DNA from: a virus
DNA length: 45,691 bases
Reading direction: 5' to 3' (one strand)
IMG/VR virus record: IMGVR_UViG_3300046474_000237
Location: 71,469 to 117,159 of that record
Shown: positions 1-45,691 of the stretch, piece after piece
Numbering within the stretch: the stretch's first letter is position 1
Layout: every line of letters begins with the position of its first letter
Program-made: the position numbers and the translations under genes
Notes under the pieces: generated by a model
What the model was told of the DNA's origin: nothing
The model's input: only the letters and a program-made list of their open reading frames with translations
The model's database searches: none

Positions 1-414
1 ATCGGTCCAAAGGCTCCTCCGTTTCCTCCACTACAAGTATCAATGCAACCAAACGTCGCTCCATTAACAGCTCAACAACGTGTAATCGAGCTAAAGAAAA
101 AGATTGTCGAATATAAATCTTTGCTCAGCATCGTAACTGACCTTTCTACAAAGAGTTTCGCATTGTTACTACTCGGTAACATCGAAAAAGAACTTGTAGA
201 AATTCAAGCTGAACTTGGCAAAAATCAAGTACAGCCTGCTCCGATTCAAACTCCGATTACACCTGTTGTTCAGCCTTACTATCCGCAGGTTCCAACCATC
301 GGCTCACCTGTTCAGCCGTATCGTACCGGTGACTTCCCAAGTTTTCCACAAGACCCAGTGACGTTCACTGGCGGAGACGTATTCCTTACCAACTCAAACG
401 AAGACAATCAATGA
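1..414 (+). CDS. Pro/Gln-rich hypothetical protein, 5' end outside window
   Basis: The frame is open from base 1, so the gene probably starts upstream. The first ATG inside the window is at 43 and would give 123 residues. The middle (about residues 10-60 from that Met) is charged and probably helical. The C-terminal half is rich in Pro, Gln, Val and Tyr and looks disordered. No family is recognised. Its stop overlaps the start of the dUTPase gene (ATGA), which suggests translational coupling in one operon with the two genes that follow. Confidence 0.7.
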   Translation: MGPKAPPFPPLQVSMQPNVAPLTAQQRVIELKKKIVEYKSLLSIVTDLSTKSFALLLLGNIEKELVEIQAELGKNQVQPAPIQTPITPVVQPYYPQVPTIGSPVQPYRTGDFPSFPQDPVTFTGGDVFLTNSNEDNQ

Positions 415-1157
415 CTAGCATCGCTCAAAACTTTCTCACCATCCAAGAAACTCTCAACCAGAAGCTCAGTCTTGAGTGGAAAGAAAAGGGTTGGAACTAT
501 CCTGATGCAATGTTCACCGAGGCTACTGAAGCCTTTAACCATTTGAACTGGGAATGGTGGCGTGCTGTTGATCGTAAAATCGATTGGGATCAGGTAAAAC
601 TTGAATGGGTTGACGTCGGGCACTTTCTGTTCAGTGAAATTATGGCAAGCAGAAACGAGAACAAGTTTAAGACTGTTCTCACTCGTTTCCAAGAAGAAGC
701 TAAGCCTGCGGAATCAGTTTCGGTTGATAGCGTTAAAAGCAATATCAAGGAATTCATTCATGCAGTTCTTAGCTATGATTCTATCAAAGATGAAGACTGG
801 GTTATTACACATGAGGAACTCCGTAACGTTCTTGGTTGGTTCCTTGTAGTCGTTGCTGAACTTGGCTTAACCATTGAACAATACTATACCCTTTTCATCG
901 GCAAGGTTTGTCTGAATCAACTTCGCTGGAAAAACGGGTATAAGAAAGGTATCTATAACCCCTACGAAGATCCTAAAGAAGATCACTGTAGCGAATACTA
1001 CATTAAGAATTGGGATGGGGTAGAAGATAACGAATGGCTTTCAGCGACAGCGGCAACGCTTGATCCTGCAAGCGATACTTTTAAACAAGAGCTGGAATCA
1101 TTGCTTGATCAGAAGTATGCGCAAGTTTATGCAAAGGCTTGGGATTGGGTTAAATAA
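411..1157 (+). CDS. dUTPase, dimeric all-alpha type
   Basis: Predicted to hydrolyse dUTP to dUMP and pyrophosphate in the cytoplasm, keeping uracil out of phage DNA and feeding dTMP synthesis. The 248-residue protein shows the hallmarks of the all-alpha dimeric dUTPase family (dUTPase_2, MazG-related). These are an ExxE pair at residues 37-40 (EATEAFNHLNWEWW), a second acidic pair in EWVDVGHF (E65, D68) and a late GYKKGIYNPYED segment typical of the third motif. The acidic residues bind Mg2+. The start overlaps the upstream stop by 4 bases. This family is unrelated to the trimeric beta dUTPases and is common in phages. The family call is strong; activity is inferred. Confidence 0.88.
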   Translation: MTSIAQNFLTIQETLNQKLSLEWKEKGWNYPDAMFTEATEAFNHLNWEWWRAVDRKIDWDQVKLEWVDVGHFLFSEIMASRNENKFKTVLTRFQEEAKPAESVSVDSVKSNIKEFIHAVLSYDSIKDEDWVITHEELRNVLGWFLVVVAELGLTIEQYYTLFIGKVCLNQLRWKNGYKKGIYNPYEDPKEDHCSEYYIKNWDGVEDNEWLSATAATLDPASDTFKQELESLLDQKYAQVYAKAWDWVK

Positions 1158-1160
1158 CTA

Positions 1161-1739
1161 ATGCACGACGATTGGCATCAACGATATTATGAAGAAAAAG
1201 GGGAAGAGAAAGAACTCTTTCCTCTTAACTTAAAACGTGTCAAGGTCATGATTGAATTGGAAGTCATGGCTGATGTATCAAAACATAACACTCATCAAAT
1301 CGTTCTTTGCCATCCGGACATGGACGGGCAATTAACGTTCGAGGTTGATGGCCTTGAACAAGCAGAGGATGCACTCGATGAGTATGAGATGGAGTGTATT
1401 GCAGATGAAGAGCCTGAACCAGAACCGGAGCCAGTCAAACCGGTAGTTCAAACACCGCCTTCTTACTACACTCAGAACGTTTACAGGCCTCAACCTGTAA
1501 GTGAAGAATACAAGCCTAAGCCTGTATTGAAGTTTGAACCTGACGGACCTATCTCGAACGATAGGCCTGTTCAGCCTGTGGTTCAAGAAGTGAATGTAAA
1601 AGTCAGTGCAGAGCCTAAGAAGATCTCAATCGAAGATCATCCTGTGGTCTCTATTGTCAGTGATGTAGCTGAGATAGCAGATATCTGGAAAAGCTTAGTA
1701 CCCAAGTTCAAATCAGTGCGTAAGAAGGTAGGTAAGTAA
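1161..1739 (+). CDS. Acidic Pro-rich hypothetical protein
   Basis: A protein of 192 residues starting 3 bases after the dUTPase stop, so probably cotranscribed. Residues about 1-85 are charged and look folded. They are followed by an acidic run of alternating Glu and Pro (about residues 85-97), a Pro/Val/Gln-rich linker and a basic C-terminus ending KKVGK. The linker composition resembles that of the gene at the window start, with its QPVVQ-like repeats. No family is recognised and no function is proposed. A bidirectional terminator lies just after the stop. Confidence 0.7.
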   Translation: MHDDWHQRYYEEKGEEKELFPLNLKRVKVMIELEVMADVSKHNTHQIVLCHPDMDGQLTFEVDGLEQAEDALDEYEMECIADEEPEPEPEPVKPVVQTPPSYYTQNVYRPQPVSEEYKPKPVLKFEPDGPISNDRPVQPVVQEVNVKVSAEPKKISIEDHPVVSIVSDVAEIADIWKSLVPKFKSVRKKVGK

Positions 1740-1749
1740 CAAAGAAAAA

Positions 1750-1774
1750 GCCACGTTTTAGCGTGGCTTTTTTT
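1750..1774. terminator. Bidirectional rho-independent terminator
   Basis: Stem GCCACG/CGTGGC with a short TTTTAG loop. It is followed by seven T on the plus strand and preceded by an A-rich run, so it can act in both directions. It lies between the convergent plus-strand operon ending at 1739 and the minus-strand late block ending at 1793. Confidence 0.9.
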
Positions 1775-1792
1775 AGCTTGTTGAAATTGTAA

Positions 1793-2242
1793 TTATAGAG
1801 AACCAGACGCTGATTCAACCCATGCAGTCCCAGTGTAAATAAAATCTGCCCAGGTACTAACTGATGCCAAACTTTTAATGGTTGCTCCGCCTGGCTGTTT
1901 AATGGAGATAGAAAATCCTCCAGTAGCAGTAGAAGCTCTAGTGACACGTACAGTACAGATTTGACCATCAACGATTGATGGCATAGTAACTGTACGGGTG
2001 GCCGTAATAGGGCTGGAATAGTACACGAAAGTATTTGGAGCTTCAGTAACCGTAATGTTGACATCACCAGGTGAGACAACTACCGGCATTAGATTTGAAA
2101 CCGAAACATTTACTTCGTCAATAGCAGCTTGAAGCAAAGTGTCATTAGACGCTAAGTCTTGGAGAGGACGATTATCTACAGTGTAGTGATACGAGTCATC
2201 CTCGGTGTAGAATCTAACAGTGTTAAAGGTTACTAAGCTCAT
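1793..2242 (-). CDS. Putative tail fibre/virion protein
   Basis: A Ser/Thr/Val-rich beta-type protein of 149 residues and the last gene of the minus-strand late block. The N-terminus (MSLVTFNTVRFYTEDDSYHY) is followed by DNRPLQDLASNDTLLQAAID, a segment of the kind seen in fibre attachment regions. The remainder contains short repeated beta-strand patterns like those of the fibre genes at 6643 and 7415. It lacks their C-terminal LPSG tip. A fibre or baseplate-attached role is inferred from composition and position. Confidence 0.5.
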   Translation of the reverse strand: MSLVTFNTVRFYTEDDSYHYTVDNRPLQDLASNDTLLQAAIDEVNVSVSNLMPVVVSPGDVNITVTEAPNTFVYYSSPITATRTVTMPSIVDGQICTVRVTRASTATGGFSISIKQPGGATIKSLASVSTWADFIYTGTAWVESASGSL

Positions 2243-2268
2243 AATTTTCTAAAGTTGTGTTTTTTATT

Positions 2269-2772
2269 TTACAGTACTGGCTTGATCGTGAAGCAAATTG
2301 GGATTCTAGGTAGTGGACCCCAGTTACCGTCTCTGTAAGCGCCAGCTTCAGCATCGTACAGATTCCAAGCTTTCCAGCCTAGCTTAACCTGAAGGTGTTT
2401 ACCACCATATTCATAGTTGAATTGACCATTAGGGCCTTTGGCGAAAAACGTTGTAGCACCTTCTGCGGTTTTGTTGAACTTGGCTGTCCACTGCGTCTTA
2501 TCCCACGCTACACCTAAAGGTTCGTAGTCAAACGTATAACCAGGATTACGACGAAGCCACTTCGTTGCTACTTCTTCGTCAGTGCCAGTAAAACCGTATT
2601 GCGGCTGACGACCCTCAAACAGTGTTGCATCGAAGGTTTGAAACCATGAAAGCCATTTAGGTAGATTGCCTTCAGCATCTACGAACTTAGCGATCAACGG
2701 TGCGAAGATCAACGTTATAACTACAAACAGCAATGATGCAATTGCGTAAAACGGGTATAGGATGAGATACAT
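2269..2772 (-). CDS. Conserved phage protein with N-terminal membrane segment
   Basis: A 167-residue protein with a hydrophobic N-terminus (residues about 1-30, YPFYAIASLLFVVITLIFAP) likely to be one membrane anchor. A soluble domain follows, rich in Trp and Tyr, with motifs LPKWLSWFQTFDATLFEG and WLRRNPGYTFDYEPLG. I recall similar small proteins as uncharacterised families in many phages near lysis or tail genes, but cannot confirm a family here. It sits between a fibre-like gene and the SGNH hydrolase. Confidence 0.65.
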   Translation of the reverse strand: MYLILYPFYAIASLLFVVITLIFAPLIAKFVDAEGNLPKWLSWFQTFDATLFEGRQPQYGFTGTDEEVATKWLRRNPGYTFDYEPLGVAWDKTQWTAKFNKTAEGATTFFAKGPNGQFNYEYGGKHLQVKLGWKAWNLYDAEAGAYRDGNWGPLPRIPICFTIKPVL

Positions 2773-2781
2773 TATTGGTCC

Positions 2782-4071
2782 TTAGACGAAGAGTGTTGGA
2801 TCTATGGCGTTAGAGACTTGAATCAAGTTATAGCCATAAGGCGTTTCGTGAGTACCATCTCCTGTCACTGCACCGGTAATTCCTGCAGATCCAGTAGGAG
2901 CTTTCCATAGACCACTGTCACGAGCCGATTCTACCACATCTGCAACTTCGAAGTAAGCCCATAGCGGACTTGGTTTAGTACGAATCCAGTTATTAAGAAG
3001 AATGCGTTGTGCATTCGATGCCACTACTGTCTGGTTAGCTACGGTAGCCCAAGCATCAGTGCTTGTACTTACTGGTGGAATCGTTGACTGAGAAATCTTC
3101 TTAGTCGGGAACAGCGCATAACCAGCCTGAAGCGCTGTCTGGATAACTGCTGCTGTACGGCCTGCTGTAAGATCGTTAATACCATATTCGAAATGAACGT
3201 GGGTATGATATTGAGCCAATGCTGCACGTAGAGTATGTGATGCATTAAAGTTCTGAATCGTGTCAGTCTCACAACCGACATTGCAGTACGGACGATCATA
3301 GTCTAGTGAACGGCATACTTCGCCAAGACCCCATCTTCCGAAATTGGCTGATGAACCAGTTGAAACAGCTGTAGAATCTGATCTTCCAGAAAGTCTAGAA
3401 TCACCATAGCAAATAACTGATGGTACTGAAGACATGCCTAGAACGACTAATGGAAATACCGCAAATGAACCTGTTGCTGCTCCACCTGTAGCCGTTGCGC
3501 CAGTAAGAACAGCTCTTGGGTCATTGGTTTGTGCTGCGGACCATACTACCATATTTGATTCTTGAGCAGTTGTAGTAGCAGTGGCTGAACATGGCACGTT
3601 AACGGCGCTTGCATATTGAATGTACGTACGCACCCAGAATTGAGCACCACTTGGAATACTCACCGGGATAGCATCGGTTGTAACATTTGCACCTGGAGTA
3701 GCAGTAGCGGAAGGAGAGTGAGGAACACCAGACGCAGCCGACCACTCAGCTAATGTAAATGTACCTGCTGGATATTCAATACTAACGTAGTATGTTGCAT
3801 TCACCGCAATGGTAAATTCCTGGACGTTGTTAGCATACCAGTTACCATGTACTACTTGTACTGATGTAACAGCATCACCTTGATTTGTATGCAAGGTTCT
3901 TGAATACGAAGCTATTTGAGGAGCTACTGTATACGTTTGATAATTCTGACGGCAACGAGTAGCAATGTTACGCAGAGTTTGACCTGGAGGGGTCGTAGGA
4001 CCAGAACCACCTCCACTGCCAACGCCAGCAAGCTTAAGAAGCTTTTTGAATTCGCCTAGACCTAGACTCAT
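2782..4071 (-). CDS. SGNH/GDSL-type hydrolase, tail-associated
   Basis: Predicted esterase, probably removing acetyl or similar groups from host surface glycan. With the ATG at 4071 the protein is 429 residues; a longer TTG start at 4083 is possible, but the ATG overlaps the upstream stop as ATGA. The SGNH blocks are in order: VICYGDSRLSG (nucleophile Ser225), FEYGINDL (Asn299-Asp300) and GDGTHETPYG (Asp405-His408). The N-terminal 200 residues are Ser/Thr/Ala-rich beta sequence after a Gly/Pro linker, plausibly the virion attachment part. Its place between the PAAR tip and fibre-like genes fits a virion enzyme that modifies O-antigen or capsule. Substrate is unknown. Confidence 0.8.
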   Translation of the reverse strand: MSLGLGEFKKLLKLAGVGSGGGSGPTTPPGQTLRNIATRCRQNYQTYTVAPQIASYSRTLHTNQGDAVTSVQVVHGNWYANNVQEFTIAVNATYYVSIEYPAGTFTLAEWSAASGVPHSPSATATPGANVTTDAIPVSIPSGAQFWVRTYIQYASAVNVPCSATATTTAQESNMVVWSAAQTNDPRAVLTGATATGGAATGSFAVFPLVVLGMSSVPSVICYGDSRLSGRSDSTAVSTGSSANFGRWGLGEVCRSLDYDRPYCNVGCETDTIQNFNASHTLRAALAQYHTHVHFEYGINDLTAGRTAAVIQTALQAGYALFPTKKISQSTIPPVSTSTDAWATVANQTVVASNAQRILLNNWIRTKPSPLWAYFEVADVVESARDSGLWKAPTGSAGITGAVTGDGTHETPYGYNLIQVSNAIDPTLFV

Positions 4072-4289
4072 TGCTTCACCCAAGCGCTTTCGCTAGTTAG
4101 ATTACTGCCAGTATAAGTGTAGGTCTTGACCCAAGTGCTAACGCCATCGGTGATGGTATCAGTGATAAGATTGTTTGAACCGTCGTAGCCGTAAGTATGG
4201 GCTAGAGAGGACGGACTAATTAGTTGAGAACCAGTTGAGTCAAATACTAACTCAATGGTTGCATCGGTAGAAGCGGAAGTAAAAGCCAT
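4068..4289 (-). CDS. Small hypothetical protein beside the SGNH hydrolase
   Basis: 73 residues, beta-rich, with Tyr/Gly/Asn/Thr patterns such as HTYGYDGSNNLITDTI and KTYTYTGSNLTSES that resemble YD-repeat or fibre sequence. Its stop overlaps the preferred start of the SGNH hydrolase gene, so translation is probably coupled. It may be a short adaptor or fibre fragment. No family is recognised. Confidence 0.55.
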   Translation of the reverse strand: MAFTSASTDATIELVFDSTGSQLISPSSLAHTYGYDGSNNLITDTITDGVSTWVKTYTYTGSNLTSESAWVKQ

Positions 4290-4318
4290 GATCGGTATCC
4301 TGGAAAGATACCTCTATT

Positions 4319-4639
4319 TTACTCGGAACTAACTATTCCCGAGCCGGTAGTTGCAGTGTAAATTCCAGCGTTGTCACCGATAATATGTCCTTGATCTCCA
4401 ACTCGGTGGAAGGCATTGCCGTTTATGTCTTTGCTAAGACCAGATCCAGTAGTGGCCACGGTCTGATGACCGCAAGTAGCGTTGCCTATTGCACCGATTG
4501 TGCAAACGATCAATCCATCAGCAGTAACAGTAGTGCCTGGATTACTAATGAAAGTAGTAGTGTATGGAGTAGGAGAAGCATGGAGGTGACAAATACCCTG
4601 TCCTTGATCTCCAATACGGCAGACAGGTTTCTGAGCCAT
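4319..4639 (-). CDS. PAAR-like spike-tip protein
   Basis: 106 residues with the PAAR layout: an N-terminal CRIGDQGQGICHLH segment, a central beta region, GNATCGHQTVATTGS, then HRVGDQGHIIG and TATTGSGI. The spaced Cys and His (C7, C17, H18, H20, then CGH) fit metal ligands at the tip. PAAR proteins cap the VgrG/gp5-type spike of contractile tails and help pierce the outer membrane. Lying within the late block beside tail genes supports this role. Confidence 0.82.
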   Translation of the reverse strand: MAQKPVCRIGDQGQGICHLHASPTPYTTTFISNPGTTVTADGLIVCTIGAIGNATCGHQTVATTGSGLSKDINGNAFHRVGDQGHIIGDNAGIYTATTGSGIVSSE

Positions 4640-5013
4640 TATGCTACCGTATCAGAGAGAATGGTTACGAAGCCGTTCATGAAAGGAATACGCTTACCTG
4701 TGTCCGAAGTCAGGACAAGGTTATAAACAGCGCGGTTCCATAGAACATCTGTTGTTTGGGCAGCTGTGAATGTAACTGTGACTAAGCCAGTATCTCCACC
4801 AAGCGTAATGCCGCCAAGCGTAGTTGAAAGCTCAAGTACGAAGTTGCCATTAGCGTAGCCATCATACGTGCCGTTCATGTTTTCCTTGAGCTTCATATCT
4901 GCTGAATAACCAGTCAGATCAATGGGTAGGCCTGTTTCAAGGTTTACATATAAAAAGGACTGAGTAAAATCAGTCCCTTCGGTTAGTTCAAAGTGAGTAA
5001 CGTTTCTTGTCAT
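4639..5013 (-). CDS. Baseplate-associated protein, BppU N-terminal-like
   Basis: 124 residues. The start HFELTEGTDFTQSFLYVNLE followed by GLPIDLTGYSADMKLKEN matches the general pattern of Ig-like N-terminal domains of phage baseplate upper proteins (a DGxPxDLTGYxxxxxxR type motif). Beta-strand pattern continues to an end that reads like a strand-rich domain. It overlaps the PAAR gene start by one base and the spanin gene by four, so it is cotranslated with both. The role is inferred. Confidence 0.55.
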   Translation of the reverse strand: MTRNVTHFELTEGTDFTQSFLYVNLETGLPIDLTGYSADMKLKENMNGTYDGYANGNFVLELSTTLGGITLGGDTGLVTVTFTAAQTTDVLWNRAVYNLVLTSDTGKRIPFMNGFVTILSDTVA

Positions 5014-5288
5014 GGTTTAGAGCAAGCATTAAGTGCTGCTTCTAGTTTAATCGTATATGCGATCAAGTAGTCGTTCTCAGCTGCGAGCAGAGCCAAGTTG
5101 TTGTAAAGCAAATCGCCTTTTTTAGCCTGTGTAAACACATACTTAGGCTTTTGGATATTCTGCTTTTCACACTTGACTTGAATAGGTACTTGCACTTCTT
5201 TAGTAACGTACTGAATCTGGGGCTGAGCCGCTCCAAACACTGTACAGCCAGACAGAAGCATAGCTGCGATGATGATTAATTTTTTCAT
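5010..5288 (-). CDS. Outer-membrane spanin (Rz1-like lipoprotein)
   Basis: 92 residues with a typical lipoprotein signal: basic start, hydrophobic core and lipobox LLSGC with the lipidated Cys at residue 15. The mature part is short and periplasmic, with Gln/Val/Lys-rich sequence and two further Cys. It follows the i-spanin candidate by 8 bases. Together they would bridge inner and outer membranes and fuse them at lysis. Sequence conservation among spanins is low, so the call rests on topology and order (endolysin, holin, i-spanin, o-spanin). Confidence 0.75.
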   Translation of the reverse strand: MKKLIIIAAMLLSGCTVFGAAQPQIQYVTKEVQVPIQVKCEKQNIQKPKYVFTQAKKGDLLYNNLALLAAENDYLIAYTIKLEAALNACSKP

Positions 5289-5296
5289 GATGACTC

Positions 5297-5713
5297 TTAC
5301 GGTTGATTAGCTTGACGATTATCGATTAACTGATCCATCAATGCTTTACTATTGGCATAATCGTCTGTGCCAGTAGGCTTTTGTGCAAGAATCGTTTTGG
5401 CGTGGGCTGTGCGTGTCTTAGCCTTAACAGTAGCTTCGCTAACTGCAACGGCAGCAGAGGCAGTAGCTGCGGCATCGGCTTGGGCTAGAGCTTGAGTATT
5501 GGCACTGCAATCGCTAGCTGCCGCTTCGAATTGAGCAGCAGTAGCCTGTGAGGAACCGATTTTTTGGTTTAGAGAAGCGATGGTTGTGTTGAGCGTTCTG
5601 ATGTGGAAGTACTCTACGGTGCAGAATAGTGCTAGGACTATAACCGTCACACCAATGACGATACCGAGCCAGTGCGAAAAGAATGCCTTAATAAGTGCAA
5701 ATGAAGTAAACAT
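5297..5713 (-). CDS. Inner-membrane spanin (Rz-like)
   Basis: 138 residues from the ATG at 5713, which has an AAGGA Shine-Dalgarno sequence 8 bases upstream; an upstream TTG at 5764 would add 17 residues but is less likely. It has one N-terminal membrane segment (about residues 15-36, WLGIVIGVTVIVLALFCTV). This is followed by a long Ala/Gln/Thr-rich helical region suited to a periplasmic coiled coil. This is the i-spanin topology, and the lipoprotein gene next door is the matching partner. Confidence 0.75.
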   Translation of the reverse strand: MFTSFALIKAFFSHWLGIVIGVTVIVLALFCTVEYFHIRTLNTTIASLNQKIGSSQATAAQFEAAASDCSANTQALAQADAAATASAAVAVSEATVKAKTRTAHAKTILAQKPTGTDDYANSKALMDQLIDNRQANQP

Positions 5714-5764
5714 GTTTTGTCCTTGAATTAAGAGGAGTCTATTCCACACTGACTCGGTTGTCAA

Positions 5765-6028
5765 TTACTTCTTAGTAGCGTCAGTGTCAGTGAATGCCTT
5801 AGCAGCAACACCAGCACCGATTGCAGCAAAGCCACCACAAAGGGTAGTGAAGGCCAGTGCCATGTTTTGGCCATCGAAATGACCTTGATAAATACTTGCT
5901 GCGTAGCCAGCGACGAACATAACTACGGTAGGAACGCTTAGCCCCATTGATAGAATACGAACTGGACAGAAACTTACGCCGTCGTTTTCTGTGATTAGAT
6001 CTTTAATAAATTGTTTGATTGAGAACAT
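5765..6028 (-). CDS. Putative holin, two membrane segments
   Basis: 87 residues with two hydrophobic segments (about 25-46 and 57-78, the second Gly/Ala-rich) and a charged C-terminal tail ending DTDATKK. Size, topology and place directly after the endolysin fit a class II-type holin that forms inner-membrane lesions and times lysis. A second small membrane protein at 8868 is an alternative holin or partner. Confidence 0.65.
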   Translation of the reverse strand: MFSIKQFIKDLITENDGVSFCPVRILSMGLSVPTVVMFVAGYAASIYQGHFDGQNMALAFTTLCGGFAAIGAGVAAKAFTDTDATKK

Positions 6029-6031
6029 GGT

Positions 6032-6571
6032 TTAGTTAACTCCGAGGACTTTCTTGGCACGAGCCCAGTAGGCTTGTCTGTCTGCCAGACCATTGGTGCC
6101 GCCATTAATCAGTTTAGTTACTTTTAGAAAGGCATCGTCTGTATTCAACTTGGCTAAGTCTGAGAGGTTCTTATTCTTCCAGAATTGTCCTGCTGATAAC
6201 GCGGCCCATTCAGGCAAAGCTAGATCGGTTGGATGTGATAGAAAATCGTGGTCCAGAGCCATTGTCATTGCAGCGTAATTGGATCTGCCTGTAACCTGGA
6301 TTAGACCTCGACCCTTAAACAGCACACCATCACCCTTCTGACTATTTCCTAGATCCTTACGCCCTTCATAGGCTTGTCCTGAAGCGAGTTCTGTCGTGTA
6401 GATACACCCACAGCTCTCGTGCATGACTTGAGCGATGAACATAGCAACGACTGGCATATCAGTAATGCCGTATTTAATCAACGTTTCATTGATAGGATCT
6501 GTGAACGTATCCAGACGAGCTTGATTCATCGTCGGAACAATTGCTTTGAGTTGTGCTTGTGTAAGTATCAT
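6032..6571 (-). CDS. Endolysin, glycoside hydrolase family 19-like
   Basis: A muralytic enzyme predicted to cleave the peptidoglycan glycan backbone. The 179 residues match phage GH19 (chitinase-like) lysozymes: MHESCGCIYTTELASGQAYE holds the general acid Glu52 and a second acidic residue Glu61. KGRGLIQVTGRSNYAAM is the conserved substrate-cleft motif, and the Trp-containing C-terminus is typical. No signal peptide is seen, so export should depend on the holin. An unusual hairpin with a T run ends directly before this start codon, and no good ribosome binding site is visible. Confidence 0.88.
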   Translation of the reverse strand: MILTQAQLKAIVPTMNQARLDTFTDPINETLIKYGITDMPVVAMFIAQVMHESCGCIYTTELASGQAYEGRKDLGNSQKGDGVLFKGRGLIQVTGRSNYAAMTMALDHDFLSHPTDLALPEWAALSAGQFWKNKNLSDLAKLNTDDAFLKVTKLINGGTNGLADRQAYWARAKKVLGVN

Positions 6572-6574
6572 GAA

Positions 6575-6607
6575 AAAATCACCGCTAGTTGCCTATACGG
6601 TGATTTT
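6575..6607 (-). terminator. Terminator-like hairpin directly before the endolysin start
   Basis: On the minus strand the stem AAAATCACCG/CGGTGATTTT encloses a 13-base loop and is followed by TTTTTT. The endolysin ATG follows within a few bases. It could end transcription from the fibre genes or fold over the translation start. It occupies most of the gap between the fibre gene (6643) and the endolysin (6571). Confidence 0.7.
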
Positions 6608-6642
6608 AGGTGAAACGTCAAGTGTCTAGTTGTTACAAAGTG

Positions 6643-7401
6643 TTATGTGCCGATTGCAAGCCAAGAACATCCTGTTGAACCAGCTCCAGCAGAAGGAACG
6701 GTTAATTTGAACTGTGTTGTGCTAATAGCCTGGATACCTACGCCAACGCTGTTTGTTGTAAGGGAGAGATTAAAACCTAAACTTGCGTAAGTAGCTAGAC
6801 AATTATTTGGAAACGCAATTGTAAAGTTGCTAGTTGTAGTTGTCTGCGCAGAATAGTTTCCATTCCCCCATTGTATAATAAGTCCGCTTGGAAGTTTTTG
6901 ATAACCAGCTGTTGATAACGGGGAAATTCCGAACCCTCCTGAATAACTAAGTACCCCGACCCCTATGGCTCTCCATACGCTAGAACCCGTTTTAACAAAG
7001 GTCATTGAATCTCCTGGCCCCAGAGTAATAGTTGTTAGTGAATTTCCCGTTGGACTAATAACGTCAGCTCCCTGAGAGTTAATAGTTTTATTAACGCTAG
7101 TAGTTGTGTTATGAACAGTTATACAGGCGCCGTTTGGAAAACTTGTTGTTAATGGAAGAGTCGCAGTTTGGGCACCTGCGGCGGTAAACAATACAAATTT
7201 ACCAATATATGTAGCATCCATAGTTACTGGGGTTGTCCCCACAATTACTTGATCTGAAAAATTACCAAGCGCTGCCTGTACAAACCCAGTAGTTGATAAG
7301 TTTTGACCATTATCAAACTGCGGAGGAGTAGTTGTTGTGACGAAGCTTGACCCTGCCGTAAGCAGATCGGTCAAATTTCCTAAATTTCTTGTACGTGCCA
7401 T
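6643..7401 (-). CDS. Tail fibre protein with gp53-like C-terminal tip
   Basis: 252 residues. The N-terminal part (NLGNLTDLLTAGSSFVT, then TTPPQFDNGQNLSTTGFVQ) resembles fibre linker sequence. The centre is Thr/Ser/Val beta sequence. The last 85 or so residues start GYQKLPSGLIIQWGNGNYS and end SWLAIGT. This matches the C-terminal domain of gp53-like tail fibres, which forms the receptor-binding tip. Two other genes here (7415, 10503) carry the same tip motif. Confidence 0.72.
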   Translation of the reverse strand: MARTRNLGNLTDLLTAGSSFVTTTTPPQFDNGQNLSTTGFVQAALGNFSDQVIVGTTPVTMDATYIGKFVLFTAAGAQTATLPLTTSFPNGACITVHNTTTSVNKTINSQGADVISPTGNSLTTITLGPGDSMTFVKTGSSVWRAIGVGVLSYSGGFGISPLSTAGYQKLPSGLIIQWGNGNYSAQTTTTSNFTIAFPNNCLATYASLGFNLSLTTNSVGVGIQAISTTQFKLTVPSAGAGSTGCSWLAIGT

Positions 7402-7414
7402 TTTTATTTATTCC

Positions 7415-8455
7415 TTAATTACCGACTGCAAATACAAAGTAAGAAGTAGCAGTACTTCCGCTAGTCGGGTTACCTACTGTACAGTTAGTAGTTGATTTAT
7501 TAAAAACTTCAGGAGTAGCGTAGTTTCCAGCTGCTCCAAAAGCGGTGGCAACTACTCCAATACACTGAGTTGGAAACGAAATAGGAAAACTTACAACCGC
7601 AGTACTGTTAAATGCTACCGCTGTGCTATAGTTCCATTGCATTATCAATCCGCTAGGCAGTTTCTGAAAACCTGATGTTGCAAAGCTTGGCGCAAATTGT
7701 GCAGATAATCCAATCTGAGCTGATCCGCCTATTAAATACCACTGATTAGTACCCATGTATACAAAAATTGCTGAATCACCAGCATTCAAAACTACAGAAG
7801 TAGTATTATTTGAAAAATTTGTAGAAATAACATCTGAACCCTGTCTTTGAATAGTATTAGGTCCACCGCCACTAACGAACTCTACTCTAGTACCAATAAC
7901 CACAGTTGACGCTAGTGGCAAAGTTACCGTTATGTTATTGCCTTGAATATTACAAATTGCACCTGCAACTTGAGCTGCTGTTAAAGTTGTAGTAGAAGAA
8001 ATGCCAAAATTCGTGGAGTGTTGCACACCGAACTGTCTAACCCAACTAGTGCTTGCATTTCTAATCGTATTATCGAACTGAGGTGCAGTCGTAGTACGTG
8101 AAGCGCTTTCCAATGCAACAATCCAAGACGTGACCATGTTTTGAACAAGGAAACGTTCACCGGGCAGAATTGAAATTGAAGAGAAGCTTGAACCAAGCAG
8201 GAGGATAGAGTCTGATCCTGCAGCATTAATAGTGCATAGAGCAGAGCTATTATTGTAAATGCTGTATGACCTAGACGGGAAATTAACACCATCTAGTACA
8301 GGAAGAGTGATTGTGTAACCACCAGCTCCAGTAATCATGAATTGCTTGTCATACGTTAGCGCACCGACTCCAAGAGTCGTATTGCCTACGATTGTGACTA
8401 CGGCTTGCTGATTAGGAAGCTGGGTTGGGTATAGCGGAGTACCAAAATAGCTCAT
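7415..8455 (-). CDS. Tail fibre protein, paralogue with LPSG tip
   Basis: 346 residues. The N-terminus contains two adjacent repeats of the pattern seen once in the 6643 gene (an ITLPVLDG-type strand, then a GDSAIFV or GERFLVQ strand). The tip begins GFQKLPSGLIMQWNYS and ends with a beta segment, YFVFAVGN. Shared repeats and tip indicate duplication within the fibre locus. It is expected to bind a host surface receptor. Confidence 0.7.
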   Translation of the reverse strand: MSYFGTPLYPTQLPNQQAVVTIVGNTTLGVGALTYDKQFMITGAGGYTITLPVLDGVNFPSRSYSIYNNSSALCTINAAGSDSILLLGSSFSSISILPGERFLVQNMVTSWIVALESASRTTTAPQFDNTIRNASTSWVRQFGVQHSTNFGISSTTTLTAAQVAGAICNIQGNNITVTLPLASTVVIGTRVEFVSGGGPNTIQRQGSDVISTNFSNNTTSVVLNAGDSAIFVYMGTNQWYLIGGSAQIGLSAQFAPSFATSGFQKLPSGLIMQWNYSTAVAFNSTAVVSFPISFPTQCIGVVATAFGAAGNYATPEVFNKSTTNCTVGNPTSGSTATSYFVFAVGN

Positions 8456-8484
8456 AGTTTATAGTTTCTAAAAACTACGAGCAA

Positions 8485-8871
8485 TCATTGTGTACTCGTA
8501 GTTGAATGTTCTTTCTCAATGAATTTTAATACTTTCTCTTGGGTTAGACTTGTGCCAGACCCAACTATGTTAAACAGATAATATGCAGCGCCCCAAATCA
8601 TGAACACTAGAACAGATAGGTTCAGGAGTAATTCACTGGGCTTGACTATTTTATTATCCAGCAGCACCAAGCAATAAGCGTTGCTAAATGCTGAGATCGA
8701 AAGAAGTATTAGAATATAGCGAAGAGATGTGAACCACTTATTCTTGATGTTTTTCTTCTTAATTACAAACGCAAAAAAGAAACCACAAAAACCCATCCCT
8801 ACCGAGATTAGTAGGTTCAGAACAAGCGGTACATTTACTGTAGACAGCAGACTTAAAAGAGTTGAGATCAT
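8485..8871 (-). CDS. Small membrane protein, four hydrophobic segments
   Basis: 128 residues with hydrophobic stretches near residues 12-36, 47-70, 78-98 and a shorter one, separated by a basic KKKNIKNKW loop. The C-terminus is charged and Ser/Thr-rich. It overlaps the stop of the next membrane protein gene by four bases (ATGA), so the two are translated together. No family is recognised. A lysis-control or superinfection role is possible but unsupported. Confidence 0.6.
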   Translation of the reverse strand: MISTLLSLLSTVNVPLVLNLLISVGMGFCGFFFAFVIKKKNIKNKWFTSLRYILILLSISAFSNAYCLVLLDNKIVKPSELLLNLSVLVFMIWGAAYYLFNIVGSGTSLTQEKVLKFIEKEHSTTSTQ

Positions 8872-9317
8872 TTGTTTTCCTCAAATGGCCCACCTTGATA
8901 TTGAGAAGGTGTAGACCGGCGATCTTCAATGACTATCGTTTCTTGAATGACAGGCTTCTCGTCTTCACGAGGACCGATTACTCTTTGAACAATCTGGTCA
9001 ACTGCTTCTTCGCCTCTCCGGTCAATCCATTTGAGAACTGCTCTAATTACGTAGACACCAACCGCGCCTAATGCCCAAGAGAGAGCTACTACACCCTCTG
9101 TTGAATGTACATTGGCGTTATCAGCGATCCAAGGACCCATGAAAATAGCGAAAGAAGATCCCACTATTGCCATGAATAGAGCATTCTTGAAACTAGTCTT
9201 GTTTTGATCACTTAATGCAAGAATAGGAACGACAGAGCCAGATACACCCGCAAGGATGGACCATGCTTTAGCAACAGTAAAGATTGCCCCGGCAGATGTA
9301 GTGACTGGCTCGGCCAT
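8868..9317 (-). CDS. Holin-like membrane protein
   Basis: 149 residues with three hydrophobic segments (about 16-36, 46-66, 78-98) and a highly charged C-terminal tail (WIDRRGEEAVDQIVQRV). Topology resembles three-span phage holins. The true lysis cassette lies 3 kb downstream with its own two-span holin candidate, so this could be a second holin, an antiholin or an unrelated membrane protein. It is coupled to the membrane protein gene at 8485. Confidence 0.55.
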   Translation of the reverse strand: MAEPVTTSAGAIFTVAKAWSILAGVSGSVVPILALSDQNKTSFKNALFMAIVGSSFAIFMGPWIADNANVHSTEGVVALSWALGAVGVYVIRAVLKWIDRRGEEAVDQIVQRVIGPREDEKPVIQETIVIEDRRSTPSQYQGGPFEENK

Positions 9318-9342
9318 GAAATATTCCCCTATTAATTTAGTA

Positions 9343-9855
9343 TTATGTCGAAGCTAGTACTTCGAATTTCTTTGCATTTTGTAACTGATCTGTAACAGCG
9401 CCTGGCCAAGGAATAGATGGTAACCCTACTGGGGTCCATCCACATAGTTTATATATGGTAGCTGATAGTGCGCTGCATACTAAGTCGGATCCATCCGATT
9501 GTGGAAGAGGAATACCGAACACTTTGTAACCAAAGATACGAGCCAGATCAACGAATCCATAAGGAATTCTAGAGCCAAGCTCAGACCAGATTACTGCCTC
9601 ACACTTGTCGCGGTCAACTGGACACTCGAAAACGTCAAAGTCGTAGTCCGCTTCTTGTGAAAGGGGAACGACGTTGCAGCCTCCAGCGTTTGTCTGAGCC
9701 AACAGCAAACGACCACCCGCCCAAATTGCAATGCCCGTATGGGTGTACGGACTATTCGTTACAATTCGAGTCGCAATGGGCAAGAATCCAGTTTTCTTCT
9801 TTACAGCTATCAGATCACCGGTCTTGATAGAATTGCGAACATCATCATACTTCAT
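9343..9855 (-). CDS. Permuted NlpC/P60-like (YiiX-type) hydrolase
   Basis: 170 residues. The N-terminal GDLIAV strand and SPYTHTGIAIW (His39) come before DLVCSALSATIYKLCG (Cys127). The His-before-Cys order is that of the circularly permuted papain-like YiiX/YebB group of NlpC/P60 enzymes. Members hydrolyse peptide or amide/ester bonds. In a phage tail locus a cell-wall or membrane-lipid substrate is plausible but not shown. It sits beside the fibre chaperone gene. Confidence 0.75.
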   Translation of the reverse strand: MKYDDVRNSIKTGDLIAVKKKTGFLPIATRIVTNSPYTHTGIAIWAGGRLLLAQTNAGGCNVVPLSQEADYDFDVFECPVDRDKCEAVIWSELGSRIPYGFVDLARIFGYKVFGIPLPQSDGSDLVCSALSATIYKLCGWTPVGLPSIPWPGAVTDQLQNAKKFEVLAST

Positions 9856-9868
9856 TTAAAACTCCGGG

Positions 9869-10465
9869 TTATTCGACCGAAGCTGAGCCTGCTTGTGCTT
9901 CAATTTGTGCAAACGCGGCTTGGGCCGTGCTTACAGCTGAGTTAACAGCATCTACCGTAGTTGCTGCACTCACTGCAACCTTTGCTGTACGACGTGCGGT
10001 TTCAATTGCTGCTGCAAGATTGCACCATAGGTCATACTGGGCGAGAATGTCGTCGCATGCGTCTTTAGCAGCCTTGTCAGTAGCATCAGCTTCGGCTTGT
10101 ACCAGACCTGGAACTGTGCCAGTGTAGTTAGCTGCCTTGAAAGCAGCAGCTTGGTTTTGCTTTAGCAGATATGTAGCTACCTGACCTGAGTTAGCTGTGA
10201 TGAATTTTCCACGAAGCACTTCAGCAGCGTCATCAAGCTGTACAAGAGAAGCCGCTTGAAGATCTGCAAGTGGCATTGCAGGCGGATCAATAAGAATAGG
10301 ATGACCACTATCGTCTGCTGAGATTAATTTACCAGCTGATTGACCTGTGAGAAGAGCTTGGTGCAGTACATCTGTGATAGCTACTGCGTCTTGAGGAATT
10401 TGTGCAGCTGTGTGGATTGTGTCATCGTAGAATCCACCAGTTGATTTTGCATAAAAAAGTGCCAT
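9869..10465 (-). CDS. Tail fibre assembly chaperone
   Basis: 198 residues. The N-terminus FYAKSTGGFYDDTIH, then IPQDAVAITDVLHQALLTGQ and GHPILIDPP, is the classic pattern of tail fibre assembly proteins (Caudo_TAP / DUF4376 type). The C-terminal half is Ala-rich and helical. It would help fold or trimerise the fibre encoded just upstream (10503). Its position directly after that fibre gene supports the call. Confidence 0.8.
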   Translation of the reverse strand: MALFYAKSTGGFYDDTIHTAAQIPQDAVAITDVLHQALLTGQSAGKLISADDSGHPILIDPPAMPLADLQAASLVQLDDAAEVLRGKFITANSGQVATYLLKQNQAAAFKAANYTGTVPGLVQAEADATDKAAKDACDDILAQYDLWCNLAAAIETARRTAKVAVSAATTVDAVNSAVSTAQAAFAQIEAQAGSASVE

Positions 10466-10502
10466 TTGTTTGCCTTTGTTAATTACTATGTGATTTTAAT
10501 AC

Positions 10503-11756
10503 TTACCAACCAATTGCCATCCAGGAATATTGACCAGATAGAGTAGAGTTATTTCTTAATGTAAATGTAGCGTTATTAATTGCTTGCCAACCACCACTGA
10601 AAGGAACCGTACCATTGGCTGGAGATTGAGGAGTAATCATAACCTGAAGTAGACCGTTTGGCATAGCTACTGGTAATGTTACAGTTACGCTTGTACCTGT
10701 TGTTACAGTAGCTGTAGCACCCCACTGCATTAGAAATCCGCTTGGAAGTCTTTGAAGACCATTTGCAAGAAGGGATCCGGAAGCTCCTCCACCTACAAGA
10801 TTCCAGCTTCCGCCATCTGAAATACATTCTACTGACACTCCTGATTGAAGTACAAAAGTAGTTGAACCCCCAGCTGCCGCCCAAGGCTGAGAAAAATTTG
10901 ATGTTGAAGAAAGTGTTACCGGGAATAGCGACGGATTAGTTATCAAATATGAAACACCTGATACCGGGGCGAAAGCATTAATGTTAGGGAGCGTTAAGGT
11001 AATAGGACCTGTCGCTCCAAACGAAGAAATTAAACTACCGACTTGTGCAGTTGTCAAAGTCTGAGTTGTATTTGCGTTAACTACACCTGATCTATTCCCC
11101 AATGCTCTTTGAACGAAAAAGGCATTTACATTTTGATTATTATTTAAAAACTGGGCGGGAGCAGTGCTAGTAACAGCCCCATCGATAAGTACAAGCTTAT
11201 CTAATGTCTGGTTGTATCTAAGTGTAAGTTCCGAACCAGCTACCCAGTCGTTTCCAAACAATGCAACTGCAGCGCTATTGAAAACAATAGTCTTTGCAGG
11301 AAGGCCATTAATAGCAATAGTAGGCGTAGTAGAAGCATTGGCCGCAACTGCACGGACCTTGATATCCATACCATCTAAGAATGCTGCAAAAGTAGGAACT
11401 GTAGTTACGACTTGAGCGTTGCCAGTACCAGTAGCAACACCATAGAAGTTACTAGCAAGGTTATCTACTTGCTGTTTTGTGTAAATGTTTGATACTTGTA
11501 CTTGTGAACGTGAGATAACTTCTACAATGTCACCGTTAGCGAATGCGCCTGAAGCAAGTACAATGTTCGCACCGTCAGTGCCGGTAAACTCAGAAAAAGG
11601 GTCGAGTTTAGCCCCGTTATAAAAAACGTCAACGTTGCCCGGAGAATACGGAGCTGAAAATGTAGTTTGACCTGCAGTTGCAGTAAGCCGAGTGCGAAGC
11701 TCTTGCTCTCTGTAATCTGCTGGAGGTACGCCGTAATATTCTAAATCGACTGCCAT
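10503..11756 (-). CDS. Main tail fibre protein
   Basis: 417 residues. The N-terminal domain (RTRLTATAGQTTFSAPYSPG, then VDVFYNGAKLDPFSEFTGTD) is a common phage tail-fibre attachment module. NIYTKQQVDNLASNFYG marks the following linker. The central region is beta-rich. The C-terminal tip begins LQRLPSGFLMQWGATATV and ends SWMAIGW, as in gp53-like tips. The chaperone gene follows. It is predicted to be the primary receptor-binding fibre. Confidence 0.8.
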   Translation of the reverse strand: MAVDLEYYGVPPADYREQELRTRLTATAGQTTFSAPYSPGNVDVFYNGAKLDPFSEFTGTDGANIVLASGAFANGDIVEVISRSQVQVSNIYTKQQVDNLASNFYGVATGTGNAQVVTTVPTFAAFLDGMDIKVRAVAANASTTPTIAINGLPAKTIVFNSAAVALFGNDWVAGSELTLRYNQTLDKLVLIDGAVTSTAPAQFLNNNQNVNAFFVQRALGNRSGVVNANTTQTLTTAQVGSLISSFGATGPITLTLPNINAFAPVSGVSYLITNPSLFPVTLSSTSNFSQPWAAAGGSTTFVLQSGVSVECISDGGSWNLVGGGASGSLLANGLQRLPSGFLMQWGATATVTTGTSVTVTLPVAMPNGLLQVMITPQSPANGTVPFSGGWQAINNATFTLRNNSTLSGQYSWMAIGW

Positions 11757-11764
11757 TATTTACC

Positions 11765-12094
11765 TTATGAAAGTTCTAGTACGCTAAGACTTACTCCGAT
11801 CATCGCCGCTGTGTCAGCAGTAGCGTATAGAGATTCGCCTGTGTTCAATACGATTTTAGGTGCCTTTGAAGCACTGCCGTAAGGAACAGGGATACTATTA
11901 AGTTCACTGTTATAAGTTGTACCATCAAACTTTTCAAGAGTTAGAAAGTGCATCAGTTTGTTAGTATTGTCTAGGTTAGGAAACGATCCACTGAAGACAA
12001 TACCAGTTGTACCAGCTGGAACTGGACCATAGATAAGAGTACGTGAAGTGCCTACCGTAAGTCCGTTTGTTGAGTGTTTAAAATTCTGTGCCAT
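11765..12094 (-). CDS. Small virion-type protein of unknown function
   Basis: 109 residues, beta-rich, with SRTLIYGPVPAGTTGIVFSG and APKIVLNTGESLYATADTAA. The latter resembles strands found in head decoration or fibre-linked proteins. Eight bases separate it from the main fibre gene. No family is recognised. Confidence 0.6.
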   Translation of the reverse strand: MAQNFKHSTNGLTVGTSRTLIYGPVPAGTTGIVFSGSFPNLDNTNKLMHFLTLEKFDGTTYNSELNSIPVPYGSASKAPKIVLNTGESLYATADTAAMIGVSLSVLELS

Positions 12095-12098
12095 TTAA

Positions 12099-12875
12099 TT
12101 AAGAACCAAGAAGAATTGCGTAAATCAGACCGTTGTTTGCAGCTATGTTAAGCGCATTCAAGTTAGAAACTTCGCTTTGATAGACTTGGTAGCTATCAGA
12201 TGCAGCCGGTGCAAAAGGTAAAGCCGTGGACCAGTTAACAGTGTTGCCTGTAATCGAAGTAATCGCTCTTACTAAACCTTTGTTTTGTCCCGTCAGGAAC
12301 TGGATAATATACTTACCTGCAAATGGCAGGGGAAGAATCGTTGAAGCATTAGTAATCGAAACAGAAATCGTAGTTCCAACTCCAGCTAGCGTGCCTGAAG
12401 TAATAGAAGTAGGATAATTGGTAAAGCTCCATACACCACTTGTAACATTGGTGTATGCAAGAATAGGGTTACCACCGTCATCGGTGGTTTCTGTAACGTA
12501 GCTGTTAGCATCAGAGCCAGCAGGAGATGACAGAGCATCTAGGCTGGCGATTGGAGCTACGCGGTCTTGGAGACGGGCAAATGATTCGTAGGTTGTAGCA
12601 GTAGCACGGTTCTCAATACGAGTACCAGCTTGATACGTACCTGCAACGCCTTCGAATCCACGGATACAGTTGATAAAGCTATTACCACTAACACCGCCTA
12701 CGAAGATTACTTCTTGAGTTGAACCGGTATCAATCGTCGCTAAGAAGAATTGACCAGCAGCAGGCTGAGGAAACGTAGAAGCGTTAGCTACTTGAATTGT
12801 TGTGTCGCCAGGCTGAACCGAAGACGCAAGAGTTGTCTTCGCATTGTTGGCATATAGTCTTGTACTTTTGGTCAT
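12099..12875 (-). CDS. Putative tail/baseplate-fibre connector
   Basis: 258 residues. The N-terminal half (NNAKTTLASSVQPGDTTIQV, ANASTFPQP, EVIFVGGVSGNSFINCIRG) is a repeated beta module seen in phage tail proteins that carry fibres. The C-terminal third is Ser/Thr/Ile-rich and ends in a short helical stretch. It lies between the fibre and baseplate genes. A connector role is inferred from position. Confidence 0.55.
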   Translation of the reverse strand: MTKSTRLYANNAKTTLASSVQPGDTTIQVANASTFPQPAAGQFFLATIDTGSTQEVIFVGGVSGNSFINCIRGFEGVAGTYQAGTRIENRATATTYESFARLQDRVAPIASLDALSSPAGSDANSYVTETTDDGGNPILAYTNVTSGVWSFTNYPTSITSGTLAGVGTTISVSITNASTILPLPFAGKYIIQFLTGQNKGLVRAITSITGNTVNWSTALPFAPAASDSYQVYQSEVSNLNALNIAANNGLIYAILLGS

Positions 12876-12877
12876 AT

Positions 12878-13249
12878 TTAAGCGATAGTAATAACTTGGG
12901 TGTTGCTAGCAGCCAGCTTTAGAGCGGCGCTTAGGTTTGTTACGCCTTGTGTAATCGCTGCGATAACAGATGCAGAATTCTCGGTGACGTCAAGTGTAAT
13001 TTTAGCCTGATTAGATCTAACGAATGCATTTCCGAATTTAGGGATAGCGGTTCCTGAGAAGATCTGAAAACGTGTCAATTCCTCTGTATTAGCTACGCCA
13101 TAGTAATCTCCTAGAGAGGTAGTACCGGTGTTTTTATAGAGGAAAATATTTTGTGGCAAAAAGCTACCATCTAGAATTAGGGCAGTGATTGTAACCTTGT
13201 CGGCTTCTAGTTGAGTAGTGATTTGCAGTTGTGATGGTTGGGCGGGCAT
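12878..13249 (-). CDS. Small virion-type protein
   Basis: 123 residues. The N-terminal region has beta-strand character with LPQNIFLYKNTGTTSLGDYY, and the C-terminal region is an Ala/Asn-rich amphipathic helix pattern. It is separated by two bases from the connector gene and immediately precedes the HNH insertion. No family is recognised. Confidence 0.55.
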   Translation of the reverse strand: MPAQPSQLQITTQLEADKVTITALILDGSFLPQNIFLYKNTGTTSLGDYYGVANTEELTRFQIFSGTAIPKFGNAFVRSNQAKITLDVTENSASVIAAITQGVTNLSAALKLAASNTQVITIA

Positions 13250-13266
13250 GTTAGAATGTCTTTATC

Positions 13267-13914
13267 ATGAATTATTCACGTATATACAGTAATCTTATTT
13301 TAAGAGCCCAGGTTAGAACTTTAGCCGAAGACGTCTACACAGAGAGCCATCACATTGTACCGAAATGCATTGGCGGAGATGATTCTAAGTCTAATTTAGT
13401 CGAACTTACGCCTGAAGAACACTTTTTAGCACATCAACTACTAACGAAAATACATCCAAATGAATATGGGCTAATCAAAGCAGCGAATATGATGACCGTA
13501 GTTGGTAACGGTCAAAAACGAAACACTAATAAACTGTTCGGATGGCTGAGAAGAAAACATTCAGAGGCGTGTAAAAATATGCCTCAAGAGCAGAGAGATA
13601 AAATAGCTGAATCGCTACGAGGTAGAGTACAAACAGAGGAACATGTTAAAAACATGATATCTGGCAGAGCAGGATATAGACACTCCCAAGAAACTATAGA
13701 AAAAATTAAAGCGTCTAATAAAGGACTCAAGCGATCAGAAGAAGCGAAGAAAAATATAGCAGCTTCTAAAGTCGGCAGACCTTCTCATAGAAAAGGTACT
13801 AAACATTCAGAGGAGTCTAAACTTAAAATGTCTTTAGCAAAGACTGGTAAAAAATACGGCCCCAGAGGGCCGTATAAAAAGAAAGTTACAAGCACTTCCG
13901 TTCAAGACATCTGA
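13267..13914 (+). CDS. HNH homing endonuclease with NUMOD3-like repeats
   Basis: A free-standing site-specific endonuclease of 215 residues on the strand opposite the late block. The HNH core is TESHHIVPKCIGGDDSKSNL followed by EHFLAH (His28/His29, Asn43, His52). The C-terminal half holds repeated basic helices of the type HSQETIEKIKASNKG and HSEESKLKMSLAKTG, which are DNA-binding NUMOD3 repeats. Its 3' end overlaps the tail gene at 13902 by 13 bases. Being antisense and free-standing, it is a mobile element whose target is probably in the homologous phage locus lacking it. Confidence 0.88.
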   Translation: MNYSRIYSNLILRAQVRTLAEDVYTESHHIVPKCIGGDDSKSNLVELTPEEHFLAHQLLTKIHPNEYGLIKAANMMTVVGNGQKRNTNKLFGWLRRKHSEACKNMPQEQRDKIAESLRGRVQTEEHVKNMISGRAGYRHSQETIEKIKASNKGLKRSEEAKKNIAASKVGRPSHRKGTKHSEESKLKMSLAKTGKKYGPRGPYKKKVTSTSVQDI

Positions 13915-14414
13915 ATTGTCCATTCATAGTGCACACTGAATTCTGCCGTTTTAGGAATTCCCGGAAAAACTTTAATATTGAACATCGTACCGGAGGTTTT
14001 ATATAATGCAGCCTCTGTTATAAGAGCCCCGTTTGCAGTACCTTGGTCAACGTCAGCAATAAACGTTACAGAAGGAGCTGCATTATTAATGGTAAATGAA
14101 GTCGGTACGCTAAGAAGAGGCGTAAACAAAGAAGTCATTGCCTGACTAATCGGCTTTGGAAAAAGGCCCTGAGGGTCGATACATCCACCTGTTCCAATGT
14201 GCAGACTTGTAATAGGATCTGACAGCTGATTAGCCACGTATAGGCTACTCAATAGAACTTGTTTAGCCGTTAGCACGATAAGATTTTTCTTTTCAAAGGC
14301 TAGTTCTTTACGACCGTCTGGATACCATTTCTCTACTCTGAGAACGCCCTCCAGAGGGATAAGGTTTACCATCTTAAGAAGACGTTTTGCAAATCGGTTA
14401 ATAAGATCTTTCAT
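13902..14414 (-). CDS. Tail/baseplate protein of unknown function
   Basis: 170 residues. A basic N-terminal helix (RFAKRLLKMVNLIPLEG) is followed by LRVEKWYPDGRKELAFEKKN and a beta-rich body with SLHIGTGGC. That layout recurs in phage proteins near the baseplate wedge. Three bases separate it from the large wedge gene upstream. Its 3' end overlaps the antisense HNH gene. The function is inferred from position. Confidence 0.6.
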   Translation of the reverse strand: MKDLINRFAKRLLKMVNLIPLEGVLRVEKWYPDGRKELAFEKKNLIVLTAKQVLLSSLYVANQLSDPITSLHIGTGGCIDPQGLFPKPISQAMTSLFTPLLSVPTSFTINNAAPSVTFIADVDQGTANGALITEAALYKTSGTMFNIKVFPGIPKTAEFSVHYEWTIQMS

Positions 14415-14417
14415 GTT

Positions 14418-16622
14418 TTAGCTGAGTTCTTGTGCATGGGTGATCACTGTGCCACCCCTTGTAATCGTCACTGACGAGTTATATTTATCCGAATAAGTGT
14501 TCGGTGATACAGAGTTATTATAACCGGATTCCTCGTTAATCGCAGCTCCGTCGATTTCAGAGCCATCGTTCGGATATACTAGATCTGCTCCACGCAACGT
14601 ATATTGCGGAGTTCCAATTGCTTGGTGTCCACGAGTAAGGGGCATGTCATAAGTAATGACTGCACGGTCCATTTCGTCTACTGGAAAGTATTGAGGAGCA
14701 TCGATTGACTGGTTACCAGTAACCCAGTAAATGCCAACGGTATCTTCCAGAATACGAACACCCATCAAGTAATCGGATAGTGTGATATCAGCAGGCGTAG
14801 GTGCATACTGTGCTTGGAAACCAAGCTCGGGAATAAGTGCGCCAAGATATCCTACGTCAGTTCCACGGAAAAATAGAGTATTAAAAAACGTTACAAGCGG
14901 ATTGATAGTAAATGACGAGCCACTATCGTTAATAGCCGCAACGTTGATTGCCTGACCTGAGTTAGAAGGGTTGAAAATAGTGAAGACCCATTGTCCAGTC
15001 GGAGGTATATCAGTTCCTACAGATAAACATTTAGCAGCAATGTCATACTGCTTGGTGATGTAAATAGGAATTACACGCATACCAGCAGGAATGTCATACC
15101 ACGATACTGCCTTACCATTAGCTACGGTTAGGTCTGCACGACCGCGATTGAATGCAACCTTGTTTCTGCGGATATGTACTTGGTCATGGTCACGTTGGAA
15201 CATCGTTGTAAGCCAGCTAGTTTCCGGTGTAGTATTCTCACGGAACTGAGCTTGTGGGTTGATGAAGCCTGACAGTGAACCACCGTTTACAGTAGTCTGA
15301 GTACCGTTAATAAGCTCATTGGTGCCGAGAATCTTAGTAACCCATTGCGGGACATTGGACCTGATGAACGTAGGGCAACCACGCTTAATAGGGTCGTCAG
15401 TATTATCCCGACGCATTCTTGCAATCGGGTATTGAATTTTTTCACAGCGACTTGGATCTAGACGATATGTGCTTAGATCATCAGTAAGCGTAAGCTCTTC
15501 TGTCATCGCAGTAATAGACCAAACGTAAATCGGTTGAGTGTACGTAGGTTTTACTTTGTTGATGATGTCTGATAGTTGCTGGAACGTTTGAATATTTTTG
15601 AACGAGTCTACCTTTACGTTTACAAGGAACGTATGTTTCTTAAGGTAGGTGCGCATTAGATAATCGAAGTGACTGCCTTCCGTAGCGTATCTGTCCTTCT
15701 GGCCATCCGGTAGTTCAGGGATGATTGAAGCTGGGATCTGTAAGTTGATCCACCATTCCCCGTCACTCAGATAATCCTGAATTTCAACCCACTGTGCAAG
15801 CTCTTGGCCTGTGACGATGCTGTCACCGGGAGCAACCGTAGGCTCTACTCCGAATGGAATAACGTACTGGTTCTGGTCGGTAATAACGATGAACTGATCT
15901 GTCTCAAGATAGTTACGAACATCTAGGACGGTTTCATCAGCCCGAGCCAGTGGCATACCTAGAACTAGGTTTAGACCCTTACGGACTAAGTCTAAGGTAG
16001 GGCCATTAACGTATACGTAGTACAGGCCATAAACGAAGTTATAGAACGAGTCAGTTGAGTTTTCTGGATCAACACCAATCAAATCTCCGAACATGGTCGA
16101 GATAAGACGTTCATCGATTTCAGCATCAACGAACCACATAGCGTATTGACGTACGCCATTAACATCAGTGTTTGACGAGAAGCCTTTACCAGAAATGTCT
16201 GCGGCGAAACGAACGTTCACTGAACCATCATCAGCAAGTTCAAGACGATAGTCAACGTCTTCCTCAAGAATTACTGTAGGAAGGAACGGACGGTTAGCAA
16301 TGAAACGGCTTGACGTAATCGTCTTGTTAAGCTTGTATGTATTTACTTGACCTTGAACTGCATTTGATGCAGGAAGAATAACTAGCTCAATAGCTGAGCC
16401 AATCGTTTCCTGAATAGTCGTAAGGCTAATTGATGAGGTAAGCTGCAGGAATTGACTGTATGCTTCCGAAGCACCCTCAGTGCCAGCTTCAAGAATAAGG
16501 TTCATACGATCTGTATCCTCGAACAGAACCGTGAAGAAGTCTGATATACCGTAGAGGTACGTCATGTTCGTCAGATTCTGCCCGATATTCAGGCCGTTTT
16601 CAGTGAAGTTAGCACGAGTCAT
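14418..16622 (-). CDS. Large baseplate wedge protein
   Basis: 734 residues. The N-terminal region (NLTNMTYLYGISDFFTVLFE, DTDRMNLILEAG) is helical. Long mixed alpha/beta stretches follow, and a late segment has repeated Tyr/Asp/Gly-rich turns. No single family is certain. It follows the J/gp6-like wedge gene by two bases and precedes the smaller tail gene. In myophages this position usually holds a wedge or tail-fibre-attachment protein (gp7/gpI-like role). Confidence 0.6.
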   Translation of the reverse strand: MTRANFTENGLNIGQNLTNMTYLYGISDFFTVLFEDTDRMNLILEAGTEGASEAYSQFLQLTSSISLTTIQETIGSAIELVILPASNAVQGQVNTYKLNKTITSSRFIANRPFLPTVILEEDVDYRLELADDGSVNVRFAADISGKGFSSNTDVNGVRQYAMWFVDAEIDERLISTMFGDLIGVDPENSTDSFYNFVYGLYYVYVNGPTLDLVRKGLNLVLGMPLARADETVLDVRNYLETDQFIVITDQNQYVIPFGVEPTVAPGDSIVTGQELAQWVEIQDYLSDGEWWINLQIPASIIPELPDGQKDRYATEGSHFDYLMRTYLKKHTFLVNVKVDSFKNIQTFQQLSDIINKVKPTYTQPIYVWSITAMTEELTLTDDLSTYRLDPSRCEKIQYPIARMRRDNTDDPIKRGCPTFIRSNVPQWVTKILGTNELINGTQTTVNGGSLSGFINPQAQFRENTTPETSWLTTMFQRDHDQVHIRRNKVAFNRGRADLTVANGKAVSWYDIPAGMRVIPIYITKQYDIAAKCLSVGTDIPPTGQWVFTIFNPSNSGQAINVAAINDSGSSFTINPLVTFFNTLFFRGTDVGYLGALIPELGFQAQYAPTPADITLSDYLMGVRILEDTVGIYWVTGNQSIDAPQYFPVDEMDRAVITYDMPLTRGHQAIGTPQYTLRGADLVYPNDGSEIDGAAINEESGYNNSVSPNTYSDKYNSSVTITRGGTVITHAQELS

Positions 16623-16624
16623 GT

Positions 16625-19021
16625 TTAAACAGTTTGGTTATTCGTTGTTACGTTGTTCAGTATAAAGATGTTAGTTCTATCTGCTGGATCAAGGTAATCA
16701 GTAATAGATCCTGTAGTCGGTGGAATCAAGTCTCTTGTGAAATGAGTATATGTAATTCCAATCGGCGTTTTAATATTTGTAATACCTGCTACTGAGAGCT
16801 GAGCCATTAGATCTGAAACAATCAATGTACTACCTGGATCCATAGAACTTAAGAAACTCTTTGTAGTCTCAGTGATTACCGTTGCATCTGGAGCAGCGCC
16901 ATTATATCCCGTCACTGCTAAATCAAGCAAATAGAAGTTAAAGCCACGAGCAAGCAAATCACCACAAAGAACTCGGTTAGTTGAGTTCTCAAGATATGAT
17001 TGTACGCTATCAACGTTATCAAAGAAGCTAATCTGGAAGCTCGCTGTTTTATTAGCGTAGAGTGGACCGAAGCTTACGATAAGATCCTGACGTGAACTAA
17101 ATCCATAATCAAACCAAGGAATTACTGAGTCACAAACTGCATTAACGGCAGTGCCAGCAATAAAACTAGGAACTGCGAATTGGAACTGATCTTTATTCAA
17201 AGCGTTAGTAACAAGCCATGTTCCGTTAAATCCGGCAACTGAAGAGTTACGAATAGTCACGTAACGGTTTGAAGTAATGCCGTGGTTAGGAACTGTCACT
17301 GTTACAGTCGTGCCTGTGCATGACATAGTAACAATGGCCTGACTCTGAGTATTCTTGTTCTTAAATGTAAATGGAACAGCGTAGTTAATAACAATGTTAT
17401 TAGTAACCGTAGCATTGACCCAAAGACCAGGCATTACGATGTCAAACGCATTTGCGCTTAGTACGTTTACAGAGAAGCTTCCTGAGATTGAGGGGTTGGC
17501 AATAAGCATTGATGAGCCAGAGCCAGGAGCTGCAATATTAAACGCTACGATGTAGTTGAAAGTATTAGCGTCAACTACGTTAATCGGGAACGTACCATTG
17601 TACTGAGAAGGACTTACGCCTTGAATAGTTACAGACGTACCGCTGGTTAGGCCGTGGTTTGTAGCTACGACCGTCACCGTAATTGCAGAGCAAGAAATGG
17701 AGACAATGGGGATAGTCTCAACAAGTCCTGATACTGTGACCGTTTGACCAGTAGATAGGCCATGTCCAGTAGAAGCTACGTGTACAAGCCCCAGGTTAGC
17801 TGCAACGGTTGTGCTTGAAGCTGCTATTGTAGCTAAGAATGGAATTGTATCGTCTGAGCTTCCACCGCTAACTGAGCTACGTGAAAAGTCATAGATTGCG
17901 CCAGTGAGATCAGCATCACCGAAGTCATCTGTCGTAACCTGTACGATTGACGTAGCAATTGTGTTGCCACAGTATACGTCCACCATACCACCGTTATGAA
18001 TAAGCAGCGGAGCATTCACAGCTTGAACTGTAGGCAGAACAGTGCAGATCGTAGCTGCAGTTGCCATCTGGTATGTAAATGTAGATGTGTCAACAACTGT
18101 AATAGTGTAGCTGCCGTTATAGGTCGTAGGTGCAGCACCTACAATAACAACAGTTTGACCTGAGTTATAACCGTGATTAGACAATACAGCAGTAGCAGTC
18201 GTACCTGAGCTGGTAAGCTGCGTAATGAGCTGAGCTAGCTGGCCAGTAAACACTGCCTGGATTTGGTCACGGATCATTTCCGGATCACCCATACCGATTG
18301 AGGTGATTTTGTCCAAGAAGTTAAAGTTGCTCTGAAGGTTAGAACTGATCGAAGGGTCGTTAATCAGATTACGGGTAGAAATAGCATTCTTAGCCCGTGT
18401 GATAAATTCTTCATTTGTCTCTGACGATACAGAAGTATCCTTCAGGTAGTTAATTTCTGCGTGAAGGAAGTAGGGATCAAAGTTTGAAAAGTAAAGCAGC
18501 GAACCGGAGCCGATGTTGTATTGTGTACCCTCTGCTTCAGCTACAAGGTCGATATCTACGTAATATTCGTTCTGGAATGCGTCGTATGTCAGCAAGCCTG
18601 AACTGAATGTAACAGCAGCCTGCGGGAAGAACTTTGAAATGTTGTCCGTTGAGAAAAAGATATCAGTTGTCAATGATATGTTCTTCTGCTTAGCAAAGTA
18701 TAGACGTGCATTTATAACAGCACGAGTACCAAGATTACGGTCAATGAACCAGTTTGAAAGAATGTTATCAACGATACTAGTAGGAGTCGTATCGTCTACT
18801 CCAGTTATCGTATTCTGAGCGAAATACGAATCGATAGCAAGTCTAACTAGTGCAAGCAGCATAGCGGATGGGCGCAAAACTAAGTCTCTTAGGCCGGTTC
18901 CTTCGCGGGTATCTAGGTCTGGGAACTGCGCTTCAAGGATTTGTTTAGCCAATAACTCAGCCTCCAAGATGTCCTGAGCTGTTGGAGTCAATCCGGGCAA
19001 AACACTGTAAAAAGAAGCCAT
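16625..19021 (-). CDS. Baseplate wedge protein, J/gp6-like, with internal repeats
   Basis: 798 residues. The N-terminus (LEAQFPDLDTREGTGLRDLV, LRPSAMLLALVR) matches the start of baseplate J/gp6-like proteins, which form the inner wedge ring. The C-terminus (FTRDLIPPTTGSITDYLDPA) is also typical. Between about residues 265 and 640 lie at least three beta modules built on NHG-x-x-SG-x-x-V-x-I and YNG(T/S)-x-x-I-x-V. These resemble inserted Ig-like surface domains and make the protein longer than simple gpJ. The gp25-like gene just upstream supports the assignment. Confidence 0.78.
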   Translation of the reverse strand: MASFYSVLPGLTPTAQDILEAELLAKQILEAQFPDLDTREGTGLRDLVLRPSAMLLALVRLAIDSYFAQNTITGVDDTTPTSIVDNILSNWFIDRNLGTRAVINARLYFAKQKNISLTTDIFFSTDNISKFFPQAAVTFSSGLLTYDAFQNEYYVDIDLVAEAEGTQYNIGSGSLLYFSNFDPYFLHAEINYLKDTSVSSETNEEFITRAKNAISTRNLINDPSISSNLQSNFNFLDKITSIGMGDPEMIRDQIQAVFTGQLAQLITQLTSSGTTATAVLSNHGYNSGQTVVIVGAAPTTYNGSYTITVVDTSTFTYQMATAATICTVLPTVQAVNAPLLIHNGGMVDVYCGNTIATSIVQVTTDDFGDADLTGAIYDFSRSSVSGGSSDDTIPFLATIAASSTTVAANLGLVHVASTGHGLSTGQTVTVSGLVETIPIVSISCSAITVTVVATNHGLTSGTSVTIQGVSPSQYNGTFPINVVDANTFNYIVAFNIAAPGSGSSMLIANPSISGSFSVNVLSANAFDIVMPGLWVNATVTNNIVINYAVPFTFKNKNTQSQAIVTMSCTGTTVTVTVPNHGITSNRYVTIRNSSVAGFNGTWLVTNALNKDQFQFAVPSFIAGTAVNAVCDSVIPWFDYGFSSRQDLIVSFGPLYANKTASFQISFFDNVDSVQSYLENSTNRVLCGDLLARGFNFYLLDLAVTGYNGAAPDATVITETTKSFLSSMDPGSTLIVSDLMAQLSVAGITNIKTPIGITYTHFTRDLIPPTTGSITDYLDPADRTNIFILNNVTTNNQTV

Positions 19022-19058
19022 GCTATAATTACCTATCCGTTATATTTGAGATTATAAA

Positions 19059-19898
19059 GTGTCTATTTTAAATAAACAATACATTTGCAGCTTGAACCAA
19101 ATACTCGATAACTGTGTATTTGTCTGTCAACCTACCAGAGGTATCCCTCTAGGAGATTTTAAAGTATCTGGTGTGTACGCCATATTGAATACATATAATT
19201 CAAAGATTTACGTCGGACAAGCGGTAGATCTTAGGAACAGATATGAAAACCACTTTTATAGATTGAAAGCAGGAACTAGTAAAAATAAACACCTACAATC
19301 GGCCTGGGACTTATATGGCGAAATCAATTTTAGATTTTATATTCTTGAAGTATGTGAGATTGAACATTTGAACCAAAAAGAACAAACACTACTTGACACG
19401 TTTTTTGGAGAATTTTCTTACAACATGTGTCCAATTGCTAATTCTAGTCTAGGGTTTAAACATGAGGAGTCCACTATTCAGAACTTGAGAACAATTGCTA
19501 CCTCTGAAGAATCTAGAGAACGTAAATCAAAGATAGCAACTACTATGTGGAAAAACACAGAGCATCGAAATCACATTTCTAAATTAGCGTCTTCTCAATG
19601 GGAAAATGAAGAGTATAAAAACTACATGTTTACTAAAAGAGACGAATATTTAAATTATGAGAAAGGTAAGAAAGCTCTAAGTAATAAAAGCATTTCTCAA
19701 TGGCAAAATGAGGATTACAGGGCTAAGTTTGACAAAACAATATCGGATAAGCGAGCTTCTAGATTGGCTCACCTATCGGAGAAAGAAAGAAATAAGGAAG
19801 AGACCCGATTAGCAAAAAGAAAAATAGCTAATGATAAGTACTTATCCAAGAAAAAAGCAGAGCGTGAAGCCCTGCTTTCTAATAACCCTGCTATTTAG
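19059..19898 (+). CDS. GIY-YIG homing endonuclease
   Basis: 279 residues, antisense to the late block. The nuclease core has GVYAILNTYNSKIYVGQ (GVY at 38-40, YVG at 51-53), DLRNRYENHF (catalytic Arg59) and the metal-binding Glu108 in LNQKEQTLLDTF. The C-terminal 130 residues are highly basic helices with repeated SQW(E/Q)NE units, a DNA-binding tail. The start is a GTG at 19059; no strong ribosome site is seen, and no ATG lies before the core. Its last eight bases overlap the gp25-like gene. It is predicted to spread itself by cutting phages that lack it. Confidence 0.85.
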   Translation: MSILNKQYICSLNQILDNCVFVCQPTRGIPLGDFKVSGVYAILNTYNSKIYVGQAVDLRNRYENHFYRLKAGTSKNKHLQSAWDLYGEINFRFYILEVCEIEHLNQKEQTLLDTFFGEFSYNMCPIANSSLGFKHEESTIQNLRTIATSEESRERKSKIATTMWKNTEHRNHISKLASSQWENEEYKNYMFTKRDEYLNYEKGKKALSNKSISQWQNEDYRAKFDKTISDKRASRLAHLSEKERNKEETRLAKRKIANDKYLSKKKAEREALLSNNPAI

Positions 19899-20424
19899 AC
19901 ATCTGATCAGACAGCGGTAAATCGAGTTGGGGGAACGGGACCGCTATTGAAGCCATAGCTCCGGCCACGGTAAGTATCCTTAAATAGATAACAATAGATT
20001 CTTTAGTCACATCGATACCAAGCAACTGCACAGTCTTTAATTGGCTAGCCACGTCTGAGTCAGTAGTATTCATAATGTACTGACACTGACTCTGTGCATC
20101 GGTAATCTGCTCAGTTAGATCAGCAATCAGAGTAGTGTCAGTATCTTCAACACGATTAGCATTGACAACAAAGTCAGAGAAGAATGTGCCTTGAGCTGGG
20201 ATAATAACGTTGCTACCCTTACGAGTAAATAAGATCTTAAGAAACATTTGAGCTACTTTCTGTAGACCAGTTACCTTGCGTGGTGTATCCGCAATTTCAA
20301 AAATTAACTGACTCTGCGGGAAGCCCCCTGGGAACGAAATGAACAGTAGATCATAAGTCCCGCCCTGCGGTAGATTGGAAGTTGTACCAATACGTTGGTT
20401 GAAGTTAAAGTTTAAGCCAGCCAT
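19891..20424 (-). CDS. Putative gp25-like baseplate protein
   Basis: 177 residues. The segment FTRKGSNVIIPAQGTFFSDF resembles the LxTxKGExxxxPxxG-type centre of GPW/gp25 baseplate proteins, and the flanking helical pattern fits. The gene lies directly before the J/gp6-like wedge gene, the usual order for the gp25/gpW pair, with the GIY-YIG insertion between them. Similarity is modest, so the family is likely rather than certain. Confidence 0.6.
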   Translation of the reverse strand: MAGLNFNFNQRIGTTSNLPQGGTYDLLFISFPGGFPQSQLIFEIADTPRKVTGLQKVAQMFLKILFTRKGSNVIIPAQGTFFSDFVVNANRVEDTDTTLIADLTEQITDAQSQCQYIMNTTDSDVASQLKTVQLLGIDVTKESIVIYLRILTVAGAMASIAVPFPQLDLPLSDQMSK

Positions 20425-20816
20425 TACATTGTACCTCCAGGTGTTACGATACCACTCAGCGTGCTAACAGTCGAAGTTTTAAGAGTCGAATAGTAATTCG
20501 ATTCATCAGTTGCTTCGCCTTGACCATCACCGTAGTAATCGCCTTTGTTCTTTGTTCTCATAGCAAATTCACGTAACACTGAAGTGATGTGATGAATACT
20601 CTCAATAGCAGCTCCGTTTGGGTAATTGGAACTGCCTGATTGAGCCATCGCTGTTACTCGGTGAAGCTCAGAAAAATCGATGGTTGTAACGTAATCGTTG
20701 AAATCCGGACAAGCGCCTCCATTGGCAAGGTATGCCGTCATGTCAGAGAAGTATTTAGCCAAACTGTTATAAATCGTTTGAGCTTGGCCTACTGCCGAAT
20801 TAGCGTCGATTGCCAT
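20424..20816 (-). CDS. Hypothetical protein between sigma factor and gp25-like gene
   Basis: 130 residues. The N-terminal half is helical (VGQAQTIYNSLAKYFSDMTA) and the C-terminal half is hydrophilic, with a DYYGDGQGEATDESNYYSTL segment. It shares one base with the genes on both sides (TAATG-type junctions), so it is translated together with them. No family is recognised. Confidence 0.6.
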   Translation of the reverse strand: MAIDANSAVGQAQTIYNSLAKYFSDMTAYLANGGACPDFNDYVTTIDFSELHRVTAMAQSGSSNYPNGAAIESIHHITSVLREFAMRTKNKGDYYGDGQGEATDESNYYSTLKTSTVSTLSGIVTPGGTM

Positions 20817-21532
20817 TATAGTCCGATTTCTTTCTTAGTTTTATCGATTTTATTAATCAACTGTTTCTTAATGTAATTGTAGCGATTAATGTTCACACCT
20901 AGCTTTGCTGCGATTTGTGGTGCTGGCATTTCTTTTACATTATCAAGAATAAATTTTTCATCAGGAGTTAGCTGACTTAGGAGATACTCCATAAGCTCGG
21001 CATTCTCGTTGTATTGCGTAAACTCAGCTGGTTTATCCGATGCTGATTCACTCAAGTCAGAGTATAGAGAATTCTTGTATTTTACAACTTGAGCTTTGGA
21101 CCAGCCAAGAGACTTAGCTAGTTCTTCTTCGGTTGGATCACGATTGAGCTGATCTGCCAATTCTTGATTGCTAGCGTTCCATTGACGGTACAATAGCTGC
21201 ATATTTTCCGGAAGACGAACAGCATTTTGATATTTGTAATTTAGTCTTCGAACACGCTGGAGATAGTTCGTTACGTGAGTCGATAACTGCGTACCCTTTG
21301 AAGGATCGTAGGTCTTAATACCATTGATAGCCCATTTTTTAGCTTCTGCACTCAAAGCAGCGCTAGGAAGACTACCTGATTGACGATTAACTTCTTGGAA
21401 GATAACGCCACTGAGCTGATTTACAAGCTTGCCAAGATCATGCTTACTACCAGTCTGTTTCCATTGGTCAAACAGTTCTCGGTCTTTTGATCGATAATCG
21501 ATAAACTCTGGCTTTGCTGTTTCTTCTGTCAT
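20816..21532 (-). CDS. Sigma-70-family RNA polymerase sigma factor
   Basis: 238 residues. Region 2 lies around residues 65-107: GIKTYDPSKGTQLSTHVTNY with the following RVRRLNYKYQNAVRLPE, the core-binding and -10 recognition helix. A region 3-like block is LADQLNRDPTEEELAKSLG at 125-143. A C-terminal region 4 helix-turn-helix includes APQIAAKLGVNINRYNYIKK at 204-223. It should bind host core polymerase and direct it to phage promoters. Its start overlaps the upstream stop as TAATG. Its placement inside the baseplate operon is unusual and suggests expression with, or self-reinforcement of, late transcription. Confidence 0.85.
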   Translation of the reverse strand: MTEETAKPEFIDYRSKDRELFDQWKQTGSKHDLGKLVNQLSGVIFQEVNRQSGSLPSAALSAEAKKWAINGIKTYDPSKGTQLSTHVTNYLQRVRRLNYKYQNAVRLPENMQLLYRQWNASNQELADQLNRDPTEEELAKSLGWSKAQVVKYKNSLYSDLSESASDKPAEFTQYNENAELMEYLLSQLTPDEKFILDNVKEMPAPQIAAKLGVNINRYNYIKKQLINKIDKTKKEIGL

Positions 21533-21759
21533 TATAAGTAAACGCTGTAGTTGCTGTATACGCTATTTACATACCCAATCATATAGGCTTGTAGTCTAGC
21601 GGAAAATTTCTGCATCACGAAACAATCGTCTGCCCAGGATGTATCCGACAACATCCCAGATTGGTAAATGTTTGTCGGGATATTAACGCTTCTAGGCAGC
21701 CCGCCTTTAACTTCTCCAAGGGCTGCGAATCCATCTGTAATAGTTGATGCAATTGTCAT
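21532..21759 (-). CDS. Small hypothetical protein upstream of the sigma factor
   Basis: 75 residues with no recognised domain. The sequence is neutral, with an aromatic-rich end (AYMIGYVNSVYSNYSVYL). An AAGGAG element and a GTAAAATA motif precede the start. Its stop overlaps the sigma factor start, which suggests coupled translation. Confidence 0.55.
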   Translation of the reverse strand: MTIASTITDGFAALGEVKGGLPRSVNIPTNIYQSGMLSDTSWADDCFVMQKFSARLQAYMIGYVNSVYSNYSVYL

Positions 21760-21775
21760 AGTGTTATTTTACTCC

Positions 21776-24700
21776 TTAAGCTACGTGACCGCCAACTTCA
21801 GAAGAACTAGTTGTGTTATCTGGAGTCTTGGCCGTAGCCTGAGAATTGTTAATGAAGTCAGCAACTTCCTGATAATCCAAGAACAAGCTAGCACCAGGTT
21901 CAAGCAGTGTTGCAGAATCAAGTGCAGGGTTCTGATAGCTAATTGACGTTGGGTTGTAGTTAGCCGTAGTCAAATCGATAAATGTAATGCCAAACTTCGT
22001 TTGAATACTCTTCTTGCCCTCAATAGGTCTCATTACAAGACGTAGATTCCCCACAGCTGTCAAGAAGTCATTTCCCTCACCACCATTGGCAGTAGGCCTA
22101 GACGTTTCAGTGCTCTCAACAAGTAATCCGGAAACTCTCTTGACTGGAATAACCCGACCCATGTCAAAATCGTATAGATCATCAATAGCTACTGCGTTAA
22201 CACCAAGCACACTCTTATAGAATGCATCGGCTGTAGCCTTAGCTGCTTCGTTGAATAGAATTGTACTATTCACTGTCAAATCATCTGGCGGATTGCCGTA
22301 TCCATCACCATCTGTTGAAGACTTGCCTGACTGACCTGGCTCAGTATTAACAATGTTAAGCGCAGTTTGAAGCCAAGGATGTAGTGGCTGCATGAAGTAG
22401 TTAACCATCTCAGTATACGTACATGCTGCAACGAAGCCAATGCTTGTCGAAATGCCACGTGAAGTAAATGAGTGAGTCACTGATGAGCACATTGCATGGA
22501 AGCTTGGCGCATTCGGTGAATCATCCAGAATCTCCATCGGGTAGCCTGGAACAATATATGGATTGAAAATAGCATCAACGTTGCCCATACGGGAAGCAAC
22601 CACAGCTTTCGTATACTCATAATCTGCCGTAGCAAAGAGTAAGCGTTGAAAAGGATGGATATCAGATTTCTGTGAATATGGGTCTAGCGAATCCTTATCT
22701 GTGTTACGAGTATCTTCTGACGTGCCATCATCAAAGACTGTAACGTCGAAACCATAACGATCAATCCACGCTGCATGCAAATCACACAACGCTTTGTAGT
22801 CTGGATCAGTCTTATCTGGCCATGCTTCATTGTTCGGTGAACCAAGGTCTTGAATCTTACCCTTGAGTAATTGAGCAAGCCAGTTAGGCAGGGTAATACG
22901 CTTATGTCTAACGCCACGACCTACTTCATATTTACCAGGCACATTAAATGATTGACCAGTAGTTCCCTGTAGGTTTACTTGGAAATTTGTACCCTTAGCA
23001 GCATTTGCCATTGCAGCACCATAAGCAATCGCTTCACGAATAGAATTCGGAGCACGGTACTGGCTACCAACTTGGCCTTGACTCCCAGGAATGATATCTG
23101 AGAATGCCGTGAGTCGGCTAGGAATCTGCGACTCATCTTGAGTAACGTTGATTGTTCCGTACATCTTGGGAAACAGCACGTTACAAATAGGGCTATAGTA
23201 AAACGGTATTTGTGGCTTAATGATTGTCTCAATAGCCATTTTATCAATCGTAGCGTACGTTGACGGAATGTCCAGATTACCTACGTCAGCATTAGGATCA
23301 AGCGGAACTTCAGCGGGGCTTGCCAATGTCAGAATCTCATATTCTACTGCTGAATAGAAATCAGAGAACATTTGCAGGAACGTAGTCATCTCACCTGAGA
23401 AACCAAGCATGTTGCCAATAGTACTAACTGCGAGTGAAGACTTAATTGCTGAAATGCTGTTAAGCCTGTACGCAGGCGGAACCATTACTGGCTTAGCCGT
23501 AGCTGATGGCGTGACTCCACCTGGACAATAGTCCTGTTTGCTAGAATCGATAATACTTTCGATTACTGTGTGTCCAGCAAGACGGTCGAAGAAGCCCAGG
23601 CCATCCTCAACGAGAGGAATGTACATGTCAGCCATAATCGTATTAAGCGTCACATCGGTATAGCATTCCTTCTTCAGTTGATTCCAGAAGTTCATGATAG
23701 CAGACGGCATACCCTTCAGTCTGTTTTCAAAGTTCTGGAAACGCTTGCTAAGCTTCGATACGTCGGCCTGAGACACGTTTGTGTTACTCGGGTCCAGTAA
23801 GTCTTTGGAATCGCTCTGAACGCCTGTAATCCCCTGCAAAGCCCTAATAATTGCGAGGGTTGAGTTTAGATTGTTAACCTTGGCTGTAGCCTGTTCCGGA
23901 TTAGGATCGTTCAGGATCGTAGTAGCGTTTGAAGCGTATCCAGAGAACTCTAAAGTCACAGTGGTAAGCAGGGCATTTTTATGTTCACAATGAAACGTAA
24001 TGCTTGAGCTACTATTCATACGTGACTTTGAATAGTTACCAACCAAGATATGTCCCCAAAATAAGAGACGGTCTCCACCATAGTTCTTATCACTATAGAA
24101 GATATGTACTTTCGGTTGATAATAGCGAGCTATATCAAGCAGACCTGGCTGCGGTGGAATCTGAATACTTGCAGTAGGGAGTGAACCAATGCCTTGAGAA
24201 ATAGAAATAGCCTCGAAGGGAACTTGAACACCCTCGATGTATAACTTGATATCTTGATAGATTAAGTCGGTATTGTTTACATTGCCGTCTACTTGACCTT
24301 CATTCTCTGCTGAAATACCTGCATTGGCAAATACACTTGCGGCAGCAGACTGAGCATCAGTAGCGCCAGAAACAAGGCCGATAGCTGAGTTTGCAGCATT
24401 ACCGATTGCGCTCTTAGCAGCAACAATGCTTGCAACTGTACTGTTCACTGAAGAAACTGCGGAGTTAACTGTGTTCGTAGCTGTGTTGTATACAGACGTG
24501 ACTAGAGCATCAGCAGTGTTACCTGCTTGCACAAGCGCGGCATTTCCCAAACTCAGGGCAGGGGCTACAAAGTTACCATCAATAGCTGATAGCGAATTTC
24601 CAAAATTGCTTACACCATTCGAGATAGACTGTGTTGCAGCACTTTGAATGTCGAAAAGGGTTACGCTAGTAGCTGAAGGGAAGGCAGAGTTAAAACTTGA

Positions 24701-24991
24701 ATCTACAGCAGCATACGCAGTGTTCGTAGCTGTTGCGATAGCGTTTTGTTGAGCAGGACCTGTGGATTGAGACAAGGCGAAGTTACTCATCTGGGTTACA
24801 GGAGAATACAGCTGGCTGCTGTAGTCTGTGCTTCCAAGAGAGGTATTTACTGATGACAGTGTTTGATTACGAATACTATTAATCGACGTTCCAGCCTGTG
24901 AGAAGGTCGTACTCGTAATCTTTGAAAGTCCCTTGTTCTGGGACATCACTGTGTTGATTGTTACGTTTTTAATTGCGTCGAATAAAGACAT
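21776..24991 (-). CDS. Baseplate hub protein
   Basis: 1071 residues. An Ala/Ser/Asn-rich N-terminal 215 residues leads into IYQDIKLYIEGVQVPFEAIS, ISQGIGSLPTASIQIPPQPG and KVHIFYSDKNYGGDRLLFWG. This is the beta-barrel opening typical of tail-tube/baseplate hub proteins (gp27/gpD-like fold). The rest is a long structured region ending in a Ser/Thr-rich tail. The position, between other baseplate genes and a sigma factor, fits a hub. No lysozyme domain is visible. Confidence 0.72.
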   Translation of the reverse strand: MSLFDAIKNVTINTVMSQNKGLSKITSTTFSQAGTSINSIRNQTLSSVNTSLGSTDYSSQLYSPVTQMSNFALSQSTGPAQQNAIATATNTAYAAVDSSFNSAFPSATSVTLFDIQSAATQSISNGVSNFGNSLSAIDGNFVAPALSLGNAALVQAGNTADALVTSVYNTATNTVNSAVSSVNSTVASIVAAKSAIGNAANSAIGLVSGATDAQSAAASVFANAGISAENEGQVDGNVNNTDLIYQDIKLYIEGVQVPFEAISISQGIGSLPTASIQIPPQPGLLDIARYYQPKVHIFYSDKNYGGDRLLFWGHILVGNYSKSRMNSSSSITFHCEHKNALLTTVTLEFSGYASNATTILNDPNPEQATAKVNNLNSTLAIIRALQGITGVQSDSKDLLDPSNTNVSQADVSKLSKRFQNFENRLKGMPSAIMNFWNQLKKECYTDVTLNTIMADMYIPLVEDGLGFFDRLAGHTVIESIIDSSKQDYCPGGVTPSATAKPVMVPPAYRLNSISAIKSSLAVSTIGNMLGFSGEMTTFLQMFSDFYSAVEYEILTLASPAEVPLDPNADVGNLDIPSTYATIDKMAIETIIKPQIPFYYSPICNVLFPKMYGTINVTQDESQIPSRLTAFSDIIPGSQGQVGSQYRAPNSIREAIAYGAAMANAAKGTNFQVNLQGTTGQSFNVPGKYEVGRGVRHKRITLPNWLAQLLKGKIQDLGSPNNEAWPDKTDPDYKALCDLHAAWIDRYGFDVTVFDDGTSEDTRNTDKDSLDPYSQKSDIHPFQRLLFATADYEYTKAVVASRMGNVDAIFNPYIVPGYPMEILDDSPNAPSFHAMCSSVTHSFTSRGISTSIGFVAACTYTEMVNYFMQPLHPWLQTALNIVNTEPGQSGKSSTDGDGYGNPPDDLTVNSTILFNEAAKATADAFYKSVLGVNAVAIDDLYDFDMGRVIPVKRVSGLLVESTETSRPTANGGEGNDFLTAVGNLRLVMRPIEGKKSIQTKFGITFIDLTTANYNPTSISYQNPALDSATLLEPGASLFLDYQEVADFINNSQATAKTPDNTTSSSEVGGHVA

Positions 24992-24993
24992 TG

Positions 24994-25845
24994 TTAGGTC
25001 ACGTTAGCATAGATACAATTGATAGCTATAACGTACAGCGTTTTTTCTAACGTATCGTTAATCGTATCTAGATAATCCCTGTAATCTTGTGGGATCAAAT
25101 CTACTTCCTTTGTATACTCTACAACTAATTCTAGCTTATTCTGAGGAATTAAGCTACCCAACAGAAGTGATCTGATTGGCAACAGTTGAGAAGGAAGTGG
25201 CTTCATTCCAAGAATAGAGCCGGAATATGACTTTGCTAAGAAAACTAGGTACGGAGCCCTGTTGTAACTTGAATAGTGAACTACTACGTTATTGTCTTGA
25301 GCCAGAGGCGTATTAAATGTCAGAATCGAATTAGCAATTGAGTACGTGTTTGAATTCTGAATTACCCCATCCACATAAATATACGTAAACTGATACGTAT
25401 TATCAGCAACGGTTAATGCCCACTGGTTTTCACCAGCAGCGGCCTTAATAACATCAGTAGATGAAAAGTATTCAGGTTGAATAGTTACCCGAGTTCCCAC
25501 TGCAGGTATTGGCAGTAGCTGATTGGTAGCATGGTAACACGCTTGGCATACACCTGCTTTAGCAATGCACGTTGAAAGCGTACGAGTTGCTACGGTGTAT
25601 GTTCCAGTAAATAGTAACTGATCGATACGATCACGGCTAATGATTTGACCAGTAGCTAATTCCACAGCACCTTCTAGTTCATAATTAACAGTTTGAATTT
25701 CACCCAACGTCGTATTGCAGTCAGTAGTTACGATTGGAACATTGGGTGTGAATATCATACTGGCGAGACTAGTCACGTCCTTATTCTGATTAGGGACGAA
25801 GTCGTATATGTCTTCAAAAACTAAAAGGCTTGAATAGCTTCTCAT
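24994..25845 (-). CDS. Baseplate protein with Cys cluster
   Basis: 283 residues. Near the middle STCIAKAGVCQACYHAT carries three closely spaced Cys, possibly a metal site. A YVDGVIQNSNTYSIANSIL stretch and an LTFNTPLAQDNNVVVHY stretch are beta-rich and recall fibre-attachment modules. It overlaps the next gene upstream by four bases and lies two bases from the hub gene. Family not recognised; a baseplate role is inferred. Confidence 0.6.
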   Translation of the reverse strand: MRSYSSLLVFEDIYDFVPNQNKDVTSLASMIFTPNVPIVTTDCNTTLGEIQTVNYELEGAVELATGQIISRDRIDQLLFTGTYTVATRTLSTCIAKAGVCQACYHATNQLLPIPAVGTRVTIQPEYFSSTDVIKAAAGENQWALTVADNTYQFTYIYVDGVIQNSNTYSIANSILTFNTPLAQDNNVVVHYSSYNRAPYLVFLAKSYSGSILGMKPLPSQLLPIRSLLLGSLIPQNKLELVVEYTKEVDLIPQDYRDYLDTINDTLEKTLYVIAINCIYANVT

Positions 25846-27320
25846 AGGGATGCGCCTGCTTGTGCTGTGTATTTCTTACCTGAATTTAGCAATGCCAGTT
25901 TCGACGGACTAGATCCTGAAGATGACAAGCTTGCCATAGGCCTATTCTGTAGATACCCGGTTGTAATAGGTAATCTACCTGAGTTGACCAATTCTCCGAT
26001 TGACTGAGAGATAGTCTTTGGTGCGCTGGAAATTACCCCTGCTGCATTTTTAAGATTACCCAGTGCAATACGTACTTGGTTATCAATAGATGTAACCTGG
26101 CCTGTTAGACCTTGAATCGTATGATTAACAAGATTAACAATGCCTACTGCTTGATTGCTGATATCCGAAACAGCACGGATTATATCACGGACAGGACTTG
26201 TAAGAGCATTGAAGATTGAGTTGATAGACCCCATTGCATTCTTAACAAGTTTAGTCAGAGACGAAAGCACACCATAAATAGGTGAGAACAGGCTTGCACG
26301 TAGGCCAGTAAGGTTTGCACTTACACTTGAGAAAATGCCAGAAACCGTATCTCCAGCGCTGCTTAGAGCTGAGCCTACTGTAGAGCTTGAACCTGAGCCA
26401 TCCGTCGTAAAACCAAAAGTATTATTACCAACCCCGAAGCTATTGTTTATATCAGAGATACCTGCGCTAAGACCTGAACCAATGCCAGTAATACCAGCTG
26501 CGATCTGGCCTGAAGTTGAAGTAGGATCTTGAATCAAGCTTTGTAGTGAAGACATGCTATTCTTAACCGTGTTAATGCCTGCCTGACTAACGAAGTTAGG
26601 AATAGCATCGAAGTTGATTAAGCCACTGTCTGCTGACGTAGGAACGCCAGGTACACGAATAGCAATAGGTACAAGCTGTTTAACCAAGAATTGGAATGAG
26701 AACTGAACGTCAGTATCACGCTGTGAGTTTTGACCCCAGTCAACGTGAGTGAAAGATCCAATTACATACATGTTTGGCAAGACGAGCTTAACTAACTCGT
26801 AGTTACGAGCTAGTTCTGTGCCTCGAAGCACTTGACCATACATGCTTAAGAATTCTGTAAACCAACCGTTATCTTGGCTATCAAAGATGTAGCCAGATAT
26901 ATTCATCATTACAGGTTGACGGCCAAAATAATAGACCACTTCACCATCACCGAAAGTTTCAGTGATTTGAAGTTTTTCATCAAGGCTACAACGGATATCG
27001 GTTACGAAGAAATTAGCGTAGCCACCATAACTGTTATTACCATTAATAGCATTATCAAGAGGGCCACCGCTAGCGGATAGTGATGAGCCTCCTAGTCCTT
27101 CGTTATGACCAGTTTGACGGTTCAGTGATGCAGAGCCATCTGTAGTTAACAGGCGAATATAAGCACGGCTACCTCTATCTCCACCACCTACGTTAGCAGT
27201 GTTAGTGCCACGAGGGCGAAGGGTAAATAACCGTTCTGTTTGGGTTACGGTTCCGTTACTGTTCTGAACACTGTTAGAACTTGAAATAACTGAATCGCCA
27301 AACGTTAATTGAGTAGCCAT
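25842..27320 (-). CDS. Baseplate/tail protein of unknown family
   Basis: 492 residues. Residues 1-230 form a mixed alpha/beta domain (YVIGSFTHVDWGQNSQRDTD, VQFSFQFLVKQLVPIAIRVP). This fits baseplate proteins that connect the tail tube with the hub. The C-terminal half is a long Ser/Gly/Ala/Asn-rich helical repeat region. It lies between a 75-residue protein gene and the Cys-cluster gene, overlapping both. The role is inferred. Confidence 0.6.
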   Translation of the reverse strand: MATQLTFGDSVISSSNSVQNSNGTVTQTERLFTLRPRGTNTANVGGGDRGSRAYIRLLTTDGSASLNRQTGHNEGLGGSSLSASGGPLDNAINGNNSYGGYANFFVTDIRCSLDEKLQITETFGDGEVVYYFGRQPVMMNISGYIFDSQDNGWFTEFLSMYGQVLRGTELARNYELVKLVLPNMYVIGSFTHVDWGQNSQRDTDVQFSFQFLVKQLVPIAIRVPGVPTSADSGLINFDAIPNFVSQAGINTVKNSMSSLQSLIQDPTSTSGQIAAGITGIGSGLSAGISDINNSFGVGNNTFGFTTDGSGSSSTVGSALSSAGDTVSGIFSSVSANLTGLRASLFSPIYGVLSSLTKLVKNAMGSINSIFNALTSPVRDIIRAVSDISNQAVGIVNLVNHTIQGLTGQVTSIDNQVRIALGNLKNAAGVISSAPKTISQSIGELVNSGRLPITTGYLQNRPMASLSSSGSSPSKLALLNSGKKYTAQAGASL

Positions 27321-27547
27321 TATTCTGTAACCTTAAAGTCTGTAACTTGCAATACGACCGCCTGAGTCAATGTTTCTAACTGACCATCTAGTCCGCCAAG
27401 CTGAGGAGGTACGTATGATAACCCTTGAGCTGTGTAGCGAATATTATCAATAGCGCCCTTTACTTGATTTAAGTAAATCTCATACGGAGACATAATCATG
27501 AACCGTGGCGAAATATATGAGCTTGTAGATTTAGTGATGATTGGCAT
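27320..27547 (-). CDS. Small protein after the tape measure
   Basis: 75 residues, with no recognised domain. The C-terminal half is hydrophobic/polar alternating sequence (LETLTQAVVLQVTDFKV). Its start follows a GTAAAATA motif. It shares a base with the next gene (TAATG). In some myophages a small protein here links the tape measure to the hub. Confidence 0.55.
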   Translation of the reverse strand: MPIITKSTSSYISPRFMIMSPYEIYLNQVKGAIDNIRYTAQGLSYVPPQLGGLDGQLETLTQAVVLQVTDFKVTE

Positions 27548-27564
27548 GATCGTATTTTACCCCT

Positions 27565-30500
27565 TTATTTTGGTGCGCCATTGTTACGCTGATTGTTAGA
27601 TCCGGCAGTTGATGGAGGAGGATTATTAAACCAGTTCATAGGATTAAGACTTCCACCCGGAGCTTGGTTAGCAATTTTATCCGCAGCTTGACCAAGTTTA
27701 TCTGCTGCACCATCCAGCTTCTCAGTTGCAATCTTGAAGTTGTCGTTGTTCTTCTTAGAGTCTAAATTGTTCAGGATGTTTTGAGTAGTTGCGAAGTCGT
27801 ATCGACCTGAAGCAATCTTCTCATAAGCCTTAGCATTTTCTTGGCCTTCTAAATCCAGATGCTGCTGGAAACCTACTACATCACGTAGATCCTGATCAGT
27901 AGCTCCCTTCAGACCCTCAGTTTTAAGCTTACCACCTGCTGCATACCCAAGTTGTTTAGAGACGATGTTTTCCATCGCTGATTGATCACCTGACTTCATT
28001 GCTGCAATGAACTGAGCACGCTGATCCTTATCTTGAATACGATTAGGATTCTTCTTGAAGTCATCAACGTTAAAGCTACCGTTATAAGCCAGTGAGCCTA
28101 TCTGTCCGAGACCTTGCTCAACTGCACGCTTATATGAAGTAGTGATATACGTAACAGCATCCTGATCGCTACGACCTCCAACTAGACCCTTTACTTGGTC
28201 GTAATTACCACTATCAAGCATATCTCTAATTTCTTGCTGGTTAGCACCACCTGCAATTTTATTTGCAAGGTCTGAAATCTGACCGATAGCGTTTACTGAA
28301 TCAAGGAAGTTCTTCCGATGACTTTCCGGGATCTTCTCAGCGCCCAAAGCTTTGGTAATGTCACCCATCAAACCAGTTACACGGCCTTGATCGTTAGCAA
28401 CGGTCTCTTTGTGAACACCAAACGAGTCTACGTCATCTAGGAATGAATCATAGTTGCCTACAGACGCACTAGAACCCACCTCAGTGAGTCTGCCAGAGAC
28501 GTCGGCTAGGTCGGCCTTATTCTCCTTCAACAACGTCGCCAAGGCCCTGCTTCTGCTCTTTCTGTCCGTAGCATTAATGAAGGCTTGAGCGTTCTTATTC
28601 CCACCCTTAGCCATGTCATTGATACGTTGAGTCATCTTTGTTGAGTCACTGCCCATCAAAGTGTCGCCATTGTATAACCTGCTACCTACACGACCAAGGT
28701 CAGTAAGTGTGCGGCTTGAAAAGAAGTCATGGCCATCATTAATGAGATTAATGTTAGTAGTTTGAGGCGTGTTCTTGTTAACAACCGGGCCTGTAGGACT
28801 AATAGTATCAATTACCTTGTCCATATCAGCCGGGGTGTAGTTGTTTCCAAACGAAGCACCGAACTGAATCCAGTCTGCTCCTCTCTGAACACCTTCGCCA
28901 AACACTGCTGAACCATCAGCCATCCAGCCTGCAGCCTCGCCGCTAAGTGAAGTAAGATTACGACCGCCTTTTAGTATGCTATGTACTGCACCACCGATCT
29001 TGCCGCCATACAGATAGTTCTGTGATACGTACTGACGTAGCTGTTTCTGTGTTTGAGCATTACGAGCTTTAATGCCTTGGCGGTATGTGCCAGTATCAGA
29101 CTCAGCAGTACGTTGTGCAATGTATGCCTGAATCTCGTCATCAGACATGCCCATAACGCCTGACATAACACCAGCCATGTCTTCTGCGCTGTATTTTCCG
29201 TCTGGACCCTTCTGTGTTGCCATTGAATCGAGAATAGACGTAATCTGGTCTTCTAGAGCCAGCGAACCACGCTCATCCAATTGTTTACCAGCCATAACGC
29301 GGCTGTATAGGTGCATTCCACCAAACGCCTTCATAGGGTTACGACTAAAGTCTGAACCGAACTGTGAAGTAACGTTGGTAACACTCATCCCTGGACCTGA
29401 GCCAGTTGAACCGCCTCGTCCATTGATATATTGATTGTACATTGCCATTTTATTAAGCAATGTCTGTGAACCATTGATCTGTGCTGTAAGCGAAGCTTGT
29501 GTTGCGCCCTCAACTCCGCCCATACGAGCGATTTGAGATGTGTTTAGAACACCGTTGCGTCTAGCTGTATCGAATGAACCAATGATATTCGCAGCAGCCA
29601 TTTGACCAAGGTAAGGCGTCATGCCGTTAGCCTGATACAGATACTGGCCTTGAGCACCTACAGTGTTCATGATGTTCTGCACGCTACGGCCAGACACAGC
29701 TGCGCTCAAGCCTAGAGACATAAATGCTCTTGAAGCTTGGCTGTTAGGACCCGTAACTGAGGCACCAGCACCGTGTAGCTTTGCTATTTCCTCGATTGCG
29801 TTCTTGATCGATGGATCACCAGCAATAGCCATTACAAGCTTTACTTGTTCAGCTACGTCTTTGACACGCTGGCTAATTTGTTTAGCCTTGGTGTCATCCA
29901 GCATACCAGAACGTGCAGTCCAGTCAGCAATGTTTGCATACTCGCCTGTAGAGAAGGTAAAGTCATTGATACCTTGACGAGTAATTTCCTTAGCTATCTG
30001 AGTTGACTCACGGTAGCCTAGACCTTGTCCGGTAACAGCATTACCCTGTGCATCTCCGAAGGTTACGCCTTGGAAATTGTCACGTAGATCTCTGGCTTCA
30101 CGGCGAGTATTGATATAAGGATTGAAAATACCTTTTTGACCTGCAGTCATAATCCCTTGACCGACGGCTACAGGTAACAGGAATCTACCAGCTAGACTAC
30201 CGATGCCTCCAAGAGCGCCTGTCAGACCTCTACCAACTACGCTAGGCATGTATCTACCCATTCCTGAAGAAATACCTGCTCCAAGAGCGCGGCCTGTAGC
30301 TCCACCTGCCCAAGCACCTACACCTGACGTATACTTGAACGCCATACCAAAGCCAATAGCAGGCGCAGCTATACGTTGACCAGCCCAGACTACTGAATCG
30401 AATGGGCGTGTAGATACCCCCTCGACAGTCTGAGTATTATTGTCAATAGGATTTCCGTACCTAGGCTCTGACGCCGTAGGATTGATGATGTTATTGACAC

Positions 30501-30720
30501 CTGCGAAGAAACCCACTCTGCCATACTGATTATATGGTTGAGGACCGTCGTATTGTGGCCTGTATCCTGCCGTGTAGCTAGGAGTTAACAAATTCGGATC
30601 CATCCCAAATCCAGGATTCATATTCGCAGGATTCATTGGGTTGGCAAATGAATTGTTGTATACATCAGCTTGAGACTGATATAAATTGCCGAAGAGATTG
30701 TATGCTGATGAAGGGATCAT
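27565..30720 (-). CDS. Tail tape measure protein
   Basis: 1051 residues, the second longest gene. The N-terminal 100 residues are Asn/Pro/Tyr-rich. Residues about 120-195 form a Gly/Ala-rich hydrophobic stretch (GVGAWAGGATGRALGAGISS). A long helical, Ala/Gln/Asp-rich region follows, and the end is Pro/Asn-rich. Tape measure proteins set tail length at roughly 0.15 nm per residue, so a tail of about 150 nm is expected if no processing occurs. The tail chaperone genes directly upstream are the classical neighbours. Function is inferred from length, composition and order. Confidence 0.75.
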   Translation of the reverse strand: MIPSSAYNLFGNLYQSQADVYNNSFANPMNPANMNPGFGMDPNLLTPSYTAGYRPQYDGPQPYNQYGRVGFFAGVNNIINPTASEPRYGNPIDNNTQTVEGVSTRPFDSVVWAGQRIAAPAIGFGMAFKYTSGVGAWAGGATGRALGAGISSGMGRYMPSVVGRGLTGALGGIGSLAGRFLLPVAVGQGIMTAGQKGIFNPYINTRREARDLRDNFQGVTFGDAQGNAVTGQGLGYRESTQIAKEITRQGINDFTFSTGEYANIADWTARSGMLDDTKAKQISQRVKDVAEQVKLVMAIAGDPSIKNAIEEIAKLHGAGASVTGPNSQASRAFMSLGLSAAVSGRSVQNIMNTVGAQGQYLYQANGMTPYLGQMAAANIIGSFDTARRNGVLNTSQIARMGGVEGATQASLTAQINGSQTLLNKMAMYNQYINGRGGSTGSGPGMSVTNVTSQFGSDFSRNPMKAFGGMHLYSRVMAGKQLDERGSLALEDQITSILDSMATQKGPDGKYSAEDMAGVMSGVMGMSDDEIQAYIAQRTAESDTGTYRQGIKARNAQTQKQLRQYVSQNYLYGGKIGGAVHSILKGGRNLTSLSGEAAGWMADGSAVFGEGVQRGADWIQFGASFGNNYTPADMDKVIDTISPTGPVVNKNTPQTTNINLINDGHDFFSSRTLTDLGRVGSRLYNGDTLMGSDSTKMTQRINDMAKGGNKNAQAFINATDRKSRSRALATLLKENKADLADVSGRLTEVGSSASVGNYDSFLDDVDSFGVHKETVANDQGRVTGLMGDITKALGAEKIPESHRKNFLDSVNAIGQISDLANKIAGGANQQEIRDMLDSGNYDQVKGLVGGRSDQDAVTYITTSYKRAVEQGLGQIGSLAYNGSFNVDDFKKNPNRIQDKDQRAQFIAAMKSGDQSAMENIVSKQLGYAAGGKLKTEGLKGATDQDLRDVVGFQQHLDLEGQENAKAYEKIASGRYDFATTQNILNNLDSKKNNDNFKIATEKLDGAADKLGQAADKIANQAPGGSLNPMNWFNNPPPSTAGSNNQRNNGAPK

Positions 30721-30735
30721 GCCTTTATTTTAAAA

Positions 30736-30761
30736 AGAAAAAGCCGCTTTTTATGGCGGCT
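30736..30761 (-). terminator. Rho-independent terminator between chaperones and tape measure
   Basis: Minus-strand stem AGCCGC/GCGGCT with a CATAAAAA loop, followed by TTTTTC. It lies in the 47-base gap between the G-T chaperone end (30768) and the tape measure start (30720). It would reduce read-through into the tape measure, or require antitermination or a new promoter there. Confidence 0.75.
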
Positions 30762-30767
30762 TCTGAA

Positions 30768-31157
30768 TTACTTAAAAAGTTGGTCAAGACCCTTGACGTT
30801 ATAACCTGAACCTGATTTTTCAAGAGTAGGTTTCATATGTTTAACCACGTTTTCGTAGTATTCTAACATCTCAACTTCCTTCTCTGTATGTTCTGGCATT
30901 TCTGTGTTGAATTCCAGAGCTAAATACCTGGCCCAATGTTTCTTTATATTACTTGACCAATCCCTCGCTTTATTAGGATCGGCTATGTTGGGGTTAGTCA
31001 GGGCGGTTAGCATAGACATTTTCATCTTCTCAACTTCGAGCTGACTTTCTTTTGTCATATACTCCCGATAGATCCGATCATGCAGAGAACCAAGCGGAGG
31101 AACTTTCATACCTGAGAGATGCAACTTCATTCTCTGCATCGCCCAGGCGTTTTTTAA
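30768..31157 (-). CDS. Tail assembly chaperone, T part (made by -1 frameshift)
   Basis: This frame continues without a stop from the slippery site into the 123 residues starting MQRMKLHLSG at 31139. The T part is helical and charged (ESQLEVEKMKMSMLTALTNP). It is predicted to be expressed mainly as a C-terminal extension of the G protein, giving a G-T fusion of about 300 residues. In lambda and other tailed phages the G-T fusion helps load the tape measure. An independent start at 31139 cannot be excluded. Confidence 0.75.
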   Translation of the reverse strand, partial: LKNAWAMQRMKLHLSGMKVPPLGSLHDRIYREYMTKESQLEVEKMKMSMLTALTNPNIADPNKARDWSSNIKKHWARYLALEFNTEMPEHTEKEVEMLEYYENVVKHMKPTLEKSGSGYNVKGLDQLFK

Positions 31158-31669
31158 AAATTTGCTTCTAGTTCTTTACAGGCTTCGCCTACCTTGGCAT
31201 CAAACTTATATAGGGCATCAAGCAGTACCCCAATTACAGGGCCAGGAAGACGCTTAATGAACTTAGCCTTATCCTCTGCCTTAAGCCCTGAAAGATCACG
31301 GCCTTGATAGAAGGTAAGAGCGTATTGCAGATTTAGAATCATCCGCGCTTCATTAAGCGTGCTTACAAGATTGTACGTAGTTGTATCGATGACTTTGCTA
31401 ATCTGTTCAATGTCTTCTGCCGTTCTTGTCTTGAATTGAACCTTTAATTTTCCACGAATTGTAACATCTTCAACGTATTCTCCTTGGAAGATAATCTCAT
31501 CAAAGATACGCAGTAGCTCGTCTTTATCGTATTGAGGCTTTTCTTCAGCCTCGTCCTTTTTTTCTTCAGCAGTGTTTTCAATAACTGAAGCCTGCTCAAT
31601 CGCTACTTCTTCTTGTTTTGAAGCACGGCCACGCTTTGGCTTGTGCTCTGTAAATTCAAACTCGCTCAT
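31154..31669 (-). CDS. Tail assembly chaperone, G part
   Basis: 171 residues. The N-terminus is highly charged and probably disordered (KKDEAEEKPQYDKDELLRIF). The rest is a compact helical domain (TFYQGRDLSGLKAEDKAKFI) like phage tail chaperones. It ends on the slippery sequence AAATTTT just before its stop codon. It is predicted to coat the tape measure while the tube is built. The terminase gene starts the operon 8 bases upstream of it. Confidence 0.75.
   Translation of the reverse strand: MSEFEFTEHKPKRGRASKQEEVAIEQASVIENTAEEKKDEAEEKPQYDKDELLRIFDEIIFQGEYVEDVTIRGKLKVQFKTRTAEDIEQISKVIDTTTYNLVSTLNEARMILNLQYALTFYQGRDLSGLKAEDKAKFIKRLPGPVIGVLLDALYKFDAKVGEACKELEANF
31157..31163 (-). other. -1 ribosomal frameshift slippery heptamer
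   Basis: On the minus-strand message the last sense codons of G read GCA AAT TTT then stop TAA. This contains A AAT TTT, a perfect X XXY YYZ slippery heptamer. Slipping back one base gives TTA AAA AAC GCC and continues into the T frame. Short inverted repeats follow (CGC/GCG, then GATGCA/TGCATC), and one could be the stimulating structure. Location at the end of G and before the tape measure is exactly that of the lambda G/T shift. Confidence 0.82.
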
Positions 31670-31677
31670 TTCTTTCC

Positions 31678-33288
31678 TTAAAAATCAAATACGTTGTTCT
31701 CTTTAATCTCGTCCACCGTTGTGAACTCACCCTTAAGAACCATATACGCTATATTAGCGAAAACTACACTGTGGAACCAATCATCACACAAGTCTTCATC
31801 TTTTTTATACAGACGACGCCCAGTCACGGATTCTTCTTCGAAAATGTTCAATGCGTCCTGCCAGAATTCAGACATCAGGTTCCAACAAGGAGTCTCGATA
31901 CGATCACGGCCAATCTTAGCCTTCAATACAATCGTGTCCATGTTCGTTGTTCGATCTGCTGAAAAGAACTGTCCTTCTCTGTCCCAACGAAGCGTAGACT
32001 TTGCTGCTACATATTGTACAGAATTTACTTTATCCTGGCCAATACTTTTTCTAAGCAATTCTACTTGTAACTGGCCAACACCACGGTCTGAAGCAAGCAT
32101 TGTACATTTGTATTTTGCGTATAGTTCTTCAACACGCTTAACCTGATCAAGAATATCAATACCATTCAGGCGCTGGGCGTAAATAAGATATCCCTTACCA
32201 TTCCAGTCGTAACCCATGATTGTAATAACGGTGTATGAATTAGAACCACCACTTACTGACCAGTCTACTCCAAGCACAGTATGGAGAATATTACGTTCAT
32301 CCATTGGGAAACCCTTATCCCACTCTGTCTTGTTATTGTTACAACATGCCATTACTTCTTTAAGTGATAGTGGACGACCAGCTAGACCGCTAGGGCATCC
32401 AAACACTTCGTTAGCAAGCTTAGGCACTGAATAAGTCTTGGCCTTATGAAGTAGATCCTTCCACTTCTTAGGTCTCGTACGTGCAGGGAAAATAAGCTGA
32501 GGTAAATGAAACCCGTAATGGTCTTTCTCAGCAGGTTTTGCTGCCACCCATTTACCAGTGGACATATCGAGCAGACCTCCGCAGTACACACAGCCTGGAC
32601 CTTCTTTATTGGCATGCAGAATCGTATGGCAAATATCGAAATCAAGGGGTAGCGTGTACTTATTGCAATGCGTACATCTAACCGCCCACTCCATCATGTT
32701 CGATTGCTTGAACTTCTGTGTGAGTGAATTAGTCTCTGTTTTAGCCGTGCCTGTGTATCGTCTGAATGCAAAGTCTGAAGCACCCAACGTTTCTGCAAGA
32801 ATAGGGGCACATTCAAGACTGGTATCTTGGAACTCATCTAGGTACAGAGCGTCAGCGAAGACTCCACGAATACGGTCGGCGTCTTGTTCTGTTTCTGCGT
32901 AACCCAATGTTACAGCACTGCCATTAGTAAATGACTTTGAGAATACGTTCTTACGTGAGCCCGCATCAACGAAGTGCTTACGGATAAGAGGGGAACTTAA
33001 GAAGGGATCTAAATATGCTGTTGAGAATCGTGATGTCTGTTGAGACAATGGGCTACTGAACAGAGTCGAAAAGTGAGGGCGAACTAGACTGTTGGCTACA
33101 ATAGCTGCGCCAAGAGATACTGATTTGCCAATCTGCCGACCTGCCATCAAAGTCATTTCATTAGGAGAAACGTCATAGATGATTTCAAACGGCTTGTAAT
33201 CTTCGAGATTGAGAGGCTTACCTTTAAGAGTGAGCAGAGCTTTGGAAATCTCGGAGGGCTTTAGTTTTAAAAGGCTTTCTTTGTCCAT
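31678..33288 (-). CDS. Terminase large subunit
   Basis: The DNA packaging motor and nuclease, 536 residues. Walker A is GRQIGKS (50-56), Walker B is ADALYLDEF with Asp151-Glu152, and coupling motif TGTAKTETNS is near 179-188. A zinc-binding pair CTHC (205-208) and CVYC (233-236) follows, as in GpA-type terminases. The nuclease domain begins LGVDWSVSGG with the metal-binding Asp342. An AGGA ribosome site precedes the ATG. It heads the minus-strand late block. Confidence 0.92.
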   Translation of the reverse strand: MDKESLLKLKPSEISKALLTLKGKPLNLEDYKPFEIIYDVSPNEMTLMAGRQIGKSVSLGAAIVANSLVRPHFSTLFSSPLSQQTSRFSTAYLDPFLSSPLIRKHFVDAGSRKNVFSKSFTNGSAVTLGYAETEQDADRIRGVFADALYLDEFQDTSLECAPILAETLGASDFAFRRYTGTAKTETNSLTQKFKQSNMMEWAVRCTHCNKYTLPLDFDICHTILHANKEGPGCVYCGGLLDMSTGKWVAAKPAEKDHYGFHLPQLIFPARTRPKKWKDLLHKAKTYSVPKLANEVFGCPSGLAGRPLSLKEVMACCNNNKTEWDKGFPMDERNILHTVLGVDWSVSGGSNSYTVITIMGYDWNGKGYLIYAQRLNGIDILDQVKRVEELYAKYKCTMLASDRGVGQLQVELLRKSIGQDKVNSVQYVAAKSTLRWDREGQFFSADRTTNMDTIVLKAKIGRDRIETPCWNLMSEFWQDALNIFEEESVTGRRLYKKDEDLCDDWFHSVVFANIAYMVLKGEFTTVDEIKENNVFDF

Positions 33289-33308
33289 GATCCTATGTTA
33301 ACCCTCTA

Positions 33309-33320
33309 TTTTGGTATAAG
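33309..33320 (+). promoter_or_regulatory. Extended -10 promoter-like motif, copy 1
   Basis: TTTTGGTATAAG matches five further plus-strand copies in this window. TGGTATAA has the TGnTATAAT form of an extended -10 element, and no good -35 is seen. It lies 111 bases before the gene at 33432 and just outside the divergent terminase gene. Confidence 0.7.
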
Positions 33321-33431
33321 AACTATGTAGTAAGCATTAGTCATTTCGTAATTACTCTTTAGAAGGTGCAGGGAATGTATTAAGTCTTACCGCGTTGTTA
33401 TAACTATTCTACGAGAAAGGGTAATCCAAAA

Positions 33432-33923
33432 ATGAAACTAACATGTGGCGCAGTAATTGAACGTATACCTAGCATTTCTCTGGATGACGAACAGAGGGTG
33501 CACTGGCTACGATGGATTGAAGCTTTGGAGTCTGGCAGTTTCAAGCAGATCAAGTTTGCTCTCAGGGATACCGGTGGCTTTTGTTGTTTAGGAGTTGCGT
33601 GTGATCTAATTAATCCTAAGGGTTGGGTTAAGGAAGAAGAGCCACTTGTATATAGCTTCCATCTAACAACCTCAGATAAGGGCTTGCAAACCTCTAAAGA
33701 CCATCTCGTGCCAACAGCTAGGCGATGGTATGGATTAGAAATGGGACCTCTGGGATTTCATGTAGGAGGTAGATTTCCGGATGGCGACGGAAACACCCTT
33801 GAAATTTCCTCGCTTGCACTTGCGGGTATTAATGACATGGGTGCTACATTCACTGAAATAGCTGAGATCCTGCGAAAAGCGATGAACGGCGGTTACGTCT
33901 GTTCGGTTGCTTTGGTCAGGTAG
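33432..33923 (+). CDS. Conserved phage hypothetical protein
   Basis: 163 residues. The pattern W-x-x-ALESGSF-x-Q followed by TGGFCCLGVACDL, with a late INDMGATFTEIAEIL segment, is one I recognise from uncharacterised proteins of many phages and their hosts. No biochemical function is known to me. A paired Cys at about 52-53 is conserved in that pattern. It has a clear AAAGGG ribosome site, its own promoter-like motif upstream and a terminator after it, so it is likely a single-gene unit. Confidence 0.7.
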   Translation: MKLTCGAVIERIPSISLDDEQRVHWLRWIEALESGSFKQIKFALRDTGGFCCLGVACDLINPKGWVKEEEPLVYSFHLTTSDKGLQTSKDHLVPTARRWYGLEMGPLGFHVGGRFPDGDGNTLEISSLALAGINDMGATFTEIAEILRKAMNGGYVCSVALVR

Positions 33924-33938
33924 CCGTTCAGACGGTTG

Positions 33939-33984
33939 AGCCCAGGGTAGGTTGCAGCCTCTTCCTTCTCCTGGGCTATTTTTT
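33939..33984 (+). terminator. Rho-independent terminator
   Basis: Stem AGCCCAGG/CCTGGGCT with a 23-base loop, followed by ATTTTTT. It ends transcription from 33432 and separates it from the ubiquitin-like gene unit. Confidence 0.75.
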
Positions 33985-34072
33985 CAATTTTTTAGCTTTT
34001 TGAGGTATAACAGTATTGTAAAGGCTGTGCATAGCTTTTATTAATATCAAATATTTCAATAAATATAGAATG

Positions 34073-34082
34073 TTTGGTATAA
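34073..34082 (+). promoter_or_regulatory. Extended -10 promoter-like motif, copy 2 (Ubl gene)
   Basis: TTTGGTATAA, in an AT-rich stretch, 74 bases before the ubiquitin-like gene. It matches the other five copies except that the base after it is C, not G. Confidence 0.7.
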
Positions 34083-34156
34083 CTATATTGGACAGGTAGA
34101 AAATACATTTCCAAAGTCCATTCTTTTCTTTAGCTAAAAACAAGGGATTTACAAAC

Positions 34157-34579
34157 ATGGCTGCAACCGTAACCAAGACTATCGTTACCATCGCTTCGAC
34201 CGACACCGAGTACCAAATTCCGGGCGATTACACGCCTGCTTCGATCCAACGCAACTACGCTAACGATATTCCTAATATCGGCAGCATGCAGTTCGAAGAA
34301 CGTGTCGTGACGCAAGACGGTGAAACGGTTCGTGAGATCACCTTCAAGCCCCGTACGGGCACCAAGGGTGCTGGCGTAACGAAGACCATCGTGACCATCG
34401 CTTCGACGGACACGGAGTACCAAATCCCGGGTGACTATACCCCGGCATCGATCCAACGCAATTATGCGAACGACATTCCGAACATCGGTTCGATGCAGTT
34501 CGAAGAGCGTGTTGTGACGCAAGACGGCGAGACCGTCCGTGAAATCACCTTCAAGCCGCGTACCGGCACGAAGGGTTAA
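34157..34579 (+). CDS. Tandem ubiquitin-like protein (PRTRC-C type di-Ubl)
   Basis: 140 residues: MAAT, a 67-residue unit, Ala-Gly, then the same 67-residue unit again, identical in every residue. Each unit runs from VTKTIVTIAS to PRTGTKG. The length, beta-grasp-like pattern and terminal GTKG resemble the PRTRC system protein C family of small ubiquitin-like proteins as I recall them. The second copy ends in a free glycine at the stop codon, as needed for E1 activation. The first would need cutting after TKG, a job suited to the JAB peptidase encoded downstream. Codons are rich in C/G-ending forms compared with neighbours, suggesting high expression. Homology to PRTRC-C is by pattern; conjugation is inferred. 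Confidence 0.8.
   Translation: MAATVTKTIVTIASTDTEYQIPGDYTPASIQRNYANDIPNIGSMQFEERVVTQDGETVREITFKPRTGTKGAGVTKTIVTIASTDTEYQIPGDYTPASIQRNYANDIPNIGSMQFEERVVTQDGETVREITFKPRTGTKG
34169..34576 (+). repeat. In-frame tandem duplication, identical protein, diverged DNA
   Basis: Copies at 34169-34369 and 34376-34576 (201 bases each) are separated by an Ala-Gly dipeptide codon pair. By direct comparison 30 of 67 codons differ, all silently, including a Ser AGC versus TCG pair that needs three base changes. No amino-acid change is seen. Confidence 0.93.
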
Positions 34580-34617
34580 GAATTACTTCAGTTGCTTTTA
34601 GCCACTGAGTAGTGATA

Positions 34618-34657
34618 CGAGCAGCAGGGTTCACTCCTAGCCACGCTGCTCGTTTTT
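34618..34657 (+). terminator. Terminator after the Ubl gene
   Basis: Perfect 8-bp stem CGAGCAGC/GCTGCTCG followed by five T. It lies between the Ubl gene and the rest of the cassette, so most transcripts should carry Ubl alone with limited read-through to the enzymes. Confidence 0.88.
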
Positions 34658-34719
34658 CCTGTTTTTTTTAGTCGAGCTAGGAGCTTAAGAAAAACGGGAA
34701 TAACTCAAGGACAATAAGA

Positions 34720-35625
34720 ATGCAAACTTTTAAAGTACCTCGCTCAGAATCTGATTTGCCTCGGCAACTTCAGAAGATGAGACTAGAAGCAGAAGAGAAG
34801 CTCAGAGTATTCTGTACAAAGAAGATCCTGGATCATAAGCTCTCCACTAAAACGTTTAATTATCAGTTCGACATCTCTGGTGCAAGAGCTGGCGGTCAAC
34901 GTAAGTCTGTTCAAAAGCTTAAAGATATTCTGTACAAAGCAGTAAAGAAACAAGTTCCTTATATTGAGTATATTGCCGGTGGCGATATCATTATCAATAG
35001 TACTTCTTCAAATGCCGTTGCTTTAAAAATCGTATCTCCGTATATGACTTTTGATGTAGAACCTTGGGATTCGATAAGTACTTTGAGCGAAAGAATGCAC
35101 TGGGTAAGGTCGATGCGCAGATACACTAAGTATTTGAACTTTAAGTGTATGAGAGGTGGTATTCCTTTGAACTTAGAGCGTATTCGATTTACCCATGAAA
35201 CTCATCCTGAAGATATGAATGCGTTTCATGCATGGAATCAAACCCAGGCTAGTCCATGTAAAGTGCGGATGCGAATCACTCTTACGGCCAAGCTTTCGAT
35301 AAGAGGATATTTTTACGACGAGTATGTAAGAGTTATAACTAACAATCTTGTTGATGGCATCAATACATACGAAGACTACGAAAACTATCTTATTGAATAT
35401 AAGCATAACGAGAGATTGGCCTCATTAAGAGACGTTAGAAATTGGGAAACTTTCGATATCACGTCTCGTCGGGTACCTACGTTTTATCCTGGGGTTGAGA
35501 AATACGTGTCTGCTGAGAAAATCTTCCTGATACTGGAAGAACTTCAACAGGTTATTAAAACACTTTCCAGAAAAGTTAGCTATGATACTGCAGCGTTTAA
35601 TATCGGAAGCAGCGAAGCTTCCTGA
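34720..35625 (+). CDS. Unrecognised component of the Ubl cassette
   Basis: 301 residues with an AAGGA ribosome site. The protein is basic and looks alpha/beta. Notable stretches are YQFDISGARAGGQRKSVQKL, YIAGGDIIINS, SPYMTFDVEPWD and PCKVRMRITLTAKLSIRGYF. I see no match to ParB, PRTRC-D (actin-like), PRTRC-E or PRTRC-F. It is probably cotranscribed with the E2-like and JAB genes, since it overlaps the next gene and no terminator lies between. It may be a substrate, an adaptor or a new enzyme; no function is proposed. Confidence 0.7.
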   Translation: MQTFKVPRSESDLPRQLQKMRLEAEEKLRVFCTKKILDHKLSTKTFNYQFDISGARAGGQRKSVQKLKDILYKAVKKQVPYIEYIAGGDIIINSTSSNAVALKIVSPYMTFDVEPWDSISTLSERMHWVRSMRRYTKYLNFKCMRGGIPLNLERIRFTHETHPEDMNAFHAWNQTQASPCKVRMRITLTAKLSIRGYFYDEYVRVITNNLVDGINTYEDYENYLIEYKHNERLASLRDVRNWETFDITSRRVPTFYPGVEKYVSAEKIFLILEELQQVIKTLSRKVSYDTAAFNIGSSEAS

Positions 35626-35836
35626 TCTGTCACAAGAAGTAAAAAGTGTCCAGGAGAAGTTTAAAACTATCGGTGAAGAACTGGGTCACAAGGAACTCGA
35701 ACTTCTAATGATCGTAACTTGTAAGACGTTTGCATGTGAAAACAATAGCAGACGCAGAGTGGATCTTAAGAACATCGAAGCAAACATCGTAAAAGCCAAG
35801 CATGCGGCTGTTGAGGAAGAAGAGGATTTCGTATGA
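35582..35836 (+). CDS. Small charged helical protein in the Ubl cassette
   Basis: 84 residues, overlapping the upstream gene by 44 bases and the E2-like gene by four (ATGA). The first 60 residues form heptad-like helices (LSQEVKSVQEKFKTIGEELG). A VTCKTFACENNSRRRVDLKN segment carries two Cys, and the end is very acidic (EEEEDFV). No family is recognised. Tight coupling to the E2-like gene suggests a partner subunit. Confidence 0.65.
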   Translation: MILQRLISEAAKLPDLSQEVKSVQEKFKTIGEELGHKELELLMIVTCKTFACENNSRRRVDLKNIEANIVKAKHAAVEEEEDFV

Positions 35837-36588
35837 GCGATATTACTATTGAAACGGCTAGCGTTGACGTTAGTGCTGTAGCAGAGGAAAACCTCGTTGA
35901 TACCAAGGGTCAGCACATCATCCTTCTGGAAGATTGCGTGGCAGTAGTAATTGGTGATGACACCAGCAGTATTGAGAAGCGAATCACGTATGAAGATTTC
36001 GGTAACATCATCAGTGCTGTGCTGAATCGTCGTAATGAAGAATCGCTTGAAGGTTTCCAACTTCCTGCAAACTGTTTCTTCTTTGCAAAGTCTGGTACAT
36101 CGATTCAGCTCAGTTGTTATTATGCAGAACGTGTCGCTGAGATGCAGCATCTTGACAGAAAGTATACGGTCAAGACTCCGAATATCATCATCAGCCATAA
36201 GTTAGAAAAGCATAATAACAAGCAATGGAGAACGGTTGGATCACGATTCTTCTGTACGGATAAGAGATCAGGTGCTTTGTCGAAGGGTTTGATCTGGGAT
36301 CAGAATCCGACTAATCGTGTATATCTGTCTCCGTTTCCGAACACATACGCAGAAGGTCATATGTGCTATGGCGGAAACTCGATGCCTTCACATTTCCAAG
36401 ACAACAATCTGCAAGGCTTGAATTGGTATTATCAGTTCCTGTTTGAATCTCCGTTTAACAATGACTTGGGTTTGCGCTCGTTAAAAGAAGAGGTTGTTGC
36501 ACAAGATTGGTTCAAGACTCTTGAAACAGCAGCTAAGAACAACGAGCCGTTCCCGTATGAAAAACTCCGTGGTTATACGAAACCCTAA
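35833..36588 (+). CDS. E2-like protein, PRTRC-B / prokaryotic E2 family D type
   Basis: 251 residues. The central pattern LPANCFFFAKSG, then NRVYLSPFPNTYAEGHMCYG, matches PRTRC system protein B as I recall it: a PxNVYxxGxVCxG-like block in proteins classified as prokaryotic E2-like. Cys178 in HMCYGG is the candidate catalytic or thioester Cys that would take the Ubl from the E1. The N-terminal 70 residues are acidic. The gene is coupled upstream (ATGA) and followed by the JAB gene after 14 bases. Family assignment is fairly confident; E2 activity is inference, since few of these have been tested. Confidence 0.75.
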   Translation: MSDITIETASVDVSAVAEENLVDTKGQHIILLEDCVAVVIGDDTSSIEKRITYEDFGNIISAVLNRRNEESLEGFQLPANCFFFAKSGTSIQLSCYYAERVAEMQHLDRKYTVKTPNIIISHKLEKHNNKQWRTVGSRFFCTDKRSGALSKGLIWDQNPTNRVYLSPFPNTYAEGHMCYGGNSMPSHFQDNNLQGLNWYYQFLFESPFNNDLGLRSLKEEVVAQDWFKTLETAAKNNEPFPYEKLRGYTKP

Positions 36589-36602
36589 GTAATTAAGGAT
36601 AT

Positions 36603-37934
36603 TTGAAAATGGAAATCATCAGCCAACACATCAGCTGCGTAGTTCTTCCCAACGAGCTTCAAACTGCAATTGAAGCTGGTTATAGCGAAATCTACGCTAT
36701 GACGAGTGAGGGTATTGTCAAGCATCACAAGCTTCGTGGTCGTAATCGTTTCGTTCGTCTTAAGGTTGACAAGCTTCCGGCTAACTACAAGGAAGAAAAG
36801 GTTTCTCAAGAAATCAACTTCCTGCCTGATGGCAAGATTCCGATTCAGTTGTTCGATCAAGTCGTGGCATTCTTCAAGCAAGTCATGGAAGTGAAGAAGT
36901 CCGAGCTTGAAGCAATGATTTGGGTTTGTTGGGATCAAGAAAGTGGTTATCATCTGATTGTCCCTGAACAACGTGTGTCAAAGGCTTCGGCTTCGTATGA
37001 CTGGGCTTCGTTGCCTGCTGGTAAGACTATCGTCTGTGATATTCATAGTCACAATACGATGGGTGCATTCTTCAGCGGTACAGACAACCGTGATGACCAA
37101 GGCAATATCGGATTCTCCGGTGTTGTTGGCCGTCTGAAGGATGAAACTCCGCAGACAGTGTGGCGCTTTAACTACAAGGATAAGAAAATCGAATGTGAAT
37201 TCGATGACATCTTTGTTCTCCCGGTTCGTGAAGAGCAAGCAATTCCTGAAGATTGGATTTCCAAGATCGTGACTACGAGCACTGGGTATTCGACGGGAGG
37301 GAACAACCAAAAGGGAAAAGCGGATCATCTCAAACCCTGGCAGTACAAAAGGGGAGAAAACACAAGCGAAGGAAATCGGGCAGGTCCACATATGCTGGCT
37401 CACGATAGGGGGTTACTTCCCGATGGTTATGGGAACTATTGGGAGGAGCGTTTCGGATCCGAGGCAGCTAACCTTTCCGGAGGTGGAGGATTTCCTTGGG
37501 AGTCCTGGGCCTTCAACCCCGACGATGTAGATGCTGATGGAATCATTGATCCTTCGAAGCTTACTCTGGACAAAGCAGAACGTGCTTTGGCAGTGCTCCG
37601 TGAAGATCCGGGGTATGAGGATTCACATCTAGACTACAGTCCCCGTGTTCACCCGTATAATCCTGACTTCGATCCTGACGTTAACACCACGTTTGACTGT
37701 GATGAGCGGTATGAAGAAGTCAAGGAAGAACACGGTAAAGACGTTGCTGACATCTTCTGTTTGATCGATGATGGGATGTCTGTTCTGAATGGCAAAGATG
37801 ATCTCGTTCGTAACCTGATGAGCGACATGATTCACATGATGTCCGAAGAAGGTCAAGAGGAATTGTTCAGAGACTTGTATCAGGAACTTCCTGACAAGGC
37901 TCAAGAACGAATCCAGATGAACGGTATTCACTAA
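36603..37934 (+). CDS. JAMM/JAB metallopeptidase, PRTRC-A type
   Basis: 443 residues. The JAMM motif is complete: DIHSHNTMGAFFSGTD gives His146, His148, Ser156 and Asp159 in H-x-H-x7-S-x2-D. An upstream Glu (99 or 101) in SELEAMIWVCWD completes it. YHLIVPEQRVS before and VVGRLKDETPQTVWRF after match PRTRC protein A. It is predicted to be a zinc isopeptidase that processes the Ubl precursor or removes Ubl from targets. Residues about 230-443 are an extra acidic, Gly/Asp-rich, probably helical C-terminal region beyond the usual PRTRC-A length. A ribosome site AAGGA precedes the start. Confidence 0.88.
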   Translation: MKMEIISQHISCVVLPNELQTAIEAGYSEIYAMTSEGIVKHHKLRGRNRFVRLKVDKLPANYKEEKVSQEINFLPDGKIPIQLFDQVVAFFKQVMEVKKSELEAMIWVCWDQESGYHLIVPEQRVSKASASYDWASLPAGKTIVCDIHSHNTMGAFFSGTDNRDDQGNIGFSGVVGRLKDETPQTVWRFNYKDKKIECEFDDIFVLPVREEQAIPEDWISKIVTTSTGYSTGGNNQKGKADHLKPWQYKRGENTSEGNRAGPHMLAHDRGLLPDGYGNYWEERFGSEAANLSGGGGFPWESWAFNPDDVDADGIIDPSKLTLDKAERALAVLREDPGYEDSHLDYSPRVHPYNPDFDPDVNTTFDCDERYEEVKEEHGKDVADIFCLIDDGMSVLNGKDDLVRNLMSDMIHMMSEEGQEELFRDLYQELPDKAQERIQMNGIH

Positions 37935-37943
37935 GTATAAGAG

Positions 37944-37970
37944 GCGCTCCTAATCGAGCGCTTCTTTTTT
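37944..37970 (+). terminator. Terminator after the JAB gene
   Basis: Stem GCGCTC/GAGCGC with a CTAATC loop, followed by TTCTTTTTT. It closes the unit of four genes 34720-37934. Confidence 0.85.
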
Positions 37971-37981
37971 AGAGAGTTGAA

Positions 37982-38101
37982 ATGAGCGATACAACTGAAC
38001 TCTGGTTGTTGTATGTGTGGAATAAGAACTGGCACATGCAATCTGGCAGTGTTATGGAATGCTCGTATGCTGAGTGGCTCGAAATCATGGGGTACAAATG
38101 A
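37982..38101 (+). CDS. Tiny protein, 39 residues
   Basis: The frame runs MSDTTELWLLYVWNKNWH to a stop that overlaps the next start (ATGA). An AGAGAG element precedes the ATG. It is rich in Trp and aromatic residues. It is likely real because of the coupled junction and good codon use, but no function is seen. Confidence 0.5.
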   Translation: MSDTTELWLLYVWNKNWHMQSGSVMECSYAEWLEIMGYK

Positions 38102-38367
38102 AAGACCATGAAATTCGTGAATTAGTTTCCCAGTTGACGGAAGTAGCCGAGCAATACGGTCAGACACAACAATTGCGGGAACGTATCCGTGGAGTAGTGT
38201 TCCCATTTGTAGGAAAACTTCAAGACAGGGATACTCGTAGAGTGTCAATGAAGGAAGGCTTCGACGCTCAGCGTCAAGCAGGGATTAACGTTGATTGGTT
38301 TACTTGGCAAATAGCTTGGCAGGATGCGCTTATTGTTAGGGAGTCTGAAAAATTCACTTCAACATGA
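38098..38367 (+). CDS. Small helical protein, 89 residues
   Basis: Start chosen at the ATG at 38098, which overlaps the upstream stop; a GTG at 38074 would add eight residues. The protein is charged and mostly helical (EIRELVSQLTEVAEQYGQTQ) and ends in a Trp-rich helix (DWFTWQIAWQDAL). Its stop overlaps the next start. No family is recognised. Confidence 0.6.
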   Translation: MKDHEIRELVSQLTEVAEQYGQTQQLRERIRGVVFPFVGKLQDRDTRRVSMKEGFDAQRQAGINVDWFTWQIAWQDALIVRESEKFTST

Positions 38368-38468
38368 CTGAATGGTTCCTATATTTTCTGTCGTGCAAAG
38401 GTACTAAACGCGCTTTCAGAAATTACGAACACTTTCTTGAATGGTTAGCAGAGGCTAACAATGACTGA
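38364..38468 (+). CDS. Tiny protein, 34 residues
   Basis: An ATG overlapping the upstream stop begins MTEWFLYFLSCKGTKRAFRN and ends after EANND. The coupled junctions on its 5' side suggest it is translated. Function is unknown. Confidence 0.45.
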   Translation: MTEWFLYFLSCKGTKRAFRNYEHFLEWLAEANND

Positions 38469-38486
38469 ACAAAAGGAAGTATTTAA

Positions 38487-38696
38487 ATGATTTGCGTATA
38501 CTGCAAAGAAGATAAAGAGACAAGACCATACGGTCCTAACTTTTCAGCAATCTGTTTCAGATGTATGATGGCTACGCCTGAACGAGAGGCTGAAGCTTCC
38601 AAGAATTATCTTGCTCAACTCGATGCTTGTGGCGGTGTAGCCATCATCGGAGAAGAGACTGGACCTCGTCCTTTAAATACCGATTCTTTGGTATAA
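38487..38696 (+). CDS. Small zinc-ribbon-like protein
   Basis: 69 residues. CVYC (residues 3-6) and CFRC (about 23-26) form a C-x2-C...C-x2-C zinc-ribbon-like pair, and a helical tail follows. An AAGGAA ribosome site lies upstream. The promoter-like motif for the E1 gene overlaps its 3' end. Phages often carry such small zinc proteins with no known role. Confidence 0.6.
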   Translation: MICVYCKEDKETRPYGPNFSAICFRCMMATPEREAEASKNYLAQLDACGGVAIIGEETGPRPLNTDSLV

Positions 38697-38697
38697 G
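38687..38697 (+). promoter_or_regulatory. Extended -10 promoter-like motif, copy 3 (E1 gene)
   Basis: TTTGGTATAAG overlapping the end of the zinc-ribbon gene, 76 bases before the ThiF/E1 gene. It gives the E1 its own promoter, separate from the Ubl and E2/JAB units. Confidence 0.72.
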
Positions 38698-38773
38698 AAT
38701 ATTGAACGGACCAACACGTCCTTAAACAAGGTCATTGCGCCTATATGTTGTCTAACCTCAGGAGTTAATTTTT

Positions 38774-40039
38774 ATGTTTACTTTCCGTCCTTCCTCGATT
38801 CCCTCGAACATTTTCGTAGTTGGCTGTGGAGGAACTGGTTCACGACTCGTACCGGCATTGATTCAGTTCATTCGTTCAATCACGAAAGAACACGTGCCCT
38901 CTGGCTGGCTTGGAACTACGAACATCGTCCTGGTTGACGGTGACGTAGTGGAACAGAAGAATCTGATTCGTCAGAACTTCGTTCAGAGCGATGTGGGTAA
39001 GAACAAGGCCTTGGTTCTGGCAAATCGGTATGGTAAGGCGTATGGGATGAATGTTGTTCCGTACATGAAGTACATCGAAGAAGGTACGAATCCGCAGAAC
39101 TTCCGTAGTCTTCTAAATGAAGCCACTGGTCTTAATTTGACCAATAACTACAACGACATGGTAATCATGTGCGTTGATAGTGCCAAGGCTCGTCGTATTG
39201 TTATTCAGGCACTGCAGGGCGTATACGGGGAGAATACTGTATTTATCGATGCTGGTAACGAAGATAGTTTCGGTCAGGTTCGCATGTTCCACAATGCAGT
39301 TCTTGTGGACCATAGGTTCCAGAATGAAGAGGTGGCTCGTAAAAAATACAAAAATCCGGAACGCATTGAGTTTGTACCTGAGCCTTTGAATTTCATTCCG
39401 TTCGATTTTCATTTTTATCGTGATTTGGAAGATAACCCTGGACTCGGTAGTTGCGCAGATCTAGATCAGACGTTGGCTATCAATTCTTTGATGGCAATGT
39501 ACATTCTGTCTTTTGTTCAGAACCATTACTATAACAAGGTTATCGACTACAACGCAGTATCAATCGATATCGTTAAAGGCTCTACAGCCTATACGAAAAA
39601 CACTGTTGTAGAGTATCGTAATAAAATGATTCACAGCGGTACCACCATTCGAAGTATTGGAGTAGATGACGGAATGCTCCTTCATGTGCAGCAGAGCGCT
39701 GGAGATGATGATTTACTAGGTCAGTTCCTTCATCAAAATACTGAAGCTGTTAATGCTCTCCTCGCTGCTCAAACTGTCGGTGCCCCGGTAGTTGAAGAAG
39801 TTAAGGCAGCAGCTCCGAAGAAGAAAACGAAGGTGAAGGAACTACGTCCAGTGATTCAAGTTGAGCCGATGAATGTAGAGATTTCCACGATTACATTCAA
39901 CGCTGAACCGTTGGTCGGTGAAGCAAGTGGTCCTGCGTTGGTTGACTTTGAAGCTGAAGCTAACAACGACACGTTTGCACTTCCTGAATCAGTACCTCCT
40001 GCGACGGGTAGCGTCTGGGACAATGTAGATCAATTCTAA
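38774..40039 (+). CDS. E1/ThiF-like activating enzyme, PRTRC-ThiF type
   Basis: 421 residues. The Rossmann nucleotide-binding loop is VVGCGGTGSRL (16-25). LVDGDVVEQKNLIRQNF (53-69) is the ThiF/E1 ATP-contact motif. The candidate catalytic Cys227 is in GLGSCADLDQTLAINSLMAM, the Cys-containing segment of PRTRC ThiF proteins. It should adenylate the C-terminal Gly of the Ubl and perhaps form a thioester. Residues after about 320 are a Lys/Val/Glu-rich, disordered-looking extension. It has an AGGAG ribosome site, its own promoter-like motif and a terminator. Confidence 0.88.
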   Translation: MFTFRPSSIPSNIFVVGCGGTGSRLVPALIQFIRSITKEHVPSGWLGTTNIVLVDGDVVEQKNLIRQNFVQSDVGKNKALVLANRYGKAYGMNVVPYMKYIEEGTNPQNFRSLLNEATGLNLTNNYNDMVIMCVDSAKARRIVIQALQGVYGENTVFIDAGNEDSFGQVRMFHNAVLVDHRFQNEEVARKKYKNPERIEFVPEPLNFIPFDFHFYRDLEDNPGLGSCADLDQTLAINSLMAMYILSFVQNHYYNKVIDYNAVSIDIVKGSTAYTKNTVVEYRNKMIHSGTTIRSIGVDDGMLLHVQQSAGDDDLLGQFLHQNTEAVNALLAAQTVGAPVVEEVKAAAPKKKTKVKELRPVIQVEPMNVEISTITFNAEPLVGEASGPALVDFEAEANNDTFALPESVPPATGSVWDNVDQF

Positions 40040-40053
40040 GTAGGAAAGAAAAA

Positions 40054-40080
40054 GCCCCTGTTTTACGAGGGGCTTTTTTT
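40054..40080. terminator. Bidirectional terminator after the E1 gene
   Basis: Stem GCCCCT/AGGGGC with a GTTTTACG loop, flanked by A and T runs. It ends the plus-strand E1 unit and can also stop minus-strand transcripts from the block ending at 40182. The next 100 bases up to 40182 hold no gene that I can see. Confidence 0.9.
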
Positions 40081-40181
40081 AGCTTAGTTAAACAAGGGCT
40101 CACAAAAGTTCTCACGACTGTAGGTATAAAGTTTAGATTACAGTAGTTGAGCCTAATATTGCACTGCCTTGCCTAAGCTAA

Positions 40182-40784
40182 TTAATCTGGCATATTTGGC
40201 CAGAATCTATTTCCTTTAGAAATGTTCTCTGTAGCAGTTAGTATTTGTAAATTGAACTGATTATGTAGCCCGCAGACTAATTCATTCTGCAATGGAACTA
40301 TATGATCTACGTGGTGTGTAATACCAGTTTTTTCAGAAAGTTTAATAGACTCTGCATAGAATAACTTCATAGCTTCTAAATCTGCCCAAACTGGAGTAGC
40401 TTGCAATTTGGCCGCTCGTCTATTTGAATTTTTGAAGTAAACTTTATCTAGGTTCTGTTTTTGCCAATTCCTAGAATAGGCCCTACATAGATCAGGATTA
40501 GCTGCGTAAAAAGCTCTACGTCTAGCTCGTTCTGTTTCGAGATTGTTTAAATAATATTGACTATTGTACTTGATAATCTTATCAGTATTTTTATCTTTAT
40601 AAGATTTACATTGTAAACGTTCTTTTTCTCTAACTTCAGGATTTTGCCTACGTTCTTTTTTACAAGCCTCGCAATATCCGTTATTTACAAATCGTTTTGA
40701 GAAATGTCCGTTTTTGCAAGGCTTTCCAGTAAAGTACTTTATTAAGCCGTTTGTCTTAGCTTCGATTCTAGAAATTACATTCAC
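40182..40784 (-). CDS. HNH homing endonuclease
   Basis: 200 residues. A Cys cluster (GKPCKNGHFSKRF, then GYCEACKKER) is followed by basic helices. The HNH core is THHVDHIVPLQ, CGLHNQFNLQIL and ENISKGNRFWP. This is the phage homing endonuclease type with an N-terminal zinc finger. It lies at the end of the minus-strand virion gene cluster, in the same direction, unlike the other two endonucleases here. It is a probable mobile insertion. Confidence 0.88.
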   Translation of the reverse strand: MNVISRIEAKTNGLIKYFTGKPCKNGHFSKRFVNNGYCEACKKERRQNPEVREKERLQCKSYKDKNTDKIIKYNSQYYLNNLETERARRRAFYAANPDLCRAYSRNWQKQNLDKVYFKNSNRRAAKLQATPVWADLEAMKLFYAESIKLSEKTGITHHVDHIVPLQNELVCGLHNQFNLQILTATENISKGNRFWPNMPD

Positions 40785-40791
40785 AGCGTTA

Positions 40792-41199
40792 TTACGAAAT
40801 ACGTTCTCTGCTTGAAGTTGTTAGATTATCCACCACTGTGAATTGCGCAAGTGTGGTGCCATCCTGTCTAAGCATAATCAATGTACCAGCGGTCTTATCC
40901 CATGACCAAGAACCAATAGCTTCATCTTGAATATTTTTGGTAATAGTATAGAGTGACTGGGTTACTACGTTTACAACGCCTTGAAGTTGACCGAATGCGT
41001 AAAGGATATAAGTACCTGTTACTGTCGGAGTAAAAGTCATCTTGTAAAGAGGACCTGAGACTGGTGCAAACGTAACCGGAAGAACGCTAACAGCACCATT
41101 AAAAAGTAGGATCTGATCAGGCGGGGCTGTAAGGCCAGAACTTGGACCTTGAGCAATAATGCTAACTGGGTTGTTTACTTCGATTTCGATTGAATACAT
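40792..41199 (-). CDS. Virion-type beta-rich protein
   Basis: 135 residues. VSGPLYKMTFTPTVTGTYIL is an Ig-like or head-fibre-like strand pair. The C-terminus WSWDKTAGTLIMLRQDGTTL resembles a repeated short module seen at the ends of phage structural proteins. It shares one base with the upstream gene. The exact role is unknown. Confidence 0.55.
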   Translation of the reverse strand: MYSIEIEVNNPVSIIAQGPSSGLTAPPDQILLFNGAVSVLPVTFAPVSGPLYKMTFTPTVTGTYILYAFGQLQGVVNVVTQSLYTITKNIQDEAIGSWSWDKTAGTLIMLRQDGTTLAQFTVVDNLTTSSRERIS

Positions 41200-41762
41200 T
41201 AGTCACCGCCCATTTCTTTGATATATCGCCTAATAGCTTTCTTCTTATTTTCTGTATCTTCTGAAGTCTGACCGGCTTCTAGCATTTCTGAAGGAATAAA
41301 ATCAAACGGTGCTACAGGCTCAGAGTAACCTTCTTGGCGTAACATGTATGCAGCTGTAGTTACAAGACCTGTTGCCTCTAGTGGTACATAAATACCATTC
41401 TCTACTAGTACCTTACGTACCTCTGTAATTGCGTATGCAAGTTCTAGAGTTGTAGGAGCAGGTACGAATTCAAAGTCTGCTTCGATGTTGTTAATAACAT
41501 CTGTTGCATATAGAGTAAATGCAGCGTCTTCAAAGAAAAGTTCAGGCTGGCCTTCGATAAGCTGAAGAACACTGATCTTGTCCCGAGTAAGCCCGTCAAG
41601 TACCATTCCTAGAGTAATAGAGATAGTCTCGATTTCGAGTTCTCTCCATTCACCTTTACCGAAGATACGATCCAGAGTGGTCTTAATATGTGAAATTGAA
41701 GCCATCGCCATCCTAGGATCCGGGGCTTTCAATTCAATGCCGATATCTTCTTCTTCAAACAT
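41199..41762 (-). CDS. Hypothetical protein in virion gene cluster
   Basis: 187 residues, acidic and helical. EWRELEIETISITLGMVLDG, DKISVLQLIEGQPELFF and DVINNIEADFEFVPAPTTLE are the main stretches, and the end is basic (KKKAIRRYIKEMGGD). Two bases separate it from the next gene upstream. No family is recognised. It may be a head or neck protein. Confidence 0.6.
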   Translation of the reverse strand: MFEEEDIGIELKAPDPRMAMASISHIKTTLDRIFGKGEWRELEIETISITLGMVLDGLTRDKISVLQLIEGQPELFFEDAAFTLYATDVINNIEADFEFVPAPTTLELAYAITEVRKVLVENGIYVPLEATGLVTTAAYMLRQEGYSEPVAPFDFIPSEMLEAGQTSEDTENKKKAIRRYIKEMGGD

Positions 41763-41764
41763 AC

Positions 41765-42652
41765 TTATACGTTGTTAGTTAAATGCAGAGCAACTTTTTG
41801 CAGATCCATCGGCAGTGTCTCAAGTACTTGCTTGAAATGTACTGGGCCGTGATCAAACTCATTGCCAATATCTGCACCCATCATTGATGAGAAATGGCCT
41901 TTGCCGAGCTTTGCAATCTTTTCAAAAGGAACGTCTTTTCCGCAAAGCCTGACATTCAGAGATGATCTGATTGCAGCTTCTTTAGTGAAAATCGTTTCAT
42001 TGTAGAAATTGTAGCCTCTTGTTGTGAGACCCGCTTGCTTATCCATTTCTGAAATTGTATCACAAATGTCGCGGACTGTCTCAGGCTTGATTTGACCAGG
42101 TAGCTTATGGATTGCTGAAGCAAGTTTTACAAAGGATGCATTCTTTGTTTCATAGAAACGATTAGCAAGAGCCTTTACAGCAGCTTCTTTATTCAGATAA
42201 CCATGACCTGAATATCGAATAACAGCGTCGCTAGGTTCAATACCCTTTTCTTTAGCTTCGTCATAAAGCTCGGAAGCTTGCTTTGAAAGTGTACCGTTTA
42301 CACGAAGACCTGAGAGTTCGCCTTCGAAGAAAGCTTGTTTAGTTAGGTAGTCGTCAGTAGCGATTGCAGCAGCAGTGGCTGTACGCTGAGCAGCAGCCTT
42401 AACCATACGGTCAGTAAGAGCTGTGACTTCTGTCTGTACGCCGTAGGCTTCAACAGCTTTTGCAACCTTATCTAGCGCAAAAACGTCTACGGCCTTGTAA
42501 GCGACTTTTTCATGGTACTTCATTTGCAGAGCTGTAGCAATGCAAGAATCCTTGTTGTCAAGGGGCATTTCTTGGTCAACAGAAGCCTGCTTAACGAATG
42601 AAGCTGCTTCTGGCACAAGATCGAGAATTTCTTTAAGTGTGTATGCTAGCAT
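41765..42652 (-). CDS. Virion-associated protein with repeated K-x-A motifs
   Basis: 295 residues, helical and Ala/Lys-rich. About twelve short motifs of the form Lys-x-Ala recur through its length (FVKQAS, HEKVAY, LDKVAK, LTKQAF, LSKQAS, LNKEAA, FVKLAS, MDKQAG, FTKEAA, FEKIAK and others), most preceded by a hydrophobic residue. They could be processing or packaging signals or helix-packing marks. No family is recognised. It precedes a gene for another virion-like protein. Confidence 0.6.
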   Translation of the reverse strand: MLAYTLKEILDLVPEAASFVKQASVDQEMPLDNKDSCIATALQMKYHEKVAYKAVDVFALDKVAKAVEAYGVQTEVTALTDRMVKAAAQRTATAAAIATDDYLTKQAFFEGELSGLRVNGTLSKQASELYDEAKEKGIEPSDAVIRYSGHGYLNKEAAVKALANRFYETKNASFVKLASAIHKLPGQIKPETVRDICDTISEMDKQAGLTTRGYNFYNETIFTKEAAIRSSLNVRLCGKDVPFEKIAKLGKGHFSSMMGADIGNEFDHGPVHFKQVLETLPMDLQKVALHLTNNV

Positions 42653-42671
42653 AGTGTTTATATCTTAGCTC

Positions 42672-43283
42672 TTATACGAACTTAGGTTTCTTAAGAACAT
42701 GTTCATTATAACGTTCTGTGAAGCCGCCAGTTGCGTCATCCATCTGAGTTTCAAGCTTACCTTCGATTCTGCCTTGAATCTTTTCAAGAATTTTATTCTT
42801 AAACTCTTCATCGCCTTTGACTCCATTGGCTACCAATACCCCAAAAGCATTTCGATCAGTAGGGTTATTGATAGTTCTCTGAAGTTCGGCTCCGATAAAC
42901 TTGCGATTCTGAGTCTTTTGATAGGTCTCAAACAGTTTGCCTGCGAAACCACCAATTGCTCCGATAACAGCTCCGTTAACGTATGCTGCAGGAGGTACCA
43001 CTCCACCTTGGTATGCCTTTGATGCGCCGTATGCAGTTAGGGCACCGGCTAGTCCGCCCATAAGGCCAAACTTACCACCTTCCCTAAAAACCTTCTTAAT
43101 GTCTTGTTTAGTAATCCCCTGCGGGGTTCCTGCAAGAATTCTGTCTGCGTAAGTTTTAATAGCAATAAGCTGAGAATCCCTGGAGAGAGACTTGAAGTGA
43201 GGGTCATCCAGAATCTTGTGAAGGTCGAGGCCTTTACGCTTATAGAAGTCTAGAAGATTTAAAACAATTTCTGTTTCATTCAT
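42672..43283 (-). CDS. Glycine-rich hydrophobic-segment protein
   Basis: 203 residues. The N-terminal 60 residues are helical. A Gly/Ala-rich hydrophobic stretch (KFGLMGGLAGALTAYGASKA, then VNGAVIGAIGGFAGKLFETY) spans about 72-116 and could enter a membrane. The C-terminus is charged and helical. Such segments occur in injected virion proteins, but that role is only inferred. Confidence 0.55.
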   Translation of the reverse strand: MNETEIVLNLLDFYKRKGLDLHKILDDPHFKSLSRDSQLIAIKTYADRILAGTPQGITKQDIKKVFREGGKFGLMGGLAGALTAYGASKAYQGGVVPPAAYVNGAVIGAIGGFAGKLFETYQKTQNRKFIGAELQRTINNPTDRNAFGVLVANGVKGDEEFKNKILEKIQGRIEGKLETQMDDATGGFTERYNEHVLKKPKFV

Positions 43284-43315
43284 GGTTTGTATGGGATCCG
43301 TTTTACTCAGATATT

Positions 43316-43945
43316 TTAAGCGGCTAATGCTTCTAGCTGTAAGGCTTGAGCCTTGATTTCTAACGTCTTTTCTAAAAGTTTTGTTAGGTTGTGTGTCAAG
43401 CCGGGAGTAGTGCTGGGATTGATTGTAAACTGGGTCTTCAGAAGGTCATAGCTTTCATCAGCGCTTGGAATGAATCTATTCTCAAGAAACACAAAGTCCC
43501 ACTCTCCACTTACAGCAAAACAGCATACGGCCAGAATGTCGAACTGACCACGAGTTAGCTTGGTAGTTTGAAAGGTTCCAATACCTTCTACTGTAACTTC
43601 TCTTTTGTCAGTGTTCTTAACGAGAACTGAACCTTGCCAATTCTGTGTAAGTACATCTTCTCTAACCGATGAGGTTGTGACCGACTTACATTCTATAGTC
43701 ATCGGTACACCTTTGTACACGACCTTGAAGTCACCTTTCTCAGCATCACGGTCAGGGATCTTGGTCACAGAAGTTACTCCTGGAATCTCCAAGATCTGTT
43801 TCTTCAATGCACGTTCCGCAAGGTAGCCTTGCAAGAATCCCCGGAGAGAAGAGTTCTCATCAATCATCTCTTGGATGTCGGTCATTGAGAACCCTGAAAG
43901 AATAGAAGCCTCGTTCATAGCGTTTTCTTTATATTTGGTTATCAT
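43316..43945 (-). CDS. PD-(D/E)XK-like nuclease-fold protein
   Basis: 209 residues from the ATG at 43945; a GTG at 43960 and an ATG at 43918 are alternative starts. GDFKVVYKGVPMTIECKS gives the D...E-x-K spacing of PD-(D/E)XK nucleases. A GQFDILAVCCFAVSGEWDFV strand pair later in the protein resembles restriction-enzyme-type folds. The N-terminal helix contains EMIDENSSLRGFLQGYLAE. It may cut or bind DNA, for example in recombination or host attack. A TTGACA-like -35 sits about 30 bases upstream without a clear -10. The fold is plausible; the role is unknown. Confidence 0.6.
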   Translation of the reverse strand: MITKYKENAMNEASILSGFSMTDIQEMIDENSSLRGFLQGYLAERALKKQILEIPGVTSVTKIPDRDAEKGDFKVVYKGVPMTIECKSVTTSSVREDVLTQNWQGSVLVKNTDKREVTVEGIGTFQTTKLTRGQFDILAVCCFAVSGEWDFVFLENRFIPSADESYDLLKTQFTINPSTTPGLTHNLTKLLEKTLEIKAQALQLEALAA

Positions 43946-44150
43946 TCGATTCTCTATCACTCGGTCTCTTCTGTCAACGATTTTACGTTAAAAGATTCAG
44001 ACCTTATTAGAGCCGTTTTAAGCCCTTTCTAGAGTCATCGGCTACTCGGCTACCTATCTACCCCTCCCAGAGGCTCCTAGAGGCTGTAATCCAATCCTAG
44101 GGTTAGTATGACCTCTAGCAAGGCTTCGCTAAAACATCGCCAAAAGACAC

Positions 44151-44704
44151 GTGTCCAGTTTTGTCCAAAAGTGTCCAGTTTCTTCAAAAGGCTGAGATCC
44201 TTACTGGGTAAGGCTTTGCGGGCGGTGTGTCCAGTCTGTCCAATTTTCAAATAAAAAACTGGACAGGCTCAAACCCATACGGAATAAGGCTCACAGCGAT
44301 TTTGTCCAGTTTTTTTGAAGATTTTGGAAAAACCATACCTCACTTCCTTTTACAAATAAAAAATAAGCAAAATAGAAAACACATTCTCTTATATATAAAT
44401 ATATTTTTTAAAAGTTCAAATATAAATATATATATAGTACCCCCATATTTCTGGACTGTTAGGGTGAACCCTAAGTTTTTCCTTTTTTGTTTTTTATTTA
44501 GTCAAAAAGAAAGTGAGGTATGGTTTTTGGAAAAAAGGCGAAAAAACTGGACAAATCCCCTCAAAGCCTTACTGGGCTTGGGTTTCAGCTGTCCAGTTTT
44601 TTTTAGAGAAATTGGACACACTGGACACGTCGGCCGCAAACCCTTACTGGGCTTGGGTTTCAGGTTTTCGAAGAAACTGGACACTTTTGGACAAAACTGG
44701 ACAC
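44151..44704. repeat. Giant imperfect palindrome, about 550 bp, gene-free
   Basis: The two arms pair at one centre near 44428. The 35-base block 44151-44185 is the exact reverse complement of 44670-44704. The 18-base block 44328-44345 is the exact reverse complement of 44511-44528. Intervening blocks such as AACTGGACAG and TTGTCCAATTT also pair in order. The centre (about 44385-44440) is extremely AT-rich with TATATA runs. The arms carry ten GTCCAGTTT boxes in both orientations. Candidate roles are origin of replication, partition or recombination site, or a long hairpin RNA. The region 43946-44807 holds no gene that I accept. Confidence 0.88.
44567..44663. repeat. Direct repeat within the palindrome arm
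   Basis: A 22-base unit starting CCTTACTGGGCTTGGGTTT occurs at 44567-44588 and again at 44642-44663. A related, inverted form appears near 44268-44290 in the left arm. Confidence 0.8.
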
Positions 44705-44724
44705 TTTTGGACAAAACTGGACAC
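44675..44724. repeat. Tandem 20-bp iterons
   Basis: The unit AACTGGACACTTTTGGACAA repeats two and a half times head to tail. Each unit includes one GTCCAGTTT box in reverse orientation. The next box (44737-44745) overlaps the promoter-like motif at 44745. Confidence 0.88.
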
Positions 44725-44744
44725 ATGGATCTGAAAGTCCAGTT

Positions 44745-44755
44745 TTTGGTATAAG
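44745..44755 (+). promoter_or_regulatory. Extended -10 promoter-like motif, copy 4
   Basis: TTTGGTATAAG, 52 bases before the gene at 44808. A GTCCAGTTT box (44737-44745) shares the T run directly before it, so a protein bound to the box array could control this promoter. Confidence 0.72.
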
Positions 44756-44807
44756 AAGAATAGTAACACCCCGTAGTTCCCTTCAACCAACCCGGTAAAA
44801 AAACTAT

Positions 44808-45146
44808 ATGGAAACAAAGTTGGAAGACCAATTGCAGGTAATCAGGGTTGATCACCACTTCGAACTCGTAACTATCTTTGACGGACTCATCCAGAATGTA
44901 CTTGGAGGACCTCCGGAAGATACTACGCTCGTACAGTGGGAAACCAGTAAACACTTCTATCTTTCTAGGGTCTCCTCTTGGTTCGACCGTCTACCTGAGA
45001 TAGGCTACTTCGTATTCGAAGGAAGAGATTTTACCTTTGGCCCTGGATCAGATGATGCAGACTACATCGAAGATTACGGAAGAGTAGTCACAGAAGCATA
45101 TAACTGGCTGACATCAGAACTCAAATTACGAGGCTGGTTGGAGTAA
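44808..45146 (+). CDS. Small acidic hypothetical protein
   Basis: 112 residues, with no recognised family. It is acidic, with VDHHFELVTIFDGLIQNVLG, YFVFEGRDFTFGPGSDDADY and a helical end (AYNWLTSELKLRGWLE). It has its own promoter-like motif and terminator, so it is a single-gene unit next to the palindrome. It may be expressed early. Confidence 0.65.
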   Translation: METKLEDQLQVIRVDHHFELVTIFDGLIQNVLGGPPEDTTLVQWETSKHFYLSRVSSWFDRLPEIGYFVFEGRDFTFGPGSDDADYIEDYGRVVTEAYNWLTSELKLRGWLE

Positions 45147-45150
45147 CTTA

Positions 45151-45172
45151 GCGGGGCCTTGAGCCCCGTTTT
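45151..45172 (+). terminator. Rho-independent terminator
   Basis: Stem CGGGGC/GCCCCG with a CTTGA loop, followed by TTTTA. It ends the 44808 unit. Confidence 0.8.
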
Positions 45173-45188
45173 ACATTTTGAATATACA

Positions 45189-45200
45189 AGTTGGTATAAG
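45189..45200 (+). promoter_or_regulatory. Extended -10 promoter-like motif, copy 5
   Basis: AGTTGGTATAAG, 45 bases before the L7/L12-like gene at 45246. It lies just after the preceding terminator. Confidence 0.72.
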
Positions 45201-45245
45201 TAAAGTACGAATAACCATAATCTTTTTTTAAGGACCTATAAGACC

Positions 45246-45536
45246 ATGTTCAAGCCTGTACTGATCAAAGATGACGATACCAAAACTCACCGTGTTGAGT
45301 TCCAAATCATTCCCGAAAAGATGCCACGACAGCCGCAACCAATAGAACTGCCTAACTGGCTTGTCGAGCAGATACTCCATGTTTGGAAATTGGAGTACAG
45401 AGACAGCCAAGCTCCTGACAGGGTGCGAGCCATCAAGCTCCTTCGTGAAGTTAAAGGTATTGGGCTCAAAGAAGCCAAGGATGCTATGGACGCACTGTGG
45501 GAAGTTCACATGCGATGCACGGGCTTTGCGGTGTAG
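45246..45536 (+). CDS. Small protein with ribosomal L7/L12 C-terminal-like domain
   Basis: 96 residues. Residues about 60-85 (RVRAIKLLREVKGIGLKEAK, then DAMDAL) match the IxxIKxxRxxTGLGLKEAKxxV pattern of the ribosomal stalk L7/L12 C-terminal domain, which binds translation factors. The N-terminal part is unrelated, with Pro-rich RQPQPIELPNWLVEQIL. It could recruit or block translation factors. The match is short, so the fold is likely but the function is inferred. Confidence 0.72.
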   Translation: MFKPVLIKDDDTKTHRVEFQIIPEKMPRQPQPIELPNWLVEQILHVWKLEYRDSQAPDRVRAIKLLREVKGIGLKEAKDAMDALWEVHMRCTGFAV

Positions 45537-45549
45537 TAGTAAAGAAACG

Positions 45550-45571
45550 AGGCCGGTAAAGCCTTGTTTTT
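45550..45571 (+). terminator. Weak terminator-like hairpin
   Basis: Stem AGGC/GCCT with a CGGTAAA loop, followed by TGTTTTTA. It is weak, but placed like the other terminators between single-gene units. Confidence 0.4.
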
Positions 45572-45591
45572 AGCCTCAACAAAATCTAGAC

Positions 45592-45603
45592 TTTTGGTAT
45601 AAG
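45592..45603 (+). promoter_or_regulatory. Extended -10 promoter-like motif, copy 6
   Basis: TTTTGGTATAAG, 82 bases before the start codon at 45686. An AGGAGAG ribosome site lies in between. Confidence 0.72.
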
Positions 45604-45685
45604 CATCTTACAGGGCACTACCCTACTCCGGAAGCAGCGACCAATCTTTTTAGTCAAGCCTACAGACTAATCAGGAGAGATCGCT

Positions 45686-45691
45686 ATGGGT
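45686..45691 (+). CDS. Start of a gene cut by the window end
   Basis: ATGGGT follows an AGGAGAG ribosome site at normal spacing and a promoter-like motif. Only two codons are inside the window, so the product cannot be named. Confidence 0.55.

Follow-up and report, generated by a model that had tools for sequence, protein, structure and literature searches.

What is a ubiquitin-like (Ubl) conjugation pathway doing beside the terminase gene of a large tailed phage? The question is raised by a stretch of 45,691 nucleotides (positions 71,469 to 117,159 of the IMG/VR virus record IMGVR_UViG_3300046474_000237, here called the window), in which genes for a Ubl, an E2-like protein, a JAB protease and an E1 follow one another.

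Gene layout of the locus

The Ubl, E2-like, JAB and E1 genes all lie on the (+) strand between 34157 and 40039, in keeping with the earlier note, which had placed them on one strand within 6 kb (its stretch opened at 34073, 84 bases before the first gene starts). Between JAB and E1 are the genes for gp89 (38098..38367, + strand), a small accessory phage protein matching phrog_38634 (4.9e-10), and gp69 (38487..38696, + strand), a small accessory protein with two CxxC pairs matching phrog_18256 (1.2e-22); neither phrog has an annotated function. On the Ubl side the divergent neighbour is the terminase large subunit gene (31678..33288, - strand; phrog_675, 1.8e-56), the product of which is 46% identical to TerL of Salmonella phage Arash. 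On the E1 side three convergent genes, c1-c3 (40792..42652, - strand), occupy a position that is conserved in the family. No second Ubl, E1, E2 or JAB was found elsewhere in the 117-kb record, promoter and terminator scans gave matches at chance level, and a DNA-level search of phages returned no match.

The ubiquitin-like protein

The Ubl precursor (140 amino acids; 34157..34579, + strand) is made up of MAAT, unit 1 (34169-34369), AG and unit 2 (34376-34576). The earlier note had described a di-Ubl ending in GTKG, and both 67 amino acid units do possess the C-terminus RTGTKG. The units are identical as protein, yet differ at 32 nucleotides affecting 30 of the 67 codons; judged from the codons, an identical protein over differing codons is a polyubiquitin-like pattern. 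The duplication was also recovered by tandem-repeat detection (34168-34576, period 207). Among relatives the Ubl is present in one to five copies, and some of these carry C-terminal tails which would need trimming. The GxKG end is invariant in 60/60 aligned units (the window unit and 59 of 77 extracted units, the 77 having been picked with a model derived from units that end in GxKG), while L080, L083 and L088, with weak Ubl matches, have no clear GxKG.

AlphaFold modelling predicts a beta-grasp fold for the window unit, with the order strand-strand-helix-strand-strand and a pLDDT of 86. Structural comparison (VIA) matched it to MoaD (Z 5.2), the TINCR Ubl (Z 5.0) and ubiquitin (Z 4.8), values which near 5 are modest, and the scores of protein G and protein L are alike. 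We take all five to belong to the common beta-grasp fold class. Since Foldseek gave no match at E <=0.001, the fold assignment rests on the topology and on VIA scores near 5.

E2, JAB and E1 enzymes

The E2-like protein (35833..36588, + strand) matches Pfam Prok-E2_D (E 1.2e-8, exceeding the gathering score). Its presumed catalytic Cys178 lies within a PFxNxYxxxxxCxG motif, of which C178, N170 and P167 are each found in 29/29 phage-clade rows. The JAB/JAMM metalloprotease (36609..37934, + strand; residues numbered from the ATG at 36609) matches Prok-JAB (6.7e-10) and, over residues 74-195, PRTRC_A (1.2e-21), beyond which it has a C-terminal extension of approximately 240 amino acids. The JAMM residues listed in the earlier note (His146, His148, Ser156 and Asp159) are all present, together with Glu101, which it had left out; the motif is present in 9/9 aligned JABs, and JAB columns stand at 28/29 where the split genes of L025 and L026 each supplied half a protein. 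In relatives, group I intron-like inserts lie inside JAMM codons; mobile introns choose such sites in conserved genes.

The E1/ThiF-type adenylating enzyme (38774..40039, + strand) carries, as previously read, a GCGGTGS nucleotide loop and Cys227, the latter in 29/29 phage-clade rows. It contains a single ThiF domain (1e-14, residues 11-176) and matches PRTRC_ThiF (6.7e-26) over residues 11-269, leaving a tail of approximately 150 amino acids. By sequence, its matches among solved structures are the ThiF-type entry 9egc and the NEDD8 E1; the E2 and JAB profiles matched none of the solved structures searched. PADLOC matched its E1-E2 models with E1 alone (best 1.3e-6), and none of its models with the Ubl, E2 or JAB. 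Checked enzyme by enzyme, the invariant columns recur in 9/9 aligned sequences. The predicted beta-grasp order and the conservation of the Cys, JAMM and GTKG residues among homologues, the two points on which the earlier note's reading hung, have both come out in its favour.

gp301 and gp84

In plasmid PRTRC cassettes the position of gp301 (34720..35625, + strand) is held by PRTRC_F. A profile-profile probability of 0.1-0.4% led us to reject gp301 as a PRTRC_F homologue, so the two share position alone; slot-F proteins are divergent even among plasmids. BLAST links gp301 to homologues in 44 loci, some overlapping and including Arash gp250c, and detected no similarity to it in the slot-F proteins of L033, L035, L036, L038, L041, L042 and D69. 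With these homologues, and the slot itself, the earlier description of two components newly added to the cassette is not supported. Pro80, Arg134 and Tyr135 of gp301 are invariant in 24 rows. The AF2 model of gp301 is of mixed helix and strand (pLDDT 78). It matched nothing in the PDB at a Z of at least 5 and nothing in Foldseek at E <=0.001, which does not by itself establish a new fold. The small protein gp84 (35582..35836, + strand), the gene for which overlaps those of gp301 and the E2, has homologues in the close relatives L001-L005 only; Arash and D69 have small genes where gp84 sits in the window. As a guess, gp301 and gp84 might be partners of the E2 or target adaptors.

Distribution in the phage family

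Clustering at 90% identity reduced 164 loci with an E1 match to 100 E1 clusters; two of the locus searches took 80 of the 145 and 80 of the 170 loci found. The ordered Ubl-E2-JAB-E1 set is present in 66 of these; the other 34 fall short of it because a contig ends, because a member is displaced or went undetected, or, in approximately 20 divergent clusters, because there are JAB and E1 only. Taken together, the invariant columns (9/9), this recurring order and the detected Ubl duplication indicate that the cassette is more than a chance arrangement.

A second survey started from the terminase. All four genes were found in 38/38 contigs having at least 6.5 kb upstream (some of them near-copies, drawn from 56 terminase loci); the set adjoins the terminase in 36, and in the other two lies elsewhere on the same contig. 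Of the remaining 18 terminase loci, nine have at least the Ubl; the other nine, each with less than 1 kb upstream, gave nothing. This survey was not fully blind, because its profile was made from 16 cassette-bearing phages. All four named phages with a terminase more than 40% identical match E1, JAB and E2; E1 matches occur in only nine of 50,697 phage records, and none of the 32 records with a terminase identity below 40% is among them. In an E1 tree made by a quick method, with long branches flagged, from ten plasmids and 67 of the 100 clusters, one of them represented by the window, the phage family forms one starred branch (plus one further viral row) apart from the plasmid E1s. Cellular relatives amounted to 45 loci, with best segments of 25-40% identity, in a pattern-based scan of one genome from each of 84,980 species. 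This family of large tailed phages thus seems to carry the cassette as a constant component and not as an optional one.

Virion proteomics of phage Arash

The published virion list of phage Arash, re-indexed by coverage arithmetic, contains E1 (3 unique peptides), JAB (2), the slot-F protein (2) and, by offset, E2 (5); the counts are low, and the assignments depend on an inferred numbering shift relative to the paper. The Arash homologues of c1-c3 (gp245, gp243 and gp242; Gp246, Gp244 and Gp243 of the paper) are likewise in the re-indexed list. In GenBank the Arash E1 and E2 are labelled 'structural', and JAB and the slot-F protein hypothetical. According to the Arash paper, the list holds 116 of 252 proteins, replication enzymes included, and its authors considered carry-over into the virion preparation possible (PMC10585845); co-purification is for this reason weak evidence. 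The term ubiquitin is absent from the available main text of that paper (PMC10585845).

The Arash Ubl is not among the listed virion proteins, though tryptic peptides would be expected, which argues against virions being heavily and stably decorated with it. A tryptic cut of GTKG after Lys would leave a single Gly on the target lysine (+57.02146 Da); this is also a common iodoacetamide artefact mass, which may explain why Ubl conjugates could be missed.

Proposed role

We lean, by a little, towards the view that a complete Ubl-conjugation pathway is a core module of a family of large tailed phages, with a probable function in virion assembly or as virion-carried enzymes. From what is known of these enzyme families, JAB would cut the tandem Ubl after each GTKG; E1 would adenylate the exposed C-terminal glycine and then load the Ubl on Cys227; E2 would take it over on Cys178 and hand it to a target lysine; and JAB might strip it off again. 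The fixed location, close to the terminase and to virion genes, and the fact that E1, E2, JAB and the gp301 homologue apparently co-purify with Arash virions point to virion assembly, or to an early infection step carried out by virion-borne enzymes, and not to plasmid-style segregation. Against this reading speak the missing Ubl in the Arash list, the E2 profile's lack of a match among the solved structures searched and the small number of phage records that match the E1. A fuller version, to which we give appreciable credence though less than an even chance, is that E1, E2 and JAB attach and remove the Ubl on virion-assembly proteins and travel in the virion, and that this lytic family depends on the pathway as a core function, a viral, polyubiquitin-like system that would serve its own particle and neither defence nor segregation.

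The earlier note had suggested that the phage uses the system to tag virion or host proteins or to counter defence. Tagging of virion proteins stays a live hypothesis. Alternatively, the enzymes might be packaged and injected, and early-made Ubl might tag host proteins in counter-defence or takeover, with JAB protecting phage proteins or stripping host tags. The Arash list, with E1, E2, JAB and the slot-F protein and without the Ubl, speaks for this, and host Ubl systems attacking phage tails are described in PMC11364771; however, presence in the virion may reflect carry-over, and the set occurs in every one of the 38 contigs surveyed, its place being fixed in 36. Genes for counter-defence tend to be sporadic, so this constancy weakens counter-defence as the main role, and we regard the injection reading as possible but rather unlikely.

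It is improbable, in our estimate, that the Ubl is a ThiS/MoaD-style sulfur carrier activated by E1 so that a small molecule, nucleotide or tRNA can be thiolated, with no protein conjugation. E1 does match ThiF-type enzymes, and the structures most like the Ubl include MoaD (see above), but the pair is accompanied by an E2-like gene with an invariant Cys and by a JAMM protease, and none of the eight cassette proteins showed a rhodanese domain. We would give still less weight to the idea that the Ubl and enzymes are non-catalytic assembly scaffolds, with JAB merely trimming the Ubl. Its precedent is lambdoid tail assembly with the Ubl-like TAPI and JAB-bearing TAPK (excerpted text of PMC1779556), which likewise place a Ubl-like protein and a JAB domain among phage assembly genes, and virion genes do lie near the window cassette; unlike the window, that excerpt names no E1 or E2 in the lambdoid gene set (PMC1779556), and the E1 loop glycines and Cys and the E2 Cys vary little or not at all across 29 rows, which would not be expected of dead scaffolds.

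Among the literature matches listed, which lay outside subscription journals and preprints, there was no prior report of a full phage Ubl cassette. What is new here is the terminase-led survey, with the cassette fixed in 38/38 contigs, and an Arash virion list holding cassette enzymes. As the cassette has a constant place in the morphogenesis region, and some of the phages are in culture (Arash, D69), its function is open to test. If particle proteins are modified, phages would be using a Ubl pathway to build or arm their virions.

Comparison with known systems

The Ubl, E2, JAB and E1 of the phage set are related to those of the PRTRC plasmid cassettes, as the earlier note had held: the order C-F-B-A-ThiF, with gp301 in the F slot, is common to the window and four PRTRC plasmids, and the PRTRC_A and PRTRC_ThiF matches are those given above. 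The searches against PRTRC A, B, C and ThiF did give matches, all below the curated NCBIfam cut-offs (PRTRC_A 77.2 versus 101.8 bits, PRTRC_B 29.3 versus 131.45, PRTRC_C 15.1 versus 45.95 and PRTRC_ThiF 91.1 versus 144.75). The E2 and Ubl are therefore too distant from these models to count as members of PRTRC-B and PRTRC-C; of the E2-like PRTRC-B-type protein proposed earlier, the E2-like character and Cys178 stand and the family name does not. PRTRC ParB and the actin-like PRTRC_D, already reported missing from the window, were each found in 0/10 records (the window's 117-kb record and nine others, several of them fragments; those of Arash and D69 are 181-187 kb), and PRTRC_E and PRTRC_F in 1/11 each, namely Burkholderia phage BgVeeders33 only. 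A histidine after the E2 Cys (FTHPN-type) is present in 5/5 PRTRC-type rows (four of ten plasmid loci and BgVeeders33) versus 0/29 phage-clade rows, which have an invariant Asp211 next to that position. The phage enzymes are also longer, with medians of 416 amino acids for E1 and 417 for JAB, whereas five PRTRC-type loci have 253-271 for E1 and 213-268 for JAB, and unlike PRTRC the phage cassette sometimes has a tandem Ubl and usually adjoins the terminase. On the scores, the missing partners and the absent histidine we reject PRTRC membership. That a phage captured a genuine PRTRC cassette from a plasmid and uses it to maintain or segregate its genome, for which the shared gene order speaks, is scarcely credible given also an E1 branch that excludes the ten plasmid rows and the placement in a morphogenesis region.

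Similar in gene content is type 6d of Iyer, Burroughs and Aravind (2006), which comprises a Ubl, an alpha-helical protein, an E2-like protein, a JAB with an N-terminal domain and an E1, with table entries from bacteria and not phages (PMC1779556). Unfused E1 and JAB and an extra uncharacterised operon protein are shared, and by gene neighbourhood the window answers to this type. It differs in the E2, where a histidine downstream of the Cys, reported there as absolutely conserved (PMC1779556), is lacking in the phage proteins. The extra protein of type 6d is largely alpha-helical with conserved charged residues; the gp301 model is mixed, and the invariant residues of gp301 are those given above. 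To our knowledge, the role of the PRTRC and type 6d Ubl cassettes has been open since the 2006 prediction, and the literature matches listed held no functional study of them. Operon type 6e shares the tandem Ubl with the window; there, however, JAB is fused to E1 and the E2 is inactive, whereas the window JAB and E1 are separate and the E2 retains its Cys.

The Bil antiphage operon (BilABCD) likewise combines a Ubl with conjugating enzymes and works alike, a reported target being a phage central tail fibre (PMC11364771, PMC11354881). BilD has two adenylation domains, an inactive and an active one paired, whereas the window E1 shows one ThiF domain; and Bil is host-encoded and directed against the phage, whereas the window set is phage-encoded. 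Modification of particle proteins by the phage, if it occurs, would mirror the tagging of phage tails in bacterial defence.

Gene content and conserved residues

The window spans positions 71469-117159 of a 117-kb virus record. Gene calls between 34157 and 40039 of the window, on the plus strand, gave in this order a tandem Ubl, gp301, gp84, an E2-like protein, JAB, small ORFs (gp89 and gp69 among them) and E1. Three products match Pfam families above gathering scores, namely E2 (Prok-E2_D, 1.2e-8), JAB (Prok-JAB, 6.7e-10) and E1 (ThiF, 1e-14). The resemblance to PRTRC families proposed in the earlier note was borne out in part: NCBIfam PRTRC_B, PRTRC_A and PRTRC_ThiF were all matched, each below its cut-off, and PRTRC_C gave the Ubl an E-value of 0.019 only.

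The catalytic residues named in the earlier note are conserved, and so is JAB Glu101. E1 Cys227, E2 Cys178 and JAB Glu101, His146, His148, Ser156 and Asp159 were the same in 9/9 aligned sequences. Among 29 phage-clade rows both cysteines occurred in all 29 and the JAB motif columns in 28 or 29; two genes split by introns, each represented in the alignment by one half, can account for the missing cases.

Three viral contigs (L025-L027) have a JAB gene broken into two parts. In two of these the insert (L025:7743-8077 and L026:6975-8093) splits JAB inside the HSH/NTM codons of the JAMM motif, and resembles a group I intron in Rfam, with matches (E-values 1.6e-5 and 2.6e-6) that fall short of the gathering score. 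Within the L026 insert the opposite strand encodes a LAGLIDADG endonuclease; the L025 insert is shorter. Given that mobile introns tend toward conserved, needed genes, these inserts bear on the importance of the cassette.

Ubl repeats

The two 67-residue Ubl units of the window are identical as proteins, although their coding sequences differ at 30 of 67 codons and at 19 of the 34 fourfold sites. Contigs L001-L004, close relatives, encode the same Ubl protein; the L001 region is identical to the window and may come from the same phage. Since window unit 1 is 10-12 nt from unit 1 of L002-L004, as against 32 nt from its own unit 2, the duplication predates these phages, with the protein kept constant. 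Against this identical Ubl, L002 and the window share 74% identity in E1, 71% in E2, 87% in JAB and 54% in gp301; a farther relative, L005, has a single Ubl unit with 66% identity. Constant repeats over diverged codons are the polyubiquitin pattern.

Relatives carry one to five units, ending in GTKG in most and in GNKG or similar in some, at times followed by a tail. Vibrio phage D69 has three units and then INYSK, and Bacillus phage KLEB27-3 four GVKG units and then a tail. Across 60 aligned units, GxKG never varies at its two glycines or its lysine. In the AlphaFold model (mean pLDDT 86) two strands, a helix and two further strands follow one another, ending in a loose C-terminal tail. This order agrees with the beta-grasp-type fold anticipated in the earlier note; VIA-align gave Z 4.8-5.2 for MoaD, ubiquitin and the ubiquitin-like TINCR, and protein G and protein L scored alongside them. 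The phage set is likely to perform Ubl conjugation chemistry.

Distribution

IMG/VR was scanned with E1 and JAB profiles (best 80 of 145 and best 80 of 170 loci), giving at least 100 E1 clusters together with earlier loci. Among the matches listed, Ubl, E2, JAB and E1 follow in that order on a single strand in 66 of 100 clusters, spanning no more than 8 kb. A divergent terminase belonging to the window's family adjoins 26 of these, at gaps of up to ~4 kb, and c3, a convergent gene on the E1 side, is present in 28. With 99% support, one branch of the E1 tree united 28 such rows with a single additional viral row. A second supported branch (98%) contained nine of 10 plasmid E1s along with 22 other viral rows; the remaining plasmid E1, from Planococcus, formed a long row apart from both branches.

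Searching with a terminase profile returned 56 loci, 38 with at least 6.5 kb upstream, and all four genes were there in 36 of the 38, the survey being not fully blind, as its profile was built from cassette-bearing phages, and the search itself ignorant of the cassette. The other two contigs (L033, L044) have the gene set at another place. Of 50,697 phage records, just four exceeded 40% terminase identity, namely Arash (a Salmonella phage), D69, D181 and D148; all four match E1, JAB and E2, and the Ubl was inspected in Arash and D69. The other 32 terminase matches (23-26% identity) were absent from the nine E1 matches in those records. From the terminase survey and these four phages, the Ubl-E1-E2-JAB module appears to belong to the core genes of this phage family and to be uncommon in cultured phages.

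Several outlying loci were seen. L115 is a divergent member with a 774 amino acid protein in slot F, the place of PRTRC_F in plasmid cassettes, and an E1 ORF of ~1,050 codons. L009, L074, L087 and L089 represent a different E1 lineage with E2 several kb downstream of E1, and our Ubl model found no Ubl in them. Many matches from a pattern-based scan of cellular genomes, one for each of 84,980 species, came from Clostridia/Oscillospiraceae.

Genomic neighbourhood and virion proteins

The window and Arash (OQ632216) share an arrangement in which the Ubl gene and the terminase lie back to back and virion genes are convergent with E1; D69 has its terminase elsewhere. The virion gene block of the window includes a Sigma-70-region-3 protein (20816-21532) with 44% identity over 223 amino acids to Arash gp10, a sigma factor listed in the Arash virion table with 467 spectra, along with RNA polymerase beta and beta' (PMC10585845). 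Likely homing endonuclease genes lie between virion genes at 19059-19898, 13267-13914 and 40182-40784 (GIY-YIG, 9.5e-8; NUMOD3, 7.8e-10; and an HNH-looking ORF without Pfam match). Near the record end, at 44151-44724, are short repeats around AAACTGGACACTTTTGGACA with a period of 19-20.

The protein table of the 2023 Arash paper lists 116 proteins from sucrose-gradient-purified particles (PMC10585845). For Gp229-Gp238 the coverages of seven tested proteins fit the GenBank lengths of the same number; past Gp239 they no longer do. Coverages of Gp244, Gp247, Gp248 and Gp251 fit only gp243, gp246c, gp247c and gp250c among gp240-gp251 (chance about 7e-7 for a single offset; four offsets were tried). 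The paper's numbers thus appear one ahead of OQ632216 past gp239, 'Gp247' being GenBank gp246c. Under this offset all five genes labelled 'structural' in GenBank from gp241 to gp248c occur in the virion list; the GenBank record still calls gp243, gp247c and gp250c hypothetical. The re-indexed list contains E1 with 3 unique peptides, JAB and the slot-F protein with 2 each, and E2 with 5; as E2 has 100% coverage, its assignment comes from the offset only.

Since the list includes replication enzymes and its authors allow for carry-over (PMC10585845), it lends moderate support to a virion role of the enzymes. The chief rival explanation has these enzymes packaged and injected and used for host takeover. 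Neither the Ubl nor the small protein is among the 116 proteins, and for the Ubl this argues against a particle stably decorated with it. By mass, a one-glycine remnant of the Ubl on lysine (+57.02146 Da) would be indistinguishable from an artefact in standard trypsin and iodoacetamide proteomics. With Arg-C, a Ubl ending in RTGTKG would instead leave TGTKG (+444.233 Da) on the modified lysine. Our best guess, held at a little better than even, is a phage Ubl conjugation pathway with an assembly or virion-carried role.

Relationship to known systems

In plasmid PRTRC cassettes the gene order is ParB, E, C, F, B, A, ThiF, one example having no annotated ParB alongside, and the phage set keeps C-F-B-A-ThiF by position. 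The lack of ParB and PRTRC-D remarked on in the window holds more widely, each being found in 0/10 records, several of them fragments; E and F were found only in Burkholderia phage BgVeeders33 among 11. Despite occupying slot F, gp301 has no detectable similarity to PRTRC_F. The E2 histidine is described for operon type 6d as absolutely conserved (PMC1779556); this position is His in 5/5 PRTRC-type sequences and in 0/29 phage sequences. Unlike type 6d, the phage E2s have instead an Asp one residue beyond, invariant in the 29 sequences. Judging from sequence, the phage set is a separate lineage that would work like the PRTRC and type 6d systems.
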